Shown one piece after another: positions 1 to 64,000 of a stretch of DNA of 64,000 nucleotides; the first letter of the stretch is position 1; every line of letters starts with the position of its first letter. The notes below the pieces were generated by a model. The model saw only the letters and a list, made by a program, of their open reading frames with translations, searched no databases and had not been told where the DNA came from. The position numbers and the translations under genes are program-made. This stretch comes from an uncultured Nocardioidaceae bacterium (GTDB lineage: Bacteria > Actinomycetota > Actinomycetes > Propionibacteriales > Nocardioidaceae): NCBI GenBank assembly GCA_902805845.1, contig CADCUI010000066.1, positions 1-64,000 on the forward strand. The letters are read 5' to 3'.

Positions 1-879
1 GCCTTTGCGTATCGTCCAGGCCCGGGCCTCCTTGGGTCCGGCCGTCAGGTAGGTCTGCAGCCCCAGGGTGTCGAAACCGACCCGCGCCAGGACGTCGAGA
101 CCCGGCTCGTCGATCCCCATCTCGGCCAGCATCTCCCGGGCTTCCGCCTCGTCGTCCAGCTCCACGAGCTCGGACTCGAACTTCGCGTCGAGGAAGATGG
201 CCTCGGCAGGCGCCACCAACGCCTGCATCTTGTCCTTGAGCGACTCGTCGGCCAGCTCGTCGGCGTCGCAGTTGAAGACGTAGATGTAGGGCTTGGCCGT
301 GAGCAGCATGAGCTCCCGGACGAGGGCACGGTCGATCGACGTGGCGATGATCGGCGTACCAGCCTCGAGCGCTGCCTGCGCCTCCTTCGCGGCGGCGAGG
401 TTGGCTGCGAGCTCCTTCTTGCCGCGCGCCTCCTTCTCCAGTCGCGGTACCGCCTTGTCGACGGTCTGCAGGTCGGCGAGGATCATCTCCGTCTGGATGA
501 TCGAGATGTCGGATGCCGGGTCGACCGTGCCTTCGACGTGGGTGACGTCCTCGTCACGGAACACCCGCGTCACCTGGCAGATCGCGTCGGACTCGCGGAT
601 GTGGGACAGGAACTTGTTGCCGAGGCCCTCCCCCTCCGAGGCGCCCTTCACGATTCCTGCGATGTCGACGAACTGGACGGTTGCCGGGACGACCTTCTCG
701 GACTTGAAGAGGTCCGCCAGGACGGCCAGCCGACCGTCGGGCACGCCCACCACACCGACGTTGGGCTCGATGGTGGCGAAGGGGTAGTTCGCCGCGAGCA
801 CGTCGTTGCGCGTCAGCGCGTTGAACAACGTCGACTTGCCTGCGTTGGGAAGTCCGACGATGCCGATGGTGAGAGCCAC
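1..879 (-). CDS. ychF: Ribosome-associated ATPase YchF, 3' end outside window
   Basis: Obg-family P-loop ATPase that binds ribosomes and prefers ATP over GTP. The start GTG gives MALTIGIVGLPNAGKST, with the P-loop GLPNAGKS at residues 9-16, followed by the switch-region segment NYPFATIEPNVGVV typical of YchF. The 293 codons present cover the G domain and helical insert; family members are about 360 residues, so most of the C-terminal TGS domain lies off the left edge. A TAGACT hexamer (888-893) lies 8 nt before the start, suggesting a very short or absent leader. The next gene upstream is on the same strand, with about 50 bp between them. The identity is firm. Confidence 0.96.
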   Translation of the reverse strand, partial: MALTIGIVGLPNAGKSTLFNALTRNDVLAANYPFATIEPNVGVVGVPDGRLAVLADLFKSEKVVPATVQFVDIAGIVKGASEGEGLGNKFLSHIRESDAICQVTRVFRDEDVTHVEGTVDPASDISIIQTEMILADLQTVDKAVPRLEKEARGKKELAANLAAAKEAQAALEAGTPIIATSIDRALVRELMLLTAKPYIYVFNCDADELADESLKDKMQALVAPAEAIFLDAKFESELVELDDEAEAREMLAEMGIDEPGLDVLARVGFDTLGLQTYLTAGPKEARAWTIRKG

Positions 880-929
880 GGGGGGCGAGTCTACGTCGGC
901 CGCAGGGGCCGCCGTCGTGAGTGGTCCGG

Positions 930-2270
930 CTACGTCGAGCTGATGCCGATGCGACCCGAGCGGAACGCGTCGACGAAGAGTGCGTGGTCGCGGCGTACCT
1001 GGGTCGCGTACTCCAGAGCGAACTCGGTCACCGCCGCCACGAACGCCTTGCGCCGGCTCTGCAGGCCGTCCGCCACCGCCTTCTCGACCTGGAAACCGAC
1101 CAGTGTCTGGTCGCTGTCCTCGTCAGAGGCGCAGTGGATCTTCGCCGTCGCCCGCCCGAGCTGCTCGGCCACCGACGACATCGCGTCGGGCTCGTTCAGC
1201 TCGCCCCAGTCGAGGTCGACCTCGTAGGGCGAGATCTCCGAGACGACGTAGCCGATGCCGTCCACCGTCGTCCAGCCGAGCAGCGGGTCGGTGTGGGACT
1301 GCAGCGCGCGCTGGCTGACCGCCGTGCGGTGCGCCTCGTTGTCGAAGTAGCTCTCCACCTTGGACCGGTCGACGAAACGGCTGACCGCCGGCACGTTGGC
1401 CTGCTTCATGCTCAGCACCACGTCGTTGTCCAGGGACTGGTTGAAGCCCTCGACGAGCACGTTGTACGCCGGGAGCCCGGCGCTGCCGATGCCGAAGCCC
1501 GACTTCCCGACGATGTCGCGGACGTCGTAGAACAGCCGTCGGTCGATCCGCTTGGACTCCGGGATCGTCTCGAGGTACCCGGCGAACGCCGCGTCGATCT
1601 TGCGTCGCTCGCTCCGCCCGAGGTGCCGCATGCCGCTGCCCTCGCGGAAGAGCCGCACACCGGTCTCGGCCGACGTGGCCTTGTCCAGCATGGCGATCCG
1701 GCTCTTGAGCCGCGCCTTCTGCAACAGGTCCCAGACGGGCCCTTCGGTGTTGTCCAGGTACAGCCCGAAGTCGTCGTCGGTCTCCGACGTGATGTAGTGG
1801 CTGACCTGCGCCAGGTAGCCGCGCAGGTAGCGGCCGACCATGGCGCGGACATCCTTCTCGGGAAGCGCCTTGCGCCAAGCCATGAGGGCGAGGCTGGCGG
1901 TGAACCGCTGGAGGTCCCAGGTGTAGTGGCCGATGTATGCCTCGTCGAAGTCGTTGACGTCGAACACGAGCCTGCCGTCGGAGTTCATGTAGGTCCCGAA
2001 GTTCTCCGCGTGCAGGTCACCATGGATCCAGATGGCGCTGCTCTGCTCGTTGACCCACTCGTCGTCGGCCCAGCTTTCCCCCCAGCGCCCGTCCCCCGTG
2101 ACGTCGGCGTAGAACAGTGGGGCGCTGCCGCGGTAGAAGGCGAACGGGTCCATCGCCATCTTGCGGTACTTCACGCGGAAGGCCGCGGGGTCCGACTCCA
2201 TGAGCGGGGCGAACGCCTCGGTCAGCACCTCGATGATCCGCTGGCTGCGCTGTTCGTCCGCCTGTGACAT
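930..2270 (-). CDS. DUF2252 family protein (aminoglycoside-phosphotransferase-like fold)
   Basis: 446-residue soluble protein of the DUF2252 family. The motif WIHGDLHAENFGTY about a quarter of the way in resembles the HGDxHxxN catalytic loop of APH/choline-kinase-like enzymes, and FDVNDFDEA resembles the metal-binding aspartate region that follows. This suggests a phosphotransferase-type fold, but the substrate of the family is unknown to me. No signal peptide or membrane segment is visible. The reading frame is open upstream to 2354, but the MSQADEQ start at 2270 avoids overlap with the divergent xth promoter and gives a natural N-terminus. A GAGAGT hexamer lies 6 nt before this start. The family is confident, the function is not. 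Confidence 0.85.
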   Translation of the reverse strand: MSQADEQRSQRIIEVLTEAFAPLMESDPAAFRVKYRKMAMDPFAFYRGSAPLFYADVTGDGRWGESWADDEWVNEQSSAIWIHGDLHAENFGTYMNSDGRLVFDVNDFDEAYIGHYTWDLQRFTASLALMAWRKALPEKDVRAMVGRYLRGYLAQVSHYITSETDDDFGLYLDNTEGPVWDLLQKARLKSRIAMLDKATSAETGVRLFREGSGMRHLGRSERRKIDAAFAGYLETIPESKRIDRRLFYDVRDIVGKSGFGIGSAGLPAYNVLVEGFNQSLDNDVVLSMKQANVPAVSRFVDRSKVESYFDNEAHRTAVSQRALQSHTDPLLGWTTVDGIGYVVSEISPYEVDLDWGELNEPDAMSSVAEQLGRATAKIHCASDEDSDQTLVGFQVEKAVADGLQSRRKAFVAAVTEFALEYATQVRRDHALFVDAFRSGRIGISST

Positions 2271-2344
2271 GGCCCGACTCTCTCGTCTCGCGGTCGGCGC
2301 TGTCGACCCCGCCGGCCGTCCGAGCCCGTCGACCCGCTCGGCGG

Positions 2345-2350
2345 TAGCCT
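2345..2350 (+). promoter_or_regulatory. Candidate -10 box (TAGCCT) of xth, leaderless
   Basis: A TAnnnT hexamer ends exactly 6 nt before the GTG of xth, so transcription would begin at or next to the start codon. No Shine-Dalgarno-like sequence precedes the gene. No convincing -35 is visible. Confidence 0.5.
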
Positions 2351-2356
2351 CCACTC

Positions 2357-3148
2357 GTGCGGCTGGCCACCTGGAACGTCAACTCGATCCGCTCCCGGAT
2401 CGACCGGGTCGAGGCGTTCCTGCAGCGCCATGACATCGACGTGCTCGCGCTGCAGGAGACCAAGGCCCGCGACGACCAGTTCCCCATGATGGGGCTGGAC
2501 GCGATGGGCTACGAGGTCGCGTCGTACGGCCTCGACCAGTGGAACGGGGTGGCCGTCGTGTCCCGCGTCGGTCTCACCGACGTCGAGCTCGGCTTCGAGG
2601 GGATGCCGTCGTACGGCGAGCCGCCGGCCGTCGAGGCGAGGGCTGTGGGAGCGACCTGCGGCGGCATCCGGATGTGGTCCCTCTACGTGCCGAACGGGCG
2701 GGCCGTCGGCGACCCGCACCTCGACTACAAGCTGCGCTGGCTGGGCGCTCTGCGGCATGCGGCGGCCACCTGGCGGGAGCACCAGCCCGACCTTCCGACC
2801 GCACTGGCCGGCGACTGGAACATCGCACCCACCGACGAGGACGTCTGGGACATGGCCGTCTTCGCCAAGAGCACCCACATCACCCCGCCGGAGCGGGCGG
2901 CCTTCCAGGCTGTCGTCGACGCCGGCTTCGCCGACCTCGTGCGCCCCTACGTGACCGGTCCTGAGGGTTTCACCTACTGGGACTACTACCGGCAGCGCTT
3001 CGAGCGGAACAAGGGCATGCGCATCGACTTCGTGCTTGGGTCCCCGACGCTGCAGAGTCGGGTGACGCACGCCTTCGTCGACCGGGATGCCCGGGCCGGC
3101 AAGGGAGCCAGCGACCACGCGCCGATCGTCGTCGAGCTGGCCGACTGA
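2357..3148 (+). CDS. xth: Exodeoxyribonuclease III (AP endonuclease)
   Basis: 263-residue enzyme of the exonuclease-endonuclease-phosphatase fold. It cleaves abasic sites and degrades 3' ends in base-excision repair. The N-terminus RLATWNVNSIRSRIDRVEAF, the metal-binding glutamate in LALQETKARDDQFP, the GDWNIAPTDEDVWD segment and the C-terminal GASDHAPIVVEL (Asp-His pair) are all present in order. The length matches the family (about 260-270). The GTG start is supported by the -10-like TAGCCT 6 nt upstream. It is divergent from the DUF2252 gene and is followed by rmuC, another DNA-maintenance gene. Confidence 0.96.
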   Translation: MRLATWNVNSIRSRIDRVEAFLQRHDIDVLALQETKARDDQFPMMGLDAMGYEVASYGLDQWNGVAVVSRVGLTDVELGFEGMPSYGEPPAVEARAVGATCGGIRMWSLYVPNGRAVGDPHLDYKLRWLGALRHAAATWREHQPDLPTALAGDWNIAPTDEDVWDMAVFAKSTHITPPERAAFQAVVDAGFADLVRPYVTGPEGFTYWDYYRQRFERNKGMRIDFVLGSPTLQSRVTHAFVDRDARAGKGASDHAPIVVELAD

Positions 3149-3199
3149 TCGACGGGGCGGCGGCCCGGTTCTGTCGGTGCCGTCCGGCAGCCTGTCGGC

Positions 3200-4327
3200 A
3201 TGGATGTCACCACCATCGTCGCGCTGCTCCTCGCGCTCGCCGCCGGAGTGGCTGCCGGGCTGCTCATCGGCATGTCGTCGTCCCGGGGCCGCGACGACGA
3301 CACGGCCCGCCGCGTCCTCGAGTCCGGCGCCGCCGAGCGCGCCGTGGTGGAGCACGGTCTCGCCGGTCTCCAGGAGCAGGTGCGCGCGCTCAGCGAGCAG
3401 CGGGTCTCCTGGCAGGCCCAGCTGGCGCAGCAGGTCGCCGACGTGCGCCACAGCACCGACCAGCTGCGGCGCGAGACCGGTTCCCTCGCCACGGCGCTGC
3501 GCCGGCCGCAGGTCCGCGGTCGCTGGGGTGAGCTCCACCTGCGCCGTGCCGTGGAGCTCGCCGGGCTGGTGTCGCGCTGCGACTTCGAGGAGCAGGTCAC
3601 CGTGCGCGACGGCGACCACGCTGCCCTGCGCCCGGACCTGGTGGTCCGGCTGGCCGGTGGCAAGCAGGTGGTGGTCGACGCGAAGGTGCCCCTCGACGCC
3701 TTCCTGGACGTGACCGAGTGCGACGACGAGGACGAGCGGGCCGCGCACGCCACCCGCCACGCCCGGCAGTTCCGTCAGCACGTGGACGCTCTTGCCGGCA
3801 AGGCCTACTGGCGGGCGTTCGCCAGCAGCCCTGAGTTCGTCGTGCTGTTCGTGCCCGGGGAGGCCTTCCTCTCCTGCGCGCTCGAGGCCGACCCGCTGCT
3901 CATCGAGTACGCCGCCGAGCGCAAGGTCGTCCTGGCGACCCCGACCACGCTCATCGCCCTTCTGCGCACCGTCGCCCACGCCTGGACCCAGGAGGCGCTG
4001 GCCGAGCGGGCCCAGGAGGTGCACCGCCTCGGTCGTGAGCTGCACGAGCGGCTCTGCACCATGGGCAGCCACGTCGACAAGGTCGGTCGGGCCCTCGGTG
4101 CGGCAGTCACCTCGTACAACCAGGCCGTGGGGTCGCTGGAGAGCCGGGTCCTGGTGACCGCACGCCGGCTCAACGACCTCCAGGTGACCGACGAGGAGCT
4201 CGTCCCTCCGAGGCAGGTCGAGGTCGCCCCCCGATCGCCGTCGACCCTGGAGCTGGTGGAGGACCACCGCTCCGGCGTCTCGGCCGACGGGCCGGGCATC
4301 GGCGTGGCGTCGGAGGAGACGGCCTGA
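3200..4327 (+). CDS. rmuC: DNA recombination protein RmuC
   Basis: 375-residue RmuC-family protein, implicated in limiting inversions and rearrangements at repeats. An N-terminal membrane anchor (residues about 3-25, VTTIVALLLALAAGVAAGLL) is followed by a coiled-coil-prone stretch (about 30-95) and then the nuclease-like RmuC domain with VRGRWGELHLRRAVELAG, VVVDAKVPLDAFL and FVPGEAFLSCALEADP. The C-terminal tail is acidic and low in complexity. A CAGCCT hexamer lies 6 nt before the ATG, a degenerate version of the -10 geometry seen at neighbouring genes. The family assignment is firm; the biochemical activity of RmuC proteins is less settled. Confidence 0.93.
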   Translation: MDVTTIVALLLALAAGVAAGLLIGMSSSRGRDDDTARRVLESGAAERAVVEHGLAGLQEQVRALSEQRVSWQAQLAQQVADVRHSTDQLRRETGSLATALRRPQVRGRWGELHLRRAVELAGLVSRCDFEEQVTVRDGDHAALRPDLVVRLAGGKQVVVDAKVPLDAFLDVTECDDEDERAAHATRHARQFRQHVDALAGKAYWRAFASSPEFVVLFVPGEAFLSCALEADPLLIEYAAERKVVLATPTTLIALLRTVAHAWTQEALAERAQEVHRLGRELHERLCTMGSHVDKVGRALGAAVTSYNQAVGSLESRVLVTARRLNDLQVTDEELVPPRQVEVAPRSPSTLELVEDHRSGVSADGPGIGVASEETA

Positions 4328-4334
4328 CCGGCTC

Positions 4335-4340
4335 TAACTT
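4335..4340 (+). promoter_or_regulatory. Candidate -10 box (TAACTT) of the DUF6542 gene, leaderless
   Basis: TAnnnT hexamer ending 6 nt before the GTG start at 4347. It overlaps the region just after the rmuC stop codon, so the gene probably has its own promoter. Confidence 0.45.
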
Positions 4341-4346
4341 GTCCCC

Positions 4347-4901
4347 GTGCCCAGCCGGACGCAGGCCCCGAGCAGTTCCGGTCCCGGCGTGCCCGGAGCT
4401 GCCGGCTCCACCGCCGCTCCCACGCCGCCCCCCTCCGCGCCGGCTCCGACAGCGCCTCAGCGGACGCTGTGGGTGCAAGGTCACCACCCCGGCCGGCTCG
4501 TCGTCCGGGCCGCCACCATCGGCCTCGTGCTCGTGGCCCTGGCCAGCCTGCCGTTCGGCAACCGCATCGGCGTCGTGTTCGACGTCGCGTTCGTCGTCGT
4601 CTGCGTGGCTGCGGCGCTGTGGGTGCGTCCGAGCGACTTCTTCACCGTGGGCGTGCTCCCACCCCTGCTGCTCGCCTTCGTCGTCGTGGCGCTCGCCTAC
4701 CTCGACCGCGGCGCCGTGGCGCGCGCTGACGACCCGCTGGTCCAGGCGGTCGTCTCCGGGCTGGCGCACCACTCGGTGGCGTTGGTCACCGGCTACGGCC
4801 TCACGCTGCTCGTCCTGGCCCTGCGGCAGGTGGCCGTGCGCAACGGCGGCGCGCTCCGCCCGCTCCAGGGTCGGGCCCGGAGCTCCAGCGGCGTCAGCTG
4901 A
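4347..4901 (+). CDS. DUF6542-type small membrane protein
   Basis: 184-residue integral membrane protein. A proline/alanine-rich cytoplasmic N-terminus (about 40 residues) precedes WVQGHHPGRLVVRAATIG, then three or four hydrophobic helices (about 52-72, 74-92, 97-118 and 145-163). Proteins of this kind, with the Gly-His-His-Pro-Gly entry motif, sit beside rmuC, ispH and xseA in many actinobacteria and are catalogued as DUF6542. No catalytic motif is visible and no function can be assigned. The GTG start is supported by TAACTT 6 nt upstream. It converges with ispH. Confidence 0.8.
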   Translation: MPSRTQAPSSSGPGVPGAAGSTAAPTPPPSAPAPTAPQRTLWVQGHHPGRLVVRAATIGLVLVALASLPFGNRIGVVFDVAFVVVCVAAALWVRPSDFFTVGVLPPLLLAFVVVALAYLDRGAVARADDPLVQAVVSGLAHHSVALVTGYGLTLLVLALRQVAVRNGGALRPLQGRARSSSGVS

Positions 4902-4908
4902 TACGGGT

Positions 4909-4920
4909 CGAACGCGTTCG
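4909..4920. repeat. 12-bp palindrome between convergent genes
   Basis: CGAACGCGTTCG is a perfect palindrome in the 37-bp gap between the ends of the DUF6542 gene and ispH. It could be part of a bidirectional terminator, but no T-tract follows. Confidence 0.3.
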
Positions 4921-4938
4921 CTCGTCCCGTGGCCTGAT

Positions 4939-5952
4939 TCAGGCCCGCGCCTTCTCGGCCGCCCGCAGGTCGCGCCGCAGCTCCGGCGGCAGCGCGAACG
5001 TCAGTGACTCCTCCGCCGTACGCACGGCGCGGGCGTCGGGGTAGCCGCGATCGGCAAGGAACCGCAGGACGCCGTCGACGAGCTCCTCAGGCACCGACGC
5101 ACCCGAGGTGACGCTCACCGTCCGCACGCCCTCGAGCCAGGCTTCGTCGATCTCGCCGGCGTCGTCGACCCGGTGCGCTGCTCGGGCCCCCGCCTCCAGC
5201 GCGACCTCGACGAGGCGCACGGAGTTCGAGGAGTTGCCCGAGCCGACGACGATCACGAGGTCGGCACCGCGGGCGACCTCCTTGACCGCGATCTGCCGGT
5301 TCTGGGTGGCGTAGCAGATGTCGTCCGACGGCGGGTCCAACAGCTGCGGGAACCGCTCGCGGAGCGCGGCCACCACCGACATGGTCTCGTCCACCGACAG
5401 CGTCGTCTGTGACAGCCACGCCACCCTGGCCGGGTCACGGACCTCGACGCGGGCCACGTCCTGGGGGGTCTCGACGAGCTGGATGTGCCCCGGTGCCTCC
5501 CCCGCCGTGCCCTCGACCTCCTCGTGGCCGGCGTGACCGATGAGCAGGATGTCGTAGTCCTCGGTGGCGAACCGGCGCGCCTCGTGGTGCACCTTGGTGA
5601 CCAGGGGGCAGGTGGCGTCGATGGTCTTGAGACCCCGCTCGGCCGCCTGCTGGTGCACCATCGGCGAGACCCCGTGCGCGGAGAAGACGACCGTCGCGCC
5701 GGCAGGCACCTCGTCCAGCTCCTCGACGAAGATCGCCCCTCGCTGCTCGAGGCCTTCCACGACGTGCTTGTTGTGCACGATCTGCTTGCGGACGTAGACC
5801 GGTGCGCCGTAGAGGTCCAGCGCCTTCTCGACGGTGATGACGGCACGGTCCACCCCCGCGCAGTAGCCACGCGGGGCCGCCAGCAGGACGGCGCGGTCCT
5901 CCGCGTCGCCCGTGTCCAGGACAGGGGGCATCCCCAGGTCGGCCGTGGTCAT
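4939..5952 (-). CDS. ispH: 4-hydroxy-3-methylbut-2-enyl diphosphate reductase
   Basis: Iron-sulfur enzyme of the last step of the MEP isoprenoid pathway, making IPP and DMAPP. The 337-residue protein has the three cluster cysteines in [29 protein letters not shown] and [10 protein letters not shown], the [13 protein letters not shown] segment, and the C-terminal [14 protein letters not shown]. The frame is open far upstream across xseA, but the start at 5952 ([10 protein letters not shown]) is supported by TACGAT exactly 6 nt upstream and leaves a 36-bp divergent promoter gap to xseA. Its product feeds UppS (27578-28354) among others. Confidence 0.96.
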
Positions 5953-5958
5953 GCCTCG

Positions 5959-5964
5959 ATCGTA
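5959..5964 (-). promoter_or_regulatory. Candidate -10 box (TACGAT) of ispH, leaderless
   Basis: Read on the minus strand this is TACGAT, ending 6 nt before the ispH ATG. It shares a 36-bp divergent gap with the xseA -10 candidate at 5977-5982, so the two promoters must interleave. Confidence 0.5.
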
Positions 5965-5976
5965 GAAGGTCGCCGT

Positions 5977-5982
5977 TAGGGT
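5977..5982 (+). promoter_or_regulatory. Candidate -10 box (TAGGGT) of xseA-xseB, leaderless
   Basis: TAGGGT ends 6 nt before the GTG start of xseA; no Shine-Dalgarno-like sequence is present. Confidence 0.5.
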
Positions 5983-5988
5983 GCCCGA

Positions 5989-7272
5989 GTGGCGCTGCAG
6001 ACCAGTCCCCAGCAACCGGCCCCGGTGCGGCAGATCGCCACGCTCCTGGCCGGCTACATCGACCGGCTGGGGGCGGTGTGGGTCGAGGGACAGATCGCGC
6101 AGCTCAACCGTCGCCAGGGCATGTCGACCGTCTTCCTCACGCTGCGCGACCCGCTCGGTGACATGTCGGTGACGGTGACCTGCAGCCGTCAGGTCGTCGA
6201 CTCCGCCGACCCTCCCGTCGTCGAGGGCGCCAGCGTGGTCGTCCACGGGCGGCCCAGGTTCTACGCCAACCGGGGCACGCTGAGCCTGGTCGTCGACGAG
6301 ATCCGCATGGTGGGACTCGGCGAGCTCCTCGCCCGGCTCGAACGGCGGCGTCAGCTGCTGGCGGCCGAGGGACTCTTCGCACGCGAGCGCAAGCAGCGGC
6401 TGCCCTTCCTGCCGCGCCGGATCGGGCTCGTGACCGCCCGCGGGTCGGCGGCCGAGCGGGACGTGACGGAGAACGCCCGCCGCCGGTGGCCGGCGGTCGC
6501 CTTCGCCACGGCCTACGCCAGCATGCAGGGACCGAACTGCTGCCGCGAGGTCATCGAGGCACTTCACCGGCTCGACCGCGACACGGCGGTCGACGTGATC
6601 GTGGTCGCGCGGGGCGGCGGGTCGGTGGAGGATCTGCTGCCGTTCTCCGACGAGGGGATGGTCCGGGCCGTCGCCGGCCTCGGTACGCCGGTGGTCTCGG
6701 CGATCGGCCACGAGCCCGACACCCCGATGCTCGACCTGGTCGCCGACGTCCGGGCCTCCACGCCCACCGACGCCGCCAAGCTCGTGGTGCCCGACGTGCA
6801 GGAAGAGGTACGTCGCGTCGAGCAGCTGCGTGACCGCTCCCGGCACGTCGTCGGCACGTGGCTGCGCCACGAGCACACCCAGCTGGCGGCGTTGAGGGCC
6901 CGCCCCACCCTCGCGGACCCCTACCGCACGCTCGACGACCGGGTCGCGGAGGTCGGACGGCTCGTCGACCGGTCCCGTCGTACCCTCGGCCACGGCTTGG
7001 ACCGGGGCCAGGACGACCTCGGCCACGCCCGTGCCCGGGTCCGGGCACTGTCCCCGCTCGAGACCTTGCGGCGGGGCTACGCGGTGCTCCAGGACAGCGA
7101 CGGTCACGTGGTGGCAGGGGTGGGCGCCGCGCCCGTGGGGAGCGCCCTCAGCGCCCGGGTGGCCGACGGCCGCCTCGACGTGAGGGTCGTCTCGGCCCGT
7201 TCCGACGGGCCGGAGTCGTCAGCCAGTGACCCGACGCCGGTCGCGGCGTCCGAGGGGAGCGAGGGCAGCTGA
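5989..7272 (+). CDS. xseA: Exodeoxyribonuclease VII large subunit
   Basis: 427-residue catalytic subunit of exonuclease VII, which degrades single-stranded DNA in both directions. The N-terminal OB-fold (about residues 15-105, with [15 protein letters not shown] and [11 protein letters not shown]) is followed by the catalytic domain with [38 protein letters not shown] and [20 protein letters not shown] basic/coiled-coil segment and the C-terminal [11 protein letters not shown] element complete the protein. The GTG start is supported by the -10-like hexamer 6 nt upstream. Its stop overlaps the ATG of xseB by one base (TGATG), indicating translational coupling. Confidence 0.96.
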
Positions 7273-7475
7273 TGGCCGAGGAGTCGCTGGGGTACGAGGA
7301 AGCGCGCGACGAGCTGATCGAGGTGGTCCGTGCCCTGGAGCAGGGCGGGATCACGCTCGAGGAGTCACTGGCGCTCTGGGAGCGCGGGGAGCGGCTCGCG
7401 CAGATCTGCCAGGACTGGCTGGACGGCGCCCGGAAGCGCCTCGACGCGGTTCTCGCGGAGCGCGACGACAGCTGA
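7272..7475 (+). CDS. xseB: Exodeoxyribonuclease VII small subunit
   Basis: 67-residue small subunit that assembles along the coiled-coil of XseA. LGYEEARDELIEVVRALEQGGITLEESLALWERGERLAQICQ contains the family's conserved two-helix pattern (E-E-S-L-x-L-W-E-R-G-E). Its length is usual for the family. Cotranscribed with xseA through a one-base stop/start overlap. A cluster of the 22-bp dispersed repeat begins 12 bp after its stop codon. Confidence 0.95.
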   Translation: MAEESLGYEEARDELIEVVRALEQGGITLEESLALWERGERLAQICQDWLDGARKRLDAVLAERDDS

Positions 7476-7486
7476 GCCGACGGCCT

Positions 7487-7529
7487 GCATCGTGGGCGGG
7501 TCGGCCAGACATCGTGGGCGGGTCGGCGG
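7487..7529 (+). repeat. Dispersed 22-bp repeat cluster R1 (two units)
   Basis: Two tandem units with the core GGGCGGGTCGGCCAGACAT, forward orientation, filling the gap between the convergent ends of xseB and the DUF4245 gene. One of seven clusters in the window. Confidence 0.85.
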
Positions 7530-7535
7530 AGGGGG

Positions 7536-8063
7536 TCACTCCAGGGTGGCGATGAAGTCCTCGAGCGTCGCCTGCGGCACGGGACCGACGACCAGCGTGG
7601 TGACGGCCGGCTGTTCACGCACGAGCGCCCGGTCGTCGTCGGGAGCGGTCCACGTCTCCCACGCGACCCCCGCGACGGTCACGTCCTCACCTTGCTGGGC
7701 ATCCTCGCCGACGAACTCCTCCACCATGGTGCCGGCCGACTCGTCGGCCTGCTCGAGCCCGACGTACCGGCGGTCGTCGGTCAGGAAGCCGACGTGCCAG
7801 GCCTGGTCCCTGACGTTCTCGAAGCGGACGCTCGTCGCGATCCAGCCCTCCGGCAGCCGCCGGGGCGCGAGCAACGGAAAGCGTGCCTCCTCGCGGGCGA
7901 ACCGCGCCGGTGAGCGGTAGTCGACGGACTTGACCGGGTCAGCGGGGTCGTTGCGGTTCAGGTCTCGAAACGTGACGAACAGCGCGACGACCCCCAGCAG
8001 CACCACCATCGCGCCGACCATGCCGCGGAAGGACCGCTGGTACCGCCCGGGCTGCTCGCTCAT
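7536..8063 (-). CDS. DUF4245 family membrane-anchored protein
   Basis: 175-residue protein: short cytoplasmic N-terminus, one membrane helix (about residues 14-32, MVGAMVVLLGVVALFVTF), then an extracytoplasmic domain of about 135 residues with RFPLLAPRRLPEGWIATSVRF, VGFLTDDRRYVGLEQ and VAWETWTAPDDDRALVR. This is the pattern of the actinobacterial DUF4245 family, often encoded near xseAB, ispH and glpX. Function unknown. MSEQPGRYQRSF was taken as the start because the upstream extension has no homologous character and AACAAT lies 6 nt before this ATG. Confidence 0.85.
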   Translation of the reverse strand: MSEQPGRYQRSFRGMVGAMVVLLGVVALFVTFRDLNRNDPADPVKSVDYRSPARFAREEARFPLLAPRRLPEGWIATSVRFENVRDQAWHVGFLTDDRRYVGLEQADESAGTMVEEFVGEDAQQGEDVTVAGVAWETWTAPDDDRALVREQPAVTTLVVGPVPQATLEDFIATLE

Positions 8064-8119
8064 GGCCTCATTGTTCCAGCGCCCGCCAGCCGCTCCGTGC
8101 ACTGGCGCCGACTCGGCAA

Positions 8120-8162
8120 CCGCATTTGCGGCATCGGGTGGCGGAAACAGCCGCATTTGCGG
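8120..8162 (+). promoter_or_regulatory. Twin palindromes upstream of the molybdate module
   Basis: Two identical copies of CCGCATTTGCGG (8120-8131 and 8151-8162), each an inverted repeat CCGCA-TT-TGCGG, lie 31 bp apart start to start, about three helical turns, so they face the same side of the DNA. The second ends 12 bp before the GTG of the HTH-TOBE gene. An AACACT hexamer at 8163-8168 sits 6 nt before that GTG. The simplest reading is an operator pair for the HTH-TOBE protein itself. Confidence 0.65.
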
Positions 8163-8174
8163 AACACTCGCCGG

Positions 8175-8582
8175 GTGACTGCCTACCGGGTCAGTGAGGC
8201 CGCAGCGGTGCTCGGCGTGAGCGACGACACGCTGAGACGCTGGGTCGAGGCCGGCCGCGTGTCCTCCACCAGCGGTCCGGACGGGCGCACCGTCATCCCG
8301 GCGCCCGCCCTCGCGGACCTCGCCCGGACCCTGTCCGAGGACAGGCCCCAGGGGCTCCTCGACCCGAGCCGCGCTGCGGCGGTCAGTGCGCGCAACCGGA
8401 TGCGCGGCATCGTCACCCGCGTCGTGAAGGACACGGTCATGGCGCAGGTGGAGCTGGTGTGCGGCCCCTACCGCGTCGTCTCGCTGATGAGTGCCGAAGC
8501 CGCCGACGAGCTGGGGCTGGAGCCCGGTGTCATCGCGATCGCCTCGGTGAAGTCCACCAACGTCGTCGTGGAGCTGCCGTGA
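8175..8582 (+). CDS. HTH-TOBE molybdate-responsive regulator (MerR/excisionase-type HTH)
   Basis: 135-residue protein. The N-terminal winged helix-turn-helix (YRVSEAAAVLGVSDDTLRRW, about residues 4-23) is of the MerR/HTH_17 type and is followed by a C-terminal TOBE/Mop-like domain (about 75-135, MRGIVTRVVKDTVMAQVELV through VIAIASVKSTNVVVEL), a fold that binds molybdate or tungstate oxyanions. The position directly before modABC, with a 4-base overlap (GTGA) to modA, supports a molybdate-sensing role. The frame is open to 8097, but GTG 8175 was chosen because the palindromes would otherwise lie inside the gene and AACACT sits 6 nt upstream. Confidence 0.85.
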   Translation: MTAYRVSEAAAVLGVSDDTLRRWVEAGRVSSTSGPDGRTVIPAPALADLARTLSEDRPQGLLDPSRAAAVSARNRMRGIVTRVVKDTVMAQVELVCGPYRVVSLMSAEAADELGLEPGVIAIASVKSTNVVVELP

Positions 8583-9349
8583 GGGGGCGGTGCCCAGCGG
8601 TGGTGGTGATCCTGCTCGCCGCCCTGGCCGGCTGCGGCGGGAGCGGGAGCAACGAGGGCGGTGACCGGCAGCTCCGGGTGCTGGCGGCGTCCTCGCTGAC
8701 GGAGCCCTTGGACGCCCTCGCCGACGAGTTCGAGGCCGACCATCCCGGGGTGAGCGTCACCGCGATCTACGGGTCCAGCGCGACGTTGGCGTCTCAGGTC
8801 ATCGAGGGAGCGCCTGCCGACGTCCTGGCGACGGCTGACCTCGACACGATGACGACCGTGGAGGAGGCGGGCGCCGTCCTGGGACCGACAAGCTTCGCCG
8901 GCAACCGGCTCGTCCTGGTCACCCCCGCTGACAACCCTGCAGGCCTCAGCTCGTTCGCGGACCTGTCGAGCTCCGAGGTGACGTTCGTGGCCTGCGTCGA
9001 GACGGCGCCCTGCGGCAAGGTGGCGCGCGCGCTGCTCGACCGCAACGGTGTCCCCACGCAGCCACGCTCGCTGGAGATCGACGTCAAGGCGGTGCTGACG
9101 AAGGTCACGACCGGGGAGGCCGACGCCGGGCTCGTCTACGCCAGCGACGCGCAGGCCGCCGGGAACGAGGTGCAGACCTTCGCCGTGCCCGGCTCGGCCC
9201 AGGAGCAGAACACCTACGCGATCGCCGTCGTCGAGGCGTCGAGTCACGGGGACCTCGCCGCCGAGTGGGTCGACCTCGTGCTCTCCGAGCGCGGGCAGAG
9301 CGAGCTGGCCGAGGCGGGTTTCGGGCCCGCGCCCGACACCGCCCCATGA
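8579..9349 (+). CDS. modA: Molybdate ABC transporter substrate-binding lipoprotein
   Basis: 256-residue periplasmic-type binding lipoprotein for molybdate. A short signal (VRGRCPAVVVILLAALAGC) ends in a lipobox ALAGC at about residue 18, then a Gly/Ser linker and the ModA fold with LRVLAASSLTEPLDALADEF, VTAIYGSSATLASQVIEGAP, DVLATADLDTM and GEADAGLVYASDAQA. The anion-contacting serines in ASSLTE and GSSATL are present. The GTG start overlaps the preceding stop by four bases and the stop overlaps the modB ATG (ATGA), so regulator, modA and modB form one translationally coupled operon. Confidence 0.93.
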   Translation: MRGRCPAVVVILLAALAGCGGSGSNEGGDRQLRVLAASSLTEPLDALADEFEADHPGVSVTAIYGSSATLASQVIEGAPADVLATADLDTMTTVEEAGAVLGPTSFAGNRLVLVTPADNPAGLSSFADLSSSEVTFVACVETAPCGKVARALLDRNGVPTQPRSLEIDVKAVLTKVTTGEADAGLVYASDAQAAGNEVQTFAVPGSAQEQNTYAIAVVEASSHGDLAAEWVDLVLSERGQSELAEAGFGPAPDTAP

Positions 9350-10164
9350 CCCGGGGTGGTGTGACCGGCGAGCCGGCGCTCGGGCCTCCCCCGCTGCGGC
9401 TGCTGGTGCCCGCCGTGGTCGCCGGCGTGTTCGTGGCGCTGCCGCTCCTGGGGCTCGTTCTCCGCTCGCCCTGGGAGCGGATGCCGACGCTCCTCGCCGA
9501 CGCCGCGGTGCGGGAGGCGCTGTGGCTCTCGGTGCTCACGGCGACCGTCGCCACCGCGGTGTGCGTGGTCCTCGGACTGCCACTGGCCTGGACACTCGCC
9601 CGCACCGAGCACCGGGGGCGTTCCGTGGTGCGCGGGCTGGTCGCCATCCCGTTGGTGATGCCGCCCGTCGTGGCGGGGGTGGCCCTGCTCGCGGCGTTCG
9701 GCCGCACCGGACTGGCCGGCGCCTACCTGCTCGACGCCGGCGTCACGGTTCCCTTCACCACGGTGGCCGTCGTCCTCGCCCACACGTTCGTGGCGCTGCC
9801 GTTCTTCGTGCTGAGCGCCGAGGGAGCGCTGCGCTCCGCCAGCAGCGAGTACGACGCAGTGGCGGCGACCCTGGGCGCTGACCGCTGGACGACCTTCCGC
9901 CGGGTCACCCTCCCGATGGTGCTGCCCGGTCTGGCCGCGGGGATGCTGCTGGCCTGGGCCCGGTCGCTCGGGGAGTTCGGCGCCACGGTGACGTTCGCCG
10001 GCAACTACCCCGGCACCACGCAGACCATGCCGCTGCTGATCTACAGCGTCCTCCAGGACGATCCGCCGGCCGCCTACGCCCTCAGCCTGCTCCTGGTCGG
10101 AGCCTCGGTGCTGGTCCTCGTGCTGCTGCGCGACCGGTGGCTGGGCCAGGTGAGGGCCAGGTGA
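9346..10164 (+). CDS. modB: Molybdate ABC transporter permease
   Basis: 272-residue inner-membrane permease with about six helices. Characteristic ModB segments are VLGLPLAWTLARTEHRGRS, IPLVMPPVVAGVALLAAFG and the cytoplasmic EAA loop YDAVAATLGADRWTTFRRVTLPM, followed by ARSLGEFGATVTFAGNYPG, a ModB/CysTW signature. Starts within the modA stop codon (ATGA). The last codons (LGQVRAR) are encoded by a tandem 11-bp duplication, so the natural C-terminus may have been altered by slippage. Confidence 0.93.
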   Translation: MTRGGVTGEPALGPPPLRLLVPAVVAGVFVALPLLGLVLRSPWERMPTLLADAAVREALWLSVLTATVATAVCVVLGLPLAWTLARTEHRGRSVVRGLVAIPLVMPPVVAGVALLAAFGRTGLAGAYLLDAGVTVPFTTVAVVLAHTFVALPFFVLSAEGALRSASSEYDAVAATLGADRWTTFRRVTLPMVLPGLAAGMLLAWARSLGEFGATVTFAGNYPGTTQTMPLLIYSVLQDDPPAAYALSLLLVGASVLVLVLLRDRWLGQVRAR

Positions 10165-10189
10165 GGGCCACCGGTTCAGGGCCAGGTGA
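10143..10189. repeat. 11-bp direct repeats at the modB/modC junction
   Basis: GGGCCAGGTGA occurs at 10143-10153, immediately again at 10154-10164, and once more at 10179-10189. The first two copies encode the last residues and stop codon of modB; the third lies in the 40-bp gap before modC. Confidence 0.7.
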
Positions 10190-10204
10190 GGGCACGGTGA
10201 ACCG

Positions 10205-11335
10205 ATGACCACCCACCGCACGAGCGCCGGACACGACACCGGCGGGGGACTTCACGCCCGGGTGCGGGTGGAGCGACCCGGCCATGTCCTCGACGTCACG
10301 CTCGACGCCGGCCCCGGCGAGGTCCTGGCGGTCGTGGGGCCCAACGGCAGCGGCAAGACGACACTCCTGCGCTGCCTCGCAGGACTGCAGCGACTGCACG
10401 GCGGCAGGCTCACCTGGGGAGACCGCGTGTGGGAGGACCCCGGATCCCGAGTGCGGGTGACTGCCGCGGAGCGGCAGGTCGGGCTGGTGCCACAGGACCT
10501 CCGACTGTTCCCCCACCTCACCGCGCTCGACAACGTGGCCTTCGGTCCTCGGTGCCGCGGAGAGCGACCGGCGGCCGCCCGCCGCCGGGCGCGGGAGTGG
10601 CTGGAGGTCTTGGGAGTCGGCGAGCTGTCCGGGCGCCGCCCCGACCAGCTGTCCGGTGGCCAGGCGCAGCGCGTGGCGATCGCGCGGGCCCTGGCTGCCG
10701 AGCCCTCGCTGCTGCTGCTCGACGAGCCCCTGGCGGCCCTCGACCCGGGCGTGGCGATGACGCTGCGGCTGGAGCTGGCCCGCCACCTCGCGGCGTACGA
10801 CGGGGTGACGCTGCTCGTCACCCACGACGCCGTCGACGCGCTGACGCTCGCCCACCGGGTCGTGGTGCTCGACGAGGGCAGGGTCGTCCAGGACGGCGCC
10901 CCGGCCGAGGTGGCCCGCCGGCCCGCGACCGAGCACGTCGCCCGGCTGGTCGGGCTCAACGTGCTCCGAGGGCGGTCCCGCGGCACCCTTGTCACCCTCC
11001 CCGGGGAGGCAGTGCTGGCCACGGCCACCGAGCACGACGGCCCGGTGGTCGTCACGTTCCCGCCGACTGCCGTCACCGTGGCGCTGGAGCCGTCGGCCGG
11101 CAGCGCCCGCAACCAGTGGCCCGGCCGGATCGTCTCGGTCGCGCCGCACGGCCTCGCGGTGCGGGTCCACCTCGACGCGGCAGGCGGCGTGCTCGCCGAC
11201 GTCACCGCGGAGTCCGCCGGGCGGCTCGGCCTGACCCCCGGACGGGAGGTGTGGGCGGCGGTCAAGGCGACCGAGACGACGGTCCGAGCCGAGTCCTTCG
11301 GCACAATGCCGACACATCGCCCTCCGCTACCCTGA
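10205..11335 (+). CDS. modC: Molybdate ABC transporter ATP-binding protein
   Basis: 376-residue ATPase energising ModB. Walker [10 protein letters not shown] (about residues 47-55), Q-loop [11 protein letters not shown], signature [15 protein letters not shown], Walker [13 protein letters not shown] and switch histidine LLVTHD are all intact. The C-terminal ~130 residues carry a TOBE domain ([32 protein letters not shown]), as in other ModC proteins and in the upstream regulator. It is separated from modB by 40 bp containing a direct-repeat remnant. The glpX promoter lies inside its 3' end. Confidence 0.93.
11328..11333 (+). promoter_or_regulatory. Candidate -10 box (TACCCT) of glpX, leaderless
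   Basis: TACCCT overlaps the last codons of modC and ends 6 nt before the ATG of glpX at 11340, so glpX can be transcribed independently of the molybdate operon. Confidence 0.5.
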
Positions 11336-11339
11336 GCCC

Positions 11340-12356
11340 ATGTCACCGCCCCTCACGCCTCCCGTGGACGCACCGGACCGCAACCTGGCGCTGGAGCTGG
11401 TCCGGGTCACGGAGGCTGCGGCGATGGCAGCCGGCCGCTGGGTTGGTCGGGGTGACAAGAACGGCGCCGACGGCGTGGCCGTCAACGCCATGCGGGTGCT
11501 GATCTCCACGGTCGGCATGAGTGGCGTCGTCGTGATCGGCGAGGGGGAGAAGGACAACGCCCCGATGCTGTTCAACGGCGAGGAGGTCGGCAGCGGCGCC
11601 GGCCCCGAGTGCGACGTCGCGGTCGACCCGATCGACGGGACCACGCTGACCGCCAAGGGCATGAGCAACGCGGTGTCGGTCATGGCGGTCAGCCCCCGCG
11701 GATCGATGTACGACCCGTCCGCGGTCTTCTACATGGAGAAGCTCGTCACCGGACCGGAGGCCGCCGACGCGGTAGACATCCGCTACCCGGTGAAGGAGAA
11801 CATCCACCAGGTCGCCAAGGCCAAGAGCAGCTCACCGGAGGACGTCACGGTCGTGCTCCTCGACCGACCCCGGCACGCCTCCTTGGTGGAGGAGATCCGG
11901 GCGACGGGGGCGCGCATCAAGTTCATCAGCGACGGGGACGTCGCCGGAGCGATCATGGCGGCCCGCCACGGCACCGGCGTGGACCTGCTGCTCGGGGTCG
12001 GAGGCACTCCGGAAGGCATCATCGCCGCCTGCGCCATGAAGTGTCTCGACGGCGTCATCCAGGGCCGGCTGTGGCCCCTCGACGACGAAGAGCGGCAGCG
12101 GGCACTGGACGCCGGGCACGACCTCGACCCCGACCACGTCCTCTCCACCGACGACCTCGTCACCGGCGACGACTGCTTCTTCGTCGCCACCGGGATCACC
12201 GACGGTGAGCTGATGCAGGGGGTGCGCTACCGCGCCGGCGGCGCCACCACGCACTCGCTGGTGATGCGTTCGCGCAGCGGCACGATCCGCAGCATCATGT
12301 CCGAGCACAAGCTGCAGAAGCTCAAGTCCTACGCGAGCATCGACTTCGAGCACTGA
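11340..12356 (+). CDS. glpX: Class II fructose-1,6-bisphosphatase
   Basis: 338-residue GlpX-type fructose-1,6-bisphosphatase, the usual gluconeogenic enzyme of actinobacteria. The lithium-sensitive phosphatase signatures are present: [18 protein letters not shown] and [15 protein letters not shown] (metal-binding Asp/Ile/Asp) plus [14 protein letters not shown] and [17 protein letters not shown]. Full length. The ATG lies 4 bp after the modC stop with the -10-like TACCCT 6 nt upstream, so it is probably the first gene of its own unit. It is followed 7 bp later by a sugar kinase, giving a small sugar-phosphate cluster. Confidence 0.96.
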
Positions 12357-12363
12357 TCGCGCC

Positions 12364-13290
12364 GTGACCGCACCTGGCACGCGGGCCCGCTTCCTCGTGG
12401 CGGGCGAGGCGCTGGTCGACATCGTCGTCCCCTCCTCCGGTACGCCGGAGCACGCGCCGGGCGGCTCACCGCTGAACGTGGCGGTCGGCCTGGCGCGGCT
12501 GGACTTCCCCACCACGCTGGTGACCCAGGTCGGGGACGACGACTTCGGCCGGCTCGTCGCCCAGCACCTCGAGGCCAGTGGCGTGCGCCTGGCCGAGGAC
12601 GCGGTCGTTCCCGGCTCACCCACGAGCACCGCGACGGCCACCCTCGACGAGCAGGGCGCCGCGTCGTACTCCTTCGACCTGCGGTGGGCGTTGCCCCCAC
12701 GGCCCGTGCCGCCGGGGACGACAGCGCTGCACGTCGGGTCGCTGGGGGCAGCGCTGCGACCCGGCCGGGCCAGCGTCGTCGCGCTGGCCGAGCAGGCCGC
12801 GGAGCAGGGGCTGCTGGTCAGCTTCGACCCGAACGCCCGCCCGGCGGTGACTTCCCACGCCCGGGCGGCATGGCGTGACGTCGAGGAGGTCGCGTCGCTC
12901 GCGGCCGTGGTGAAGCTCAGTGACGAGGACCTGGAGTTCCTGCAGCCGGGCGACGACCCCCTGGAGGTTGCGCGGTCGCTCCTCGCCGGTCGGACAAGGC
13001 TGGTCGTGGTGACCTGCGGCGGGGTCAAGGCGGTCGCCGTCAGCGGTGAGGGCGCCGTCGAGGTGGCGTCGCGTCGCACCGCGGTGGTCGACACCGTCGG
13101 AGCAGGCGACTCGTTCATGGCGGCCCTGCTCGCGGTGGTGGCCGACCACGGCCTGGAGTCGCTCGACGAGCAGCGGATGGCCGGCTACCTCACCGCGGCG
13201 CACGAGGCGGCCGTGGTCACGGTGTCACGCCGGGGCGCCGACCCGCCCCGGCGGTCAGAGCTGCCCGCGGGCTGGCCGCACCTCCCCTGA
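12364..13290 (+). CDS. PfkB-family carbohydrate kinase (fructokinase-like)
   Basis: 308-residue ribokinase-fold sugar kinase. FLVAGEALVDIVVP and GGSPLNVAVGLARL at the N-terminus, and DTVGAGDSFMAALLAVV with the catalytic Asp near the C-terminus, are the two PfkB signatures. The length and the AGEALVDIV N-terminus are most like fructokinases, but substrate cannot be read from sequence alone. The GTG start is 7 bp after glpX, so cotranscription is likely. Fructose released by the amylosucrase encoded 1.2 kb downstream would be a plausible substrate; this is inference. Confidence 0.85.
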   Translation: MTAPGTRARFLVAGEALVDIVVPSSGTPEHAPGGSPLNVAVGLARLDFPTTLVTQVGDDDFGRLVAQHLEASGVRLAEDAVVPGSPTSTATATLDEQGAASYSFDLRWALPPRPVPPGTTALHVGSLGAALRPGRASVVALAEQAAEQGLLVSFDPNARPAVTSHARAAWRDVEEVASLAAVVKLSDEDLEFLQPGDDPLEVARSLLAGRTRLVVVTCGGVKAVAVSGEGAVEVASRRTAVVDTVGAGDSFMAALLAVVADHGLESLDEQRMAGYLTAAHEAAVVTVSRRGADPPRRSELPAGWPHLP

Positions 13291-13340
13291 CCTTGTCCGG
13301 CCCCGAGCCCCGGGCCGCGAGCCCGCGAGCCCCGAGGCCA

Positions 13341-13358
13341 GTGGTCGGGGGTGACCAC
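13341..13358 (+). terminator. Hairpin after the PfkB kinase gene
   Basis: GTGGTC (13341-13346) and GACCAC (13353-13358) form a 6-bp stem with a 6-nt loop 50 bp after the kinase stop. No T-tract follows, so termination is only a possibility. Confidence 0.35.
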
Positions 13359-13389
13359 CAGCACCTGTCAGGGAACCGCTGGTCCGACC

Positions 13390-13395
13390 TAGGCT
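13390..13395 (+). promoter_or_regulatory. Candidate -10 box (TAGGCT) of the alpha/beta hydrolase gene, leaderless
   Basis: TAGGCT ends 6 nt before the ATG at 13402 in the 111-bp gap after the kinase gene. Confidence 0.45.
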
Positions 13396-13401
13396 TGGGC
13401 C

Positions 13402-14328
13402 ATGTCCTCCGACGCCGCGAGCCCGAGGTCGGTGATGTCCGAGGAGCAGGTGGCCACCGTCGCCGACGGCGTGGAGATCTGCTATCAGACGTTCGGTGAT
13501 CCGGGCGGGCGTCCGCTGCTGCTGGTCATGGGTCTCGGTGGGCCGATGACGTGGTGGCCGGTCGACCTGTGCCGGCAGCTGGCCGATGCCGGGTTCTTCG
13601 CGATCCGCCACGACAACCGCGACTCCGGGCGCTCCACCCGCTTCCACCAGCACCCGGTCAGCCAGCGCGACATCGTGAGGGCGTTCCTGGGCCGCCGGGT
13701 GCCGGTGCCCTACTCGCTGCACGACATGGCGGGGGACGGCATCGGGCTGCTGGACCACCTCGGCATCAACGCCGCCCACGTGGTCGGGGTGTCCATGGGC
13801 GGCATGATCGCGCAGACGATGGCGATCGACCACCCGGACCGTGTCCTCTCCCTCACCTCGATCATGTCGAACACCGGGCGCCGCACCTCCGGCTACCAGC
13901 ACCCGCTGCTGCTCCGCCACATGCTGCGCCGAAGGGTGAGCACCCTCGAGGAGTACGTCGAGGCGACGCTGGTCTTCTCGAAGGTCATCGGGTCCCCGGC
14001 GTACCCGACCGAGGAGGCAGTGGCTCGTGCCCGCGCCGAGGAGACGTGGGCGCGCGGGTTGAGCGACAGTGGTGTCAACCGGCAGACCCTCGCGATCCTC
14101 ACCCAACGTGACCGGACCCGTGCCCTGGGCCTGCTGAAGGTCCCCGTCACGGTGGTGCACGGTCGCAATGACCGGATGGTGCACTCCTCCGGCGGACGGG
14201 CCACCGCCCGCGCCGTCGTGGGCGCCGAGCTCATCGAGGTCCCGGGGATGGGGCACGACCTGCCCGCAGGGCTCTTCGACCTCTTCGTCGACGCCATCAC
14301 CGGGACCGCCGACCGGGCAGCTGCCTGA
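13402..14328 (+). CDS. Alpha/beta hydrolase
   Basis: 308-residue serine hydrolase. The oxyanion-region segment LLLVMGLGGPMTWW, the RHDNRDSGRSTRF segment and the nucleophile elbow GVSMGGMIAQTMA (Ser in GxSxG) are typical of aclacinomycin-methylesterase-like/RdmC-type hydrolases. The catalytic Asp (VVHGRNDRMV) and His (GMGHDLPAGL) follow at the expected positions. There is no signal peptide, so it acts in the cytoplasm. A second possible start is at MSEEQV (17 codons in), but the upstream ATG has a -10-like hexamer 6 nt before it. The substrate is not predictable. Confidence 0.88.
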   Translation: MSSDAASPRSVMSEEQVATVADGVEICYQTFGDPGGRPLLLVMGLGGPMTWWPVDLCRQLADAGFFAIRHDNRDSGRSTRFHQHPVSQRDIVRAFLGRRVPVPYSLHDMAGDGIGLLDHLGINAAHVVGVSMGGMIAQTMAIDHPDRVLSLTSIMSNTGRRTSGYQHPLLLRHMLRRRVSTLEEYVEATLVFSKVIGSPAYPTEEAVARARAEETWARGLSDSGVNRQTLAILTQRDRTRALGLLKVPVTVVHGRNDRMVHSSGGRATARAVVGAELIEVPGMGHDLPAGLFDLFVDAITGTADRAAA

Positions 14329-14380
14329 CCCGGAGCCGACGCCACCTGTCCGACCCGGCCCCACCCTGCCCGAGCCGACG

Positions 14381-14442
14381 GCTCATGTGGTGCAGAACTG
14401 CGCCCCGACGGCCCTGCAGCAGCAGGAATGGACCACATGAGC
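14381..14442. repeat. Long-armed inverted repeat A (11-bp arms, 40-nt loop)
   Basis: GCTCATGTGGT (14381-14391) pairs perfectly with ACCACATGAGC (14432-14442) in the gap between the convergent ends of the hydrolase and amylosucrase genes. The stem resembles that of the element at 33190-33254 with compensating changes. Confidence 0.65.
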
Positions 14443-14467
14443 GCGCCCGGCCTCATCGACTCAGCAC

Positions 14468-16417
14468 TCAGTGGGTGTCGGTGACCCAGAGGAACCCCCA
14501 CGCCGGCAGCACCAGCCGGCCGTCGGACCACTGCAGTCCCCCCGCGGTGGAGTGGACGTGCTCAGGGGTCCTGATGCCCGCCCGGTCCAGGACGGACCCG
14601 TCCACGATGCGCTCGTCGTCGCTGAACGAGGCGAGCGCGAGCACCGGCGCGGTCCGCGGATGGGTGCGGACGTAGCCGAGCACATGGGGGTCGGGGAGCG
14701 GCAGCAGCCGCGTCGCGGAGTCCGAGCGCAGGGCCGGTGCCCTCCCTCGGGCCTGCGCCAGCCCGCGGAGGGCGGCGAACATCCGGCCCTCGACCTGCTT
14801 CTCGTCGTGCCGACGCTCCGCGGCGTCCCAGTCCATCGGTGGCCGGTGGAGCCACCGGTTGTCGTCGGCGTGCTGCGGGTCGTCAGCCCACGCGGTGTCG
14901 TTGCGGAGCCCCAGCTCGTCGCCCATGTAGAGCAGCGGGATGCCCCCGAAGGAGTAGACGACCGCGTACAGGGTCTCGAGCCGCCGGAGCGCGCCCTCGA
15001 CCTGCTCGGGGACGCCCGCCTCCAGCGCCTCCTCGAGTCCGGCAAGTGAGGCCGCGGTGCCGGACGTCCGCACGTCGGTGGTCGCCGGGTTCAGGCCGAA
15101 GTCCGCGCCGCGGCCGAACGACCCCGGATGCTTCCCGGCGTAGAAGGCGGCGAGGAACGCACGGTGTGCCCGGGGGTCGAGCCCCACCGCCCACGCGTCC
15201 TCGTCGGCGACGGCCCAGCCGATGTCGTCGTGGCCACGGAGGTAGGTCACCCAGCTGCTCGACAAGGGCGCGGGACGTCTCCGCTCCAGCGCGTGCACGG
15301 CGAGCCTCACGTCCCTGGTGGCCAGCGACGACCAGAGCATCACCATCAGCTGGTTGTCGTAGGCGAGGTCGCACTCGGGCCGGTAGCGGTCGTGAGCGCC
15401 GAGGTAGGGGACGAGGTGGTCGGGGCCGACGATGGCCTCTGCCTTCAGCAGCACCCCCGGCATGGCCAGCCGCGTCAGTGCGCGCAGGCCCTGGAGGAGG
15501 CGGTGCGCCTCGGGCTGGTTCTGGCAGTCGGTGCCCAGCCTCTTCCAGAGGAACGGCGCCGCGTCGAGCCGTACGACGTCGACGCCGTGGTTGGCGAACG
15601 TGAACAGGACGCCCAGCATCGCCCGGAACACCTGCGGGTTCGACCAGCGCAGGTCCCACTGGAACTCGCGGAACGTCGTCCACACCCACGCACCGGTCTC
15701 GGGCAGGAACGTGAAGCTGCCCGGCGCCATGTCGGGGAAGACCTCGGGGAGCGTCCGCTCGAAGGCGTCGGGCTCGGCGCGGTCGGAGAAGAGCAAGTAG
15801 AAGTCCTCGTACGCCGGGTGACCGGCCAGTGCCTTGCGCGCCCACGGGTGCTCGCGGGCCGTGTGGTTGAGGACGAGATCGGCGCACAGGGCGATGCCGC
15901 GGTCGTGCAGCCCGGCAGCCAGGGCCTCGAGGTCGGCCATCGTGCCCAGTCGCGGGTCGACCGCGTCGTAGTCGGCCACGGCGTACCCGCCGTCGTTCTC
16001 GCCGTCGCGCGACCGGAGCAGCGGCATCAGGTGCAGGTACCCGATCCCGAGCTCGGCGAGGTAGTCGACCCGCTCGCCGACCCCGCGGAGGTCGCCGGCG
16101 AACCGGTCCGCGTAGCAGACATAGCCGACCAGGTGCTCGCGCTGGAACCACTGTTGGTCGACCTCGCGCCGTCGGTCGAGGACCCGGAGCGGCAGCGGCC
16201 GCGACACGGCGGCTGCCAGTGCGTCGTCCACGAGGTCGGCGACGAAGGCCGACACGTCGACGCGGTCGCCGTACACCGCCGTGAGTGCCTCGACGAGGTC
16301 GTCGCCCACCACCGCGAGCCGGGTGAGGAAGGCCGCCCCCTCCAGCGGACCCAACGCGTCGCGCACGCGGGTCGCAAGCTTCTCGACGGCGAGATTGCTG
16401 CTGGGCCCCGGCCTCAC
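14468..16417 (-). CDS. Amylosucrase (GH13 family, sucrose to alpha-1,4-glucan)
   Basis: 649-residue GH13 enzyme. The helical N-terminal domain (about 1-85) is followed by the (beta/alpha)8 barrel with GYLHLMPLLRSRDGENDGGY, DLVLNHTAREHPWA, nucleophile Asp in GVDVVRLDAAPFLWKRLGT, acid/base Glu in GVLLKAEAIVGPDHL and transition-state Asp in TYLRGHDDIGWA, then a small C-terminal beta domain. The spacing, the WVWTTFREFQWDL segment and the total length match amylosucrase (EC 2.4.1.4), which transfers glucose from sucrose to an alpha-1,4-glucan and releases fructose. No signal peptide is visible, so it is probably intracellular. It follows the sugar-transport ATPase gene by 22 bp. A sucrose hydrolase of the same subfamily is the main alternative. 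Confidence 0.88.
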   Translation of the reverse strand: MRPGPSSNLAVEKLATRVRDALGPLEGAAFLTRLAVVGDDLVEALTAVYGDRVDVSAFVADLVDDALAAAVSRPLPLRVLDRRREVDQQWFQREHLVGYVCYADRFAGDLRGVGERVDYLAELGIGYLHLMPLLRSRDGENDGGYAVADYDAVDPRLGTMADLEALAAGLHDRGIALCADLVLNHTAREHPWARKALAGHPAYEDFYLLFSDRAEPDAFERTLPEVFPDMAPGSFTFLPETGAWVWTTFREFQWDLRWSNPQVFRAMLGVLFTFANHGVDVVRLDAAPFLWKRLGTDCQNQPEAHRLLQGLRALTRLAMPGVLLKAEAIVGPDHLVPYLGAHDRYRPECDLAYDNQLMVMLWSSLATRDVRLAVHALERRRPAPLSSSWVTYLRGHDDIGWAVADEDAWAVGLDPRAHRAFLAAFYAGKHPGSFGRGADFGLNPATTDVRTSGTAASLAGLEEALEAGVPEQVEGALRRLETLYAVVYSFGGIPLLYMGDELGLRNDTAWADDPQHADDNRWLHRPPMDWDAAERRHDEKQVEGRMFAALRGLAQARGRAPALRSDSATRLLPLPDPHVLGYVRTHPRTAPVLALASFSDDERIVDGSVLDRAGIRTPEHVHSTAGGLQWSDGRLVLPAWGFLWVTDTH

Positions 16418-16439
16418 GGCCGGGGCCCACCGGCAAAGG

Positions 16440-17522
16440 TCACGCGGACAGCCGCTCTCCGCTCTCGGTCTGGAAGACGTGCACGTTGGCGGGGTCGGTG
16501 GTCACGTGGAGCACCTCGCCCTTCTGGGGGTGGAGCTCACGGCCGCTGACCCGCACGATGATGTTCGACGGAGCGCCCTCGGCATCGCTGGTGCCGTAGA
16601 CGAAGCTGTCGGCACCGAGCTCCTCGACCACGGTGACCCGGACCGGCAGCCCCTCGCGCTCACTCACCAGGCGCCAGTTCTCCGGGCGCACGCCGACGGT
16701 GACGGGACCGTCCATGCGCTTCTCCGCGGTGGGGTCGACGGGCACGGTGTACTTGCCCAGACAGACCTGGCCGCCCTGGGAGACGCCCTCCATCAGGTTC
16801 ATCTGCGGTGAGCCGATGAAGCCGGCGACGAAGAGGTTCTCGGGCTTGTCGTAGAGCTTCAGCGGGGTGTCGACCTGCTGCAGGTAACCCTTGTTCATGA
16901 CCGCGACGCGGTCACCCATGGTCATCGCCTCGACCTGGTCGTGGGTGACGTAGACCGTGGTGACCTTGAGGTCCTGCTGCAGCTTGGCGATGTCCGTGCG
17001 GGTCTGCACGCGCATCTTGGCGTCGAGGTTCGACAGCGGCTCGTCCATGCAGAACACCTGGGGTGACCGCACGATCGCCCGGCCCATCGCGACCCTCTGG
17101 CGCTGACCACCGGAGAGGGCCTTGGGCTTGCGCTCGAGGTACTCGGTGAGACCGAGCAGCTTGGCTGCGTCCTCGACGCGCTTGCGCGCCTCGTCCTTGG
17201 GCACCTTGGCCATCTTGAGCGCGAAGCCCATGTTGTCCGCGACCGACATGTGCGGGTAGAGCGCGTAGTTCTGGAACACCATGGCGATGTCCCGGTCCTT
17301 GGGCGGCATGTGGGTGACCTCGCGGTCGCCGATGAAGATCTTGCCGTCGTTGACGTCCTCGAGCCCCGCCAGCATCCGGAGGGTCGTGGACTTGCCACAG
17401 CCCGACGGTCCCACGAGGACCATGAACTCACCGTCGCGGATCTCCAGGTCGATCCCCGGGACGGCGGGCTCATCGGCACCGGGATACCACCGCTGGGCCT
17501 TCTCGAAAGTCACGCTTGCCAT
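16440..17522 (-). CDS. MsmX/UgpC-type sugar ABC transporter ATPase
   Basis: 360-residue ATPase of the CUT1 carbohydrate transporters. Walker A GPSGCGKSTT, Q-loop VFQNYALYPHMSVADNMGF, signature LSGGQRQRVAMGRAI, Walker B DEPLSNLDAKMR and the His switch TVYVTHDQVEAM are intact. The C-terminal regulatory domain has VGVRPENWRLV. Located between the LacI gene and amylosucrase on the same strand, and divergent from the binding protein and permeases it probably energises. MsmX-like ATPases often serve several transporters, so it need not be exclusive to this one. Confidence 0.9.
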   Translation of the reverse strand: MASVTFEKAQRWYPGADEPAVPGIDLEIRDGEFMVLVGPSGCGKSTTLRMLAGLEDVNDGKIFIGDREVTHMPPKDRDIAMVFQNYALYPHMSVADNMGFALKMAKVPKDEARKRVEDAAKLLGLTEYLERKPKALSGGQRQRVAMGRAIVRSPQVFCMDEPLSNLDAKMRVQTRTDIAKLQQDLKVTTVYVTHDQVEAMTMGDRVAVMNKGYLQQVDTPLKLYDKPENLFVAGFIGSPQMNLMEGVSQGGQVCLGKYTVPVDPTAEKRMDGPVTVGVRPENWRLVSEREGLPVRVTVVEELGADSFVYGTSDAEGAPSNIIVRVSGRELHPQKGEVLHVTTDPANVHVFQTESGERLSA

Positions 17523-17540
17523 TTTTCTGTGCTCCCCTCA

Positions 17541-17558
17541 CCGGCAGGAACGTGCCGG
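17541..17558 (-). terminator. Hairpin between lacI-type gene and transporter ATPase
   Basis: CCGGCA-ggaacg-TGCCGG, 6-bp stem with 6-nt loop in the 66-bp gap. It could attenuate read-through from the regulator gene into the ATPase gene. Confidence 0.35.
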
Positions 17559-17578
17559 ACGATCCGTTGTGAAGTGAA

Positions 17579-17592
17579 GTGATCGCGCTCAC
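17579..17592. promoter_or_regulatory. LacI-operator-like palindrome at the regulator's 3' end
   Basis: GTGATCGCGCTCAC is symmetric at 12 of 14 positions with a central CG, the form of LacI-family operators. It overlaps the stop codon of the LacI-type gene and lies 57 bp before the ATPase start, where an internal promoter for ATPase plus amylosucrase would be expected. Confidence 0.35.
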
Positions 17593-18635
17593 ACTAGCCG
17601 TGAGAGTGCCGCACGTCGATCCGGCAGCGAACCTCCCCACCCGACCACCATGGGAACGGTGGCCACGGCCAGGAGGTCCCGAGCCGCACCTTCGGGCTCG
17701 ACCAGCCTGTGCATGGCCAGCGCCCCCATCTCGTCGTAGGGAACGGCGATCGACGTCAGCCGGGGCTGCAGCCAGGTCGCGAGATCGGACCCGTCAAAGG
17801 ACACCACGGCGACGTCGGGCACGTGGAGCCGCCGTTCGCTGAGTGCCTGGTAGACGCCCATCGCCACGCGGTCGTTGAGACACACGAACCCACGCGGCAT
17901 GCGCCCGGAACACAACCACTGGCTCACCGCGTCGCGCGCGGGGACGACGTCCCAGTCGCAGGGGATCACGCCGGCCAGCGCGCCACCCGCCTCCTCGAGG
18001 CCGTAGCGGAGGCCCTCCAGCCGCAAGGCGCCCGACAGCGCCCCGGGGGTGGGGTCCTCGCCGACGGCGTACACCTCCGACGTGATCCCCGCATCCACCA
18101 TCAGCCGCGCCGCGGTGCGGCCGGCCTGCAGCTCGTCCGGCAGCACCGCGGGGAGGTCGGACCCGGGGTCGATGCAGTTGACGAGGACCACCCGCTGCTG
18201 GAGCAGCGCCTGGGGCACCGTGACCTGCCGGGTGGTCAGGGTCGCGTAGAGGATGCCGTCGACCTGTCGCTCGAGCATCTCGTCGATGAGCCGCTCCTCG
18301 AGGGCGGCGTCCCCCTCGGTCTCGCCGATCATCAGCAGGTGATCGCTCTCCCGGGCGGCCGCGCTGGCGCCGGTGAGCATCTGGCTCGCGTAGTGGCCGC
18401 TCGCCACGAAGTCGGAGATGACGCCGATGGTCGTGGTGGTCGCCGTACGGAGACTGCGTGCGCTGCGGTTGGGCCGGTAGCCGAGCTCGGCCGCTGCGTT
18501 CCGGACGCGTTCGTCGGTCGGCGTCGAGATGCGCATCTGCGCCGAGCGGCCGTTGAGGATGTACGACGCGGTGGTGGCCGAGACCCCTGCACGCACGGCG
18601 ACGTCCGTCAGGGTCACCCGGCGTCTGCGACTCAC
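17589..18635 (-). CDS. LacI-family transcriptional regulator of the alpha-glucoside locus
   Basis: 348-residue repressor. The N-terminal HTH (VTLTDVAVRAGVSATTASYI) and hinge helix (NRSARSLRTATTTTIGVI) are followed by a periplasmic-binding-protein-like effector domain (IGVISDFVASGHYASQML; FVCLNDRVAMGVYQALSERR; VVSFDGSDLATWLQPRLTSI). The frame is open to 18734, but the GTG at 18635 is preceded at the proper distance by a strong AGGAGG (reading CGCAGGAGGTTCGAG before GTG), which fixes the start. It is divergent from the binding-protein operon and first in the minus-strand unit with ATPase and amylosucrase. The likely effector is an alpha-glucoside or its phosphate. Confidence 0.92.
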   Translation of the reverse strand: MSRRRRVTLTDVAVRAGVSATTASYILNGRSAQMRISTPTDERVRNAAAELGYRPNRSARSLRTATTTTIGVISDFVASGHYASQMLTGASAAARESDHLLMIGETEGDAALEERLIDEMLERQVDGILYATLTTRQVTVPQALLQQRVVLVNCIDPGSDLPAVLPDELQAGRTAARLMVDAGITSEVYAVGEDPTPGALSGALRLEGLRYGLEEAGGALAGVIPCDWDVVPARDAVSQWLCSGRMPRGFVCLNDRVAMGVYQALSERRLHVPDVAVVSFDGSDLATWLQPRLTSIAVPYDEMGALAMHRLVEPEGAARDLLAVATVPMVVGWGGSLPDRRAALSRLV

Positions 18636-18688
18636 CTCGAACCTCCTGCGCCCCCATGAGGCCGGGACGGCGTCTGCGAAGAGGACCA

Positions 18689-18757
18689 CAACGTTGCAGT
18701 TTCGTTGCTTGACACTGTGGTCCGCACAGGGCAATGCTCGTGCTGATTCGATTCAGC
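18689..18757 (+). promoter_or_regulatory. Divergent control region of the sugar transporter
   Basis: Within the 198-bp divergent gap: a CAACGTTG palindrome (18689-18696) of the CG-centred LacI-operator type, a TTGACA -35 (18709-18714) with a weak CAATGC at -10 distance 17 bp on (18732-18737), and GCTGATTCGATTCAGC (18742-18757), symmetric at 14 of 16 positions. The two palindromes bracket the putative promoter, as expected for repression of the binding-protein operon by the neighbouring LacI protein. Confidence 0.45.
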
Positions 18758-18833
18758 ATATGTTGTGGATCACATCCCGCACCGTCTCACCGGAGACCAC
18801 GTGCCGCACCCGGATCTTTGAGGAGCCCTACCT

Positions 18834-20135
18834 ATGCAACAGAAGTCCCCGCGGCGCAAAGCGGTCGTCGGCGTGGCCGTGGCCTCTGCCATGTCACTCA
18901 CCCTGGCCGCCTGTGGCGGTGGCGGAAGCGGTGGCGACGACAGCACCGTCGAGATCTGGTCGAGCACCGACCCGTTGGTCTTCGAGGGCCTGAAGAAGTC
19001 CATCGAGGCGGAGGCGGAGAAGGAGGGCATCACCGTCGACGTCCAGCGCGTGACGGACATCAACACGGTGATCATGACGAAGATCCAGGCCGGCGACGTG
19101 CCTGACATCGCGATGATCCCGCAGCCGGGAGTCGTCGCCGACATCGTCGACCGAGGCGCAGCGGAGCCCCTTGACGACGTCGTTGACCAGGCCGACCTCG
19201 AGGACATGGTGCCAGGCACCTTGGAGGCCGGCACGTTCGAGGACCAGCTCTACGGCCTGCTGGTCAGCATGAACCTGAAGAGTCTCGTCTACTACCCGAA
19301 GAAGGCATTCGAGCAGGCCGGCTACAAGGCCCCGACCACCCTCGCCGAGCTCGAGCAGCTGACCGAGCAGATCAAGAGCGACGGCACCCCGCCCTGGTGC
19401 TTCACCATCGCCTCCGAGGGCTCGACCGGCTGGCCCGCGACGGACTGGATGGAGGACCTCGTCGCCAGGTACGGCGGGCCGGACGTCTACCAGCAGTGGG
19501 TCAGCCACGAGATCCCGTTCAACGACGACGTCGTCGTGCAGGCCGGCGAGGAGTTCGAGAAGCTGGTCCTGGCCGAGGGCAACGCGGCCGGTGGCCGGAG
19601 CTCCATGTCGAGCACCGACTTCGGCAAGGCCGATGACCCGATGTGGGACGCCAAGCCCGGGTGCATGCTGCTCAAGCAGGGCAACTTCATCATCTCGCCG
19701 GACTTCCTCCCCGCGGACGTGGTGGAGAACGTCGACGAGAACATCGGCGTCTTCGGCTTCCCCGCCGAGGAAGCGGGTGGCGAGAGCCCGGTGGTCGGCG
19801 GAGGGGACCTGGCGGTGCTCATGGACGACAACGAGGACGCCAAGAAGATCATGGCGATCATGGCCAAGGCGGACATCGGCCTCGAGGCCGCTCCCGAGAG
19901 CTCCTTCCTGTCACCGCACACGTCCTTCGACGTCTCGCTCTACCCGAGCGAGCTGACCCGTCAGACGGCTGACGTTGCGTACTCAGCGAGCGCCTTCCTC
20001 TTCGACGGGTCGGACGTCATGCCGGGCGCTGTCGGAGCGGGCTCGTTCTGGAAGGAGATGACCGCCTTCATCAGCGGCTCGCAGGACCTTCAGACGTCGC
20101 TGGACAACATCGAAAGCAGCTGGCCCAGCAGCTGA
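18834..20135 (+). CDS. Alpha-glucoside ABC transporter substrate-binding lipoprotein
   Basis: 433-residue CUT1 solute-binding lipoprotein. The signal peptide (KAVVGVAVASAMSLTLAAC) has the lipobox LAAC at about residue 24 and a Gly/Ser/Asp linker. The mature part has VEIWSSTDPLVFEGLKKSIE, DVPDIAMIPQPGVVADI and GSTGWPATDWMEDLVARYGG; the GWPATDWxEDL segment is one I associate with AglE-type alpha-glucoside (sucrose/trehalose/maltose) binding proteins. A GAGGAG Shine-Dalgarno precedes the ATG. First gene of the divergent operon, followed by a hairpin and two permeases. Confidence 0.88.
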   Translation: MQQKSPRRKAVVGVAVASAMSLTLAACGGGGSGGDDSTVEIWSSTDPLVFEGLKKSIEAEAEKEGITVDVQRVTDINTVIMTKIQAGDVPDIAMIPQPGVVADIVDRGAAEPLDDVVDQADLEDMVPGTLEAGTFEDQLYGLLVSMNLKSLVYYPKKAFEQAGYKAPTTLAELEQLTEQIKSDGTPPWCFTIASEGSTGWPATDWMEDLVARYGGPDVYQQWVSHEIPFNDDVVVQAGEEFEKLVLAEGNAAGGRSSMSSTDFGKADDPMWDAKPGCMLLKQGNFIISPDFLPADVVENVDENIGVFGFPAEEAGGESPVVGGGDLAVLMDDNEDAKKIMAIMAKADIGLEAAPESSFLSPHTSFDVSLYPSELTRQTADVAYSASAFLFDGSDVMPGAVGAGSFWKEMTAFISGSQDLQTSLDNIESSWPSS

Positions 20136-20157
20136 GCCGGCCGGCATGACCCGTGAA

Positions 20158-20182
20158 GGGGCTCCCTCACAACGGGAGCCCC
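20158..20182 (+). terminator. Intra-operon hairpin after the binding-protein gene
   Basis: GGGGCTCCC-tcacaac-GGGAGCCCC: perfect 9-bp stem, 7-nt loop, 22 bp after the binding-protein stop and 62 bp before the permease ATG. No T-run follows. Such hairpins can stabilise the upstream mRNA and reduce permease expression. Confidence 0.75.
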
Positions 20183-20244
20183 TCCCGGGCCCCTCTCCAT
20201 CTGTCTGAATCGGTCCCCGACGCGGAGGGCAAGGCAAAGAACCC

Positions 20245-21228
20245 ATGCTGGCCAAGTCATTGACGGCGATCGTCACCGTGCTCATCGGTGTCTCCGCCGC
20301 GCTCGTTCTCTACTGGGTGCTCAACAAGATCGCCGAGCTGCTTCCCACCAAGTGGGAGGGCCGGCTCAAGCCCTACCTCTACATCCTCCCCGCCTACGCC
20401 GCGATCACGTTCTACCTGATCTACCCGGCGGTGCAGACGCTCGTCTACAGCTTCAAGGACTCGAGCAGCACCGACTGGGTGGGCACGGCTAACTACACGG
20501 ATCTGCTGGGGAGCGCGACCTTCCAGCAGACGCTGTTCAACACCGTGTTGTGGATGATCATCGTCCCGGTGGTGACAGTCGCCATGGGTCTGGCTGTGGC
20601 GGTGCTGGCCGACCGGCTCAACCCCCGCGCCGAGAGCGCGGCGAAGACCATCATCTTCCTGCCGATGGCGATCAGCATGGTCGGCGCCGGCACAGTGTGG
20701 CGGTTCATCTACGCCTACGCACCCGAGGGCCGGCCCCAGGTCGGCCTGATGAACGCGATCGTCACCGGGTTGGGGTTCAACCCGATCCCCTGGCTGGAGC
20801 AGTCGCAGTTCCACCTGAACTCGCTGCTGCTCATGGTGATGCTGCTCTGGGCGCAGGTCGGGTTCTCGATGGTGCTGCTGTCGGCCGCCGTCAAGGGCGT
20901 CCCGGTCGACACCATCGAGGCGGCACGGATCGACGGCGCCAGTGAGCGGCAGATCTTCGCCTCCGTGACGGTCCCTCAGATCTGGGGCACGGTCATCACC
21001 GTCTTCATCACCACGCTGATCAGTGTCATGAAGATCTTCGACATCATCTACGTGATGACGAACGGCAACTTCAACACCAACGTCCTGGGCAACGAGTTCT
21101 TCGTCCAGCTGTTCAACAACTTCAACAACGGTGCGGCTGCCGCCATCGTCGTGATGCTCATGATCGCCACGATCCCGATCATGATCTACCAGGTGCGGCA
21201 CTTCCGGAAAGAGGAGATGGCGGCATGA
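20245..21228 (+). CDS. Sugar ABC transporter permease 1 (MalF/AglF type)
   Basis: 327-residue permease. An extra N-terminal helix (about residues 2-24) precedes the core of six helices; YLYILPAYAAITFYLIYPAV begins the core and the cytoplasmic EAA loop reads EAARIDGASERQIFASVTVP. The region AGTVWRFIYAYAPEGRPQVG with a long extracytoplasmic loop is typical of AglF-like permeases. Separated from the binding-protein gene by a strong hairpin, and overlaps the next permease by 4 bases (ATGA), so the two permeases are translationally coupled. Confidence 0.9.
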   Translation: MLAKSLTAIVTVLIGVSAALVLYWVLNKIAELLPTKWEGRLKPYLYILPAYAAITFYLIYPAVQTLVYSFKDSSSTDWVGTANYTDLLGSATFQQTLFNTVLWMIIVPVVTVAMGLAVAVLADRLNPRAESAAKTIIFLPMAISMVGAGTVWRFIYAYAPEGRPQVGLMNAIVTGLGFNPIPWLEQSQFHLNSLLLMVMLLWAQVGFSMVLLSAAVKGVPVDTIEAARIDGASERQIFASVTVPQIWGTVITVFITTLISVMKIFDIIYVMTNGNFNTNVLGNEFFVQLFNNFNNGAAAAIVVMLMIATIPIMIYQVRHFRKEEMAA

Positions 21229-22148
21229 GCAGCTCCACCCAGACACTCGCCGGAGTCGGGACCGCCACCCCCCGCACCATGCGCAAGGGGGCTCCTCGGG
21301 GAGGAAACCCGGCGAAGGCCGGATGGCTGACGAGGCTGGTCCTGCTCGTCATCTGCTTCCTGTGGATCGTGCCGACCTTGGGCCTGTTCCTCACCTCGTT
21401 CCGGCCGGTCGAGGACGCCAACAGCACGGGCTGGTGGAACCTTTTCACCAACCCGTCGTCGTGGGGCAACCTCACCTTCGGCAACTACGCGAAGGCCATC
21501 GATCAGGCCAGCCTGGGCACGGCCTTCATCAACAGCGTGGCGATCTCGCTGCCGGCCACCTTCATCCCGCTCCTCGTGTCGGCGTTCGCGGCGTACGCGT
21601 TCACGTTCATGGAGTTCCCGTATCGCGACACGCTGTTCCTGATCGTCGTCGCGCTGCTCGTGGTGCCCAACTACGTGTCGTTCGTGCCGGTCCTCCAGCT
21701 CTACAGCGACCTCGGCATCAGCGGGTTCGCGGGCGTCTGGCTCGCGCACATCGGGTTCGGCATGTCTCTGGCCATCTACATCCTGCGCAACTACATGGCG
21801 ACCCTGCCCAGGACGGTGATCGAGTCGGCCAAGATCGACGGCGCGAGCCACTTCCAGACCTTCTTCCGGCTGATCCTGCCGATGTCCATGCCGGCGCTGG
21901 CGGCGTTCGCGATCTTCCAGTTCCTCTGGGTCTGGAACGACCTGCTGGTCGCACTGGTCTTCATCGGTCCCGGCCAGGACGCGCCGATCACCGTCGCGGT
22001 CAAGAACAACCTGCTGGGTCAGGCGGGTGCCGGGTGGCACCTCGTCACCGCCGGCGGATTCTTCTCGATGATCGTCCCGATCCTGGTGTTCCTCGGGATG
22101 CAGCGGTTCTTCGTCCGCGGCCTCACCGCCGGCGCGGTCAAGGGCTGA
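21225..22148 (+). CDS. Sugar ABC transporter permease 2 (MalG/AglG type)
   Basis: 307-residue permease, MalG-like, with about six helices after a 35-residue cytoplasmic N-terminus. The EAA loop reads ESAKIDGASHFQTFFRLILPM, followed by ALAAFAIFQFLWVWNDLLVAL. Starts inside the stop codon of permease 1 (ATGA). A strong terminator follows at 22216, so the operon is binding protein, permease 1, permease 2; the ATPase is encoded divergently. Confidence 0.9.
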   Translation: MSSSTQTLAGVGTATPRTMRKGAPRGGNPAKAGWLTRLVLLVICFLWIVPTLGLFLTSFRPVEDANSTGWWNLFTNPSSWGNLTFGNYAKAIDQASLGTAFINSVAISLPATFIPLLVSAFAAYAFTFMEFPYRDTLFLIVVALLVVPNYVSFVPVLQLYSDLGISGFAGVWLAHIGFGMSLAIYILRNYMATLPRTVIESAKIDGASHFQTFFRLILPMSMPALAAFAIFQFLWVWNDLLVALVFIGPGQDAPITVAVKNNLLGQAGAGWHLVTAGGFFSMIVPILVFLGMQRFFVRGLTAGAVKG

Positions 22149-22215
22149 CGCGCAGGACGACCCGTCTCGCGGAGCCACGCTTGCCGATGCGCTCCCCGGA
22201 GCAGGAGCACGGAGC

Positions 22216-22248
22216 ACAGGGCCCGGACCGTCACGGTCCGGGCCCTGT
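22216..22248 (+). terminator. Strong terminator of the sugar-transport operon
   Basis: Perfect 14-bp stem ACAGGGCCCGGACC / GGTCCGGGCCCTGT with a 5-nt loop (gtcac), followed by CTTCT. It lies 67 bp after the permease 2 stop. Confidence 0.9.
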
Positions 22249-22253
22249 CTTCT

Positions 22254-22302
22254 GCCGACCCGCCCTTCATGTCTGGCCGACCCGCCCTCGATGTCGGCCC
22301 GC
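22254..22302 (-). repeat. Dispersed 22-bp repeat cluster R2 (about two units)
   Basis: Reverse-orientation units (GACCCGCCCTTCATGTCTGG and a diverged second copy) directly after the terminator and ending just before the spermidine-synthase-like gene; an in-frame ATG at 22304 abuts its end. Confidence 0.8.
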
Positions 22303-22339
22303 CATGGCCGCGCGCCTCCCGCGCCGTCAGGATGGTGCC

Positions 22340-23071
22340 GTGGACGACCGTGACGTGGAGTACGTCGAAGTGGCGCGGTCGGTCTCGCCACGCGGCGAGG
22401 TGGTGCTCCGCGAACGGCGGGTCAAAGACGCCCCCGGCACGCCGACGTTCCACGAGCTGCGGGTCAACGGTGTCTTCGTCATGGACACCTGCGAGACCGG
22501 CAGCGAGGAGATGCTGGCCCGCGCCGCCCTCCAGCAGTGCCACTCGCCGCGGACGGTCCTCGTCGGCGGACTCGGCCTGGGCTACACGGTGCACGAGCTC
22601 CTGTCCGACCACCGCGTCGAGCACGTCCTGGTCGCCGAGCTCGAGGACGCCCTGGTCACCTGGCTGCGCGACGGGACCATCCCGCACGGCCGCCCGTACC
22701 TCGCCGACGGCCGGCTGTCGGTCTCCGTCGCCGACGTCGCCCAAGCCGTGACCGAGGCGGCACCGGCGAGCTTCGACCTGATCCTCCTCGACGTCGACAA
22801 CGGACCGGACTTCCTCGTCCACGAGCACAACGCCGCGCTCTACGAGCGAGCGTTCCTCGACCAGGCGCGCGAGGCGCTGCGGCCCGGCGGGGTCCTGGCG
22901 GTGTGGTCGTCGACCGAGGCACCCGCGTTGGCTGCCACGCTGCGAGAGGTCTTCGGCGGCAGCCGGAGCGAACCCCAGGCGGTGTCCCTCCAGGGACGGG
23001 AGGAGACTTACTGGCTGCACAGCGCCGCGAGGACCGCCGAAGCCCTGCACCGAACCGGAGGAGAACAATGA
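22340..23071 (+). CDS. Spermidine-synthase-like class I methyltransferase-fold protein
   Basis: 243-residue Rossmann-fold protein. [16 protein letters not shown] is the AdoMet-type glycine loop, [14 protein letters not shown] the acidic ribose-contact region, and [20 protein letters not shown] the motif after beta-4, where polyamine synthases carry a catalytic Asp. NCBI-style annotation would be spermidine synthase, but many actinobacterial relatives lack proven aminopropyl transfer. Start options are ATG 22304 (touching the repeat) and GTG 22340; the latter has CAGGAT 6 nt upstream and is preferred. The stop overlaps the fumC ATG (ATGA), so the pair is coupled. Confidence 0.75.
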
Positions 23072-24459
23072 CCGAGCAAGGCCAGACCCGCGTCGAGCAC
23101 GACAGCATGGGCGAGGTCCACGTCCCGGTGGACGCGCTGTGGCGGGCGCAGACGCAGCGGGCGGTCGAGAACTTCCCTCTCAGCGGGAGCCGCCTCGAGC
23201 CGGACCACGTGCAGGCGCTCGCGCTGGTGAAGGCTGCAGCGGCCCGCGTCAACGCCCGGCTCGGCGTGCTCGACCAGGAGAGGTCCGACGCCATCGTCGC
23301 CGCCGCCGAGGCCGTCGCCTCGGGAGAGCATGCCGATGCCTTCCCGGTCGACGTCTTCCAGACCGGGTCCGGCACCAGCTCCAACATGAACATGAACGAG
23401 GTCCTCGCGACGCTGGCCGGCAAGGCAGGCGTCACGGCCCACCCCAACGACCACGTGAACGCCAGCCAGTCCAGCAACGACGTCTTTCCCACGTCGATCC
23501 ACGTGGCCGCCGTACGCTCCCTCGACCGGCAGCTGCTCCCGGCGCTCGACCACCTCGCCGCGTCCCTGGAGCGCAAGGCCGAGGAGTACGCCGACGTCGT
23601 CAAGTCCGGCCGCACGCACCTCATGGACGCGACCCCCGTGATGCTCGGGCAGGAGTTCGGCGGCTATGCGGCGATCGTCCGTCTGGGCATCGAGCGGATC
23701 CGCGCGACACTGCCCCGCGTCGCCGCGCTGCCCCTGGGTGGTACGGCGGTCGGCACCGGCATCAACACCCCCGCCGGGTTCTCCGCCGCCGTCATCGAGG
23801 AGCTGGCGTCGATGACGGGACTGCCGTTCACGGAGGCGGAGAACCACTTCGAGGCCCAGGGCGGCCGTGACTCGCTCGTCGAGCTCTCCGGGCAGCTGCG
23901 CACGCTGGCCGTGGGCATCACGAAGATCTGCAACGACCTGCGTTGGATGTCGTCAGGGCCGCGCACCGGCTTCGCGGAGATCAACCTCCCCGACCTGCAG
24001 CCGGGGTCGAGCATCATGCCGGGCAAGGTCAACCCCGTGCTCCCCGAAGCCACGCTGATGGTGTGCGCGCAGGTGATGGGCAACGACGCGACAATCGCGG
24101 TGGCCGGCGCGTCCGGGTCCTTCGAGCTCAACGTCATGATGCCGGTGATGGCGCGCAACCTGCTGGAGTCCGTGCGGCTGCTGGCGACCTCCAGCCGTGT
24201 CCTCGCCGACCGGTGCATCGACGGGATCGTGCCGAACGTCGACCGGATGCTTCGCTACGCCGAGTCCTCGCCGTCCGTGGTGACGCCGCTGAACCGCTAC
24301 CTCGGCTACGAGAACGCCGCTGCGGTCGCCAAGAAGGCGGTCAAGGAGGAGAAGACCATCCGCGAGGTGGTGCTCGAGGAGGGGTACGTCGAACGCGGTG
24401 ACCTCAGCGAGGAGCAGCTCGACGAGGCGCTCGACGTCCGACGCATGACGCATCCGTGA
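23068..24459 (+). CDS. fumC: Class II fumarate hydratase
   Basis: 463-residue iron-independent fumarase of the TCA cycle. Near the N-terminus are [20 protein letters not shown] and [54 protein letters not shown] and the family signature [15 protein letters not shown] (flexible loop with the catalytic Ser) follow. Full length. An AGGAG precedes the ATG, which overlaps the previous stop codon. Followed by the pentapeptide gene with a further 4-base overlap, so three genes form one transcript. Confidence 0.97.
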
Positions 24460-25064
24460 GCGCCGACGCGGAGACCCACATCGGCGAGACCTTCGAAGGT
24501 CTCGACTGGTACGGCGAGGAGATCGGCGGGACCCGCTACACCGACTGCACCTTCCGGGACGTCGACCTGACCGAGGCGTCCACCCGGGGAGCTGCCTTCG
24601 AGTCGTGCGTCTTCGCCAGCTGCAGGCTCAACGCCTCGCGCCACCAGGTGTCGTCGTTCGTGGCCTGCCAGTTCCGTCGTACGTCCCTCTTCGACGCCGC
24701 CTTCGAGGGCTGTCGACTGACCGGGAGCAGCTTCGTCGACTGCACGATGCGACCGATGACCGTGCGCGGTGGTCAGTGGCGCGGCGTGACGCTGCGCGGG
24801 GCGAAGCTCACCGGCCTCGACCTCACCGGGCTGCCGCTTGCGGAAGCGGACCTCTCCGAGTCCGACCTGACCGGGACGGTCCTGCGGGATGCCGATCTGA
24901 GCCGGGCGACCCTGCGCGGCGCCACCCTCCACGACACCGACCTGCGGGGGGCGAGCCTCGACGGGGTCGATCTCGGGGTTGCCCGGCTCCGAGGGACGAA
25001 GATCGACCTTGACGGGGCGATCGGCCTGGCTGAAGCGATGGGAGCGCTGGTCGAGCCGGCCTGA
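24456..25064 (+). CDS. Pentapeptide-repeat protein
   Basis: 202-residue protein composed almost entirely of A(D/N)Lxx-type pentapeptides (for example [20 protein letters not shown], then [20 protein letters not shown] and [20 protein letters not shown]), predicted to fold as a right-handed quadrilateral beta-helix of about eight coils. Some such proteins (Qnr, MfpA) mimic DNA and protect gyrase from quinolones; this one has the size and the mid-protein break (residues about 95-110) of Qnr/McbG-like members, but function cannot be asserted. It starts inside the fumC stop (GTGA). Confidence 0.88.
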
Positions 25065-25068
25065 GCCT

Positions 25069-25112
25069 GCATCGTGGGCGGGTCGGCCAGACATCGTGGG
25101 CGGGTCGGCAGG
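25069..25112 (+). repeat. Dispersed 22-bp repeat cluster R3 (two units)
   Basis: Forward-orientation pair almost identical to R1, starting 5 bp after the pentapeptide stop and filling the gap to the convergent transglycosylase gene. Confidence 0.85.
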
Positions 25113-25117
25113 AAGGG

Positions 25118-25948
25118 TCAGTACCAGTTGTGGGACTGGGAGTGGCCCCAGGCGGCGCAGGGGCTGCCGTACCGGCCCGCGATGTAGCCCAGCCCCCACC
25201 GGATCTGCGTCGCGGGGTTCCCGGCCCAGTCCTCCCCGGCGGAGGCCATCTTCGAGCCCGGAAGCGCCTGCGGGATGCCGTAGGCGGAGGACGTCGGGTT
25301 GTCGGCGTGCACGTTCCAGCCGCTCTCCTTGGTCCACAAGGCGTCCAGGCACGAGAACTGATCGGAGGAGAACCCGAACTGGGGCAGCATCGCCTGGGCG
25401 ATCTCTCGCGGCTCACCGCTGACGACATCCTTCGTCGCCGGGGACTGCGGGTCGGACCGCTGCTCGGCGTCCTTCTCCGCGTCGCGCGGCTTGTCCTTCG
25501 TGCGGTCCACGCCGGTACGCCGGTCCGTGTCCTTTGTGCGCTCAGCGCCGGTACGCCGGTCCGACCGGGACGTCCTGGCCCCCCGCTCGGCGGTCAGCTC
25601 GGCTCGCTCCTCGGCGCTCACCGTCGCCGACGCGGTCAGGTCGGACAACAGCTGGGCGGAGCCGGTGTCGGGCGATGCGGCGGGCGACTGGGCGGAGGAG
25701 ACGCCGGCCGTCACCGCGAGACCGGCACCGGCGACGGCGACCGCCGGCACGAGCAGGGCGCGCCGGCGAGAGCCGACGGAGCGCTCGGCGCGGTGGCGTG
25801 TGGCGCCGCCACGGGATGTGGTGATCGAGAGGGGGAGACCGGCTCGGGGCGCGCGGTGCTTCGGCGCGACGGGTCGGGACACAGGGGGCTCGCAGACGGT
25901 CGACGACAGGTCGGGACGACGCCCCGGCAGGGGCCTCGGAGGGAACAT
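25118..25948 (-). CDS. Secreted lytic-transglycosylase-like protein
   Basis: About 276 residues. A long, basic N-terminal region leads to a hydrophobic export segment (RRALLVPAVAVAGAGLAVTA), then a charged linker containing a tandem repeat DRRTG-x-x-RTKD twice, and a C-terminal catalytic-type domain with FSCLDALWTKESGWNVHADN and ending in AWGHSQSHNWY. The Glu in WTKESGW is the likely catalytic acid of a soluble-lytic-transglycosylase/aggregation-promoting-factor fold acting on peptidoglycan. Start uncertain: ATG 25948 was used; GTG 25882 would shorten the unusually long N-terminus. Convergent with the pentapeptide gene. Confidence 0.78.
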   Translation of the reverse strand: MFPPRPLPGRRPDLSSTVCEPPVSRPVAPKHRAPRAGLPLSITTSRGGATRHRAERSVGSRRRALLVPAVAVAGAGLAVTAGVSSAQSPAASPDTGSAQLLSDLTASATVSAEERAELTAERGARTSRSDRRTGAERTKDTDRRTGVDRTKDKPRDAEKDAEQRSDPQSPATKDVVSGEPREIAQAMLPQFGFSSDQFSCLDALWTKESGWNVHADNPTSSAYGIPQALPGSKMASAGEDWAGNPATQIRWGLGYIAGRYGSPCAAWGHSQSHNWY

Positions 25949-26070
25949 CCACCATGACCCGTCGGATGGACCGATGTCCAAATGAGCCCGTGTGACCTGC
26001 CTCGCTCTGCTCGCGACCGTCCGCGGGATCAGCCCGGCAAGGCCGAGGCGACGCCCGCACGTACGACGCC

Positions 26071-27357
26071 TCAGAGCGTGATGTTCTCCAGCATGTCGGT
26101 GACCAGCGCCGCGATCGGTGAGCGCTCGGACCGGGTCAGCGTGACGTGCCCGAACAGGGGGTGGCCCTTGAGCCGCTCCACGACCGCGACCACGCCGTCG
26201 TGCCGCCCCACCCGGAGGTTGTCGCGCTGGGCGACGTCGTGGGTCAGCACGACCTTCGAGTTCGCCCCGATCCTCGAGAGGACCGTCAGCAGGACGTTGC
26301 GCTCCAACGACTGCGCCTCGTCGACGATCACGAACGCGTCGTGCAGCGAGCGCCCGCGGATGTGGGTCAGCGGCAGCACCTCGAGCATGCCGCGGTCGAG
26401 GACCTCCTCGATGACCTCGCGGGACGCGACGGCGCCGAGGGTGTCGAACACCGCCTGGGCCCACGGCGACATCTTGTCGTTCTCCGACCCCGGCAGGTAG
26501 CCGAGCTCCTGGCCGCCCACCGGGTACAGCGGACGGAAGACGACGACCTTCTGGTGGCGGCGCCGCTCCATCACCGCCTCCAGGCCGGCGCAGAGCGCGA
26601 GCGCGGACTTCCCGGTCCCGGCGCGGCCGCCCAGCGAGACGATCCCGATCTCGGGGTCGAGGAGCAGCTCGAGGGCCACGCGCTGCTCCGCCGAGCGGCC
26701 GTGCAGGCCGAACGCGTCCCGGTCGCCGCGGACGAGCTGCACGCCCTTGTCGGCTCGCACCCGCCCCAGGGCACTCCCCCGCTCGGAGAGGAGCACCAGG
26801 CCGGTGTGGCAGGGAAGCTCCCGCGCCTGCTCCAGGTCGAGGTGCCCCTCGCCGTACAGGTCATCGAGGTCGGCGCCGGTGACGTCGAGCTCCACCATGC
26901 CGGTCCAGCCCGGCTCGTGCGCGAGCTCGGCGCGGTACTCCTCGGCGTCGAGGCCGACCGCCGACGCCTTGATCCGCAGGGGCAGGTCCTTCGAGACCAG
27001 GGTGACCTCCTGGCCCTCGTCGGCGAGGTTGCGGGCGACCGCGAGGATCCGGGTGTCGTTGTCGCCGAGCCGGAACCCCGAGGGCAGCGAGCCGGCGTCG
27101 GTGTGGTTCAGCTCGACCCGCAGCGTGCCGCCCGCCACGTTGACCTGCACCGGGCGATCGAGCCGGCCGTGCTCGATCCGGAGCTCGTCGAGCCTGCGCA
27201 GCGCGGCCCGCGCGAAGAACCCCAGCTCGGGATGGTGCCGCTTGGCCTCCAGCTCGGTGACGACCACCACCGGGAGCACGACCTCGTGCTCCTCGAAGCG
27301 CCCCGTTGCGGCGGGGTCGGCCAGCAGGACACTGGTGTCGAGAACATAGGTGCGCAC
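26071..27357 (-). CDS. phoH: PIN-PhoH fusion ATPase (PhoH2 type)
   Basis: 428-residue protein. The N-terminal PIN nuclease domain (about residues 1-150) has acidic residues in [23 protein letters not shown] and [15 protein letters not shown]. The C-terminal PhoH helicase/ATPase domain has Walker [14 protein letters not shown] and Walker [14 protein letters not shown]. PhoH2 proteins are reported to couple RNA unwinding and cleavage. The GTG start is preceded by a GAGGAG Shine-Dalgarno on the minus strand. It lies downstream of uppS on the same strand with a 220-bp gap, so probably has its own promoter. Confidence 0.93.
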
Positions 27358-27421
27358 GCGGGGCTCCTCGTGACCGCGGCGCGCACTCAGCGCCCGGTCC
27401 TAGATCGATGCGGACCGGGAA

Positions 27422-27437
27422 CGGGCCCGAAGGCCCG
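27422..27437. terminator. Small GC hairpin between uppS and phoH
   Basis: CGGGCC-cgaa-GGCCCG, 6-bp stem with a GNRA-like tetraloop region, in the 220-bp gap after uppS (minus strand). The rest of that gap shows no gene or clear promoter. Confidence 0.35.
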
Positions 27438-27577
27438 AGTGCGGACCTCCGGATGCTGCGTGGTCGTGAACGCTCACGATGGGGCCTCCCGAAGCACCTG
27501 GCTTCTCCGCCCGATGCCTGGCTCGACGGTAGATCCGTCAGTCGTCCGCGCGCCGCAGACACGCGGTGCGCTCGAGC

Positions 27578-28354
27578 TCAGACGCCGAAGCGCCGTTGGC
27601 GGATGGCGTAGGCGCGGAGCGCCCGCAGGAAGTCCACGCGCCGGAAGTCGGGCCAGTAGGCCTCGCAGAAGTAGTACTCGCTGTGCGCCGACTGCCACAG
27701 CAGGAACCCCCCGAGGCGCTGCTCGCCCGACGTGCGGATGACCAGGTCGGGGTCGGGCTGCCCCCTCGTGTAGAGGTGCTCGGCGATGTGCTCGACGTCG
27801 AGGATGCCGGCCAGCTCCTCGATCGAGGTGCCCTCCCGGGCGTGGTGCTGGAGCAGTGAGCGTACGGCGTCCGCGATCTCGCGCCTCCCGCCGTAGCCGA
27901 CGGCGACGTTGACGAGGACCCCGTGGACGTCCCGGGTCGCCGCCGACGCCTCCTTGAGGGCGCGCCCCGTCGAGTCCGGCAGCAGGTCGAGCGCCCCCAT
28001 CGGGTTGATCCGCCACCGGCCCGCCTCGGCAAGCTCCGACACCACGTCCTCGATGATCCGCAGCAGCGGCGTCAGCTCGTCGTCGGACCGGTTGAGGTTG
28101 TCGGTGGACAGCAGCCACAGCGTGACCACCTCGATGCCCAGCTCCTCGCACCACTCCAGGAACGGCGAGATGTTGGCCGCCCCGGCGCGGTGGCCCTCGG
28201 CGGTGTCGGCCCCGGCGGCCCTGGCCCAGCGGCGGTTGCCGTCGAGCATCACCCCGACGTGCTTCGGCAGCCGGTCGGCCGGGAGCCGACGTACGAGCCT
28301 CGCCTCGTAGGCGGGGTAGGCCACGCGCTTGACGGCCTTCCTCAACGACCCCAC
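27578..28354 (-). CDS. uppS: Isoprenyl transferase / undecaprenyl-type diphosphate synthase
   Basis: 258-residue cis-prenyltransferase that elongates farnesyl-type diphosphates with IPP to make the polyprenyl carrier for cell-wall synthesis. VGVMLDGNRRWARAAGADTA holds the catalytic Asp and phosphate-binding residues, followed by GHRAGAANISPFLEWC, TLWLLSTDNLNRSDDEL and the C-terminal DLVIRTSGEQRLGGFLLWQS and YYFCEAYWPDFRRVDFLRAL. Whether the product is decaprenyl, undecaprenyl or shorter cannot be read off. It uses isoprenoid units from the IspH pathway. GTG start; divergent from the TrhA-like gene. Confidence 0.95.
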   Translation of the reverse strand: MGSLRKAVKRVAYPAYEARLVRRLPADRLPKHVGVMLDGNRRWARAAGADTAEGHRAGAANISPFLEWCEELGIEVVTLWLLSTDNLNRSDDELTPLLRIIEDVVSELAEAGRWRINPMGALDLLPDSTGRALKEASAATRDVHGVLVNVAVGYGGRREIADAVRSLLQHHAREGTSIEELAGILDVEHIAEHLYTRGQPDPDLVIRTSGEQRLGGFLLWQSAHSEYYFCEAYWPDFRRVDFLRALRAYAIRQRRFGV

Positions 28355-28408
28355 CGCACTTGACTATCACGTTCAGCGCACCTTTGGTGCCGGTTCAGGA
28401 CTTCTGGG

Positions 28409-28414
28409 TACTGT
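28409..28414 (+). promoter_or_regulatory. Candidate -10 box (TACTGT) of the TrhA-like gene, leaderless
   Basis: TACTGT ends 6 nt before the ATG at 28421 in the 66-bp divergent gap with uppS. Confidence 0.45.
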
Positions 28415-28420
28415 CACGCC

Positions 28421-29164
28421 ATGGGTGCTCACACGTCCCGGTCGGATGCGCAGGAGTCCGCTGCCGCACCCCGGCGCGCATCCCAGGTGGCGCATCACGT
28501 GGAGGAGCAGATCGCCGACGTGCTCGCCGAGGTCAAGCCCCGGCTGCGCGGCTGGCTGCACGCCGTCACCTCGCCCCTGGCCCTGGCCGGCGGGATCGTG
28601 CTGGTCGCGCTCTCCCCGACCACGATGGCGCGGATCGGCAGCACCGTCTTCACCGTGACCGCCCTGCTGCTCTTCACGGTCTCGGCGGTCTACCACCGCG
28701 GGACCTGGAGCCCCCGCGTGTGGGCGTTCCTGCGGCGCTTCGACCACGCCAACATCTTCCTGCTCATCGCCGGCAGCTACACGCCGTTCACCCTGCTGAT
28801 GGTGGAGGGGCGCGCACAGGTGGTGCTGTTGAGCGTCGTGTGGGGCGTGGCACTGGCCGGGATGGTCTTCCGGTTGCTCTGGACCGACGCGCCGCGCTGG
28901 CTCTACGTGCCGATCTACATCGCGCTGGGCTGGGCAGCGGTGTTCTTCATCGACGACTTCGTCAACGGCGGCGGACCCGCGGTCGTGGCGTTGATCGCCG
29001 CCGGGGGCCTGCTCTACACGCTCGGTGGCGTCGTCTACGGGTTCCAGCGCCCCAACCCCTTCCCGTCGTGGTTCGGGTTCCACGAGGTCTTCCACTCGCT
29101 GACGATCTTGGCGTTCATCACCCACTACGTGGGGGTCTCGCTCGCCACCTACTCGCTGCGCTGA
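28421..29164 (+). CDS. Hemolysin III / TrhA-family membrane protein
   Basis: 247-residue seven-helix protein of the hemolysin III/PAQR superfamily. A 45-residue polar N-terminus precedes LRGWLHAVTSPLALAGGIVL. Conserved polar positions are present: FTVSAVYHRGTW, RRFDHANIFLLIAGSYTPFT and a C-terminal FGFHEVFHSLTILAFITHY with paired His residues, which in PAQR proteins form a metal site. Bacterial relatives (TrhA) are linked to membrane-lipid homeostasis rather than to haemolysis. The start is supported by TACTGT 6 nt upstream. Confidence 0.92.
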   Translation: MGAHTSRSDAQESAAAPRRASQVAHHVEEQIADVLAEVKPRLRGWLHAVTSPLALAGGIVLVALSPTTMARIGSTVFTVTALLLFTVSAVYHRGTWSPRVWAFLRRFDHANIFLLIAGSYTPFTLLMVEGRAQVVLLSVVWGVALAGMVFRLLWTDAPRWLYVPIYIALGWAAVFFIDDFVNGGGPAVVALIAAGGLLYTLGGVVYGFQRPNPFPSWFGFHEVFHSLTILAFITHYVGVSLATYSLR

Positions 29165-29296
29165 GACCGCCGACGACCCCTTCGGGGGGCGCGCATCGCG
29201 CCGAGATCGTGCATCCTGTGAGAACGGCGGAGCGGCGCACCTCGCTCGGTCCGACCCGCGTGCGTCTGTGCGCGGGCACCGGAGAGGAGAACGCCC

Positions 29297-31351
29297 GTGA
29301 CCACCGAGGTCCGCACCACCCACGAGGCCGCCCAGGAGCCACCGTCCGGTCGATGGGGGGGCCCGCTCGCACGCTGGCCGGTGTTCCTGGCCTCAGCCAT
29401 CGGCGTGACCGCCATGGCGGTGTGGGCGATCATCGCGCCCACCCAGGCCGAGAGCGCCATCCTCGAGGTGGTGGAGAAGGTCACGACCGGCTTCGGGTGG
29501 TTCTACATCGTGCTCGCGACGGCGATCCTGGGCTTCGTGCTCTTCCTCGGGATCTCCCGCTTCGGGCACATCCGCCTCGGACCCGACCACTCGCGACCGG
29601 AGTTCTCCACGTTCGCCTGGGCCTCGATGCTCTTCGCCGCCGGCATCGGCACCGACGTGATGTTCTTCTCCGTCGTGGAGCCCGTCAGCCACTACGTGGC
29701 GCCGCCCACCGGTGACCCGGAGACCGTTGCCGCAGCGCGTGAGGCGACGGTGTGGACGCTGTTCCACTACGGCATCACCGGGTGGGCGATGTACGCCCTC
29801 ATGGGGCTGGCGCTCGCCTACTTCGCCTACCGGCAGAACCTGCCGCTCGCCGTCAGGTCCGCGCTCCACCCGATCTTCGGCAAGCGCATCGACGGTCCGC
29901 TCGGCCACGCCGTGGACACCGCCGCCGTGCTCGGCACCGTCTTCGGGGTGGCCACCAGCCTCGGCATCGGCGTCGTCTTCCTCAACGTGGGGCTCAACAG
30001 GGCCTTCGGCGTCGGGGTCGGCACCGGGACCCAGATCGCGCTGGCCGTCCTGGCCGTCACCATGGCCGCCGTGTCGGCGACCACGGGAGTCGACAAGGGC
30101 ATCCGCATCCTGTCCCAGCTCAACGTGCTGCTCGCCCTGGCCCTGGCCGCCTGGGTGCTCCTCACCGGCAAGACCACGTTCATCCTCAATGCCATCGTGA
30201 CGAACGTCGGCGACTTCGCCCGCACCTTCCCCGCGAAGACGCTGGAGACGTTCGCGTTCGTCGACCGGGACGAGTGGATGTCACTGTGGACGCTCTTCTT
30301 CTGGGCCTGGTGGATCGCCTGGGCGTCGTTCGTAGGCCTCTTCCTCGCCCGCATCTCCCGCGGCCGGACCATCCGGCAGTTCGTGGCAGGGACCATGGTG
30401 ATCCCGTTCTGCTACATCGTCATGTGGATCTCGATCTTCGGCAACGCCGCGCTCGACCGCGTGCGCGAGGGCGACGACGCCTTCGCCGAGGAGGCCCAGC
30501 AGTACGACGGGGCCGGGTTCTTCACGCTGCTCGAGGACTATCCCGGCGCCGACCTGCTGATCGTGCTGGCCTGCTTCGTGGGGCTGCTGTTCTACGTCAC
30601 CTCCGCCGACTCAGGGGCTCTCGTCATGGGCAACCTCAGCTCACGGCTGCGCAGCGTGCAGGACGACGCTGCGCCCTGGATGCGCATCGTGTGGGCGGCG
30701 GTCACCGGCCTGCTCACGATCGCGATGCTGGCGGTCGGCGGCATCCTGGCGCTCCAGTACGCCACGATCATCTTCGCCGTGCCGTTCGCCGTGGTCCTCG
30801 TCCTGGTGATGTGGGGGCTGCTCAAGGCGCTGCGCGTCGAAGCCCGCCGCGTCGACTCCGCGGTGCACCATCTGCCCACCATGCTGTCCGCGCGATCGGC
30901 GGCGGAGGGGCGCGGAGCGTGGCGCGCCCGGCTGGCGCGCGCGCTGAACTTCGTCGACGTCGAGGACGCCGCGCTGCACCTGCGCGAGGTCGTGGCGCCA
31001 GCGCTCCAGGAGGTGGCCACGGACCTGAACGCGCGTGGCCTCACGGCGACCGTCACCTCCGAGGCCGGCGGGGACGGGGCCCTCCCGTGGGCCGAGCTCC
31101 GTACCGAGGTCCCGGAGCACCCCTTCGTGTACCGCGTCGAGGTGACCGAGTCGGCAGTCCCGACGTACGGGGGTCGCATGATCGGCGACCGCGACCGCTA
31201 TGCGCGGCTCGAGGTCCACCTCGACGGCGGCGGACAGGACTACGACGTCATGGGCTACACCGCGACCCAGGTGATCCATGACTGCCTCGACCAGTACGAG
31301 CAGCACCTGGCGTTCCTACGCCTCAGTCCGGGCGAGCGCCGCAGGACCTAG
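29297..31351 (+). CDS. BCCT-family choline/betaine-type transporter
   Basis: 684-residue secondary transporter with about twelve helices. FGWFYIVLATAILGFVLFLG, FAAGIGTDVMFFSVVEPVSH and the BCCT signature region FFWAWWIAWASFVGLFLARI are clear. The GIG(T/S)D-type segment and aromatic Trp-rich helix 8 suggest quaternary-amine substrates. A ~150-residue cytoplasmic C-terminal extension (after about 530) resembles BetT-type osmosensory tails. The GTG start has a GGAGAGGAG Shine-Dalgarno. Imported choline could feed the phosphatidylcholine-synthase-like enzyme at 59997 (inference). Confidence 0.93.
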   Translation: MTTEVRTTHEAAQEPPSGRWGGPLARWPVFLASAIGVTAMAVWAIIAPTQAESAILEVVEKVTTGFGWFYIVLATAILGFVLFLGISRFGHIRLGPDHSRPEFSTFAWASMLFAAGIGTDVMFFSVVEPVSHYVAPPTGDPETVAAAREATVWTLFHYGITGWAMYALMGLALAYFAYRQNLPLAVRSALHPIFGKRIDGPLGHAVDTAAVLGTVFGVATSLGIGVVFLNVGLNRAFGVGVGTGTQIALAVLAVTMAAVSATTGVDKGIRILSQLNVLLALALAAWVLLTGKTTFILNAIVTNVGDFARTFPAKTLETFAFVDRDEWMSLWTLFFWAWWIAWASFVGLFLARISRGRTIRQFVAGTMVIPFCYIVMWISIFGNAALDRVREGDDAFAEEAQQYDGAGFFTLLEDYPGADLLIVLACFVGLLFYVTSADSGALVMGNLSSRLRSVQDDAAPWMRIVWAAVTGLLTIAMLAVGGILALQYATIIFAVPFAVVLVLVMWGLLKALRVEARRVDSAVHHLPTMLSARSAAEGRGAWRARLARALNFVDVEDAALHLREVVAPALQEVATDLNARGLTATVTSEAGGDGALPWAELRTEVPEHPFVYRVEVTESAVPTYGGRMIGDRDRYARLEVHLDGGGQDYDVMGYTATQVIHDCLDQYEQHLAFLRLSPGERRRT

Positions 31352-31392
31352 GGCGGTCCGGACCACCGGCGCACGGCCCTGGCGAGCGACAT

Positions 31393-31592
31393 CGCCTGGC
31401 GATAAGCCGGGATGAAGCGCCATTCACGCCAGGCGCAGCATCTCCACGGTGCATCCGGGAGCCGGCCAGTCGACAGGCCGCCGGGGGTCCCACACCCCGT
31501 GGAGGCCGGGGCCCGACCGGTGCGACGCCGGTCGCGGTCCGTCCGCTCCCGCCACGACTCCGCGGGATCCATACCCAACCTCCCGAGGGAGG
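31393..31592 (+). ncRNA. Candidate structured 5' leader of the haloperoxidase-like gene
   Basis: The 248-bp gap contains several paired elements in order: CGCCTGGCG/CGCCAGGCG (31393-31401 with 31427-31435); a nested structure with CTCCACGG/CCGTGGAG (31442-31449 with 31497-31504) enclosing GGGA/TCCC (31457-31460 with 31488-31491) and CGGCC/GGCCG (31463-31467 with 31476-31480); GACCGG/CCGGTC (31515-31520 with 31528-31533); and CCTCCC-GA-GGGAGG (31579-31592), which would hide the Shine-Dalgarno of the following gene. The first hairpin, 41 bp after the transporter stop, may be a terminator. It matches no riboswitch consensus I know. Confidence 0.4.
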
Positions 31593-31599
31593 AGTTCTC

Positions 31600-32886
31600 A
31601 TGCGTCCTCTGCATCACCACCGCGTCACCACAGGACTGGCAGGTGCGGCCCTGGTGGCCACCACGCTGGTCACCGGAGCGTCCACGTCCGTAGCCGACGA
31701 CGCCACCCCACACGTCCTCGCCCGGCCCTCCGCAACCAGGGCCCAGACGGTCCTGGACTGGGAGCGCATCCTCTTCCGTACCGTCTACACCGAAGGTCTC
31801 ACCCCCATCCCCACCGGCGTGCCGCTCATGGGGTTCACGTCCATGGCGATGTACGACGCGGTGCAGAGCTCACTGGCCCGACACCACAGCTCGGAGAAGG
31901 CTGCGGTGGCCGCCGCTGCTCACGGTGTCCTCTCCCACTACTTCGCATCAGCGCCCCCACTGCTCGGCAGTCTGAACGCGAACCTGCTCGCGACGCTCTC
32001 CGGCGTCCGGGACGGGCCGGCCGAGGACCGAGGTCTTCGGATCGGCGAGGCGGCTGCGGCCGAGATGGTCGCCGACCGAGCGGACGACGGGTACGGCGAC
32101 ACCAGGCTGCACTACTCGAAGCCGAAGAAGGTCGGCTACTGGCAGCCGTCCGGCCCGCCGCCCGGAGCGCCTCCCGGATCACCGCCCGACATGCTCGCTG
32201 CCTGGCTGGGATCGCTGGACCCACTGGTGCTGCGCACACCGGTCAAGGTGGACGGCCCTGACAGCCTGACCAGCCGCGCTTACGCCCGGGACTTCAACGA
32301 GGTCAAGGCCGTGGGCGGCGCCACGTCCACACGAAGGAGCGCCAAGCAGACCTTGACGGCGCTCTTCTTCAACTCCAACTCGGCCACCATGATCGGGGAC
32401 GCGGTGGTGCGTCGGCTGCAGGAGCACCCGGTGGGGCTGCGGCGTACGACCCGGCTGTTCGCGGTCATGCACGCCTCGATGACCGACTCGGTGATCGAGT
32501 GCTTCCGGCTCAAGAGGGACGTCGGCTTCTGGCGACCTGCGGAGGCGATCGCACAGGCGGCCGACGACGGCAATCCGCGCACCGCGCCCGAGGAGGGGTG
32601 GACGACGCTGGTCCCCAGCCCTCCCTACGCCGACTACGTGAGCGGTCACGCCTGCCTCACCGCCCCGGCCGTCGAGACCATTCGGCAGATCCTGGGCGAG
32701 AACACCAGGCTGGAGCTGGTCTCGGTGCACAGCCCCAGGCCGCGTGTCTACGGTCGGCTGAGCACCATCGAGCGGCAGGCGCTCAACGCCCGCATCTGGT
32801 CGGGACTGCACTTCCGCGACGCCATGGATGACGGTTACCTCCTCGGTCACCGAACCGCCAGGCGGGTGCTCGCGCAGGTTCCCTAG
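31600..32886 (+). CDS. Secreted vanadium-haloperoxidase/PAP2-superfamily protein
   Basis: 428-residue exported protein. The signal peptide is at residues 1-32 (TGLAGAALVATTLVTGASTS). The C-terminal half carries the vanadate/phosphate-binding motifs of the vanadium chloroperoxidase-acid phosphatase superfamily: KRDVGFWRPAEAI (Lys/Arg), PYADYVSGHACLTAPAVE (SGH with His) and ARIWSGLHFRDAMDDGYLLG (Arg/His). The usual PSGH is VSGH here. Relatives are annotated as vanadium-dependent haloperoxidases, but many actinobacterial members are untested and may be phosphatases. A strong GGGAGGAG Shine-Dalgarno lies 5 nt before the ATG, inside a hairpin. Confidence 0.85.
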   Translation: MRPLHHHRVTTGLAGAALVATTLVTGASTSVADDATPHVLARPSATRAQTVLDWERILFRTVYTEGLTPIPTGVPLMGFTSMAMYDAVQSSLARHHSSEKAAVAAAAHGVLSHYFASAPPLLGSLNANLLATLSGVRDGPAEDRGLRIGEAAAAEMVADRADDGYGDTRLHYSKPKKVGYWQPSGPPPGAPPGSPPDMLAAWLGSLDPLVLRTPVKVDGPDSLTSRAYARDFNEVKAVGGATSTRRSAKQTLTALFFNSNSATMIGDAVVRRLQEHPVGLRRTTRLFAVMHASMTDSVIECFRLKRDVGFWRPAEAIAQAADDGNPRTAPEEGWTTLVPSPPYADYVSGHACLTAPAVETIRQILGENTRLELVSVHSPRPRVYGRLSTIERQALNARIWSGLHFRDAMDDGYLLGHRTARRVLAQVP

Positions 32887-32916
32887 CCACACCCCGCGGC
32901 GACCCAGGCCCGCCCC

Positions 32917-32932
32917 GCCCGCACCTGCGGGC
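32917..32932. terminator. GC hairpin after the haloperoxidase-like gene
   Basis: GCCCGC-acct-GCGGGC, 6-bp stem with a 4-nt loop between convergent gene ends. Confidence 0.45.
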
Positions 32933-32966
32933 CGGGCGGTTCTGGGCTCCGGTCGACCGGAGCGGG

Positions 32967-33182
32967 TCACTCGGCGTCGAAGGCCTCCTCGACCGCCTCC
33001 AGCTCGACGAGCTCGACCACGCGGTTGCCCTCGCGCAGCAGCCGTCGACGCTCGGGCGGGATGCCCCGGACCCGCTGCCTCACCCGTGCGGCACCTCGCC
33101 GCTCCGCGAGAGCCATCTCCTCGCGCCACACGAGCTCGGCGGCCTGCTCGGCTGCTGACTGCCTGTCCACCGGCTCTGACAC
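32967..33182 (-). CDS. Small hypothetical protein, charged helical
   Basis: 71-residue protein with no recognised family. The sequence is strongly charged and alanine/arginine-rich (AEQAAELVWREEMALAERRG, then GIPPERRRLLREGNRVVELV), so mostly helical, without a signal or membrane segment. Codon use is like that of its neighbours. It lies between the haloperoxidase-like gene (convergent) and the thioredoxin gene (divergent), starting 8 bp from the long-armed inverted repeat at 33190. Coding is plausible from composition alone. Confidence 0.55.
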   Translation of the reverse strand: MSEPVDRQSAAEQAAELVWREEMALAERRGAARVRQRVRGIPPERRRLLREGNRVVELVELEAVEEAFDAE

Positions 33183-33189
33183 CCGACCC

Positions 33190-33254
33190 CCTCATCTGGT
33201 ACGAATCGGTTGCCTCAGGAGTGTGGTCAGAGAACCGGGACGTACCAGATGAGG
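33190..33254. repeat. Long-armed inverted repeat B (13-bp arms, 39-nt loop)
   Basis: CCTCATCTGGTAC (33190-33202) pairs perfectly with GTACCAGATGAGG (33242-33254). It lies in the divergent gap between the small hypothetical gene and thioredoxin, 80 bp before the thioredoxin GTG. The stem matches element A at 14381 with two compensated positions. Confidence 0.65.
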
Positions 33255-33334
33255 CTCCCACCCTGGCGTCGGAATACCCAAGGGGGGCCCGTTCGTTCCC
33301 CCGGGGACAGACCACCGAGGAGAGGACCGACATC

Positions 33335-33730
33335 GTGCCCACCCTGGACCTGACCGCCGGCGACTTCGAGAAGACGGTGCTGGAGAACGACATCGTGCTC
33401 GTCGACTTCTGGGCGTCCTGGTGCGGACCGTGCCGCTCCTTCGCCCCGACGTACGAGAAGGCGTCGCAGAGCCACTCCGACGTGGTCTTCGGCAAGGTGG
33501 ACACCGAGGCCGAGCAGGCACTTGCCGCGGCGGCCAGCATCACCTCGATCCCGACGCTCATGGCGTTCCGCGAGGGGGTCCTGGTGTTCTCCCAGCCCGG
33601 AGCGCTCCCGGCGCCGGCCCTGGAGCAGGTCATCGGTGCGGTCCGCGGGCTCGACATGGACGAGGTCCGGTCGCAGATCGCCGCGCAGTCCGGCCAGGGC
33701 GCCGGAGACCCGCCCTCCACCCAGGGCTGA
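33335..33730 (+). CDS. Thioredoxin
   Basis: 131-residue thioredoxin-fold protein with the active site WASWCGPCRSF (Cys30 and Cys33) and the cis-proline in SITSIPTLMAFREG. It has a ~25-residue Ser/Gln/Gly-rich C-terminal extension beyond the usual ~105 residues. The frame is open far upstream, but GTG 33335 starts the fold correctly and is preceded by GAGGAGAGG. Acts as a cytoplasmic disulfide reductant. It is 10 bp before a methyltransferase gene and probably cotranscribed with it. Confidence 0.93.
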   Translation: MPTLDLTAGDFEKTVLENDIVLVDFWASWCGPCRSFAPTYEKASQSHSDVVFGKVDTEAEQALAAAASITSIPTLMAFREGVLVFSQPGALPAPALEQVIGAVRGLDMDEVRSQIAAQSGQGAGDPPSTQG

Positions 33731-33740
33731 GGCCGGGGCG

Positions 33741-34346
33741 GTGGACGCCCGCGACTGGGACCAGCGGTACGCCGCCTCGGAGCAGGTGTGGTCGCTGGGT
33801 CCCAATCCGTTCGTCGCCGCGGAGCTCGCCGACCTGACACCGGGCGCGGCGCTCGACCTGGCCTGCGGGGAGGGCCGCAACGCGATCTGGCTCGCCGGAC
33901 GCGGCTGGCAGGTCACCGCCGTGGACTTCTCGCAGGTGGCGGTCGACCGGGGACGGCGGACCGCGGGCGACCTGCCGATCAGCTGGCAGGTCGGGAACGC
34001 CCTGACGGTCGAGCTGCCGTCCGTCGACCTGGCGGTGCTGGCCTACCTCCAGCTGTCCCCGGACGAGCGTCGCACCGCCGTACGACGGGCCTTCGGGGTG
34101 CTGCGCCCGGGCGGGACGCTGTTCGTGGTGGCACACGACTCGAGCAACCTCACCGAGGGCACCGGCGGTCCCCAGGACCCGACGGTGCTCTACACCGCGG
34201 AGGACGTCCTCGCGGATCTGGCCGGTGGCGACCTCGTGGTGGTGCGTGCCGAGCGGGCGCGTCGCGTCGTCACGGCCGCGGACGAGCACGGCGGCGCCAC
34301 CGACAGCACGGCGTGGGACGCCGTGGTGCGGCTGATCCGCCGCTGA
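33741..34346 (+). CDS. Class I SAM-dependent methyltransferase
   Basis: 201-residue Rossmann-fold methyltransferase. WDQRYAASEQVWSLGPNPFV is a common N-terminus of TehB/UbiE-like enzymes; AdoMet motif I is LDLACGEGRNAIWLAGRGW, motif II VTAVDFSQVAVDRG, and FGVLRPGGTLFVVAHD is the post-motif region. Such enzymes include thiopurine/tellurite-type detoxifying methyltransferases, but the substrate is unknown. GTG 33741 was chosen because it starts the conserved fold 10 bp after thioredoxin. A cluster of 22-bp repeats follows 4 bp after the stop. Confidence 0.88.
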   Translation: MDARDWDQRYAASEQVWSLGPNPFVAAELADLTPGAALDLACGEGRNAIWLAGRGWQVTAVDFSQVAVDRGRRTAGDLPISWQVGNALTVELPSVDLAVLAYLQLSPDERRTAVRRAFGVLRPGGTLFVVAHDSSNLTEGTGGPQDPTVLYTAEDVLADLAGGDLVVVRAERARRVVTAADEHGGATDSTAWDAVVRLIRR

Positions 34347-34350
34347 GGCC

Positions 34351-34414
34351 GCACGAAGGGCGGCTCGGGCAGACATGGAGGGCGGCTCGGGCAGACATCG
34401 TGGGCGGCTCGGCG
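34351..34414 (+). repeat. Dispersed 22-bp repeat cluster R4 (three units)
   Basis: Three forward units of the GGGCGGCTCGGGCAGACAT variant (C for G, G for C at two positions relative to R1/R3), starting 4 bp after the methyltransferase stop. Confidence 0.85.
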
Positions 34415-34452
34415 GAGAGGGGTGCTCACCGGGGGTGGGACATCATCGGGAC

Positions 34453-35355
34453 ATGGCGATGCTCCCAGGGCTGACTGCCCTGCCCACGGCTCTGCCCGAC
34501 CTGCGCGACCGGTTGGGCGAGTTCATCTTCTTCCGCGTGGCCGGCCCCGAGGGGCCACGCCAGCGCGACCGCATCCACGGCACCCCTGGCCCGCGCTGGT
34601 TCCCCGCCGGCAGCCCCATCCAGCAGGTCCACGGCGATGCGTCGATGTTCATCGGGGGCATGCGGGCGCTCATGATGCAGGCGATGCACCCCGCAGCGAT
34701 GACGGCGGTGTCGGAGCACTCCGGGTACCGGGGCGACATGTGGGGCCGGCTGGCGCGCACCAGCACGTTCCTCGCCGCCACCACCTTCGGCACTGCACAG
34801 GACGCGCAGTCGTCCGTGGACGCCGTGCGCCGCATCCACGAGCGGATCTCCGGAGTGATGCCCGACGGCACCACGTACGCCGCGTCGGACCCCCACCTCC
34901 TCGCCTGGGTGCACGTCGCCGAGGTCGACAGCTTCCTGCTCGCCCACCAGACCTACGGCCACCGCCCCCTCGACCAGGCCGGACGCGACGAGTACGTCGC
35001 CCAGTCGGCACTGGTCGCCGAGAAGATCGGCGTCGAGCGGGCGCCGCGCACGGAGGCCGAGCTGCGCGAGGAGCTGGCGCGGTTCCGCCCCGAGCTGCGG
35101 AGCACCGACCACGCCCGGGAGGCGATCCGCTACCTCCTGTGGCACCCGAGCCTGCCGGTGGCGGCACGACCGGCGTACCTCGTGCTGGCCGCGGCCGCGA
35201 TCGGGCTCATGCCGGTGTGGACCCGCGGCCCGTTGAGGCTGCCGTGGCTGCCGGTGACCGAGCGGACCGTCGTCCGCGCGCTCGGCCACGTGGCCACCGG
35301 GACGATCCGCTGGGCGCTGACCCCGCCACCCGTGGAGCCTGCCCCGGCACCGTGA
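34453..35355 (+). CDS. MpaB-type oxygenase (DUF2236)
   Basis: 300-residue DUF2236 protein; the family includes rubber oxygenase Lcp (haem-b dependent) and the fungal MpaB enzyme of mycophenolate synthesis. Conserved segments are IQQVHGDASMFIGGMRALMM, MQAMHPAAMTAVSEHSGYRG (candidate haem-ligand His), DPHLLAWVHVAEVDSFLLAH and a C-terminal hydrophobic stretch (PAYLVLAAAAIGLMPVW). The natural substrate of bacterial members is generally unknown. ATG 34453 starts the conserved part; CATCAT lies 6 nt upstream. Confidence 0.87.
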   Translation: MAMLPGLTALPTALPDLRDRLGEFIFFRVAGPEGPRQRDRIHGTPGPRWFPAGSPIQQVHGDASMFIGGMRALMMQAMHPAAMTAVSEHSGYRGDMWGRLARTSTFLAATTFGTAQDAQSSVDAVRRIHERISGVMPDGTTYAASDPHLLAWVHVAEVDSFLLAHQTYGHRPLDQAGRDEYVAQSALVAEKIGVERAPRTEAELREELARFRPELRSTDHAREAIRYLLWHPSLPVAARPAYLVLAAAAIGLMPVWTRGPLRLPWLPVTERTVVRALGHVATGTIRWALTPPPVEPAPAP

Positions 35356-35371
35356 GGTGTCGTGCCGGACG

Positions 35372-35701
35372 TCAGGGGCGGTCCGGTGCCGGAGGCTCAG
35401 CTGGAGTGTCGACATCGGCGGCAGCAGGGCTGTCACCTGGGCCGTGGGCAGCGTCCCGGGTGTCGGCGAGGCCACGGCGCCCCGAACCGTCGTCGAAGTC
35501 GATCTTCTTCAGCTGCTTGCGCATGTTGAACCACAGCAGGACGGTCACGACGCACAGCGTCACGAAGAACCCGAATCCCAGCCAGCCCGGAGTCACCTCG
35601 CTGGGCGCCGGCACCGGGTCCAGCCCCATCACTGGCTGTGTCCGCCCGGCTGCCGAGAGGTACAGCGACGCGGCCAGGTCCAGGCTCTGGGCGACGGTCA
35701 T
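35372..35701 (-). CDS. Small single-pass membrane protein
   Basis: 109-residue protein: one central membrane helix (GWLGFGFFVTLCVVTVLLWF, about 39-58) followed by the basic NMRKQLKKIDFDD stop-transfer and a Pro/Ala/Asp-rich tail. Short membrane proteins of this layout accompany mca in related actinobacteria. Function unknown. CATGAT lies 6 nt before the start on the minus strand, inside one of two 14-bp direct repeats. It is 29 bp downstream of mca. Confidence 0.75.
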   Translation of the reverse strand: MTVAQSLDLAASLYLSAAGRTQPVMGLDPVPAPSEVTPGWLGFGFFVTLCVVTVLLWFNMRKQLKKIDFDDGSGRRGLADTRDAAHGPGDSPAAADVDTPAEPPAPDRP

Positions 35702-35703
35702 GA

Positions 35704-35739
35704 CCCCATCATGACTCCCTCATGGCCCCATCATGACTC
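35704..35739. repeat. Pair of 14-bp direct repeats around the mca stop
   Basis: CCCCATCATGACTC occurs at 35704-35717 and 35726-35739, period 22 bp. The second copy overlaps the mca stop codon and the first holds the -10-like CATGAT of the small membrane protein gene. Confidence 0.6.
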
Positions 35740-36645
35740 GGTCTCCCCAACGGACTCCCGGATGCCCGCGAAGAGGTCCGACTCCGGCGTCGCCACCTGC
35801 ACGTGCGCCCGGACGAGCTCGTAGTCCTCGGTCGGCCACGCCGACTGGTGGATCCTCAGCGGGACCGCGAACCACGGCCCCTCCGGGTCGATCTGGGTGG
35901 CGTGCGCGAGCAGCGCCCGGTCGCGCACCGGGAAGTAGTCCGCGCAGGGGACCCGGGTCGTGACCCTCGCGTCGTGCACCGGGTCGGGCTTCCAGTCGGC
36001 CAGCCGCTCGGCGTAGGGAGACTCGAGCCCGTCGGCCAGCATCGCCTCGTGCAGCGCCTCGGTCCGCTCCCGGTGGAAGGCGTGGTGGTAATAGAGCTTC
36101 AGCGGCTGCCAGGGCTCGCCGGACCCCGGATAGGCCGAGGGGTCACCGGCCGCCTCGAAGGCGGCGACGCCCACCTGGTGGCACATGATGTGGTCGGGGT
36201 GGGGGTAGCCACCCCTCTCGTCGTACGTCGTGACCACGTGCGGTCGGAACGAGCGCATCAGCCGGACCAGGGGCTCCGCCGCCTCCTCCACCGGCAGCGA
36301 GGCGAAGCAGCCCTCGGGCAGCGGGGGCGGCGGGTCCCCCTCGGGGAAGCCGGAGTCGACGAAGCCCAACCAGTCCTGGGTGACCCCGAGGATGTCGCGC
36401 GCCCGGTCCATCTCCTGGCGGCGGATCTCGGAGATGTTCTCCAGCACGTCGGGACGGTCCATCCGCGGGTTGAGGATCGAGCCGCGCTCACCGCCCGTGC
36501 AGGTGACGACATGGACGTCCACCCCCTCCGCGACGTACCTCGCGGTGGTCGCGGCGCCCTTGCTGGACTCGTCGTCGGGGTGCGCGTGCACGTGCATCAG
36601 GCGCAGTCCCGACGCCCTGGCGGGCGAGGGAGGGGTCGACGGCAT
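35731..36645 (-). CDS. mca: Mycothiol S-conjugate amidase
   Basis: 304-residue zinc amidase that cleaves mycothiol conjugates of toxins to mercapturates for export; mycothiol is restricted to actinobacteria. The zinc motif [20 protein letters not shown], then [38 protein letters not shown] (second zinc motif HPDH) and the C-terminal region match Mca rather than the shorter MshB. The ATG at 36645 is preceded by TAGGAT with a 7-nt gap, so it was preferred over ATG 36654, which lies beside that hexamer. Divergent from the DUF4307 gene. Confidence 0.93.
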
Positions 36646-36652
36646 GGCGTCC

Positions 36653-36658
36653 ATCCTA
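36653..36658 (-). promoter_or_regulatory. Candidate -10 box (TAGGAT) of mca
   Basis: Minus-strand TAGGAT with a 7-nt gap to the chosen mca ATG, one base longer than the common spacing in this window. Confidence 0.4.
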
Positions 36659-36697
36659 GGGAGCGCCTCGGCACCGCCCTCTAGCATGGGGGCTGCC

Positions 36698-37108
36698 ATG
36701 GAAGCCCCTCCCGACCTGCACGAGCGCTACCGCGGTCCCACCCAGGTGCAGCGCGTGGTCGCCCTCGTCATCATCGCCTCGCTGGTCGCCAGCGGGGCGG
36801 GTCTGCTCGCCTGGACGGTGTTCTTCCAGAGCAACCCGGCGGTGACCTCGCAGCTCACCGCCTTCTCCGTGGCTGACGAGCACGAGGCGATCGCCAACAT
36901 CACCGTGGGGCGGGACTCTGAGTTCACCGAGGCCACCTGCCGGATCCGCGCCATCGCGGAGGACCACACCGTGGTGGGCGACCTCAGCCTGCCGGTGGTC
37001 GACGGGCCCGCCAAGCAGTCGCTGCAGGTGCGCATCCGCACCGAGCGGAAGGCGACCAGCGTGGAGCTGCTGGGCTGCATCGCGCCGGGCCAGCCGCGTC
37101 CGCGGTGA
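36698..37108 (+). CDS. DUF4307 family membrane protein
   Basis: 136-residue protein of the actinobacterial DUF4307 family, which is typically encoded between mca and greA, as here. The N-terminal [20 protein letters not shown] leads into a single membrane helix (about 20-42), then an extracytoplasmic beta-rich domain ([39 protein letters not shown]) with two cysteines. Function unknown. Start ATG 36698 or, in frame, 36686; a TAGCAT at 36682-36687 overlaps the latter and favours the former. Confidence 0.82.
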
Positions 37109-37125
37109 CCTGCAGCCCTCTCCGA

Positions 37126-37131
37126 TAGACT
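37126..37131 (+). promoter_or_regulatory. Candidate -10 box (TAGACT) of greA
   Basis: TAGACT 77 bp before the greA start; unlike many genes here greA would have a real leader, which contains a GCAGGAG Shine-Dalgarno near 37195. Confidence 0.35.
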
Positions 37132-37208
37132 GTTCCACTTGCCCTCGTGGGCCGCACAGCGGTACGCCGGGGGAGCCAACCGATCCATCGACGCAGGAGC
37201 CGACAGAC

Positions 37209-37709
37209 GTGACCCAGTCCCAAGAGCAGAGCGTGGTCTGGTTGACCCAGGATGCCTTCGACAAGCTGAGGAACGAGCTGGAGCATCTGCGTGGCCCCGT
37301 CCGGGACGAGATCGTCGCCCGGATCAGTGCGGCGCGCGACGAGGGCGACCTGAAGGAGAACGGCGGTTACCACGCCGCCAAGGAGGAGCAGGGCAAGACC
37401 GAGGCCCGGATCCGCCAGCTCGAGGACATGCTCCGGCAGGCCCAGGTCGGCGAGACGCCGCCTGACGACGGCATCGTGGAGCCCGGCATGGTCGTCACTG
37501 TTCGTTTCGTCGGCGACACCGAGACCGAGAAGTTCCTGCTCGGCGCCCGCGAGATGGCCGGCGGGACCGACCTCCAGGTGTACTCACCGCAGTCCCCGAT
37601 GGGCTCGGCGATCCACGGCAAGCGGCCTGGCGACGAGGTCGACTTCGCCGCCCCCAACGGCAAGATGCTGCGGGTCGAGGTCGTCGACGCGGTTCCCTAC
37701 CGCGCCTGA
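37209..37709 (+). CDS. greA: Transcription elongation factor GreA
   Basis: 166-residue factor that enters the RNA polymerase secondary channel and stimulates cleavage of backtracked RNA. The N-terminal antiparallel coiled-coil carries the acidic tip in RDEGDLKENGGYHAAKEEQG; the C-terminal FKBP-like domain ends in PNGKMLRVEVVDAVPYRA, with SPMGSAIHGKRPGDEVDF typical of GreA. The GTG start is preceded by CAGGAG. Usual length (about 160). Convergent with ilvA. Confidence 0.96.
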   Translation: MTQSQEQSVVWLTQDAFDKLRNELEHLRGPVRDEIVARISAARDEGDLKENGGYHAAKEEQGKTEARIRQLEDMLRQAQVGETPPDDGIVEPGMVVTVRFVGDTETEKFLLGAREMAGGTDLQVYSPQSPMGSAIHGKRPGDEVDFAAPNGKMLRVEVVDAVPYRA

Positions 37710-37734
37710 GTCCGCCGGCGGCAGGCGTCGAGCC

Positions 37735-39030
37735 TCACTCCGTGACGCGGTAGCCACATCCCCGCAGGTGGCTCAGCACCTGCTCCGCGTGCTCGGCCCC
37801 CCTGGTCTCCACCTGCAGCTCGACGTCGACGTCGCCGAGGTGGAGATGGGCCGAGGTCCGCGAGTGCACCACGTCGAGCACGTTGGCCTGCACCTCGACC
37901 AGCTCGGCGAGCAGCCGGGCGAGACCTCCTGGCCGGTCGGGGATCCGAGCGCGGAAGGCGAGGTAGCGTCCCGAGGTCGCCAGCCCGTGCCGGATCACGT
38001 TCATGAGCAGCAGCGGGTCGACGTTGCCACCGGAGAGCACCGCCACCGTCGGCGTCTCGAAGCGGTCCGGGTGGTCGGTGAGGGCGGCCACGGCCGCGGC
38101 ACCGGCGGGCTCGACGAGGAGCTTCGCCCGCTCGAGCAGCATCACCAGCGCCTGGGAGAGCGACTCCTCGCTGACGGTGACCATCTCGTCGACCAGCTCG
38201 CGGACGGTCTTGAACGGCACCGCACCGGGACGCCCGACCGCGATGCCGTCGGCCATCGTCGCCATCGACGGCAGCGTCTCGGGTCGCCCGGAGGCCAGCG
38301 AGGGCGGGTACGCCGCCGCACCCTCGGCCTGCACCCCGACCACCCTCACGTCCGGGCGGGCCTGCTTGACCGCGGCGGCCACCCCGGCGAGGAGCCCCCC
38401 TCCTCCGGTCGGCACCACGATCGTGCGCACCTCGGGGCACTGCTCGAGGATCTCCAGGCCGCAGGTGGCCTGACCGGCCACGATGTCGGCGTGGTCGAAC
38501 GGGTGGACCACGACCGCGCCGGTGTCCTCGGCGTACCCGAGCGCGGCGACGATCGCCTCGTCGATCGTGGCACCCGCGATCCGCACGTCCGCGCCGTAGT
38601 CCCGGGTGGCCTTCTCCTTGGGGATGGAGGCACCGGTCGGCATGTAGACCACCGCCTTGATGCCGAGCAGCTGGGCGGCGAGGGCGACGCCCTGCGCGTG
38701 GTTGCCGGCGCTCGCGGCGACGACGCCGAGGGCCCGCTCCTCCGCCGACAGCCTCGCCATCCGGGTGTAGGCGCCGCGGATCTTGAACGACCCGGCGCGC
38801 TGCAGGTTCTCGGCCTTGAGGAGGACCGGACCGCCCGCCACCTTCGACAGCCACCGGGACTCCTCCATGGGCGTGCGGATCGCGACTCCCTCGAGGAGCG
38901 CACGGGCCCGGGCGATCTCCTCGAGCGTGGGCCCGTGGAACGTCCCGGCACCCGCCCCGGCGCTCGGCCCAGCACTCGGCCCAGCACTCGTCCTGGCGCT
39001 GGACCTGCGACTGCCCTCGACGCTCGTCAT
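37735..39030 (-). CDS. ilvA: Threonine ammonia-lyase
   Basis: 431-residue PLP enzyme deaminating threonine to 2-oxobutanoate. An unusual 45-residue N-terminal tail rich in Ser/Ala/Gly (SAGPSAGPSAGAGAG) precedes the fold II core: PLP lysine in RAGSFKIRGAYTRM, glycine loop VVPTGGGGLLAGVAAAVK and VLSGGNVDPLLLMNVI. The C-terminal ~80 residues form an ACT-like domain (FRARIPDRPGGLARLLAELV). The single short ACT region is like the TdcB/actinobacterial form rather than the two-ACT biosynthetic enzyme, so it may serve catabolism or isoleucine supply. Start supported by TAGGGT 6 nt upstream. Confidence 0.92.
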   Translation of the reverse strand: MTSVEGSRRSSARTSAGPSAGPSAGAGAGTFHGPTLEEIARARALLEGVAIRTPMEESRWLSKVAGGPVLLKAENLQRAGSFKIRGAYTRMARLSAEERALGVVAASAGNHAQGVALAAQLLGIKAVVYMPTGASIPKEKATRDYGADVRIAGATIDEAIVAALGYAEDTGAVVVHPFDHADIVAGQATCGLEILEQCPEVRTIVVPTGGGGLLAGVAAAVKQARPDVRVVGVQAEGAAAYPPSLASGRPETLPSMATMADGIAVGRPGAVPFKTVRELVDEMVTVSEESLSQALVMLLERAKLLVEPAGAAAVAALTDHPDRFETPTVAVLSGGNVDPLLLMNVIRHGLATSGRYLAFRARIPDRPGGLARLLAELVEVQANVLDVVHSRTSAHLHLGDVDVELQVETRGAEHAEQVLSHLRGCGYRVTE

Positions 39031-39036
39031 GCCCCC

Positions 39037-39042
39037 ACCCTA
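39037..39042 (-). promoter_or_regulatory. Candidate -10 box (TAGGGT) of ilvA, leaderless
   Basis: Minus-strand TAGGGT ending 6 nt before the ilvA ATG and 14 bp from the large inverted repeat R5. Confidence 0.5.
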
Positions 39043-39056
39043 GGAACTCCTCCGCC

Positions 39057-39134
39057 GACCCGCCCCTGATGTCTGCCCGACCCGCCCTCGATGCAGGCAT
39101 CGAGGGCGGGTCGGGCAGACGTGTGGGGCGGGTC
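39057..39134. repeat. Dispersed repeat cluster R5, head-to-head 38-bp inverted repeat
   Basis: Two units in reverse orientation (39057-39094) face two in forward orientation (39097-39134) across a 2-bp spacer. The arms match at 35 of 38 positions, with 24 contiguous matches nearest the centre. It sits in the divergent gap between ilvA and the MarR gene and could extrude as a cruciform. Confidence 0.9.
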
Positions 39135-39171
39135 ACCCAGCAGATTACTTGCGTGCTGCATGCACACCCTC

Positions 39172-39198
39172 AACACTTGCTGAGTGCAAGCAATGACC
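39172..39198. promoter_or_regulatory. Candidate promoter/operator of the MarR-MFS operon
   Basis: AACACT (39172-39177) lies 6 nt before GTG 39184. CTTGC-tgagt-GCAAG (39177-39191) is a short inverted repeat overlapping it, a plausible autoregulatory MarR site; upstream GTGC-tgcat-GCAC (39153-39165) is a second weak palindrome. Confidence 0.35.
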
Positions 39199-39627
39199 GG
39201 GACGCCGAGCGTCGAGGACTCCCTCATGGGAGTCCTGCTCACGGTCGGCCGGCGGATGCGCCAGCCGCTCCCCGGCGACCCGGTCGACGCCTCGATGCTG
39301 CCGGTGCTGAAGACGCTCGCCACCTGCGGACCGGTCCGGCACACGGCGCTCGCCGAGCTGCTCGGCCTCGACGCCTCCACGGTCAGTCGCAAGGTGCGGC
39401 ACCTCGCCGAGCGCGGCCTCGTCGGTGTCGGCTCGGACCGCAACGACGCCCGCGCCCGCCAGGTCGAGCTGCTGCCGGACGGACGGCGCGCCCTCGACCA
39501 GCTGCTGGCCGTACGACGCCACCTCATCGAGCAGGTCCTCGGCGTCGGGCCCGACGACGACCGGGAGCAGCTGCGCACCCTGCTCGACCGCTTCCACTCA
39601 GACCTCAGCCAGGAGAACCTCCCGTGA
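39184..39627 (+). CDS. MarR-family regulator
   Basis: 147-residue winged-helix regulator. The DNA-binding region RHTALAELLGLDASTVSRKV and wing VGSDRNDARARQVELLPDGR are typical of MarR. Its stop overlaps the GTG of a multidrug-type MFS gene by four bases (GTGA), so it very probably represses its own operon and responds to substrates of the pump. GTG 39184 has AACACT 6 nt upstream; ATG 39193, three codons later, is the alternative. Confidence 0.92.
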   Translation: MQAMTGTPSVEDSLMGVLLTVGRRMRQPLPGDPVDASMLPVLKTLATCGPVRHTALAELLGLDASTVSRKVRHLAERGLVGVGSDRNDARARQVELLPDGRRALDQLLAVRRHLIEQVLGVGPDDDREQLRTLLDRFHSDLSQENLP

Positions 39628-41297
39628 CCCCCGACCGTGACGGCTACCTGTCCCACCGCCAGATCCTGGTGGTGATGGGCGGCCTCATCACCGGCATGTT
39701 CCTGGCCGCTCTGGACCAGAGCATCGTCAGCACCGCACTCCCCCGGATCACCAGCGACCTCGGCGGCCTCGACAAGCTGTCGTGGGTCGTGACGGCGTAC
39801 CTGCTGGCGTCCACCGCGTCCACTCCGCTGTGGGGCAAGGTCTCCGACCTCTACGGCCGGCGGCCGATGTTCCAGCTCGCCATCGTCACGTTCCTCGTCG
39901 GCTCGGCGCTCGCCGGCTTCTCCCAGAACATGGAGGAGCTGATCGCGTTCCGCGCCATCCAGGGGCTCGGCGGCGGCGGCCTCATGGCCCTGGCCCTGGC
40001 GACGATCGGCGACGTGGTGCCCCCACTGGAGCGACCCCGCTACCAGGGCTACATCGCCGCCACGTTCGGCACCTCCAGCGTCCTGGGGCCGGTGCTCGGC
40101 GGGTTCTTCGCCGACGGCCCCGGCTGGGAGTGGATCTTCTTCATCAACATCCCGATCGGCGCGGTCGCGCTGGTCGTCACCAGCATGGTCCTGAAGATGC
40201 AGCACGTGCGGCGCGAGCACACCATCGACTACCTCGGCGCCGCGGTCATCGTCGGCAGCGTGACCTCGCTCCTGCTCTACACCGCCTGGGCCGGCCCCGA
40301 CGAGGGCTGGACCTCACCGCCGGCCCTCACCCTCCTCATCGGCGGGTTGCTGCTCGCCGCCCTGTTCGTGCTGGTCGAGCACCGGGCGGCCGAGCCGATC
40401 ATCCCGATGCGGCTGTTCCGCAACTCGACCTTCACCGTCTCGAACCTGTTCGGGTTCCTGATCGGCGCGGCGATGTTCGGGGTCATGGTCTTCATCCCGG
40501 TCTACCTGCAGATCGTCAAGGGGCTCTCCCCCACCGAGTCGGGGCTGGGCATGCTCCCGATGATGGTGGGGCTCTTCACCACCTCCATCCTCGGTGGCCG
40601 CCGGATGTCCCACACCGGCAACTACCGGTGGTTCCCGACGTACGGCGCCTCCCTGGTGCTCGTCGCCGTCGGGATGCTCATGTCCCTGGAGCCCACCACG
40701 CCGTACTGGTTCACCGCGATCTCCCTGTTCGTGATGGGCGCCGGTCTCGGGTTCACCATGTCGGTGCTCACCGTCGCGGTGCAGAACTCGGTGGAGCGCA
40801 CCGAGATGGGCGTGGCCACCAGCTCGGTGCAGTTCTTCCGCCAGATGGGCGGCTCGTTCGGGGCGGCGCTGTTCGGCGCGATCCTGTCCAGCCGGCTCGC
40901 GATCCACCTCGCCGAGGCGGCCGAGGGTGCTCGTGCGGGCGACCTTCCGCGCGAGGGGCTGGGCGACGTGGCCAACAGCGTCGACATGATCAACCGGCTG
41001 CCCGAGCCGGCGCAGGGCCTGGTCGTCGGCGCCTTCTCCGACGCCATGAGCGAGATGTTCCTCACCGCGGTGCCGCTGGTGCTGGCCGCCCTGGTGGTGG
41101 GGCTGTTCCTCAAGCAGATCCCGCTGGCAGCGCGGCACCAGGCACACGGGGGCGAGTCACCCCAAGGCGCGGCTCAGGCGGCCGGCGGCGGGTCCTCGTC
41201 GGGGACGCCGCTCGGGGTGACACCGGCCGCCTCGGCCTCGCCGGAGTCGACGGTCGCGGAGACCTCCTCCATGTCCGGCAGGTCGTTCGAGAGGTAG
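39624..41297 (+). CDS. EmrB/QacA-type MFS multidrug efflux transporter
   Basis: 557-residue, 14-helix drug:H+ antiporter. MFLAALDQSIVSTALPRI (motif D1), WVVTAYLLASTASTPLWGKV with the motif A region GKVSDLYGRRPMF, and motif C region GTSSVLGPVLGGFFADG are clear. Coupled to the MarR gene upstream. The C-terminal ~40 residues (GGESPQGAAQAAGGG onward) form a Ser/Gly/Ala-rich tail that overlaps the 3' end of the AI-2E-type gene on the other strand by 124 bp. The tail may be a neutral read-through into the opposite gene. Confidence 0.93.
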   Translation: MTPDRDGYLSHRQILVVMGGLITGMFLAALDQSIVSTALPRITSDLGGLDKLSWVVTAYLLASTASTPLWGKVSDLYGRRPMFQLAIVTFLVGSALAGFSQNMEELIAFRAIQGLGGGGLMALALATIGDVVPPLERPRYQGYIAATFGTSSVLGPVLGGFFADGPGWEWIFFINIPIGAVALVVTSMVLKMQHVRREHTIDYLGAAVIVGSVTSLLLYTAWAGPDEGWTSPPALTLLIGGLLLAALFVLVEHRAAEPIIPMRLFRNSTFTVSNLFGFLIGAAMFGVMVFIPVYLQIVKGLSPTESGLGMLPMMVGLFTTSILGGRRMSHTGNYRWFPTYGASLVLVAVGMLMSLEPTTPYWFTAISLFVMGAGLGFTMSVLTVAVQNSVERTEMGVATSSVQFFRQMGGSFGAALFGAILSSRLAIHLAEAAEGARAGDLPREGLGDVANSVDMINRLPEPAQGLVVGAFSDAMSEMFLTAVPLVLAALVVGLFLKQIPLAARHQAHGGESPQGAAQAAGGGSSSGTPLGVTPAASASPESTVAETSSMSGRSFER

Positions 41298-42691
41298 ACC
41301 ACCACGGCGTTGACGGCCGCGATCAGGGGCACCGCGACGAGCGCGCCGGGAATGCCGGCGAAGTAGGCACCGCCGGCGACGCCCAGGATGACGGCCAGCG
41401 GGTGCACCGAGACCATCCGGCCGAGCAGGAACGGCTGCAGCACCTGCGCCTCGAGCTGCTGTACGCCGATGACGCCACCGAGCATGATCAGGGCGGCGAT
41501 CGGGCCCTGGGCGACAAGAGCGACCAGCACCGCCACGGAGCCGGAGATCGTCGCGCCCACCAGCGGCACGAAGCCGCCGAGGAAGACCAGCACCCCGATC
41601 GCGAGCACGAACGGGACCTTGAGGATCGCCGCCACGATCATGATCCCGACCGCGTCCACGAACGCGACCAGCACCGTGGCCCGGACGAACTGGGTGAGGC
41701 TCAGCCACGCGACGCGTCCTGACCCGTCGGCCTTGGCCCGCGCCGCACGAGGGAACAGCCGCACCACCCACGCCCAGATGCGCCGGCCGTCGGCGAGGAA
41801 GAAGTACGTCGCGAAGAGCACGATGAAGAAGCCGGCGACGACGTGGCCGATCGTCGCGCCGACGCTGGTGGCCCGCTCGACGAGCTGCTCGTTCCCGGTC
41901 GTGACGATGTTCTGCGCCTCGTCGATGGCGTCGTCGAGCTGCTGGTCGGTCACGTTCAGCGGCCCTTCCTGGAGCCACCGCCGGATCTCCTCGAGACCGG
42001 TCACCACCTGGCCGGCCAGGTCGGTCGCGCCGTTGGCCACCTGCTGGGTGGCGAAGGTCAGCATGAGGATCAGCACGGCCAGCACCGCGATGACCACGAC
42101 GATGGCCGCGACCGAGCGCCGCACCACCCGGGTCAGGACGTCGACCAGCGGCGCCACCAGCGCGGCGAGGAACATCGCGATGACGACGGGCAGCACGACC
42201 GACGTGAAGGCGCCGATCGCCCGGGCGACCAGGTATCCCGCGATGACGATGACGATGAACCGCCACGACCAGGCGGCGGCGAGGTCGACGCCGTACGGCA
42301 CCTGCGCACGCGTGAAGTTGGACTGGCCGGGCTGGATGCTGACGCTGCGGGGATCCGGCTCGTCGTGACGACGCTCGGCCCGCACCCGCTCCCACTGGTG
42401 CGCCCACTGCTGCGCGAGCTGTGCGGCAAGGCGGCGGTCCTCCGCGATCCTCTCGGAGTCCCGCTGGCGCCGACGCGATCCCCACCGCAGGAAGCGTCCG
42501 CGCCGGTGGCCGTCGCTGTCCGGCGACGGGGATCCGTTCGACTCAGGGACCTGCTCGGCCGGGACACCCTCGGGCGGGACACCGTCGGAGGGCGCGGACA
42601 CCGTGGCCGGAGCGGAGCCGGACGCCGGCGCGGTGCTCGCGGTCCCCGAGGTCACGGAGGTCACGGTCTCCGGGGTCTGGGACGGGTCCAC
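41174..42691 (-). CDS. AI-2E family transporter
   Basis: 505-residue membrane protein of the AI-2E (UPF0118/TqsA-PerM) family, whose members export autoinducer-2, other small molecules, or exchange Na+/H+. A ~120-residue hydrophilic N-terminus precedes eight or so helices with VLPVVIAMFLAALVAPLVDV and the conserved FVPLVGATISGSVAVLVAL near the C-terminal half. No LuxS gene is in this window, so AI-2 itself should not be assumed. GTG 42691 (VDPSQTPETV) was preferred to a TTG at 42721 that overlaps the glmL stop; the upstream gene is then 26 bp away. Confidence 0.88.
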   Translation of the reverse strand: MDPSQTPETVTSVTSGTASTAPASGSAPATVSAPSDGVPPEGVPAEQVPESNGSPSPDSDGHRRGRFLRWGSRRRQRDSERIAEDRRLAAQLAQQWAHQWERVRAERRHDEPDPRSVSIQPGQSNFTRAQVPYGVDLAAAWSWRFIVIVIAGYLVARAIGAFTSVVLPVVIAMFLAALVAPLVDVLTRVVRRSVAAIVVVIAVLAVLILMLTFATQQVANGATDLAGQVVTGLEEIRRWLQEGPLNVTDQQLDDAIDEAQNIVTTGNEQLVERATSVGATIGHVVAGFFIVLFATYFFLADGRRIWAWVVRLFPRAARAKADGSGRVAWLSLTQFVRATVLVAFVDAVGIMIVAAILKVPFVLAIGVLVFLGGFVPLVGATISGSVAVLVALVAQGPIAALIMLGGVIGVQQLEAQVLQPFLLGRMVSVHPLAVILGVAGGAYFAGIPGALVAVPLIAAVNAVVVYLSNDLPDMEEVSATVDSGEAEAAGVTPSGVPDEDPPPAA

Positions 42692-42717
42692 GACGCCAGC
42701 GTATGCGCCGGGAACCG

Positions 42718-44151
42718 TCAACGCAGGGGAGTGAGCAAGGACCCGAGCAGGCGGTGAGCCGCCTCAGGGTGCTCGGCGGCGAGCAAGCCGGCCGCCGCGA
42801 GCAGGTAGTCGCGGTCGACCACCACCCGGGGATGCTCCGGCACCTGCCAGCCGCCGTCGGTGCTCACGTGCTCCAGCAGCCGGCGCTCGGCGGTCGGCGC
42901 GTGCCGCAGCGCGCCACCGGACCCGACCACCAGCGAGGTCTCCCGCAGGTCGATGCCACTGCGTTCCACGAGCCGTGCCCCGCCCGTGCTCCGGCCGGGC
43001 TCGGCGGCGAACCGCACCTGCGCCCGGCCGGCATGCCGGCGCAGCGCCACGCCGACCGCGAGGAGCCCGAGAAAAAGGTCGAACGCTGCGTCGTCCACGT
43101 CGGTCGGCAGGTACGCCGGGTCCTCGACCCGATCTCGTGCCGCCGCCAGCGCCGCAGGGACCTCGCCGTCGTCCAGCAGCCCGGCGGCCCGGGCCTCCTC
43201 GGCCAGGGACACAGCACTCCACCGCACGCCCAGGTCCGCCTCCACCGTGCGGTTGACCGCCGACGGCCCGACCACGTCACGACTCAGTCCCTCGCTCTCG
43301 GCTCCGCCGTCCTCCTCGACCAGCTCGGGGGGCTCGACGACGGAGTAGACGTCGGTCGTCGCGCCGCCCACGTCGACGACGACGACGTCGCCGGCCCCCG
43401 GGAGCCTCCGCCCTGGATCCCCGCGGGCGAGGAGCTCGACCGCGGTGAGGACGACGTCGGGGGTGGCGCCCTGCACCATGCCCGCGAAGTCCGGGCTGGC
43501 CGAGAGGTGCTTGCCGCCGATCACGTGGGCCAGGAACATCTCCCGGATCGCCCGCCGCGCCGATGCCGGGGCCAGCACACCGATGCGCGGCACCACGTTG
43601 TCGGCCACGACGTACGGCGTCCCTGCCGCCTCGAGCAGCGCCGTGACCTCCGGGCGGGCGTCGACGTTGCCGGCGACCACGACCGGTCCCGTCCAGGCGG
43701 CCGAGGCGATCGCCCGGGCACATGCCACCAGCACCTCGCTGTTGCCGCCGTCGGTGCCGCCGACCAGCAGGACCACGTCGGGGCGCGCAGCACGCAGCGC
43801 GTCGACGCCCCGATCGGCGAGACCGCCCGAGGAGACGTGGACCACCCGACCACCGCTGGACAGCGCCACTCGCCGGCCCGCCTCAGCGGTCACCAGCTCC
43901 TCATTGCCGACCACCGCGATCCGCAGACCACCGCCGGCCGAGGAGCAGGCCAGCACCGGCGCGTCGGCGGCGCGCGGGTCGACCGCCGCGAGCGAGCTCA
44001 GGCAGGCCCGCCAGCCGTCGAGGACATCGGTGGCGATGGTGGTCCCGTGCTCCGCGCTGGCGACCAGCAGCCCGTCGTCGAGGTCGACGAGCGCGGCCTT
44101 GGTGAACGTCGACCCGAAATCGACGCACACGGCGAACCGCCCCTCATGCAT
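42718..44151 (-). CDS. GlmL/MutL-type ASKHA protein (glutamate mutase accessory-like)
   Basis: 477-residue actin-like ATPase of the GlmL/MutL family. Nucleotide-binding motifs: phosphate 1 VCVDFGSTFTKAALVDLD, phosphate 2 VVVVDVGGATTDVYSVV, plus LLVGGTDGGNSEVLVACARA and ETSLVVGSGGALRHAP. The founding member reactivates adenosylcobalamin-dependent glutamate mutase, but no mutase subunits are encoded nearby; solitary GlmL-like genes are common in actinobacteria and their role is unclear. The start MHEGRFAVCV lies within a copy of the 22-bp repeat, so the N-terminus may have been supplied by the repeat. Same strand as metB and the AI-2E-type gene. Confidence 0.83.
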   Translation of the reverse strand: MHEGRFAVCVDFGSTFTKAALVDLDDGLLVASAEHGTTIATDVLDGWRACLSSLAAVDPRAADAPVLACSSAGGGLRIAVVGNEELVTAEAGRRVALSSGGRVVHVSSGGLADRGVDALRAARPDVVLLVGGTDGGNSEVLVACARAIASAAWTGPVVVAGNVDARPEVTALLEAAGTPYVVADNVVPRIGVLAPASARRAIREMFLAHVIGGKHLSASPDFAGMVQGATPDVVLTAVELLARGDPGRRLPGAGDVVVVDVGGATTDVYSVVEPPELVEEDGGAESEGLSRDVVGPSAVNRTVEADLGVRWSAVSLAEEARAAGLLDDGEVPAALAAARDRVEDPAYLPTDVDDAAFDLFLGLLAVGVALRRHAGRAQVRFAAEPGRSTGGARLVERSGIDLRETSLVVGSGGALRHAPTAERRLLEHVSTDGGWQVPEHPRVVVDRDYLLAAAGLLAAEHPEAAHRLLGSLLTPLR

Positions 44152-44215
44152 GGCCGAGCCGCCCCTCATGTCTGGCCGAGCCGCCCCTCATGTCTGGCCG
44201 AGCCGCCCCTCATGC
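44134..44215 (-). repeat. Dispersed 22-bp repeat cluster R6 (four units, one inside glmL)
   Basis: Four reverse-orientation units of the GAGCCGCCCCTCATGTCTGG type between metB and glmL. The distal, slightly diverged unit (44134-44155) contains the ATG and first codons of glmL. Two central units are identical. Confidence 0.88.
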
Positions 44216-44218
44216 CGG

Positions 44219-45430
44219 TCAGGACAGCGCTCGGTCGAGGTCCGCAACGAGGTCCTCGGCCGTCTCGATGCCCACCGACAACCGAATGAGGTCCGCCGGC
44301 ACCTCGAGCTGGGTGCCGACGACCGAGGCGTGCGTCATCCGTCCGGGATGCTCGATCAACGACTCCACCCCGCCCAGTGACTCAGCGAGCGTCCACAGCC
44401 GGGTGGCCGAGCACACGTCGAGCGCCTTCTGCTCCCCGGCCGCCACCCGGAAGGACACGATGCCGCCGTAGCGGCGCATCTGCCGACTCGCCACGTCGTG
44501 GCCGGGGTGGTCCGTCAGCCCGGGGTAGATGACCTGGGACACGGCCGGGTGGTCGGCCAGGTGCGCCACGACCGCCTCGGCGTTGTCGCAGTGCCGCTCC
44601 ATGCGCAGCGCCAGCGTCCGCAGCCCCCGCAGCACCAGCCAGGAGTCGAAGGGCCCGGCCACTCCCCCGATGGCGTTCTGGTGGAACCGCAGCTGCTCGG
44701 CGAGCTCGCCGTCACGGACGACGAGCGCCCCGCCGACGACGTCGGAGTGGCCGCCGCAGTACTTGGTCGTCGAGTGCACGACGACGTCGGCGCCCAGCTC
44801 CAGCGGCTGCTGGAGGTACGGCGAGGCGAACGTGTTGTCCACGACGAGCAGGGCGCCGGCGTCGTGGGCCACGTCGGCCAGTGCCGGGATGTCGGCGACG
44901 GTGAGCATCGGGTTGGTCGGTGTCTCGACCCAGACCACCTTGGTGCGCCCGGGGACCACGGCCGCGGCGACGCTCCCGGTGTTCGCCACATGGGCGGTCG
45001 TGTGCTCCAGCCCCCAGGGCGCCGCCACGCGGGCGAACAGGCGGTAGCTCCCGCCGTACGCGTCGTCGGGCACGACCACGTGGTCACCGGGACGGCACAC
45101 CGTGCGCAGCAGGGTGTCCTCGGCGGCGAGACCGCTGGCGAAGGCGAAGCCGTGCTCGCCGCCCTCGAGCGCCGCGATGCACTCCTCGAGCGCGGTGCGG
45201 GTCGGGTTGCCGCTACGGGAGTACTCGTAGCCGCCACGGAGGCCGCCGACGCCGTCCTGCTTGTAGGTGCTGGTGGCGTAGATGGGCGGGATGACCGCGC
45301 CCGTCGTCGGGTCGGGGCCGTAGCCGGCGTGGATGGCGCGTGACTCGAAGCCCAGCGTGCGGATCTCGTCCTGCCGATCGATCGTGCCGCCGGGCCCTCC
45401 GCGGTCTTCCTGGTTCGCTCCCTCGTCCAC
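44219..45430 (-). CDS. metB: Cystathionine gamma-synthase-type PLP enzyme
   Basis: 403-residue Cys/Met-metabolism enzyme that joins an activated homoserine with cysteine (or runs gamma-elimination). GYEYSRSGNPTRTALEECIA, VVVPDDAYGGSYRLF and VVWVETPTNPMLTVADIPAL are present, and the PLP lysine lies in VVHSTTKYCGGHSDVVGGAL. The Y-x-R motif and overall length fit MetB; cystathionine gamma-lyase is nearly indistinguishable by eye. A 25-residue N-terminal extension precedes IRTLGFESRAIHAGYGPD. GTG start with TAGGGT 6 nt upstream. Followed by repeat cluster R6. Confidence 0.9.
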   Translation of the reverse strand: MDEGANQEDRGGPGGTIDRQDEIRTLGFESRAIHAGYGPDPTTGAVIPPIYATSTYKQDGVGGLRGGYEYSRSGNPTRTALEECIAALEGGEHGFAFASGLAAEDTLLRTVCRPGDHVVVPDDAYGGSYRLFARVAAPWGLEHTTAHVANTGSVAAAVVPGRTKVVWVETPTNPMLTVADIPALADVAHDAGALLVVDNTFASPYLQQPLELGADVVVHSTTKYCGGHSDVVGGALVVRDGELAEQLRFHQNAIGGVAGPFDSWLVLRGLRTLALRMERHCDNAEAVVAHLADHPAVSQVIYPGLTDHPGHDVASRQMRRYGGIVSFRVAAGEQKALDVCSATRLWTLAESLGGVESLIEHPGRMTHASVVGTQLEVPADLIRLSVGIETAEDLVADLDRALS

Positions 45431-45436
45431 CCCGGC

Positions 45437-45442
45437 ACCCTA
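45437..45442 (-). promoter_or_regulatory. Candidate -10 box (TAGGGT) of metB, leaderless
   Basis: Minus-strand TAGGGT ending 6 nt before the metB GTG, in the 79-bp divergent gap with msrA. Confidence 0.5.
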
Positions 45443-45509
45443 CCCACGGATGCCGGACGCCCTTGCGCTGCGCGGGACACTGGAGACCACACGAAGTATT
45501 GGAGGAACC

Positions 45510-46157
45510 ATGCTGTTCTCGAGGAACAAGAGCCGTCTGCCGAGCGCCGAGGAGGCGCTGCCCGGCCGCGACCAGCCCTGGTTCTCGCTTCCGGAACGGC
45601 ACCAGGTGCTGGACGCCCCGGTGGTCACCGACGACGTCCCCGCCGGTCTGGAGGTGGCGATCTTCGGGCTCGGGTGCTTCTGGGGCGCCGAGGAGATCTA
45701 CTGGCGGATGGAGGGCGTCTGGTCCACCAGCGTCGGGTACGCCGGCGGCAGCACCAGCCACCCGTCGTACGACGAGGTCTGCTCGGGCATGACCGGCCAC
45801 ACCGAGGCGGTGCGCGTGGTGTTCGACCCCTCCCGGGTCTCGTACGAGCAGCTCGTCAAGACGTTCTTCGAGGTCCACGACCCCACCCAGGGCATGCGGC
45901 AGGGCAACGACGTCGGCACCCAGTACCGCTCGGCCATCTACACCACGACACCGGAGCAGGTGGAGGTCGCGGAGCGGCTGACCAAGGTGTACGGCGAGGA
46001 GCTCGCCGGACGAGGGCTGGACCCGATCACGACCGAGGTCGCCCCCGCGCCGACGTACTACTACGCCGAGGACTACCACCAGCAGTACCTGGCGAAGAAC
46101 CCCTACGGGTACCGCTGCCACGCGAACACCGGAGTGCCCTTCCCCAGCGACTCGTAG
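45510..46157 (+). CDS. msrA: Peptide methionine (S)-S-oxide reductase
   Basis: 215-residue repair enzyme that reduces S-methionine sulfoxide in proteins. The catalytic Cys56 is in VAIFGLGCFWGAEEIYWRME; further markers are TSVGYAGGSTSHPSYDEVCS, TGHTEAVRVVFDP and the GTQYRSAIYTT segment. The N-terminal 48 residues are longer than the minimal fold, as in many actinobacterial MsrA proteins. The ATG has a strong GGAGG at the right distance, so unlike its divergent neighbour metB it has a leader. Electrons would come from thioredoxin. Confidence 0.95.
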   Translation: MLFSRNKSRLPSAEEALPGRDQPWFSLPERHQVLDAPVVTDDVPAGLEVAIFGLGCFWGAEEIYWRMEGVWSTSVGYAGGSTSHPSYDEVCSGMTGHTEAVRVVFDPSRVSYEQLVKTFFEVHDPTQGMRQGNDVGTQYRSAIYTTTPEQVEVAERLTKVYGEELAGRGLDPITTEVAPAPTYYYAEDYHQQYLAKNPYGYRCHANTGVPFPSDS

Positions 46158-46181
46158 CGAGCCGACTTCGCGCCGATCGAC

Positions 46182-46784
46182 TCACTGAGGGTCTGGGGAG
46201 GTACGGAAGCCGGTCAAGCGGATGAGCCTGGCCGGCACGCCGGCGACAATCGCGTCGGCCGGCACGTCCTTGGTGACGACAGCGCCGGCTCCCACGACCG
46301 CGCCGTCGCCGATCGTGACGCCGGGAACCACCGTGACCCCTGCGCCGAGCCACACCTTGCTGCCGATCACGACCGGCGCGGGGCTCATGTAAGCGTGCCG
46401 GTCGGGGTCGATGCTTGGTCGAGCGTCGTCAGCGTGCTGCCGTGGCCGATGAGTGAGCCGTCCCCGATCGTGATGCCGCCGGTGTCCTGGAAGCGGCAGC
46501 CGATGTTGATGAAGACCTCCTTGCCCAGGGTCAGGTTCTTGCCGAACTCGCTGTAAAAGGGTGGGAACACTGCAACTGACTCATCCACTGGCTTGCCGGT
46601 GAGCCGGGTGAGCAGGGCACGTACCTCCTCGGGCGTGCGATATCCCGTGTTGAGCTCGGTGACGGTGCGCAATGCTTCCTGCGCGGCTTCCTGCGCGGCG
46701 CCGTGCATGAACTCGTGATGCTCGGAGCCGCCTTCGATCAGGCCTCCGTTGTCGACGTGTGCGAGAAACTCAAGCAGGTCCATG
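46182..46784 (-). pseudogene. Frameshifted sugar O-acetyltransferase (maltose acetyltransferase family)
   Basis: Two adjoining frames together make one left-handed beta-helix (hexapeptide) acetyltransferase. The first (46784 to about 46415) encodes [34 protein letters not shown] and [20 protein letters not shown], then leaves register and stops at 46385. The second frame, read back through the break, gives [17 protein letters not shown], matching the family text, and continues [20 protein letters not shown] to 46182. The break is at about 46413-46419 and is explained by loss of one base in CTCGACCAAGC. The N-terminus is also unlike the usual maltose acetyltransferase cap. Either a pseudogene or a sequencing error. 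Confidence 0.85.
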
Positions 46785-46813
46785 AGTGACTTCCTTGTTG
46801 CTGGTTTCCTAGC

Positions 46814-47029
46814 CGGCTCTGGGCCGACCACAACGTTCGCAGCCACGGCACGGGCACCAAGCGTTTCCAGCACCCCGTCGTCGGGGAGGTCACGCTTGCC
46901 TACGAGGAGCTGGCCATCACCGCCGAACCCGGGCTCATGCTGTTCATCTACACCGCCGAGCCCGGCTCCCCGTCCGCCGAACGCCTCCACGTGCTCGCGT
47001 CCTGGGCGGCACCCGCACCGATCGGCTGA
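46814..47029 (+). pseudogene. 3' remnant of an MmyB-type XRE regulator
   Basis: A 71-codon open stretch with no start codon encodes RLWADHNVRSHGTGTKRF, then HPVVGEVTLAYEEL, a region ending GLMLFIYTAEPGSPSAERL and HVLASWAAPAPIG before TGA. This is the C-terminal part of the MmyB-like ligand-binding domain found after an XRE helix-turn-helix in many actinobacterial regulators. The DNA-binding half and most of the sensor domain (about 200 residues) are missing. It sits 29 bp from the start of the frameshifted acetyltransferase, so an old deletion junction is likely near 46785-46813. Confidence 0.8.
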
Positions 47030-47038
47030 CGGCTGACC

Positions 47039-47120
47039 CGGCCACCTCGACGTGCAGCCTGGCCCGCGGACGAGCTCATCGACGGCTCACGGGCGAGGGT
47101 TGCACGTCCGGCGGGCCTGT
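47039..47120 (+). repeat. Structured dispersed element P1 (pseudoknot-like)
   Basis: About 80 bp shared with 53009-53087: CCACCTCGACGTGCAGCCTG is identical in both, as is GAGGGTTGCACGTCC. Helix A pairs GACGTGCA (47049-47056) with TGCACGTC (47101-47108); helix B pairs GGCCCGC (47061-47067) with GCGGGCC (47111-47117). The order A-B-A'-B' is that of an H-type pseudoknot. Nothing else is seen in the 47030-47227 gap apart from the TAGGAT before the next gene. Confidence 0.7.
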
Positions 47121-47214
47121 CCGCCTGCCCCGGCCGCGCGGACCGTGCGCGACAACGGGGAGGGCGGGCTCTCCTGACCCTCGGGACGTCCGGCTGGAGC
47201 CCGAGCGAGCCGCT

Positions 47215-47220
47215 TAGGAT
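47215..47220 (+). promoter_or_regulatory. Candidate -10 box (TAGGAT) of the DUF1707 gene
   Basis: TAGGAT with a 7-nt gap to ATG 47228. It overlaps an earlier in-frame ATG at 47219, which argues against that codon as the start. Confidence 0.45.
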
Positions 47221-47227
47221 GGCGGGC

Positions 47228-47896
47228 ATGGAGGGACAACCGCGCGAGGGACCCGGCGGCCAGGTCGTGCGGCCCGACCCCAGTCTGCTGCGCGTCTCCG
47301 ACGACGACCGGCACAAGGTCGCGGAGGTGCTCCGCACCGCTGCCGGAGAGGGACGCATCGACCTCGAGGAGCTCGAGGAGCGGCTCGAGGCGGCCTACGC
47401 CGCCAAGACGTACGGCGAGCTGGTTCCCCTCACCATCGACCTCCCGACGTCGAGGCCGTCCACTCAGGTGTCGCCTCGCGTGACGACGCCTGCAGAGCAC
47501 ACCGGCGCCACGTCGTACACCGGGTCGTTCTCCGTCATGGGCGACTGCACCCGGCGCGGGGTCTGGAAGGTTCCAGAGAAGCACACGGCGTTCTCGATGA
47601 TGGGATCGATCACGATCGACCTCCGCGAGGCGGATTTCACTTCCTCCGAGACCATCATCGACGCCTACGCGATCATGGCCCACATCGACATCATCGTGAA
47701 TCCCTCCACCCGCGTGGTCGTCGACGGTGTCGGCATCATGGGCGACATGAGCGAGGCCCGCTCCAAGGTCGCTGCCGACCTCACGGCCGCCTCACCCACC
47801 GTGCGGGTGCGCGGCATGGCGCTCATGGCCGCGATCACCGTCAAGCGCAAGGACATGCCCGGCACGAGCCGCCCGAAGTGGCTCGGCCGGGCATAG
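47228..47896 (+). CDS. DUF1707 (SHOCT-like) domain protein with LiaF-like C-terminus
   Basis: 222-residue protein. The N-terminal DUF1707 domain (about residues 17-70) carries the classic LRVSDDDRHKVAEVLRTAAG and GRIDLEELEERLEAAYAAKT. After a Thr/Pro linker, residues about 95-220 form a beta-rich region (FSVMGDCTRRGVWKVPEKHT; IDLREADFTSSETIIDAYAI; MAHIDIIVNPSTRVVVDGVG) resembling the cell-wall-stress LiaF/YvqF C-terminal domain. No membrane helix. Likely cytoplasmic, perhaps in envelope-stress signalling; function inferred only. Start chosen from the -10-like hexamer. Confidence 0.85.
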   Translation: MEGQPREGPGGQVVRPDPSLLRVSDDDRHKVAEVLRTAAGEGRIDLEELEERLEAAYAAKTYGELVPLTIDLPTSRPSTQVSPRVTTPAEHTGATSYTGSFSVMGDCTRRGVWKVPEKHTAFSMMGSITIDLREADFTSSETIIDAYAIMAHIDIIVNPSTRVVVDGVGIMGDMSEARSKVAADLTAASPTVRVRGMALMAAITVKRKDMPGTSRPKWLGRA

Positions 47897-47926
47897 TCCG
47901 GCACCACGGCTGAGGGCTCGAGGTGC

Positions 47927-49486
47927 TCAGCAGGCGGAGTACGAGGTGCGGGTCAGCGCTGGGCCGGTCCTGACCTGCTTGCCGGCGCGCAGGCTCCACG
48001 CCCGCTGCCAGTCGGAGTTCACCTGGGCGCCGTTCATCTCGGTGTCTGCGCCGATCAGGCTGAGCCGTGGCACCAGCTTGACGCCGAGCTGTGCCCCCGC
48101 GTCCCTGACGGTGCCGATCGGGTTGCTGTCGCGGAACCAGGTGATGTGGCCCCGCCCGACCTCGACGGCGACGTTGAACGACTGCTCTGCCAGGCGCACG
48201 TCCGGCAGGGTCCGACGCCAGACGGCGCCGTTGCTGCGGGACCGTACCCCGAAACGCATCCCGGGTGACGCCATGGTGAAGTCGGCGAGGACGACGCTCT
48301 CGGAGGGGCAACCAGTTACGGGTGCCCCGGCCGGGACCAGCTCGAGCCGGAACCGGTAGGGCCTGGCGCCGGTCTCCCACGGGCGACCCTGGAGGCGGAA
48401 CTCCCACCGGCCGTGCGCCCGGGCAGCCCCGTCCAGAGTTGCGGCGATGCTCCCACGGTCACCGGGACCGACCCGCTTGAACTTGCTCTGCAGCACCAAG
48501 CCTCCGTTGAACGGGGTGACGCGGCCTGTTCCGCTGGAGCTGGCACGCCATTTGCCGCCCAGGACGTTGCCCTTCGACGGCGGCGAGTTGAGGCTCTGCC
48601 CGTGCGTCCAGGCGTAGTCGTAGCGCACCGGTCCCCACCCGAACCGGCCCGAGGCGGTGGGTCGGAACGACGACCTGGTCGTCGTGGAACGGCGCAGTGC
48701 AGTGGTAGGCGGCTGGCTGACGGCGCGGGCACGCGAGGCGGAGAAGTAGGCGGGGAACGAGGCGAACCAGCCGATGCTGTGCGCTCCGGCGGTCCAGCGC
48801 TGTTCGCGGGCGCGCAGCACCTGGGTTCCGGACGCCGGCGCGGTCACGGTGAAGGACGTCCTGCCGTCGGCATTGGTGGTCCCGGTGCCGATGGTGCTCC
48901 ACTGCTGGGCGTTGACGCGCTTCTGGAGCAGCACGGTCCGCCCGGGAATCGGCGGCGGCGTGCCCCATTCGCCCGCGACCTCCGGGGTGGTGTCGACGAC
49001 GACGGTGAAGCGGGTGCCGGGACGGACCCGGTAGAACGGGTAGTCGGGGTTGCCGCCGACCGGGGTGAGGGTCAGCTCCTGCGGGTTGGCCCTGAACAGG
49101 TACGCGTTGGTGACCCGGCCACCGCCGGTGACGCGGTAGCTCACGTTGACCATCGCGGGGGCGCGGAAGACGAAGTCGAAGCGTCCGGAGCTGTCCGTGC
49201 GGAACGCGGACCCGGGCACGTCGCCCCAGGTGTCACCGCGCCGGTTCCCCTTCGCCTGCAGGTGCACCGACCGGGATCCGGTGACGCCGAGATTGCCCTG
49301 GAACCGGACCGCCTGCCCGGCGACGTAGCGGTTCGGGCTCACCGACAACGAGCCGGTGGTGGCGGCCACCGCCGCGCCGGCCGACTGGAGCGGGGTGGCG
49401 GCCACGAGAGCGGGGGCAACGGCCACGGCCGACGCAGTGAGCGCGAACCCAGCGGCGCGGAGGGCGGTGAGGAGACGAAGGTGCAC
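47927..49486 (-). CDS. Secreted multidomain protein with lectin/GH16-like C-terminus
   Basis: 519-residue exported protein. The signal peptide (LRAAGFALTASAVAVAPALV) ends near residue 42. Residues about 45-260 look like two Ig-like/carbohydrate-binding beta-sandwiches (GSLSVSPNRYVAGQAVRFQG; TNADGRTSFTVTAPASGTQV). Residues about 300-500 resemble the concanavalin-like fold of GH16 proteins (GRWEFRLQGRPW; RGHITWFRDSNPIGTV), but the E-x-D-x-x-E catalytic motif is not found, so it is probably a non-enzymatic glycan binder. Two C-terminal cysteines may pair. I do not recognise a named family. Confidence 0.7.
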   Translation of the reverse strand: MHLRLLTALRAAGFALTASAVAVAPALVAATPLQSAGAAVAATTGSLSVSPNRYVAGQAVRFQGNLGVTGSRSVHLQAKGNRRGDTWGDVPGSAFRTDSSGRFDFVFRAPAMVNVSYRVTGGGRVTNAYLFRANPQELTLTPVGGNPDYPFYRVRPGTRFTVVVDTTPEVAGEWGTPPPIPGRTVLLQKRVNAQQWSTIGTGTTNADGRTSFTVTAPASGTQVLRAREQRWTAGAHSIGWFASFPAYFSASRARAVSQPPTTALRRSTTTRSSFRPTASGRFGWGPVRYDYAWTHGQSLNSPPSKGNVLGGKWRASSSGTGRVTPFNGGLVLQSKFKRVGPGDRGSIAATLDGAARAHGRWEFRLQGRPWETGARPYRFRLELVPAGAPVTGCPSESVVLADFTMASPGMRFGVRSRSNGAVWRRTLPDVRLAEQSFNVAVEVGRGHITWFRDSNPIGTVRDAGAQLGVKLVPRLSLIGADTEMNGAQVNSDWQRAWSLRAGKQVRTGPALTRTSYSAC

Positions 49487-49560
49487 GAGGAGGCGCTTCC
49501 TGACGGGGACATCGAGGCAGCGGCGAGTGGCTGCGCAAGCCCATCGGCAACGCCAGCGAG

Positions 49561-49571
49561 CACCTTAGGTG
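49561..49571. promoter_or_regulatory. Palindrome upstream of the secreted protein gene
   Basis: CACCTTAGGTG, perfect 5-bp arms around one base, 75 bp before the GTG start. On the minus strand it reads CACCTAAGGTG and includes a TAAGGT hexamer, so it may combine a -10 box and an operator. The rest of the 260-bp gap holds repeat cluster R7 and nothing else recognisable. Confidence 0.35.
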
Positions 49572-49660
49572 TTGTCAGCACGACATGTCGACTCGGTGAA
49601 GGGCGGTCAGGTGCAGCGGGCAGATCGGTGCGACCGAGCGCTCGACGTACGTGGGCGACG

Positions 49661-49721
49661 GCCTGGGCGGGTCGGCCAGACATCGTGGGCGGGTCGGCCA
49701 GACATCGTGGGCGGGTCGGCG
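49661..49721 (+). repeat. Dispersed 22-bp repeat cluster R7 (three units)
   Basis: Three forward units of the GGGCGGGTCGGCCAGACAT type, nearly identical to R1 and R3, between the histidine kinase 3' end and the secreted protein gene (both minus strand). Confidence 0.88.
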
Positions 49722-49746
49722 CACGCCCCTGCCTCCCGCGTGGCCC

Positions 49747-51138
49747 CTACCGCAGCTCTCCCAGGACGGGCAGCGTCACGCGCATGACCGTGCGTCCAGG
49801 CTCGGAGTCGATCGACATCTCGCCTGAGTGGCGCTCCTCGATGATCCGCCTGGAGATGTCGAGCCCCAGACCGGTCCCCTTGCCCACGTCCTTGGTCGTG
49901 TAGAACGGCTCGAAGGCCCGGGCCTGCACGTCCGGAGGCATCCCCGGCCCGGTGTCGGCGACCTCGACGGCGATGCGACCCAGGTCGTCGACGTGGGCGG
50001 ACAGCCGGAGGGTTCCCGCACCCTCCATGGCGTCGACCGCGTTGTCGATGAGGTTGGTCCAGACCTGGTTCAGCTCCCCTGGGATCGCCTCGATCATCGG
50101 CAGGTCGCCGGCGAAGTCCCGCTCGACGCTGACGCCCGCGAGCTTGTACCCCAGCATCACGACGGTGCTCTCGAGCCCCTCGGTGACGTCGATGCGCTGC
50201 ACCGCGGCCCGGTCGAGCTGGGAGTAGGAGCGCACGGCCGCCACCAGTCCGGACACGCGGCCCGTGGCGTCCTTCACCTCCGACAGCAGCGCCTGCATGG
50301 CCAGCGAGTGAGCGACCCACTCGATGCCCGCGGCCAGAGCCTCCGGGCCGAGGACCACGGCGAGGCGGTCGCACCAGGCGGTGTCCACCCCGGCCGCCGC
50401 CAGCACCGGAGCGAGCTCCCACTCCCGCTCGACGCCGTGGCCGCCCAGCCAGGTCGACAGGTCGTCCTCACGGTCGGCGAGTGCCAGCGGACCTGATCCG
50501 GTCTCAGCAGGACGGACGGCGCGGTGCAACGCGTCGATCTCCGCGAACTGCTCCGCCGAGACCCCGTACGTCGAGAGCTGGATCAGGGACGAGACCAGCG
50601 CCTGGGTCGTGGTCGCCAGGGAGTCCACGGCACGTGTCGCTGCGGCGGCCGGGTTGTTGATCTCATGGGCCAGTCCGGCCGCCAGGGTGCCGAGCGCCAC
50701 CAGCGCTTCGCGCTGACGCGCCGTCGACTCGATCCGGCGGACGGTGTCGACGAGTCCCCGGATGAAGTGCACGCCGAAGGCGAACCACTCGTCACCCAGT
50801 CTGCGCAGCTCCTCGGCCGGCACCTCGAGCACCCGGCCACGCTCGAGTGCGCGGCCGGTGGCGAAGCAGAGGCCGTGGGGGTCCCAGGCGGCGAACCCGC
50901 CGGCCCACTGGCCCGGTTGACTCACCGCGCCCACCAGTGACTCCTCCTTGCCGACGCGCTTCGCGAGGCCGATGGACCCCTCCAGCAGCACCCACCACTT
51001 GTCAGCCGGCTGGCCCTCCTTCCACAGCTCGTCTCCGGTGTCGAAGACACGCTCGTCGCCCACCCGGACCAGCTCTGCCAGCTGCTGCTCCTCCAGGCCG
51101 GCGAACAGCGGCAGCCGGCGCAGCTCCTCGACGTCCAT
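49747..51138 (-). CDS. Sensor histidine kinase with cyclic-nucleotide-binding-like input domain
   Basis: 463-residue cytosolic kinase without membrane segments. Residues 1-125 form a cNMP-binding/Crp-like domain (LPLFAGLEEQQLAELVRVGD; VLLEGSIGLAKRVG), but the phosphate-binding cassette (G-E-x-x-L ... R-x-A) is not recognisable. The dimerisation domain has the phosphoacceptor His158 in LAAGLAHEINNPAAAATRAV. The ATPase domain has N-box ELNQVWTNLIDNAVDAMEGA, G1 DTGPGMPPDV and G2 KGTGLGLDISRRI. Its ATG overlaps the stop of the receiver-flavoenzyme gene by one base (TGATG), so the two are cotranscribed and are probably cognate. Confidence 0.92.
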   Translation of the reverse strand: MDVEELRRLPLFAGLEEQQLAELVRVGDERVFDTGDELWKEGQPADKWWVLLEGSIGLAKRVGKEESLVGAVSQPGQWAGGFAAWDPHGLCFATGRALERGRVLEVPAEELRRLGDEWFAFGVHFIRGLVDTVRRIESTARQREALVALGTLAAGLAHEINNPAAAATRAVDSLATTTQALVSSLIQLSTYGVSAEQFAEIDALHRAVRPAETGSGPLALADREDDLSTWLGGHGVEREWELAPVLAAAGVDTAWCDRLAVVLGPEALAAGIEWVAHSLAMQALLSEVKDATGRVSGLVAAVRSYSQLDRAAVQRIDVTEGLESTVVMLGYKLAGVSVERDFAGDLPMIEAIPGELNQVWTNLIDNAVDAMEGAGTLRLSAHVDDLGRIAVEVADTGPGMPPDVQARAFEPFYTTKDVGKGTGLGLDISRRIIEERHSGEMSIDSEPGRTVMRVTLPVLGELR

Positions 51139-52796
51139 CAGACGGTGGCCAGGTAGCGGTGGACGAGGTAGATCGCCATGGCACCCTCACCGACCGCGGA
51201 CGCGACGCGCTTCATCGAGTCCAAGCGGACGTCGCCGGCGGCGAACACGCCGGGAACGCTGGTCTCCAGCGCGTACGGTGGACGCTGGAGCGGCCACCTT
51301 CCTTCATCCGCGGAGGCGAGCACGTCCTGGCCGGTGAGGACGAATCCTCTCGCGTCCCGGGCGAGCTGCTCGCCCAGCCAGTCGGTGCGGGGAGCGGCGC
51401 CGATGAAGACGAACAGCCAGCTGGCCGGGACCTCCTTCTTGGTCCCGCTCTTCCGGTCCGCGAGGGTCAGGGTCTCCAGGCGGCCGTCGCCACCGGCAGC
51501 GGCGACCTCCGTGTGGAGGAGGACTTCCACGTTGGGCGTCGCCGTGATCCGGTCGACGAGGTACTGCGACATGCCGCTCGCCAGGTCACCGCCCCTCACC
51601 AGCAGCACCACCCGCTCGGCGTACTTGGCGAAGTTCAGCACCGCCTGACCTGCAGAGTTGGCCGCACCCACGACGTAGACGCCGTCACCCTCGCACTGCC
51701 TCGCCTCGCTCGCGGAGGCCCCGTAGTAGATGCCCCGTGACGCCAGCTCCTCCACGCCGGGCGCCTCGAGGCGCCGGTAGGAGACGCCGGTCGCCACCAC
51801 CACCGACCGCGCCTCGATGGCGCCGCCGTCTCCGAGCAGCACCGCCCGGACCGGTCCGCGCTCCTCGAAGCCGATCCCGTCGCTGGCGAGGACGGTCTCG
51901 GCGCCGAACCTGGCCGCCTGGGCGACGGCGCGATGCGTCAGGTCGGATCCCGACAAACCCTTCGGGAACCCCAGGTAGTTCTCGATGGAGGCGCTCTGCG
52001 CCGCCTGTCCACCGGGAGCGTCCCGTTCGATCACCACGGTGGACAGTCCTTCCGAGGCGGCGTAGACCGCAGCAGCCAGCCCCGCAGGACCGGCGCCGAC
52101 GATGCAGAGGTCGTACAGGGGTTGCTCAGCCCGGGTGCGCAGGCCGAGGGCGTCCGCGAGCTCCCGTGGTGAGGGAGCGACAAGCGCGTCCCCGTCCGGC
52201 ACGAGGACCAGCGGGAGGTCCTGCATGGTCCGCTGCGCGACGTCGATCAGGCGTCGGGCCTCCTCGTCCCGCTCGACGTCCAGCCAGCGGTAGGGCACGT
52301 GGTTGCGAGCCAGGAAGGTCTTGACGTCATAGCTGCGGTCGGACCACCGGTGACCGATCACCCGGACCTGGGAGGTCTCCGGAGGATGGTCGCTCGACCA
52401 GTCGTCGAGGAGACCGTCCACCACCGGATAGAGCCGCTCGGCGGGAGGGTCCCACGGCTTGAACATGTAGTAGTCGAGCGCGATGTCGTTGATCGCCTTG
52501 ATCGCGACGTCGGTGTCGGCGTACGCCGTCAGCAGGAGGAGCTTCGTCTCGGGGGACACGCGTCGCACCTCGCCGAGCATCTCGATGCCCGTCATCTCGG
52601 GCATCCGCTGGTCCGAGGCCACCAGGGCCACCGAGCGGTCCCGCAGGGTCAGCTCGTCGAGGAGCGTGAGCGCCTCGCCCCCCGACGTGGCGGCGATCAC
52701 CCGGTAGTCGGCGGCGTAGCGGGCTCGGAGGTCGCGGACGATGGCCTGGGAGACCACGGGATCGTCGTCGACCGCCAGGATCGTGGGCTTGCTCAT
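51138..52796 (-). CDS. Receiver domain fused to thioredoxin-reductase-like flavoprotein
   Basis: 552 residues in three parts. Residues 1-135: complete receiver with the acidic triad DDD (10-12), phosphoacceptor Asp62 in ASDQRMPEMTG, Thr90 and Lys113 in MFKPWD. Residues 140-220: a glutaredoxin/thioredoxin-like domain whose CxxC position reads WSDRS, without cysteines. Residues 228-552: a thioredoxin-reductase fold with FAD motif VGAGPAGLAA, NAD(P) motif YVVGAANSAGQAV and C-terminal GVFAAGDVRLDSMKRVASAV. The redox CxxC of true TrxR is replaced by Ala-Ser-Ala-Ser (360-363). The output is thus a flavoenzyme rather than a DNA-binding domain, controlled by the downstream kinase. This layout is known in databases as fused response regulator/thioredoxin-disulfide reductase. 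Confidence 0.92.
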   Translation of the reverse strand: MSKPTILAVDDDPVVSQAIVRDLRARYAADYRVIAATSGGEALTLLDELTLRDRSVALVASDQRMPEMTGIEMLGEVRRVSPETKLLLLTAYADTDVAIKAINDIALDYYMFKPWDPPAERLYPVVDGLLDDWSSDHPPETSQVRVIGHRWSDRSYDVKTFLARNHVPYRWLDVERDEEARRLIDVAQRTMQDLPLVLVPDGDALVAPSPRELADALGLRTRAEQPLYDLCIVGAGPAGLAAAVYAASEGLSTVVIERDAPGGQAAQSASIENYLGFPKGLSGSDLTHRAVAQAARFGAETVLASDGIGFEERGPVRAVLLGDGGAIEARSVVVATGVSYRRLEAPGVEELASRGIYYGASASEARQCEGDGVYVVGAANSAGQAVLNFAKYAERVVLLVRGGDLASGMSQYLVDRITATPNVEVLLHTEVAAAGGDGRLETLTLADRKSGTKKEVPASWLFVFIGAAPRTDWLGEQLARDARGFVLTGQDVLASADEGRWPLQRPPYALETSVPGVFAAGDVRLDSMKRVASAVGEGAMAIYLVHRYLATV

Positions 52797-53232
52797 GGCG
52801 TGATCGCGGCTCCTGACCGGTGGGGCGTACGACTTCTCCCAGGCGGGCTCGGGCGGTGCGACCACGCCAGCCCGCGCGCAGCCGTGAAGTCCAGCGACGC
52901 TGGGGCAGCGCCTCGATCTTGCCGCATGGCGCGGCGGCTGGCTACACGTCAGCGGGTGCGGTCGATGCCAGGACATCGGCGTGCCATCGGACTGCTGGCG
53001 TCTGAGTGGGCCACCTCGACGTGCAGCCTGACCCGTGGACACGGCTCAAGAGCGGCTGGACCGAGGGTTGCACGTCCAACGGGTCCGTCCGGTCCGCATC
53101 CCCCTCCGGCTCACAGCCGTACTGCTACGTTCGGGGCGCCGGGGCACGACACCCCCGGCTTGTCCTTCAGACGATCCGTGTCCCGTCGAGCGCCTCGCCT
53201 GTTCCGAGATCTGGTGGGAGCACTGATGACAC
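52797..53232. other. 436-bp divergent gap holding element P2
   Basis: No credible gene is seen; open frames here show neither a start with a Shine-Dalgarno nor a recognisable product. An AGGAG lies 12 nt before the receiver-flavoenzyme ATG (minus strand). The main content is the structured repeat at 53009-53087. The remaining sequence (52820-53000, 53100-53230) shows nothing I can name. Confidence 0.6.
53009..53087 (+). repeat. Structured dispersed element P2 (pseudoknot-like)
   Basis: Second copy of the element at 47039. Helix A: GACGTGCA (53018-53025) with TGCACGTC (53069-53076), identical to copy P1. Helix B: GACCCGT (53030-53036) with ACGGGTC (53079-53085); compared with P1 two base pairs have changed on both sides (G:C to A:T and C:G to T:A), so pairing is preserved. 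Loop sequences differ. Confidence 0.7.
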
Positions 53233-53727
53233 GTGCGACCTGAGCGGGAGCAGCCTGGCCCCGGCCAGCTGTCGGTGTGGGACTTCCCGCGCCCACCTGC
53301 CTACGTGCAGTGGCACGAGCGGGTCGAGATCGTGTTCGGTGGCGACCTCGTCGCGACGACCACCGAGGCCTGGTGCGTGCTGGAGACGTCGCACCCGCCG
53401 ACCTACTACCTGCCGCCGTCGGCCTTCGTCGCCGGCTCGCTCCGGCCGGCCACGGGATCCTCGCTCTGCGAGTGGAAGGGTCCGGCTCGCTACCACGACG
53501 TGCTCGGCGGCGGACGGATCGCCCCGCGGGCAGCCTGGTCCTACCCCGAACCCAGCCTGGATGCGGAGATGGTGCGCGACCACGTCGCGGTCTATCCCGC
53601 CCTCATGGATGCGTGCAGGGTCGACGGTGAGGTGGTGACACCGCAGCCGGGCGGTTTCTACGGCGGCTGGATAACCCCCCGTGTCGTCGGCCCGTTCAAG
53701 GGGAGCCCCGGAACGCTCGGCTGGTGA
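53233..53727 (+). CDS. DUF427 domain protein
   Basis: 164-residue single-domain protein of the DUF427 family. VEIVFGGDLVATTTEAWCVLETSHPPTYYL, CEWKGPARYHDV and AAWSYPEPSLDAEMVRDHVA match the family pattern, and the C-terminal TPQPGGFYGGWITPRVVGPF is conserved in actinobacterial members. Function unknown. The GTG start at 53233 is taken from the beginning of the conserved region's short leader; a GGGAG lies rather far (about 13 nt) upstream, so the start is not certain. It is followed by a 129-bp gap without features. Confidence 0.85.
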   Translation: MRPEREQPGPGQLSVWDFPRPPAYVQWHERVEIVFGGDLVATTTEAWCVLETSHPPTYYLPPSAFVAGSLRPATGSSLCEWKGPARYHDVLGGGRIAPRAAWSYPEPSLDAEMVRDHVAVYPALMDACRVDGEVVTPQPGGFYGGWITPRVVGPFKGSPGTLGW

Positions 53728-53856
53728 GGTCGGGCGGGCCTTCCGCGGGTACGTCGTGCAGACCGTGCAGGCCGGAGTTGCGTGGCCGGGGAGGATGGGC
53801 GTCATCCGCGCACGGTCGCAGGTCCGGAGCCACGTCGCGGGTCGAGAGGTGAAGCC

Positions 53857-54687
53857 GTGGCAGGACACCGGGTGCAGCACCACGACGACGTGGACGCCGC
53901 GGCCGAGCTCGAGGTGCTCAGCAGCCACGACGCGGGCGGACCGCGTCACTGGTGGTCACGGCCCCTCGTCGTCCTCGGGCTGGTCCTCGTCGCCCTGGTT
54001 GTCGGGACGAACACCCTGAGCCTGGTCCGGCAGGCAGCCGCGGACGACGACTGGCCGACCTCGTGCGGCATCGACGAGAACCCGGACTGGTGCGCCGAGC
54101 CGTCGGCCGCGATGACCGACCCGGACCTCGCCGCGCTGGCGCAGGCGCACTGTCCGGCGCTGGCCGATCTTGATCCGAGCCAGGTCGTCCCACAGCCCCT
54201 CACCCCGATCGGACCGTCGAACAGCGAGGTCGTGGCCCGGACGACCGGCACCGTGACGGACGGCTCGGAGCAGTCGCTGCTCGGCCGGCCCGGGATGCTG
54301 AGCTGGGTCACCCGGCAGGTGGGAGGAGAGGACGACGGACGGGTACGGATCAGCTGCCTGGACGGCGCGGGGAACACCCCCGGGCTGCAGCTGGAGGCCG
54401 AGCAGTTCCGGTCGGCGGTCGCCGCGATCGGCGGGAACGAACGACGCGTCGACATGGCCGCCGTCGCCCAGGACATCACCACCACCGCGCACCAGGGCGA
54501 CCACACAGGTTCGTCGTTCGGCTTCCTCACCTGCGACACCGGTTCCCTGGACCTGGACAGTCCGCGCGTGGGCCGCACCTTCTCCTGCGCGGTCGAGGTC
54601 TACGGTTGGCACGGCTTGGGCGCCTACCGCGCCACCTACCGCGTCACCGACGAGGTTCCGTATTTCACTCGGGTGGGTACAACTTAG
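53857..54687 (+). CDS. Hypothetical single-pass membrane protein with extracytoplasmic domain
   Basis: 276-residue protein I do not recognise. A 27-residue cytoplasmic N-terminus leads to one membrane helix (WSRPLVVLGLVLVALVVGTN, about residues 31-50). The outer domain has six or more cysteines (TSCGIDENPDWCAEP; LAQAHCPALADL; VRISCLDGAGN; FLTCDTGSLDL; FSCAVEVYGW) that may form three disulfides. The frame is open to 53782, but GTG 53857 has an AGAGGTGAAG Shine-Dalgarno. It lies 40 bp before oleA; whether it belongs to that operon is unclear. Confidence 0.72.
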   Translation: MAGHRVQHHDDVDAAAELEVLSSHDAGGPRHWWSRPLVVLGLVLVALVVGTNTLSLVRQAAADDDWPTSCGIDENPDWCAEPSAAMTDPDLAALAQAHCPALADLDPSQVVPQPLTPIGPSNSEVVARTTGTVTDGSEQSLLGRPGMLSWVTRQVGGEDDGRVRISCLDGAGNTPGLQLEAEQFRSAVAAIGGNERRVDMAAVAQDITTTAHQGDHTGSSFGFLTCDTGSLDLDSPRVGRTFSCAVEVYGWHGLGAYRATYRVTDEVPYFTRVGTT

Positions 54688-54727
54688 TGACCGCTCCGGG
54701 ACCGTTGAGTCCTCGCTGACTTCGCAG

Positions 54728-55765
54728 ATGGGACTGTCCGTGTCCGGCAACACCACTCACCGCTTCGCCAACACCGTCCTGCTGAGCGTCACCAGGGCGG
54801 ACGCCTCCCGTGTCGTGACCTCCAACGAGCTCGACGAGCAGCTGGCGTCGACGTACGCCCGGGTCGGGCTGCGGCCGGGGCTGCTCGAGCGGCTCGCAGG
54901 CATCCGGGAGCGCCGCTGGTGGCCCGACGGGGTGACCTTCGTCGACGGTGCCGCGATGGCGGCGGAGAAGGCGATCTCGGAGAGCGGCGTGGACCCGGCG
55001 TCGTTCGGGCTCATGGTCAACACCTCGGTGAGCCGTCAGTATCTCGAGCCCGCGACGGCGGTCTCGGTGCACGACGCGGTCGGCCTTCCGACGTCGTGCC
55101 AGAACTTCGACGTCACCAACGCCTGCCTCGGGTTCGTCAACGGGATCGAGATCGCCGGGGCCATGATCGACGCCGGCTTCATCGACTACGCGCTGGTCGT
55201 CGACGGCGAGGACGCCCGCAGCGTCCAGGAGGCCACGATCCGCCGGCTGTCCGCTCCGGACATCACCGCCAAGGACGTGATCGCGCAGTTCGCCAGCCTG
55301 ACCCTCGGCTCGGGCGCCGTGGCCATGGTGCTGGGGCGCGCCGACTGGCACCCCGAGGGCCACCGCATCGTCGCCTCCGTGAGCCGGGCCGGCACCGAGC
55401 ACCGCGGGCTGTGCATCGGCGACAACGACCTGATGCAGACCGACCTCAAGGGGCTTCTCGACGCCGGCCTGGGGTTGTCCGAGGACCTCTGGGCAGACGC
55501 CGCCGAGGAGTTCGACTGGAGCGCCGGCATGGACCGCTACGTCGTCCACCAGGTCTCACAGGTCCACACCGATGCCCTGTGCGTGAAGCTCGGCATCGAT
55601 CCGGAGCGTGTGCCGCGCACGTTCCCCACCCGCGGCAACATGGGGCCGGTCTCGGTGCCCTTCACCCTGGCCGGGGAGGCTGACAGCCTGTCGGAGGGCG
55701 ACCGGGTCCTGCTCATGGGGATCGGCTCGGGGCTCAACGCCTCGTGCGTGGAGGTCGTCTGGTGA
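54728..55765 (+). CDS. oleA: OleA, thiolase-fold fatty-acyl condensing enzyme
   Basis: 345-residue thiolase-superfamily enzyme (FabH-like) that performs head-to-head Claisen condensation of two acyl-CoAs to a beta-keto acid. Catalytic residues are in place: Cys133 in DVTNACLGFVNGIEIAGAM, His274 in YVVHQVSQVHTDA and Asn304 in RGNMGPVSVPF. GVTFVDGAAMAAEKAI contributes to the OleA-type channel region. The following genes (oleBC, oleD) with 4-base overlaps fix the assignment to the olefin/beta-lactone pathway rather than fatty-acid initiation. Confidence 0.93.
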   Translation: MGLSVSGNTTHRFANTVLLSVTRADASRVVTSNELDEQLASTYARVGLRPGLLERLAGIRERRWWPDGVTFVDGAAMAAEKAISESGVDPASFGLMVNTSVSRQYLEPATAVSVHDAVGLPTSCQNFDVTNACLGFVNGIEIAGAMIDAGFIDYALVVDGEDARSVQEATIRRLSAPDITAKDVIAQFASLTLGSGAVAMVLGRADWHPEGHRIVASVSRAGTEHRGLCIGDNDLMQTDLKGLLDAGLGLSEDLWADAAEEFDWSAGMDRYVVHQVSQVHTDALCVKLGIDPERVPRTFPTRGNMGPVSVPFTLAGEADSLSEGDRVLLMGIGSGLNASCVEVVW

Positions 55766-58416
55766 GTGGAGGCACCGTCCTGGGCCTCCACCTTCCCGGC
55801 GTCGACCCCTCGTGGTCCCGGACCGTCACCGTCGCCGACGGCTCGGGAGCGGTGCACCGCTGGCACCTGCTCGACAACCGGGCCGAGCCGACGGTCGGCA
55901 CCCTGCTGTGCGTCCACGGCAACCCCACCTGGTCCTTCCTCTGGAGGCGCATGCTTGCCGCCGCGCCCCCCGGGTGGCGCGTCGTCGCCCCCGACCAGCT
56001 CGGCATGGGGCTCTCCGCACGGCTGGACGCTCCCCGGACGCTCGCCCAGCGGGTCGACGACCTGGGCGCCCTCACCGCGACGCTGCGGATCACCGGTCCG
56101 GTGGTGACCTTCGGGCACGACTGGGGTGGTGCGATCTCGCTGGGCTGGGCACTGGCTCACCGCTCCCAGGTCCGCGGCGTCGTGCTGGGCAACACCGCGG
56201 TCGCGCAGCCGCCCGGCGACCGTGGTCCGCTCCTCATCAGGCTGGCGCACGTCCCTCCCCTGCGCGAGCTGAGCTGCGTGCGGACCCCCCTGTTCGTGCG
56301 GGCGACCGCGGCGCTGTCCCGGCCAGCGTTGCCCCGCGAGGTACGCCGGGCACTGGCGGCTCCGTACCGCACAGCCGCGCGACGAAGGTCCGTCGGCGAC
56401 TTCGTGGCCGACATCCCGTTCTCGGAGGGCCACCCGTCGTACCCCGCCGTGACCGAGATCGCAGAAGGGATCCGCTCCCTCGACGTGCCGGCGCTCCTGC
56501 TCTGGGGACCGCGTGACCCGGTGTTCGGGGAGAAGTACCTCGCGGACCTGCGCGACCGGCTGCCCCGCGCACAGCTGCACCGGTACGAGGGCGGATCGCA
56601 CCTCGTCACCGAGGACGCCCCGGAGTACGCCGGGACGGTGGCCCAGTGGCTGGACACCGAGGTCGGCGGGCACGGCCAGTCGGCGGGCACGGCCGACCCG
56701 ACGGCGGGCACGGCCGACCTGGGAGGCGGCGCCTCCGCTCCGACCCCGGCACGGCGCATGCTCTGGTCGGCACTCGAGGAGCGCGCCGACGACCCGAGCG
56801 CCGCCATCACCGACGTCGGCGGCACCACGCTGTCGTGGGCGGGCCTCCGTCGGAGGGTGCGTGACCTCGCCGCCGGGATGGCCGCCGCCGGGATCCGGCC
56901 AGGCGACCGGATCGGGTTGCTCGCCGAGCCCTCGGCGGAGCTCACCTGCACCGTCTATGCCGCCTGGCGGGCCGGCGCGGTCATCGTCGTGGCAGACAAG
57001 GGGCTCGGCCTGACGGGGATGCGTCGCGCGTTGCGGAGCGCGGCCGTCTACTACGTCGTCGGAGCGCCCGTGGGACTGGCGGCGGCCCGGCTCATGCGGC
57101 TCCCCGGCGCCCGCATCGGCGTGGGCACCGGCGTGGGCATCGGCGTGGGCACCGGCGTGGGAATCGCCTCCCCGGTGGCACGCCGGGCACTCCGGGTCGA
57201 CCACACGCTCGAGGACCTGGCCACGCTCGGCCGGGCGGCGCAGCTGCCGCCACCCCCGAGGCCCGACCAGGAGTGCGCCGTCCTCTTCACGTCCGGGTCC
57301 ACCGGGCCCGCGAAGGGCGTCGTCTACCGGCACGCCCAGGCGGCGGCCCAGCTCGAGCAGCTGCGGTCGACGTACGCGCTGACGAGCGAGGATCGGCTGG
57401 TCGCGGCTTTCGCCCCCTTCGCGCTCCTGGGTCCGGCGCTGGGCATCGGCTCCACGGTCCCCGACATCGACGTGACCGCACCGGCGACCCTGACGGCCGC
57501 GGCGCTGGCGGACGCCGTCGACGCCGGGAGGGCGACGTTGGTCTTCGCCTCACCGGCAGCCCTGAGGAACGTCGAGGCGACCGCGCGCGGGCTCACCGCC
57601 GAGCAGCGAACGGCGCTGCGCGGCGTCCGGCTGTGCATGTCGGCCGGGGCGCCGGTTCCCACGCCGCTCCTGGAGTCGCTGCAGGCACTGCTGCCCGAGG
57701 CGGCGTTCCACACCCCGTACGGGATGACCGAGGCGCTTCCGGTGACCGACGTGTCGTTGGACCAGATCCGCGAGGCGGGGGACGGCAACGGCGTCTGCGT
57801 CGGCGCCCCGGTCGCGACGGCGCAGGTCGCCGTGAGCGCGCTGGCCCCGTCGGGCAGGGCCGACGCCGCACCGACGACGGAGCCGTTCACGACCGGGGAG
57901 ATCTGCGTCCGCGCGCCGCACGTCAAGGACCGCTACGACGCCCTCTGGGCCACCGAACGGGCGAGCTCACGCGACCCCGGCTGGCACCGCACCGGCGACG
58001 TGGGGCACCTCGACGACCACGGCCGGCTCTGGGTGGAGGGCCGCCTGGAGCACGTGGTCACGACCCCTCGGGGGGTGGTCACCCCGGTCGGTGTCGAGCA
58101 GCGGGTCGAGCGACTGCCGGGGATCCGGGCAGCCGCGGTGGTCGGCGTCGGCCCGCCCGGCACTCAGGTGGTCGTCGTCGTGGTGGTGCCCAGCGGCTCG
58201 GCGGCCCGGCCCCGACGGCTTCGCCGCCGCGGACGGCTCTCCCTGGCGCCGGCGCCGCTCACCGACCAGGTGCGCGGGGCGGCAGCCACCGAGGTCGCCG
58301 CCGTGCTGGCGGCGCGTGCGTTGCCGGTCGACATCCGGCACGGGTCCAAGGTGGACCGCAAGGACGTCGCTGCGCGCGCGAGCCGCTTCCTGGCCGGTGC
58401 CGCAGGCTCGTCGTGA
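55762..58416 (+). CDS. oleBC: OleBC fusion: beta-lactone decarboxylase plus beta-lactone synthetase
   Basis: 884-residue two-domain enzyme. Residues 1-300, OleB: alpha/beta hydrolase of the haloalkane-dehalogenase type with VHGNPTWSFLW, nucleophile Asp120 in FGHDWGGAISLGW, Asp252 and His280 (EGGSHLVTED); it removes CO2 from beta-lactones to give cis-olefins. A Gly/Thr/Ala linker (about 302-325) follows. Residues 330-884, OleC: AMP-ligase fold with AVLFTSGSTGPAKGVVYRHA (508 onward), FHTPYGMTEALPVTDV and HRTGDVGHLDDHGRLWVEGR; it closes beta-hydroxy acids to beta-lactones. Fused OleBC is the known actinobacterial (Micrococcus) arrangement. Starts within the oleA stop (GTGA). Confidence 0.93.
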   Translation: MSGGTVLGLHLPGVDPSWSRTVTVADGSGAVHRWHLLDNRAEPTVGTLLCVHGNPTWSFLWRRMLAAAPPGWRVVAPDQLGMGLSARLDAPRTLAQRVDDLGALTATLRITGPVVTFGHDWGGAISLGWALAHRSQVRGVVLGNTAVAQPPGDRGPLLIRLAHVPPLRELSCVRTPLFVRATAALSRPALPREVRRALAAPYRTAARRRSVGDFVADIPFSEGHPSYPAVTEIAEGIRSLDVPALLLWGPRDPVFGEKYLADLRDRLPRAQLHRYEGGSHLVTEDAPEYAGTVAQWLDTEVGGHGQSAGTADPTAGTADLGGGASAPTPARRMLWSALEERADDPSAAITDVGGTTLSWAGLRRRVRDLAAGMAAAGIRPGDRIGLLAEPSAELTCTVYAAWRAGAVIVVADKGLGLTGMRRALRSAAVYYVVGAPVGLAAARLMRLPGARIGVGTGVGIGVGTGVGIASPVARRALRVDHTLEDLATLGRAAQLPPPPRPDQECAVLFTSGSTGPAKGVVYRHAQAAAQLEQLRSTYALTSEDRLVAAFAPFALLGPALGIGSTVPDIDVTAPATLTAAALADAVDAGRATLVFASPAALRNVEATARGLTAEQRTALRGVRLCMSAGAPVPTPLLESLQALLPEAAFHTPYGMTEALPVTDVSLDQIREAGDGNGVCVGAPVATAQVAVSALAPSGRADAAPTTEPFTTGEICVRAPHVKDRYDALWATERASSRDPGWHRTGDVGHLDDHGRLWVEGRLEHVVTTPRGVVTPVGVEQRVERLPGIRAAAVVGVGPPGTQVVVVVVVPSGSAARPRRLRRRGRLSLAPAPLTDQVRGAAATEVAAVLAARALPVDIRHGSKVDRKDVAARASRFLAGAAGSS
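57118..57165 (+). repeat. In-frame 12-bp tandem repeat inside oleBC
   Basis: Four 12-bp units (GGCGTGGGCACC / GGCGTGGGCATC alternating) encode Gly-Val-Gly-(Thr/Ile) four times (residues 453-468) in the OleC domain, in a region that is normally a surface loop. Length variation here would keep the frame. Confidence 0.75.
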
Positions 58417-59390
58417 AGGTGCTGGTCACCGGCGCGAGCGGGATGCTGGGACGGGCCACCGCGCAGGCGCTCCTGGAGCGGGGCGACGAGGTGTGCGTGT
58501 TCCAGCGCCGCCCCTCCGGGGTGCCCTGCCGTGAGGTCCTCGGCGACGTCGCCGACCCGGCGGCCGTGCTGCGGGCGACGCAGGGGCAGGACGCGGTCGT
58601 GCACCTGGCGGCGAAGGTCGACGTGGTCGGGCGGTGGCCCGACTACGCCCGGGCCAACGTCGAGGGGACGCGCGCGGTCGTCGACGCCTGCCTGACCCGG
58701 GGGGTCGGTCGACTCGTCCACGTCTCGTCACCGTCGGTGGCGCACAGCGGCCGGTCGCTCGTGGGCGCCGGCGCGGGCCCCGCGGACCCCGCCGCCGCCC
58801 GGGGCCACTACGCCCGCTCCAAGGCGGTGGCCGAGCAGTGCGCGCTCTCGGCCGACTCGGCAGCGCTCGCGGTGCTGGCCGTGCGCCCCCATCTCGTGTG
58901 GGGTCCCGGCGACACCCAGCTCGTCGCCCGCATCGTCGCCCGGGCGAGGGCCGGCCGGTTGCCTGTCCTCGGGACCGGCGCAGCGCTGATCGACACGACC
59001 TACGTCGACAACGCCAGCGCCGCACTGGTCGCAGCCGTCGACGCCTGCGGGCCCGCGCACGGTGAACCACTCGTGGTGACCAACGGCGAGCCGAGGCCGG
59101 TCCTCGAGGTGCTCACCCGGCTGTGCCTGGCCGCGGGGGTGCCCGCGCCCGGGCACCGGGTCCCCGCCTGGCTCGCACGGACCGCCGGGACGGCAGTCGA
59201 CGCCGGGTGGGCGCTCGCCGGTCGCCAGGACGAGCCGCCGATCACGCGCTTCCTGGCCGAGCAGCTCACGACGGCGCACTGGTTCGACCAGCGTCGCACC
59301 CGCGAGCTCCTGGGATGGCGCCCCGAGGTCGACCTGGACACCGGGTTCGGCAGGCTCGCCCAGTGGTACGCCGACCCGACAGGGTCCTGA
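58413..59390 (+). CDS. oleD: OleD, NAD(P)-dependent beta-keto acid reductase
   Basis: 325-residue extended short-chain dehydrogenase that reduces the OleA product to the beta-hydroxy acid used by OleC. The Rossmann motif VLVTGASGMLGRATAQALL, VVHLAAKVDVVGRWPDYARA, the YARSK Tyr-Lys pair and RPHLVWGPGDTQLVARIV are those of OleD and related 3-beta-HSD-like enzymes. Starts within the oleBC stop (GTGA). The frame is open far upstream, but this start is fixed by the overlap and glycine motif. Last gene of the ole operon; converges with a GtrA gene 4 bp away. Confidence 0.93.
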   Translation: MKVLVTGASGMLGRATAQALLERGDEVCVFQRRPSGVPCREVLGDVADPAAVLRATQGQDAVVHLAAKVDVVGRWPDYARANVEGTRAVVDACLTRGVGRLVHVSSPSVAHSGRSLVGAGAGPADPAAARGHYARSKAVAEQCALSADSAALAVLAVRPHLVWGPGDTQLVARIVARARAGRLPVLGTGAALIDTTYVDNASAALVAAVDACGPAHGEPLVVTNGEPRPVLEVLTRLCLAAGVPAPGHRVPAWLARTAGTAVDAGWALAGRQDEPPITRFLAEQLTTAHWFDQRRTRELLGWRPEVDLDTGFGRLAQWYADPTGS

Positions 59391-59394
59391 CCGC

Positions 59395-59844
59395 TCAGGA
59401 CGCCTGAGGTCGCCGACGCTCCTCCGGCACCATGACGGCCCGGAACATCCCGAAGCGCACGAGCCCCACCCCCAGGTTGGCTGCGGCCAGGACGATGAGC
59501 TCACTCAGCCGGGACGGCTGCGCCACGCTGGCCTGGAGCACCCACAGCGACCCCGCCGTCACGGCCAGCCCGAACACCAGGAGCGCCAGCCCCAGCGCCT
59601 GGTGCGGCACGGTCCGGGCCCTTCCGCGGACCCCGAAGGTGATCCGCCGATGTCCCCAGGTGCCGGCGATCGTGGACAGGACGAGGGCAACGGCGTTGGC
59701 CCACTGCGCGCTCAGCCCCTCCCGGAGGACGACGTACAGCCCGGCGTAGACGAGGTTGAAGACCCCGCCCACGGACGCGAAGACGACGAGCTGGAGGGCC
59801 AGCGCCCGCGTCCTGCCAGGGGCGGCAGCGGCCTGGAGAGCCAT
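59395..59844 (-). CDS. GtrA family membrane protein
   Basis: 149-residue four-helix protein of the GtrA family, often involved in flipping or presenting polyprenyl-linked sugars for cell-surface glycosylation. LALQLVVFASVGGVFNLVYA begins helix 1, and ANAVALVLSTIAGTWGHRRITFG contains the conserved N/R region between helices 2 and 3. A GTG directly before the ATG could also start it. No sugar transferase is encoded adjacent, so the partner is unknown. Its 3' end nearly touches oleD. Confidence 0.88.
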   Translation of the reverse strand: MALQAAAAPGRTRALALQLVVFASVGGVFNLVYAGLYVVLREGLSAQWANAVALVLSTIAGTWGHRRITFGVRGRARTVPHQALGLALLVFGLAVTAGSLWVLQASVAQPSRLSELIVLAAANLGVGLVRFGMFRAVMVPEERRRPQAS

Positions 59845-59996
59845 CACCGCCGCAGCGAGGAACTACGGTAGGCGGGCGCTGTCGGTGTGCGGCCCCGGTC
59901 CATGCTGAGAGCCTACAAACCTGCAACGCGGTCGCGTGCCTCATGATGTCTGTGCTGTCCCGGACCGAGCGGGCACCGCACGCCCCGTGAGCCGGC

Positions 59997-60764
59997 ATGA
60001 GGAAATCGGTGGATCACACAGAGCAGAGCCGGGTAGAGGCCGTAGCGACCCCGAGCGGGTCGCTGGCGGTCGCAGCCGCATGGCTGGTCCACGTCTACAC
60101 CGCCACCGGAGCCGCGCTGGCCATGCTGACGATGATCGCGGTCCTCGAGGGGGACACGGTCCGTGCGCTGTGGCTGGGCCTCGCGGCCATGGTCGTGGAC
60201 GGCACCGACGGCATGCTGGCGCGACATCTGCACGTGAAGTCGCTGATCCCTTGGTTCGACGGTGCCCTGCTGGACAACATCGTGGACTACCTCACCTACG
60301 CGTTCACGCCCATGGTGCTGCTCTGGAGCACCGGTTACCTCGGCGAGGGTGCGCGGGCGACGGTGCTGGCGGTGATGCCGCTGCTGGCGTCCGCCTACCA
60401 GTTCTGCCGGGTCGACGCGAAGACCGAGGACCACCTCTTCCTCGGCTTCCCGAGCTACTGGAACGTCGTCGCGTTCTACGTCATCGTCCTCGAGCTCGGC
60501 GAGATGAGCGTCGCCGTGCTGCTGACGGTGTGCGCCGCGCTGGTCTTCATCCCGGTCGGCTACGTCTATCCCTCCAGGACGGACACGCTCAGGGGGCTGA
60601 CCCTCGCCCTGACCACGCTGTGGCTGGTGAGCTATGCGGTGCTGCTCAGCGAGCTCCCCTCCGCCGAACCCGTCTGGCTGGCGATCTCGCTGGCCTACGT
60701 CGTGTACTACGTCGCCCTCAGCCTCTACCTCACCGCCCGACGCAGTCGCTCGTCCCGGCCGTGA
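59997..60764 (+). CDS. CDP-alcohol phosphatidyltransferase, phosphatidylcholine-synthase-like
   Basis: 255-residue membrane enzyme with about eight helices. The CDP-alcohol phosphotransferase motif is visible as VDGTDGMLARHLHV then WFDGALLDNIVDYLTYAF: D-x2-D-G-x2-A-R followed, after a longer than usual spacer, by G-x3-D-x3-D. The longer spacer and the DNIVDYLTYAFTP continuation are those of bacterial phosphatidylcholine synthase (Pcs), which condenses CDP-diacylglycerol with choline. Related actinobacterial proteins are usually annotated only by superfamily, so the choline specificity is inference. Choline could enter through the BCCT transporter at 29297. Confidence 0.78.
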   Translation: MRKSVDHTEQSRVEAVATPSGSLAVAAAWLVHVYTATGAALAMLTMIAVLEGDTVRALWLGLAAMVVDGTDGMLARHLHVKSLIPWFDGALLDNIVDYLTYAFTPMVLLWSTGYLGEGARATVLAVMPLLASAYQFCRVDAKTEDHLFLGFPSYWNVVAFYVIVLELGEMSVAVLLTVCAALVFIPVGYVYPSRTDTLRGLTLALTTLWLVSYAVLLSELPSAEPVWLAISLAYVVYYVALSLYLTARRSRSSRP

Positions 60765-60793
60765 GGCCGCACGGAGCCGGTCCGGCGACCGAC

Positions 60794-61420
60794 CTACAGG
60801 GAGGCGGTGTCGCGCCCCCCGAGCGCGTGGACGCCGGCCTGCACCGCCGGTCCGATCAGCAACGCGAAGGCGACGGTGCCGATCCCGACCGTCCCGCCGA
60901 GCGCGAACCCGATCGCCACTGCCGTCACCTCGATGGCGCCCCGCACCAGCCGCAGTGACCGGCCGGTACGGCGGTGCAGGCCGGTCATCAGCCCGTCCCG
61001 CGGCCCGGGGCCGAGCCGGCTGGTGAGGTACAACCCTGAGCCGAGACCGACGAGCGCGATGCCCGCCGGCACGAGGAGGGCCCGCACGCCGAGCGGCATC
61101 CCACCGGGCAGCAGGGCCAGCGTCACGTCGATGAAGACGCCGACGAGCACCGCGTTGAGCAGCGTCCCGAGCCCCGGTCGCTGACGCAGCGGGATCCACA
61201 GCAGGAGCAGCAGGACGCTGATCACGACCGTCGCGACCCCGACACTCATGTCCGCCCGCAGTGACATTCCCTGCGCCAGCACCGTCCACGGCGAGACGCC
61301 GAGATCGGCCGCGACCAGGAACCCCTCGCCGGCGCCGAAGACCGCCAGCCCGAGCAGGAGCCGGGCGAGCCGCGCCGGACTAGGGCGCCAGCGTGACGGG
61401 GCGGCGTGGGTGACGGCCAT
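60794..61420 (-). CDS. YczE/YyaS-YitT-like membrane protein
   Basis: 208-residue polytopic membrane protein with five or six helices. RLLLGLAVFGAGEGFLVAAD, LGVSPWTVLAQGMSL and the conserved LGPGPRDGLMTGLHRRTGRS followed by VRGAIEVTAVAIGFALGG match the YczE-type family found widely in Firmicutes and Actinobacteria; its role is unknown. Start ATG 61420 has GAGCCT 6 nt upstream on the minus strand. It faces the phosphatidyltransferase gene tail-to-tail. Confidence 0.85.
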   Translation of the reverse strand: MAVTHAAPSRWRPSPARLARLLLGLAVFGAGEGFLVAADLGVSPWTVLAQGMSLRADMSVGVATVVISVLLLLLWIPLRQRPGLGTLLNAVLVGVFIDVTLALLPGGMPLGVRALLVPAGIALVGLGSGLYLTSRLGPGPRDGLMTGLHRRTGRSLRLVRGAIEVTAVAIGFALGGTVGIGTVAFALLIGPAVQAGVHALGGRDTASL

Positions 61421-61480
61421 GCCGTCAGGCTCTCAGTCCGCCGTCGAGCACGACGCGACTGTCCACGGAGGTGATGCAGC

Positions 61481-61768
61481 TCAGAGGTCGACCGAGAGCC
61501 GTACCGTCACGGTGTCCCCCACGTCGAGCTCCTCGGCCTTCCGCACCCACGCCTTGACCGGCACGAGGTAGCGGCCCGACTGGGGGAACAGCGAGGTGGT
61601 CCACTCGGTCCCGCCGATGCGCGCGGCGACCGGGATCATGCCCCAGCCGTAGCTGACGAACGCCGACGTCGCCTCGAGCTCGGCGGACTCCTCGTCGGGG
61701 ACGGTGACGAAGTGCCAGGGTGCCGGACCACGCCAGAACCACAGGGCGCCGCTGAACTCCAGCTCCAT
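61481..61768 (-). CDS. DUF1905 domain protein
   Basis: 95-residue beta-barrel-type DUF1905 protein. MELEFSGALWFWRGPAPWHF, FVTVPDEESAELEATSAFVS and WTTSLFPQSGRYLVPVKAWVRKAE are typical; the C-terminus VGDTVTVRLSVDL is canonical. Function unknown. The reading frame is open to 61888, but the ATG at 61768 is at the family's natural start and has TATCCT 6 nt upstream. Confidence 0.88.
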   Translation of the reverse strand: MELEFSGALWFWRGPAPWHFVTVPDEESAELEATSAFVSYGWGMIPVAARIGGTEWTTSLFPQSGRYLVPVKAWVRKAEELDVGDTVTVRLSVDL

Positions 61769-61774
61769 CTCGAG

Positions 61775-61780
61775 AGGATA
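61775..61780 (-). promoter_or_regulatory. Candidate -10 box (TATCCT) of the DUF1905 gene, leaderless
   Basis: Minus-strand TATCCT ending 6 nt before the DUF1905 ATG. Confidence 0.5.
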
Positions 61781-61855
61781 CGAGCGACGGGTGCGTGGAG
61801 CCTTGTCCTCCCCCACGGGCGCTCGTGCGTGCCGAACACCTGAGCCCGGACATGC

Positions 61856-61890
61856 TCGTGCCCCGCAGGCGGGTCGCCTGCGGGGCACGA
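61856..61890 (-). terminator. Strong hairpin terminator of the M6 metalloprotease gene
   Basis: Perfect 15-bp stem TCGTGCCCCGCAGGC / GCCTGCGGGGCACGA with a 5-nt loop, 18 bp downstream of the protease stop on the minus strand. No T-run follows it. Confidence 0.88.
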
Positions 61891-61907
61891 AGCGCTGGGC
61901 CGTCAGG

Positions 61908-64000
61908 TCATGGCCGCCCGAGCTTGACCGTCATCACACCCTTCGCGTTGACGTCGACGACCTTGAGCCGGGTGCCCGAGTCAGGCACCTTCACCGAGTA
62001 CCAGCCGGGCTGGTAGCGGCCGGGGTGCTCCGACCCGTGCTCGTCGAAGTCGTACCAGTAGCGCTGCCTGTCGTTGAAGACAGGCACGTTCTCCTGCGAC
62101 GGGATCCGGTACGGCTCGCTGTTGAAGTGAAGCCTCAGCGGGTCGGTGTCCTGGAGCCCGAAGGTGGAGTCGTAGGACAGGATCCGCGGCCGCGCCAGCG
62201 CGCCGTCCGGGGTGTGGAAGAACGTCGGGTGCGCGTCCACCGGGAGCAGGAGCCCCTCACCCGGGTGTTCGCCGACGTTGTTGTCGGTGTAGTAGGAGTC
62301 CCAGTAGTTGACGAGCATCCCGTTCTGGTACGGGTAGAACTCGACCTTGTCGGGACGCTTGTCGAGGAAGCCGAAGTTGTAGGCCGTCTTCAGCGACTTG
62401 TCGTACTTCCGGTACTGCCTGTTCTCCACGACGTAGGCGTTGAAGTAGCTGATGAAGTCCGCCCCGGTGGTGGTGCGGAAGCCGTCGAACTCCCAGCCCT
62501 CGGGCCCGGTCTCCGCGGTGCCGATCGGTGCTCCGGCCAGGGTGATGTTGTCCACCTGGAACCCGGGGCCGGTGACCGCGGTGTCCGTGAGGTACCGGAA
62601 CCGCACGGCGTCCGTGCCGGTCGGCACCGACGCGGTCAGGTCGACCCACTGCCCGTCGGTCGTCCCGCTGAGGCCGAACCCGCCGAGGTTGTCCCCGCTG
62701 CCGTCCTCGCCTGTGTAGCTGAGGTTGGTCTCCACCGGCTCCCAGGTGGCCCCGCCGTCGTCGGATGCCTCGAGGAAGGCGTAGTCGTAGCCCTCCTCGA
62801 TGTCGTAGCGCACCTTCGCGGTCAGGTTGCCCCCGTCGGCGACCTCCCTCGTCATCGTGTGCTCGATGTCGTCGCCGATCTCGCTGAAGTAGAACCGGTC
62901 ACCGCACTCGTCGCACGGCTCACCGAGAGACTCCTGGACGAGCTTCTTCGGCAGCAGCACGAACAACGCCTGCGGCCGCTTGCCGTTCACCGACAGCGGG
63001 TTCAGCTTGACGGTGTCCCGGCGATCCGGCCGGGCCACGGCGTAGTCGAGCCAGCCGAGCGTGAACTTCTCCCACGCCCCCATGTCGACCGGGGCGTCGC
63101 CGATGCCGTCGGGACCGCCGCGTCCGATGTTGGCGCCGGAGCTCATCAGAGTCCAGAAGGCGGTGCTGTTCTCGGCACCGCCGGTGTTGCCGGAGGTGTC
63201 GTAGAGGTCGGGGAGGCCCAGGTCGTGACCGAACTCGTGCGCGAAGACGCCGAGCCCGCCGTTCTCGGGCTGGATGGTGTAGTCACCCACCCAGACGCCG
63301 GTCTTGTTGTCCGGGACCTGGACGTTGCTGCCGTCGGGGTCTGAGACACCACCCTCACCGGCGTTGACTCCACCGTTCTGCGGACCGACCTTGGGCCCGG
63401 TGCCGCCCGGGTTGATCCCGGCGAAGGACCGGTGGCTCCAGATGGCGTCACCCTCGTAGACCGGGTCGCCCGCGGCCTGGTCGCCACCCGCGTGCACGAT
63501 CTGGAAGTGGTCGATGTAGCCGTCGCGCTCGGCGAAGTCGCCGTCACCGTCGTAGTCGTAGCGGTCCTGACGGTCGAACGTCCTGAGCTGGCGGCGGACC
63601 TGCTTGAGCGTCATGCCTGCCTCGAGCTTGGAGTCCACCCAGTAGGCCATCGCGTCACGGATCAGGAAGTAGACGTTGCTGCAGACAATGCTGCCGCAGT
63701 AGTCGCGTCCGTAGCGGGCCTGGTTGAACGGCACCTTGACCCACTCGGTCACCTGGCCGTCGATGCTGTACTTGCCGGAGGACTGGTGCTCGTAGTACCT
63801 GCGCATCCGGTCGAAGTACATGTTCCGGTAGTGACCCCGGTCGTAGTCCCGCTGCCACAACGTGCTGTTGTCCGTGGTGCGGTCGGGCCGCGGGATCTGG
63901 TTGTGGCGCGGCCCGTTGGTCCGCTGCGCGTCGGAGTCGCCGTCGGGATAGACCGAGTGCTCGGTCCTCCCGAACTCGGCCAGCACGACGAAGACCTTGT
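61908..64000 (-). CDS. Immune inhibitor A-like M6 metalloprotease, 5' end outside window
   Basis: About 697 residues visible; the N-terminus with signal and propeptide lies beyond the right edge. The catalytic domain carries the zinc motif FAHEFGHDLGLPDLYDTSGN (HExxHxxGxxD, metzincin-like) and the upstream SVYPDGDSDAQRTNGPRHNQ and GGYI-type segments of M6 peptidases, with YDGDGDFAERDGYIDHFQ likely binding calcium. A beta-sandwich of the MAM/VEG type follows (GTDAVRFRYLTDTAVTGPGF), then a C-terminal barrel ending VVDVNAKGVMTVKLGRP. Secreted; relatives degrade antibacterial peptides or process surface proteins. A strong terminator follows. Confidence 0.93.
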   Translation of the reverse strand, partial: KVFVVLAEFGRTEHSVYPDGDSDAQRTNGPRHNQIPRPDRTTDNSTLWQRDYDRGHYRNMYFDRMRRYYEHQSSGKYSIDGQVTEWVKVPFNQARYGRDYCGSIVCSNVYFLIRDAMAYWVDSKLEAGMTLKQVRRQLRTFDRQDRYDYDGDGDFAERDGYIDHFQIVHAGGDQAAGDPVYEGDAIWSHRSFAGINPGGTGPKVGPQNGGVNAGEGGVSDPDGSNVQVPDNKTGVWVGDYTIQPENGGLGVFAHEFGHDLGLPDLYDTSGNTGGAENSTAFWTLMSSGANIGRGGPDGIGDAPVDMGAWEKFTLGWLDYAVARPDRRDTVKLNPLSVNGKRPQALFVLLPKKLVQESLGEPCDECGDRFYFSEIGDDIEHTMTREVADGGNLTAKVRYDIEEGYDYAFLEASDDGGATWEPVETNLSYTGEDGSGDNLGGFGLSGTTDGQWVDLTASVPTGTDAVRFRYLTDTAVTGPGFQVDNITLAGAPIGTAETGPEGWEFDGFRTTTGADFISYFNAYVVENRQYRKYDKSLKTAYNFGFLDKRPDKVEFYPYQNGMLVNYWDSYYTDNNVGEHPGEGLLLPVDAHPTFFHTPDGALARPRILSYDSTFGLQDTDPLRLHFNSEPYRIPSQENVPVFNDRQRYWYDFDEHGSEHPGRYQPGWYSVKVPDSGTRLKVVDVNAKGVMTVKLGRP

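Follow-up and report, generated by a model that had tools for sequence, protein, structure and literature searches.

Two genes lie end to end on the reverse strand of the window, the 64,000 nucleotides analysed from an uncultured Nocardioidaceae bacterium. The first (51138..52796; start ATG at 52796) encodes a flavoprotein of 552 amino acids plus stop which, according to its reading frame, Pfam and a predicted model, joins a response regulator to a cysteine-less glutaredoxin-like (Grx-like) module and a thioredoxin reductase (TrxR)-like module. The second (49747..51138) encodes a partner histidine kinase of 463 amino acids plus stop, recognized by its reading frame, Pfam and the survey of pairs given below; the TGA of the flavoprotein gene and the ATG of the kinase gene share base 51138. 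Run on the single flavoprotein, Pfam gives Response_reg at E 7.8e-16 and Pyr_redox_2 at E 3e-33, and Glutaredoxin at merely E 0.29. The absence of a CxxC could suggest a decayed or misannotated gene; however the frame is open, the gene pair is intact, the closest listed relatives are full-length and 64–91% identical, and the cofactor and phosphorylation residues are invariant, so that we find this explanation hardly credible. Judged from the sequences, the features of the flavoprotein are far beyond chance since they recur in the 158 family members collected (six of which repeat another sequence).

The receiver (REC) domain (residues 6–117; 52446..52781, minus strand; Pfam and alignment) has the acidic triad D10, D11 and D12, the phospho-acceptor D62, T90 and K113, none of which varies across an alignment of 57 rows from relatives with an intact receiver; these residues and the cognate kinase next to it are both expected of a response regulator. 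The middle domain (about residues 141–222; 52131..52376, minus strand), delimited by the model, the alignment columns and a profile, is predicted to fold as beta-alpha-beta-alpha-beta-beta-alpha. A 26-row profile of this region finds as its best match the Mycobacterium tuberculosis glutaredoxin Rv3198.1 (2lqo; E 1e-7), which we take to be mycoredoxin-1, and PF00462 is matched by 19 of the 26 rows with E no higher than 1, the best being 7.1e-5. The predicted fold, of thioredoxin type, and the profile thus both designate a glutaredoxin/mycoredoxin-like domain. Its catalytic cysteines are nevertheless lacking: the WCGYC of 2lqo aligns here with WSxxS, the site being S152-D-R-S155 in the window protein, and among the 158 members position 152 is Ser in 140 and position 155 is Cys in only one. 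The one-base overlap, the complete set of receiver phosphorylation residues and the Grx-like domain without cysteines had all been announced in a preliminary description of this DNA, and they are borne out here.

In the kinase, H158 (in HEINNP) belongs to a DHp domain (50209..50784, minus strand; alignment and model) with an extended hairpin: one helix at residues 119–190, short helices at 195–248 and another helix at 253–310. This domain stays below the Pfam HisKA cut-off (13.8 vs 26.9 bits). The HATPase_c catalytic domain follows (residues 355–458; 49765..50076, minus strand; Pfam and alignment). H158, N366, G397, F409, F412, G419, G421 and G423 are invariant in 51 rows, and N362 and D395 are kept in at least 90% of them; we take these positions to form the H, N, G1, F and G2 boxes, the mark of a histidine kinase. 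Searched by fold, the kinase model matched histidine kinases (ZraS, 9jfj, Z 22.6, rmsd 3.5) and kinases related to them, for the most part within the catalytic domain.

The kinase sensor is a cNMP_binding-like (CRP-like) domain (residues 30–114; 50797..51051, minus strand; Pfam and alignment), above the cut-off of PF00027 (39.8 vs 27.5 bits). Not every kinase of the family has it: the match begins only at residue 106–137 in L084, L091, L109 and G011:C21. The L084 kinase, by eye, starts with a receiver-like stretch. Domains that bind cNMP typically carry a phosphate-binding Arg before Ser/Thr; in alignments inspected by eye we did not see it in the 51 kinase rows nor in 11 rows of cNMP-like domains fused to flavoproteins. 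Canonical cAMP sensing by the kinase was set aside on this point, which serves as a lead only.

Redox sites of the flavoprotein core

The TrxR fold (Pyr_redox_2) covers residues 228–538 (51183..52115, minus strand; Pfam, fold search and alignment). When aligned with the TrxR of the host genome itself, the CAT-C of the latter falls on G359-A-S-A-S363, with no cysteine at the site, and none of the 158 members, this one included, has a CxxC at the TrxR loop or at the Grx site. The loss of the dithiols is therefore common to the sampled family, as far as sequences tell, and not peculiar to the window protein. This agrees with the preliminary description, which had read A-S-A-S in place of CxxC and considered the normal dithiol route closed; it had also fixed beforehand a relocated cysteine pair as a finding that would contradict it, and column counts in 57 and in 158 rows revealed no conserved pair of this kind.

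The window flavoprotein has two cysteines in all, C231 and C368, and an ordinary thiol reductase using a relocated or partner-supplied thiol, C368 for example, should be considered. C368 is the sole common cysteine near the loop (111 of 158 members, 48 of 57 intact-receiver rows), and trxA accompanies cNMP-fused relatives in two gene runs on plasmids. However C368 has no partner cysteine and 47 of the 158 members lack it, C231 and C368 occur together in merely 47, and of 152 distinct sequences 5 show a CxxC somewhere in the core, never at the TrxR loop or the Grx site. We consider a thiol reductase of this sort very improbable.

The flavin site, on the other hand, is preserved: of the GxGxxG motif, G234 and G236 are kept in 158/158 members and G239 in 157. 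So are, in all 158, G262, G263, Q264, N273, Y358, G377, N380, S381, A382, Q384, Y412 and D522, while S410 is kept in 157 and R401 and M409 in 155. The Rossmann motif of the nucleotide site reads G-A-A-N-S-A, with Ala at the second Gly of GxGxxA in 123 of the 158 members, and the HRRxxxR present in the own TrxR is cut to the single Arg R401; the combination GxGxxA plus HRRxxxR, expected of an NADPH-using TrxB, is missing. The FAD and NAD(P) motifs had both been described as intact: this holds for FAD, but the NAD(P) motifs are conserved without being canonical. Such an atypical site may use NADH, NADPH or neither.

The predicted model has a clear TrxR fold (5vt3, Z 31.8, rmsd 2.2 over 301 residues). 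It fits 5mh4, a TrxR titled as the flavin-reducing (FR) conformation (Z 31.6, rmsd 2.2), and to a similar degree 5usx, which contains NADP and FAD (rmsd 2.6), and 1f6m, a TrxR–Trx complex (rmsd 2.7), whereas structures titled as the FO conformation fit badly (5mjk, rmsd 8.0; 5w4c, rmsd 6.0). The prediction, whose residues 260–280 have a pLDDT below 50, thus resembles TrxR in its FR state; this arrangement does not prove one activity, because 8c16, a ferredoxin/flavodoxin-NADP reductase (FNR), likewise gives a closer fit (rmsd 3.6) than the FO structures do.

Among known enzymes, TrxB (TIGR01292) shares the fold and the FAD motif, but the flavoprotein has no CxxC, altered nucleotide motifs and two additional domains in front, REC and Grx-like; it scores 208.5 bits for a cut-off of 343.45. 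AhpF carries a thioredoxin-type domain ahead of its TrxR module and gives the top two Foldseek matches, aligned over the whole length, yet at a TM-score of 0.37–0.39 only. Unlike AhpF, the flavoprotein has one Grx-like domain and no dithiol in either module, the N-terminal dithiol being absent, and it reaches 151.4 bits against a TIGR03140 cut-off of 502.9. FNRs of the TrxR type are not known to carry a CxxC and are similar in fold (Z 24.8–25.9, best rmsd 3.6), but their sequence match is weaker (3ab1, E 3.9e-16, vs TrxR 7aaw, E 1.6e-42).

Kinase pairing, regulators and spread of the family

In 118 genomes of the order of the host, its own included, each of the 67 flavoproteins of the intact type adjoins a same-strand kinase of the partner's family, and no orphan kinase of this family was found elsewhere in these genomes at E <= 1e-60 (67 kinases for 67 flavoproteins). 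The intact class is defined here by at least 51% identity over the length, to which two matches split into two pieces were added; receiver residues were read solely at places belonging to collected loci. Over the collected loci, a kinase within 3.5 kb on either strand accompanies 111 of 118 intact receivers (105 of 112 when distinct cores are counted), 0 of 23 degenerate receivers and 0 of 11 cNMP-fused forms. For all seven intact-receiver loci without a near kinase, the genome does encode a full-length kinase; in L096 it is 3.9 kb off, and in L102 the available sequence ends 166 bases past the gene. The genomic-context survey that the preliminary description had proposed thus shows the kinase following only the intact receiver, and the pairing is well supported by these sequence counts: 67 pairs out of 67, and the absence of the kinase near all 23 degenerate receivers, speak for a dedicated partner.

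A few choices bear on these numbers. The named loci come from two seed patterns, one of which spans T90 and so favours intact receivers; 40 further loci were hand-picked from the places of listed relatives. L072 and L094, whose flavoprotein gene has a split frame, were left out of the receiver/kinase counts (L072 would count with a kinase; L094, at a contig end, without); L056, with its kinase frame in pieces, was scored as having one; L154, cut by a contig end, was scored as bare. Another bare form, L169, has a weak kinase match nearby (107 bits, opposite strand), and on one side of L140 the flank is 11 bases long. The Fisher p of 6e-20 between receiver state and near kinase, for which the two split-frame loci were entered as degenerate, overstates the association because the independent evolutionary events are few: just 5 changes account for the five groups on a 90-row tree. 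This tree was made by a quick method with 51 of the 118 intact rows, hand-picked for spread, and all 23 degenerate, 11 cNMP-fused and 4 bare forms; its outgroup, the own TrxR, has a very long branch, so that the root is uncertain and the forms are left unordered.

The conserved core is preceded by regulators of several types: a receiver, a pseudo-receiver, a cNMP-like domain or none. That they can be exchanged while the core stays the same speaks for the core being the output. The cNMP-fused relatives, called "thioredoxin-disulfide reductases" in databases (L168, L170), have the same Cys-less core and belong, as L168 indicates, to the family of the window protein; the cNMP-like domain takes the place of the receiver. 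A common origin of the cNMP-like domains of kinases and flavoproteins is suggestive only: by phmmer, flavoprotein domains match those of cyanobacterial kinases at up to 77 bits, and the L163 domain (a Deinococcus form whose flavoprotein groups with the intact-receiver side of the tree) finds a kinase row at 71.8 bits vs 62.9 for its best PDB chain; that of L168 has a PDB chain at 44.8 bits as its best, and no kinase row among the top 25 matches listed.

These forms also bear on a reverse flow of the signal, where the flavoprotein would sense the redox state of its flavin or the NAD(P)H/NAD(P)+ ratio and drain or gate the kinase through the receiver, the real output of the kinase being another regulator. 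Kinase and flavoprotein do co-occur, and some cyanobacterial, Deinococcus and Burkholderiales loci have two kinases per flavoprotein. But this core also occurs behind degenerate receivers or cNMP domains where no kinase of the partner's family is nearby, which argues that its role needs no kinase; besides, no second receiver gene appears among the neighbourhood gene clusters listed for 80 named loci. Such a reverse flow seems to us quite unlikely.

Clustering the reading frames of at least 70 amino acids around these 80 loci recovered the flavoprotein in 80 and the kinase in 68, the latter before a more sensitive profile search, and no third conserved gene among, at most, the 45 largest clusters. 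The other large clusters are, from position and strand, antisense or shadow frames of the two genes; the next one, present in 14 loci, is a transporter ATPase whose distance from the pair is scattered. A zf-UBP gene stands within 2.5 kb of 8/11 cNMP-fused, 2/4 bare, 6/120 intact-receiver (the two split-frame loci included) and 0/23 degenerate forms, and was not found in the window. The family is widespread: the 80 loci, the best of at least 574 candidates, comprise 47 Actinomycetota, 26 Cyanobacteriota, 2 Chloroflexota, 2 Thermomicrobiota, 1 Acidobacteriota, 1 Bacteroidota and 1 unassigned; further members, from Deinococcus and Burkholderiales, come from plasmid records, in which the protein is annotated as thioredoxin-disulfide reductase or plain FAD-dependent oxidoreductase. 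The first of these names is probably misleading for the family. A single-protein scan of viral contigs, which detects close relatives only, found no viral carriage.

The scarcity of neighbours—no third conserved one, except zf-UBP in some relatives—would suit a ligand-sensing pseudoenzyme or scaffold that binds FAD and NAD(P)H without useful turnover, its shape, altered by redox or nucleotide state, regulating a partner and phosphorylation setting the affinity. The family-wide loss of both dithiols and the non-canonical nucleotide motifs point the same way. At the opposite, FAD and nucleotide residues that are nearly invariant across several phyla exceed the needs of binding, and the predicted arrangement is a flavin-reducing one, although neither proves turnover. 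On balance we judge a pseudoenzyme rather unlikely.

A proposed phosphorelay acting on NAD(P)H

We lean, if only slightly, towards a dedicated phosphorelay controlling an NAD(P)H-to-flavin enzyme that feeds a non-disulfide acceptor. The soluble kinase, with its CRP-like sensor domain, would autophosphorylate at H158; the phosphate would pass to D62 of the receiver which, once phosphorylated, would gate the attached flavoenzyme. Hydride would go from NAD(P)H to FAD, and the electrons of the flavin straight to an acceptor other than a thioredoxin disulfide—perhaps a quinone, oxygen or peroxide, or a partner protein. Direct transfer is proposed because the TrxR and glutaredoxin dithiols are both lacking. 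More tentatively, and with somewhat less than even confidence, the family might form a widespread class of "flavin-only electron gates": a mycoredoxin–TrxR (AhpF-like) relay minus both dithiols, passing electrons from NAD(P)H straight from FAD, with phosphorylation, a pseudo-receiver or a CRP-like domain as exchangeable means of control.

The REC–thioredoxin reductase architecture was already listed in a census of two-component systems (PMC5847659), the consulted parts of which mention neither the loss of the dithiol nor the Grx-like domain in the middle, nor the kinase that goes with it, nor a function. No functional study of the fused architecture was found in the open-licence PMC literature, and the term thioredoxin reductase is absent from the parts consulted of the literature on the low-oxygen locus.

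The consistent loss of both dithiols implies that the electron acceptor should be other than thioredoxin, and the degenerate-receiver and cNMP-fused relatives are natural, ready-made controls. The neighbours of relatives, rather than those in this window, suggest redox or proteotoxic stress as the signal. If the flavin-only gates are real, a bacterium would have an NAD(P)H sink that a phosphorelay can switch under such stress without transcription. Response regulators mostly act on genes or on second-messenger enzymes; a kinase paired one-to-one with a redox flavoenzyme would link a phosphorelay directly to NAD(P)H chemistry.

The gene pair and its domains

The flavoprotein gene (51138-52796, minus strand, 552 residues) has the kinase gene downstream of it (49747-51138, minus strand, 463 residues), and both share base 51138, as the one-base overlap of the preliminary description had it. 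Pfam finds Response_reg at residues 6-117 and Pyr_redox_2 at residues 228-538 of the flavoprotein, and in the kinase cNMP_binding at residues 30-114 and HATPase_c at residues 355-458. The preliminary description held the phosphorylation residues to be complete and the CxxC lost: D10-D12, D62, T90 and K113 are indeed all present, and the thioredoxin-reductase (TrxR)-type site reads G359-A-S-A-S363 opposite the CATC of the genome's own TrxR (L002). Its Cys-less glutaredoxin-like domain is also borne out. On the single protein the Pfam glutaredoxin match is weak (E 0.29); a 26-row profile of the middle domain reaches the M. tuberculosis glutaredoxin Rv3198.1 (2lqo), known as mycoredoxin-1, at E 1e-7, and aligns its WCGYC with WSxxS. 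The claim of intact NAD(P) motifs stands only in part: the nucleotide site, though conserved, departs from the canonical form, with G-A-A-N-S-A and a single Arg (R401) replacing HRRxxxR. The flavoprotein is single-copy in this genome, which carries a separate normal TrxR.

One census notes a REC-thioredoxin reductase architecture, termed Mycobacterium-like (PMC5847659). No functional work on this type of fusion was found in the open-licence PMC literature. Unlike TrxB and AhpF, the window protein has no CxxC, and it misses the model cut-off of both; the database name "thioredoxin-disulfide reductase" is therefore probably misleading for members of the family.

A family without dithiols

Related and named genomes together with plasmids yielded 158 flavoprotein members (152 distinct cores), counting the one in the window. 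CxxC occurs at neither the TrxR loop nor the glutaredoxin site in any of the 158. Other positions, by contrast, are kept in a pattern that has the look of selection for FAD and nucleotide binding and not of decay: G234, G236, G262, G263, Q264, N273, Y358, G377, N380, S381, A382, Q384, Y412 and D522 are found in all members, S410 in 157, R401 and M409 in 155. Position 364, aligned with the Asp beside the second Cys in the genome's normal TrxR, is E in 127 members and D in 11; C368 is common (111/158), yet unpaired. Within this family the window protein is unexceptional.

The flavoprotein model (mean pLDDT 83.8) is poor at residues 260-280, probably a FAD-binding loop. It superposes on the TrxR structure 5mh4, titled FR (flavin-reducing), with an rmsd of 2.2 over 297 residues, on 5usx with 2.6 and on 1f6m with 2.7, and far worse on structures titled FO, the other conformation label (5mjk, 8.0; 5w4c, 6.0), the value for 1tde being 8.2; of these, 1f6m is an FR and 1tde an FO structure. 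The FNR structure 8c16 (rmsd 3.6) is closer to the model than the FO TrxR structures. Because a dithiol-less enzyme would have no use for the FO arrangement, this FR-like model, a single prediction without control, is consistent with a simple NAD(P)H-to-flavin reductase.

N-terminal regulators and the partner kinase

One core comes with four kinds of N-terminus: an intact receiver heads it at 118 loci, a degenerate receiver at 23 and a cNMP-like domain at 11, and at 4 loci, including one truncated at a contig end, the core is bare; two more loci have a split frame. T90 is missing in 22 of the 23 degenerate receivers, and the acidic pocket or K113 is often lost too. A quick tree built from 90 selected rows, whose root is uncertain, requires 5 changes between the five groups (counting the own TrxR), where 4 would be the minimum, and the intact-receiver class forms one side of a branch with support 90. 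Since quite different input modules precede one conserved core, which also occurs without them, we take the core as the output.

A profile search for the kinase family, on both strands and up to 3.5 kb from the flavoprotein, found a member at 111 of the 118 intact-receiver loci, and at 0/23 degenerate-receiver and 0/11 cNMP loci; the 7 remaining intact-receiver loci all have a full-length kinase elsewhere in the same genome. The own genome and relatives from its genus, family and order (118 genomes; kinase threshold E <= 1e-60) hold 67 intact-type flavoproteins and 67 kinases, every one adjoining a partner on the same strand, with the kinase downstream in 66 pairs and upstream in one. Both occur in the same 50 genomes, and the 29 genomes with only other flavoprotein forms (E <= 1e-60) have no such kinase. 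The Fisher value for receiver class against kinase, 6e-20, is not readable as a probability, because the receiver classes are near-clades and represent few evolutionary events. That receiver residues and kinase are retained or lost jointly is the best available sign that phosphotransfer matters.

Two family kinases accompany one flavoprotein gene in tandem at L080, L090, L104, L105 and L116, and one per side at L111, L164 and L165. In one case, a Bacteroidetes MAG (L077:6233-8557), a Na/H-exchanger-TrkA (Kef-like) protein lies between flavoprotein and kinase; its C-terminal glutaredoxin domain resembles that of the flavoprotein, with one Cys at the motif (CALT).

Across 51 kinase rows, conservation holds at H158, within HEINNP, and at the ATP-binding boxes; the Pfam HisKA score of the window kinase is below cut-off. 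Its model (mean pLDDT 87.9) predicts, mostly with high confidence, an unusual extended DHp hairpin at residues 119-310 (50209-50784, minus strand), helices 119-190 and 253-310 being linked through three short helices; this insert has conserved positions, W240 being invariant in the 51 rows. The phosphate-binding Arg typical of cNMP-binding domains is absent, in alignments read by eye, from the CRP-like sensor of the 51 rows and from the 11 flavoprotein cNMP domains, so that a conventional mode of cAMP binding is unlikely for the sensor. This sensor is not universal: the kinase match begins only at residue 106-137 in L084, L091, L109 and G011:C21. The kinase N-terminus at L084:6310-7839 (minus strand) looks receiver-like, not CRP-like, by eye.

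Neighbourhoods and proposed function

On two actinobacterial plasmids (L168, Rhodococcus; L170, Streptomyces) a dnaK-grpE-dnaJ-cbpM-clpB-trxA-zfUBP run ends in the cNMP-fused form; zf-UBP stands immediately 3' of the kinase in Tsukamurella and Streptomyces, and in Paraburkholderia the bare form has Clp, Hsp20 and HdeD nearby. The other plasmid neighbourhoods inspected hold nothing comparable. These clues, all from relatives, hint at a redox or proteotoxic stress setting. The near neighbours examined in the window are DUF427, DUF1707, a Cys/Met PLP enzyme and an MsrA-type methionine sulfoxide reductase (45513-46157, plus strand), about 3.6 kb past the kinase; an MsrA-like ORF was also seen by eye near the flavoprotein of L110, probably a coincidence. 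The 519-aa ORF downstream of the kinase (47930-49486, minus strand) matches no Pfam family with an E-value of 0.001 or lower.

We propose that the kinase would sense a signal and then phosphorylate D62, that the receiver would thereby alter access to the flavin or to the NAD(P) site, and that electrons would pass from the flavin to an acceptor other than thioredoxin. The 23 pseudo-receiver loci of the host's relatives (L129-L145, L155-L159, L161), with no kinase of the family nearby, are natural loss-of-phosphorylation controls. The flavoprotein belongs to a known kind, the response regulators with enzyme outputs; new here are the loss of the dithiols throughout the family, the pairing with one kinase each, the exchange of regulators in front of the core and the model in the flavin-reducing arrangement.
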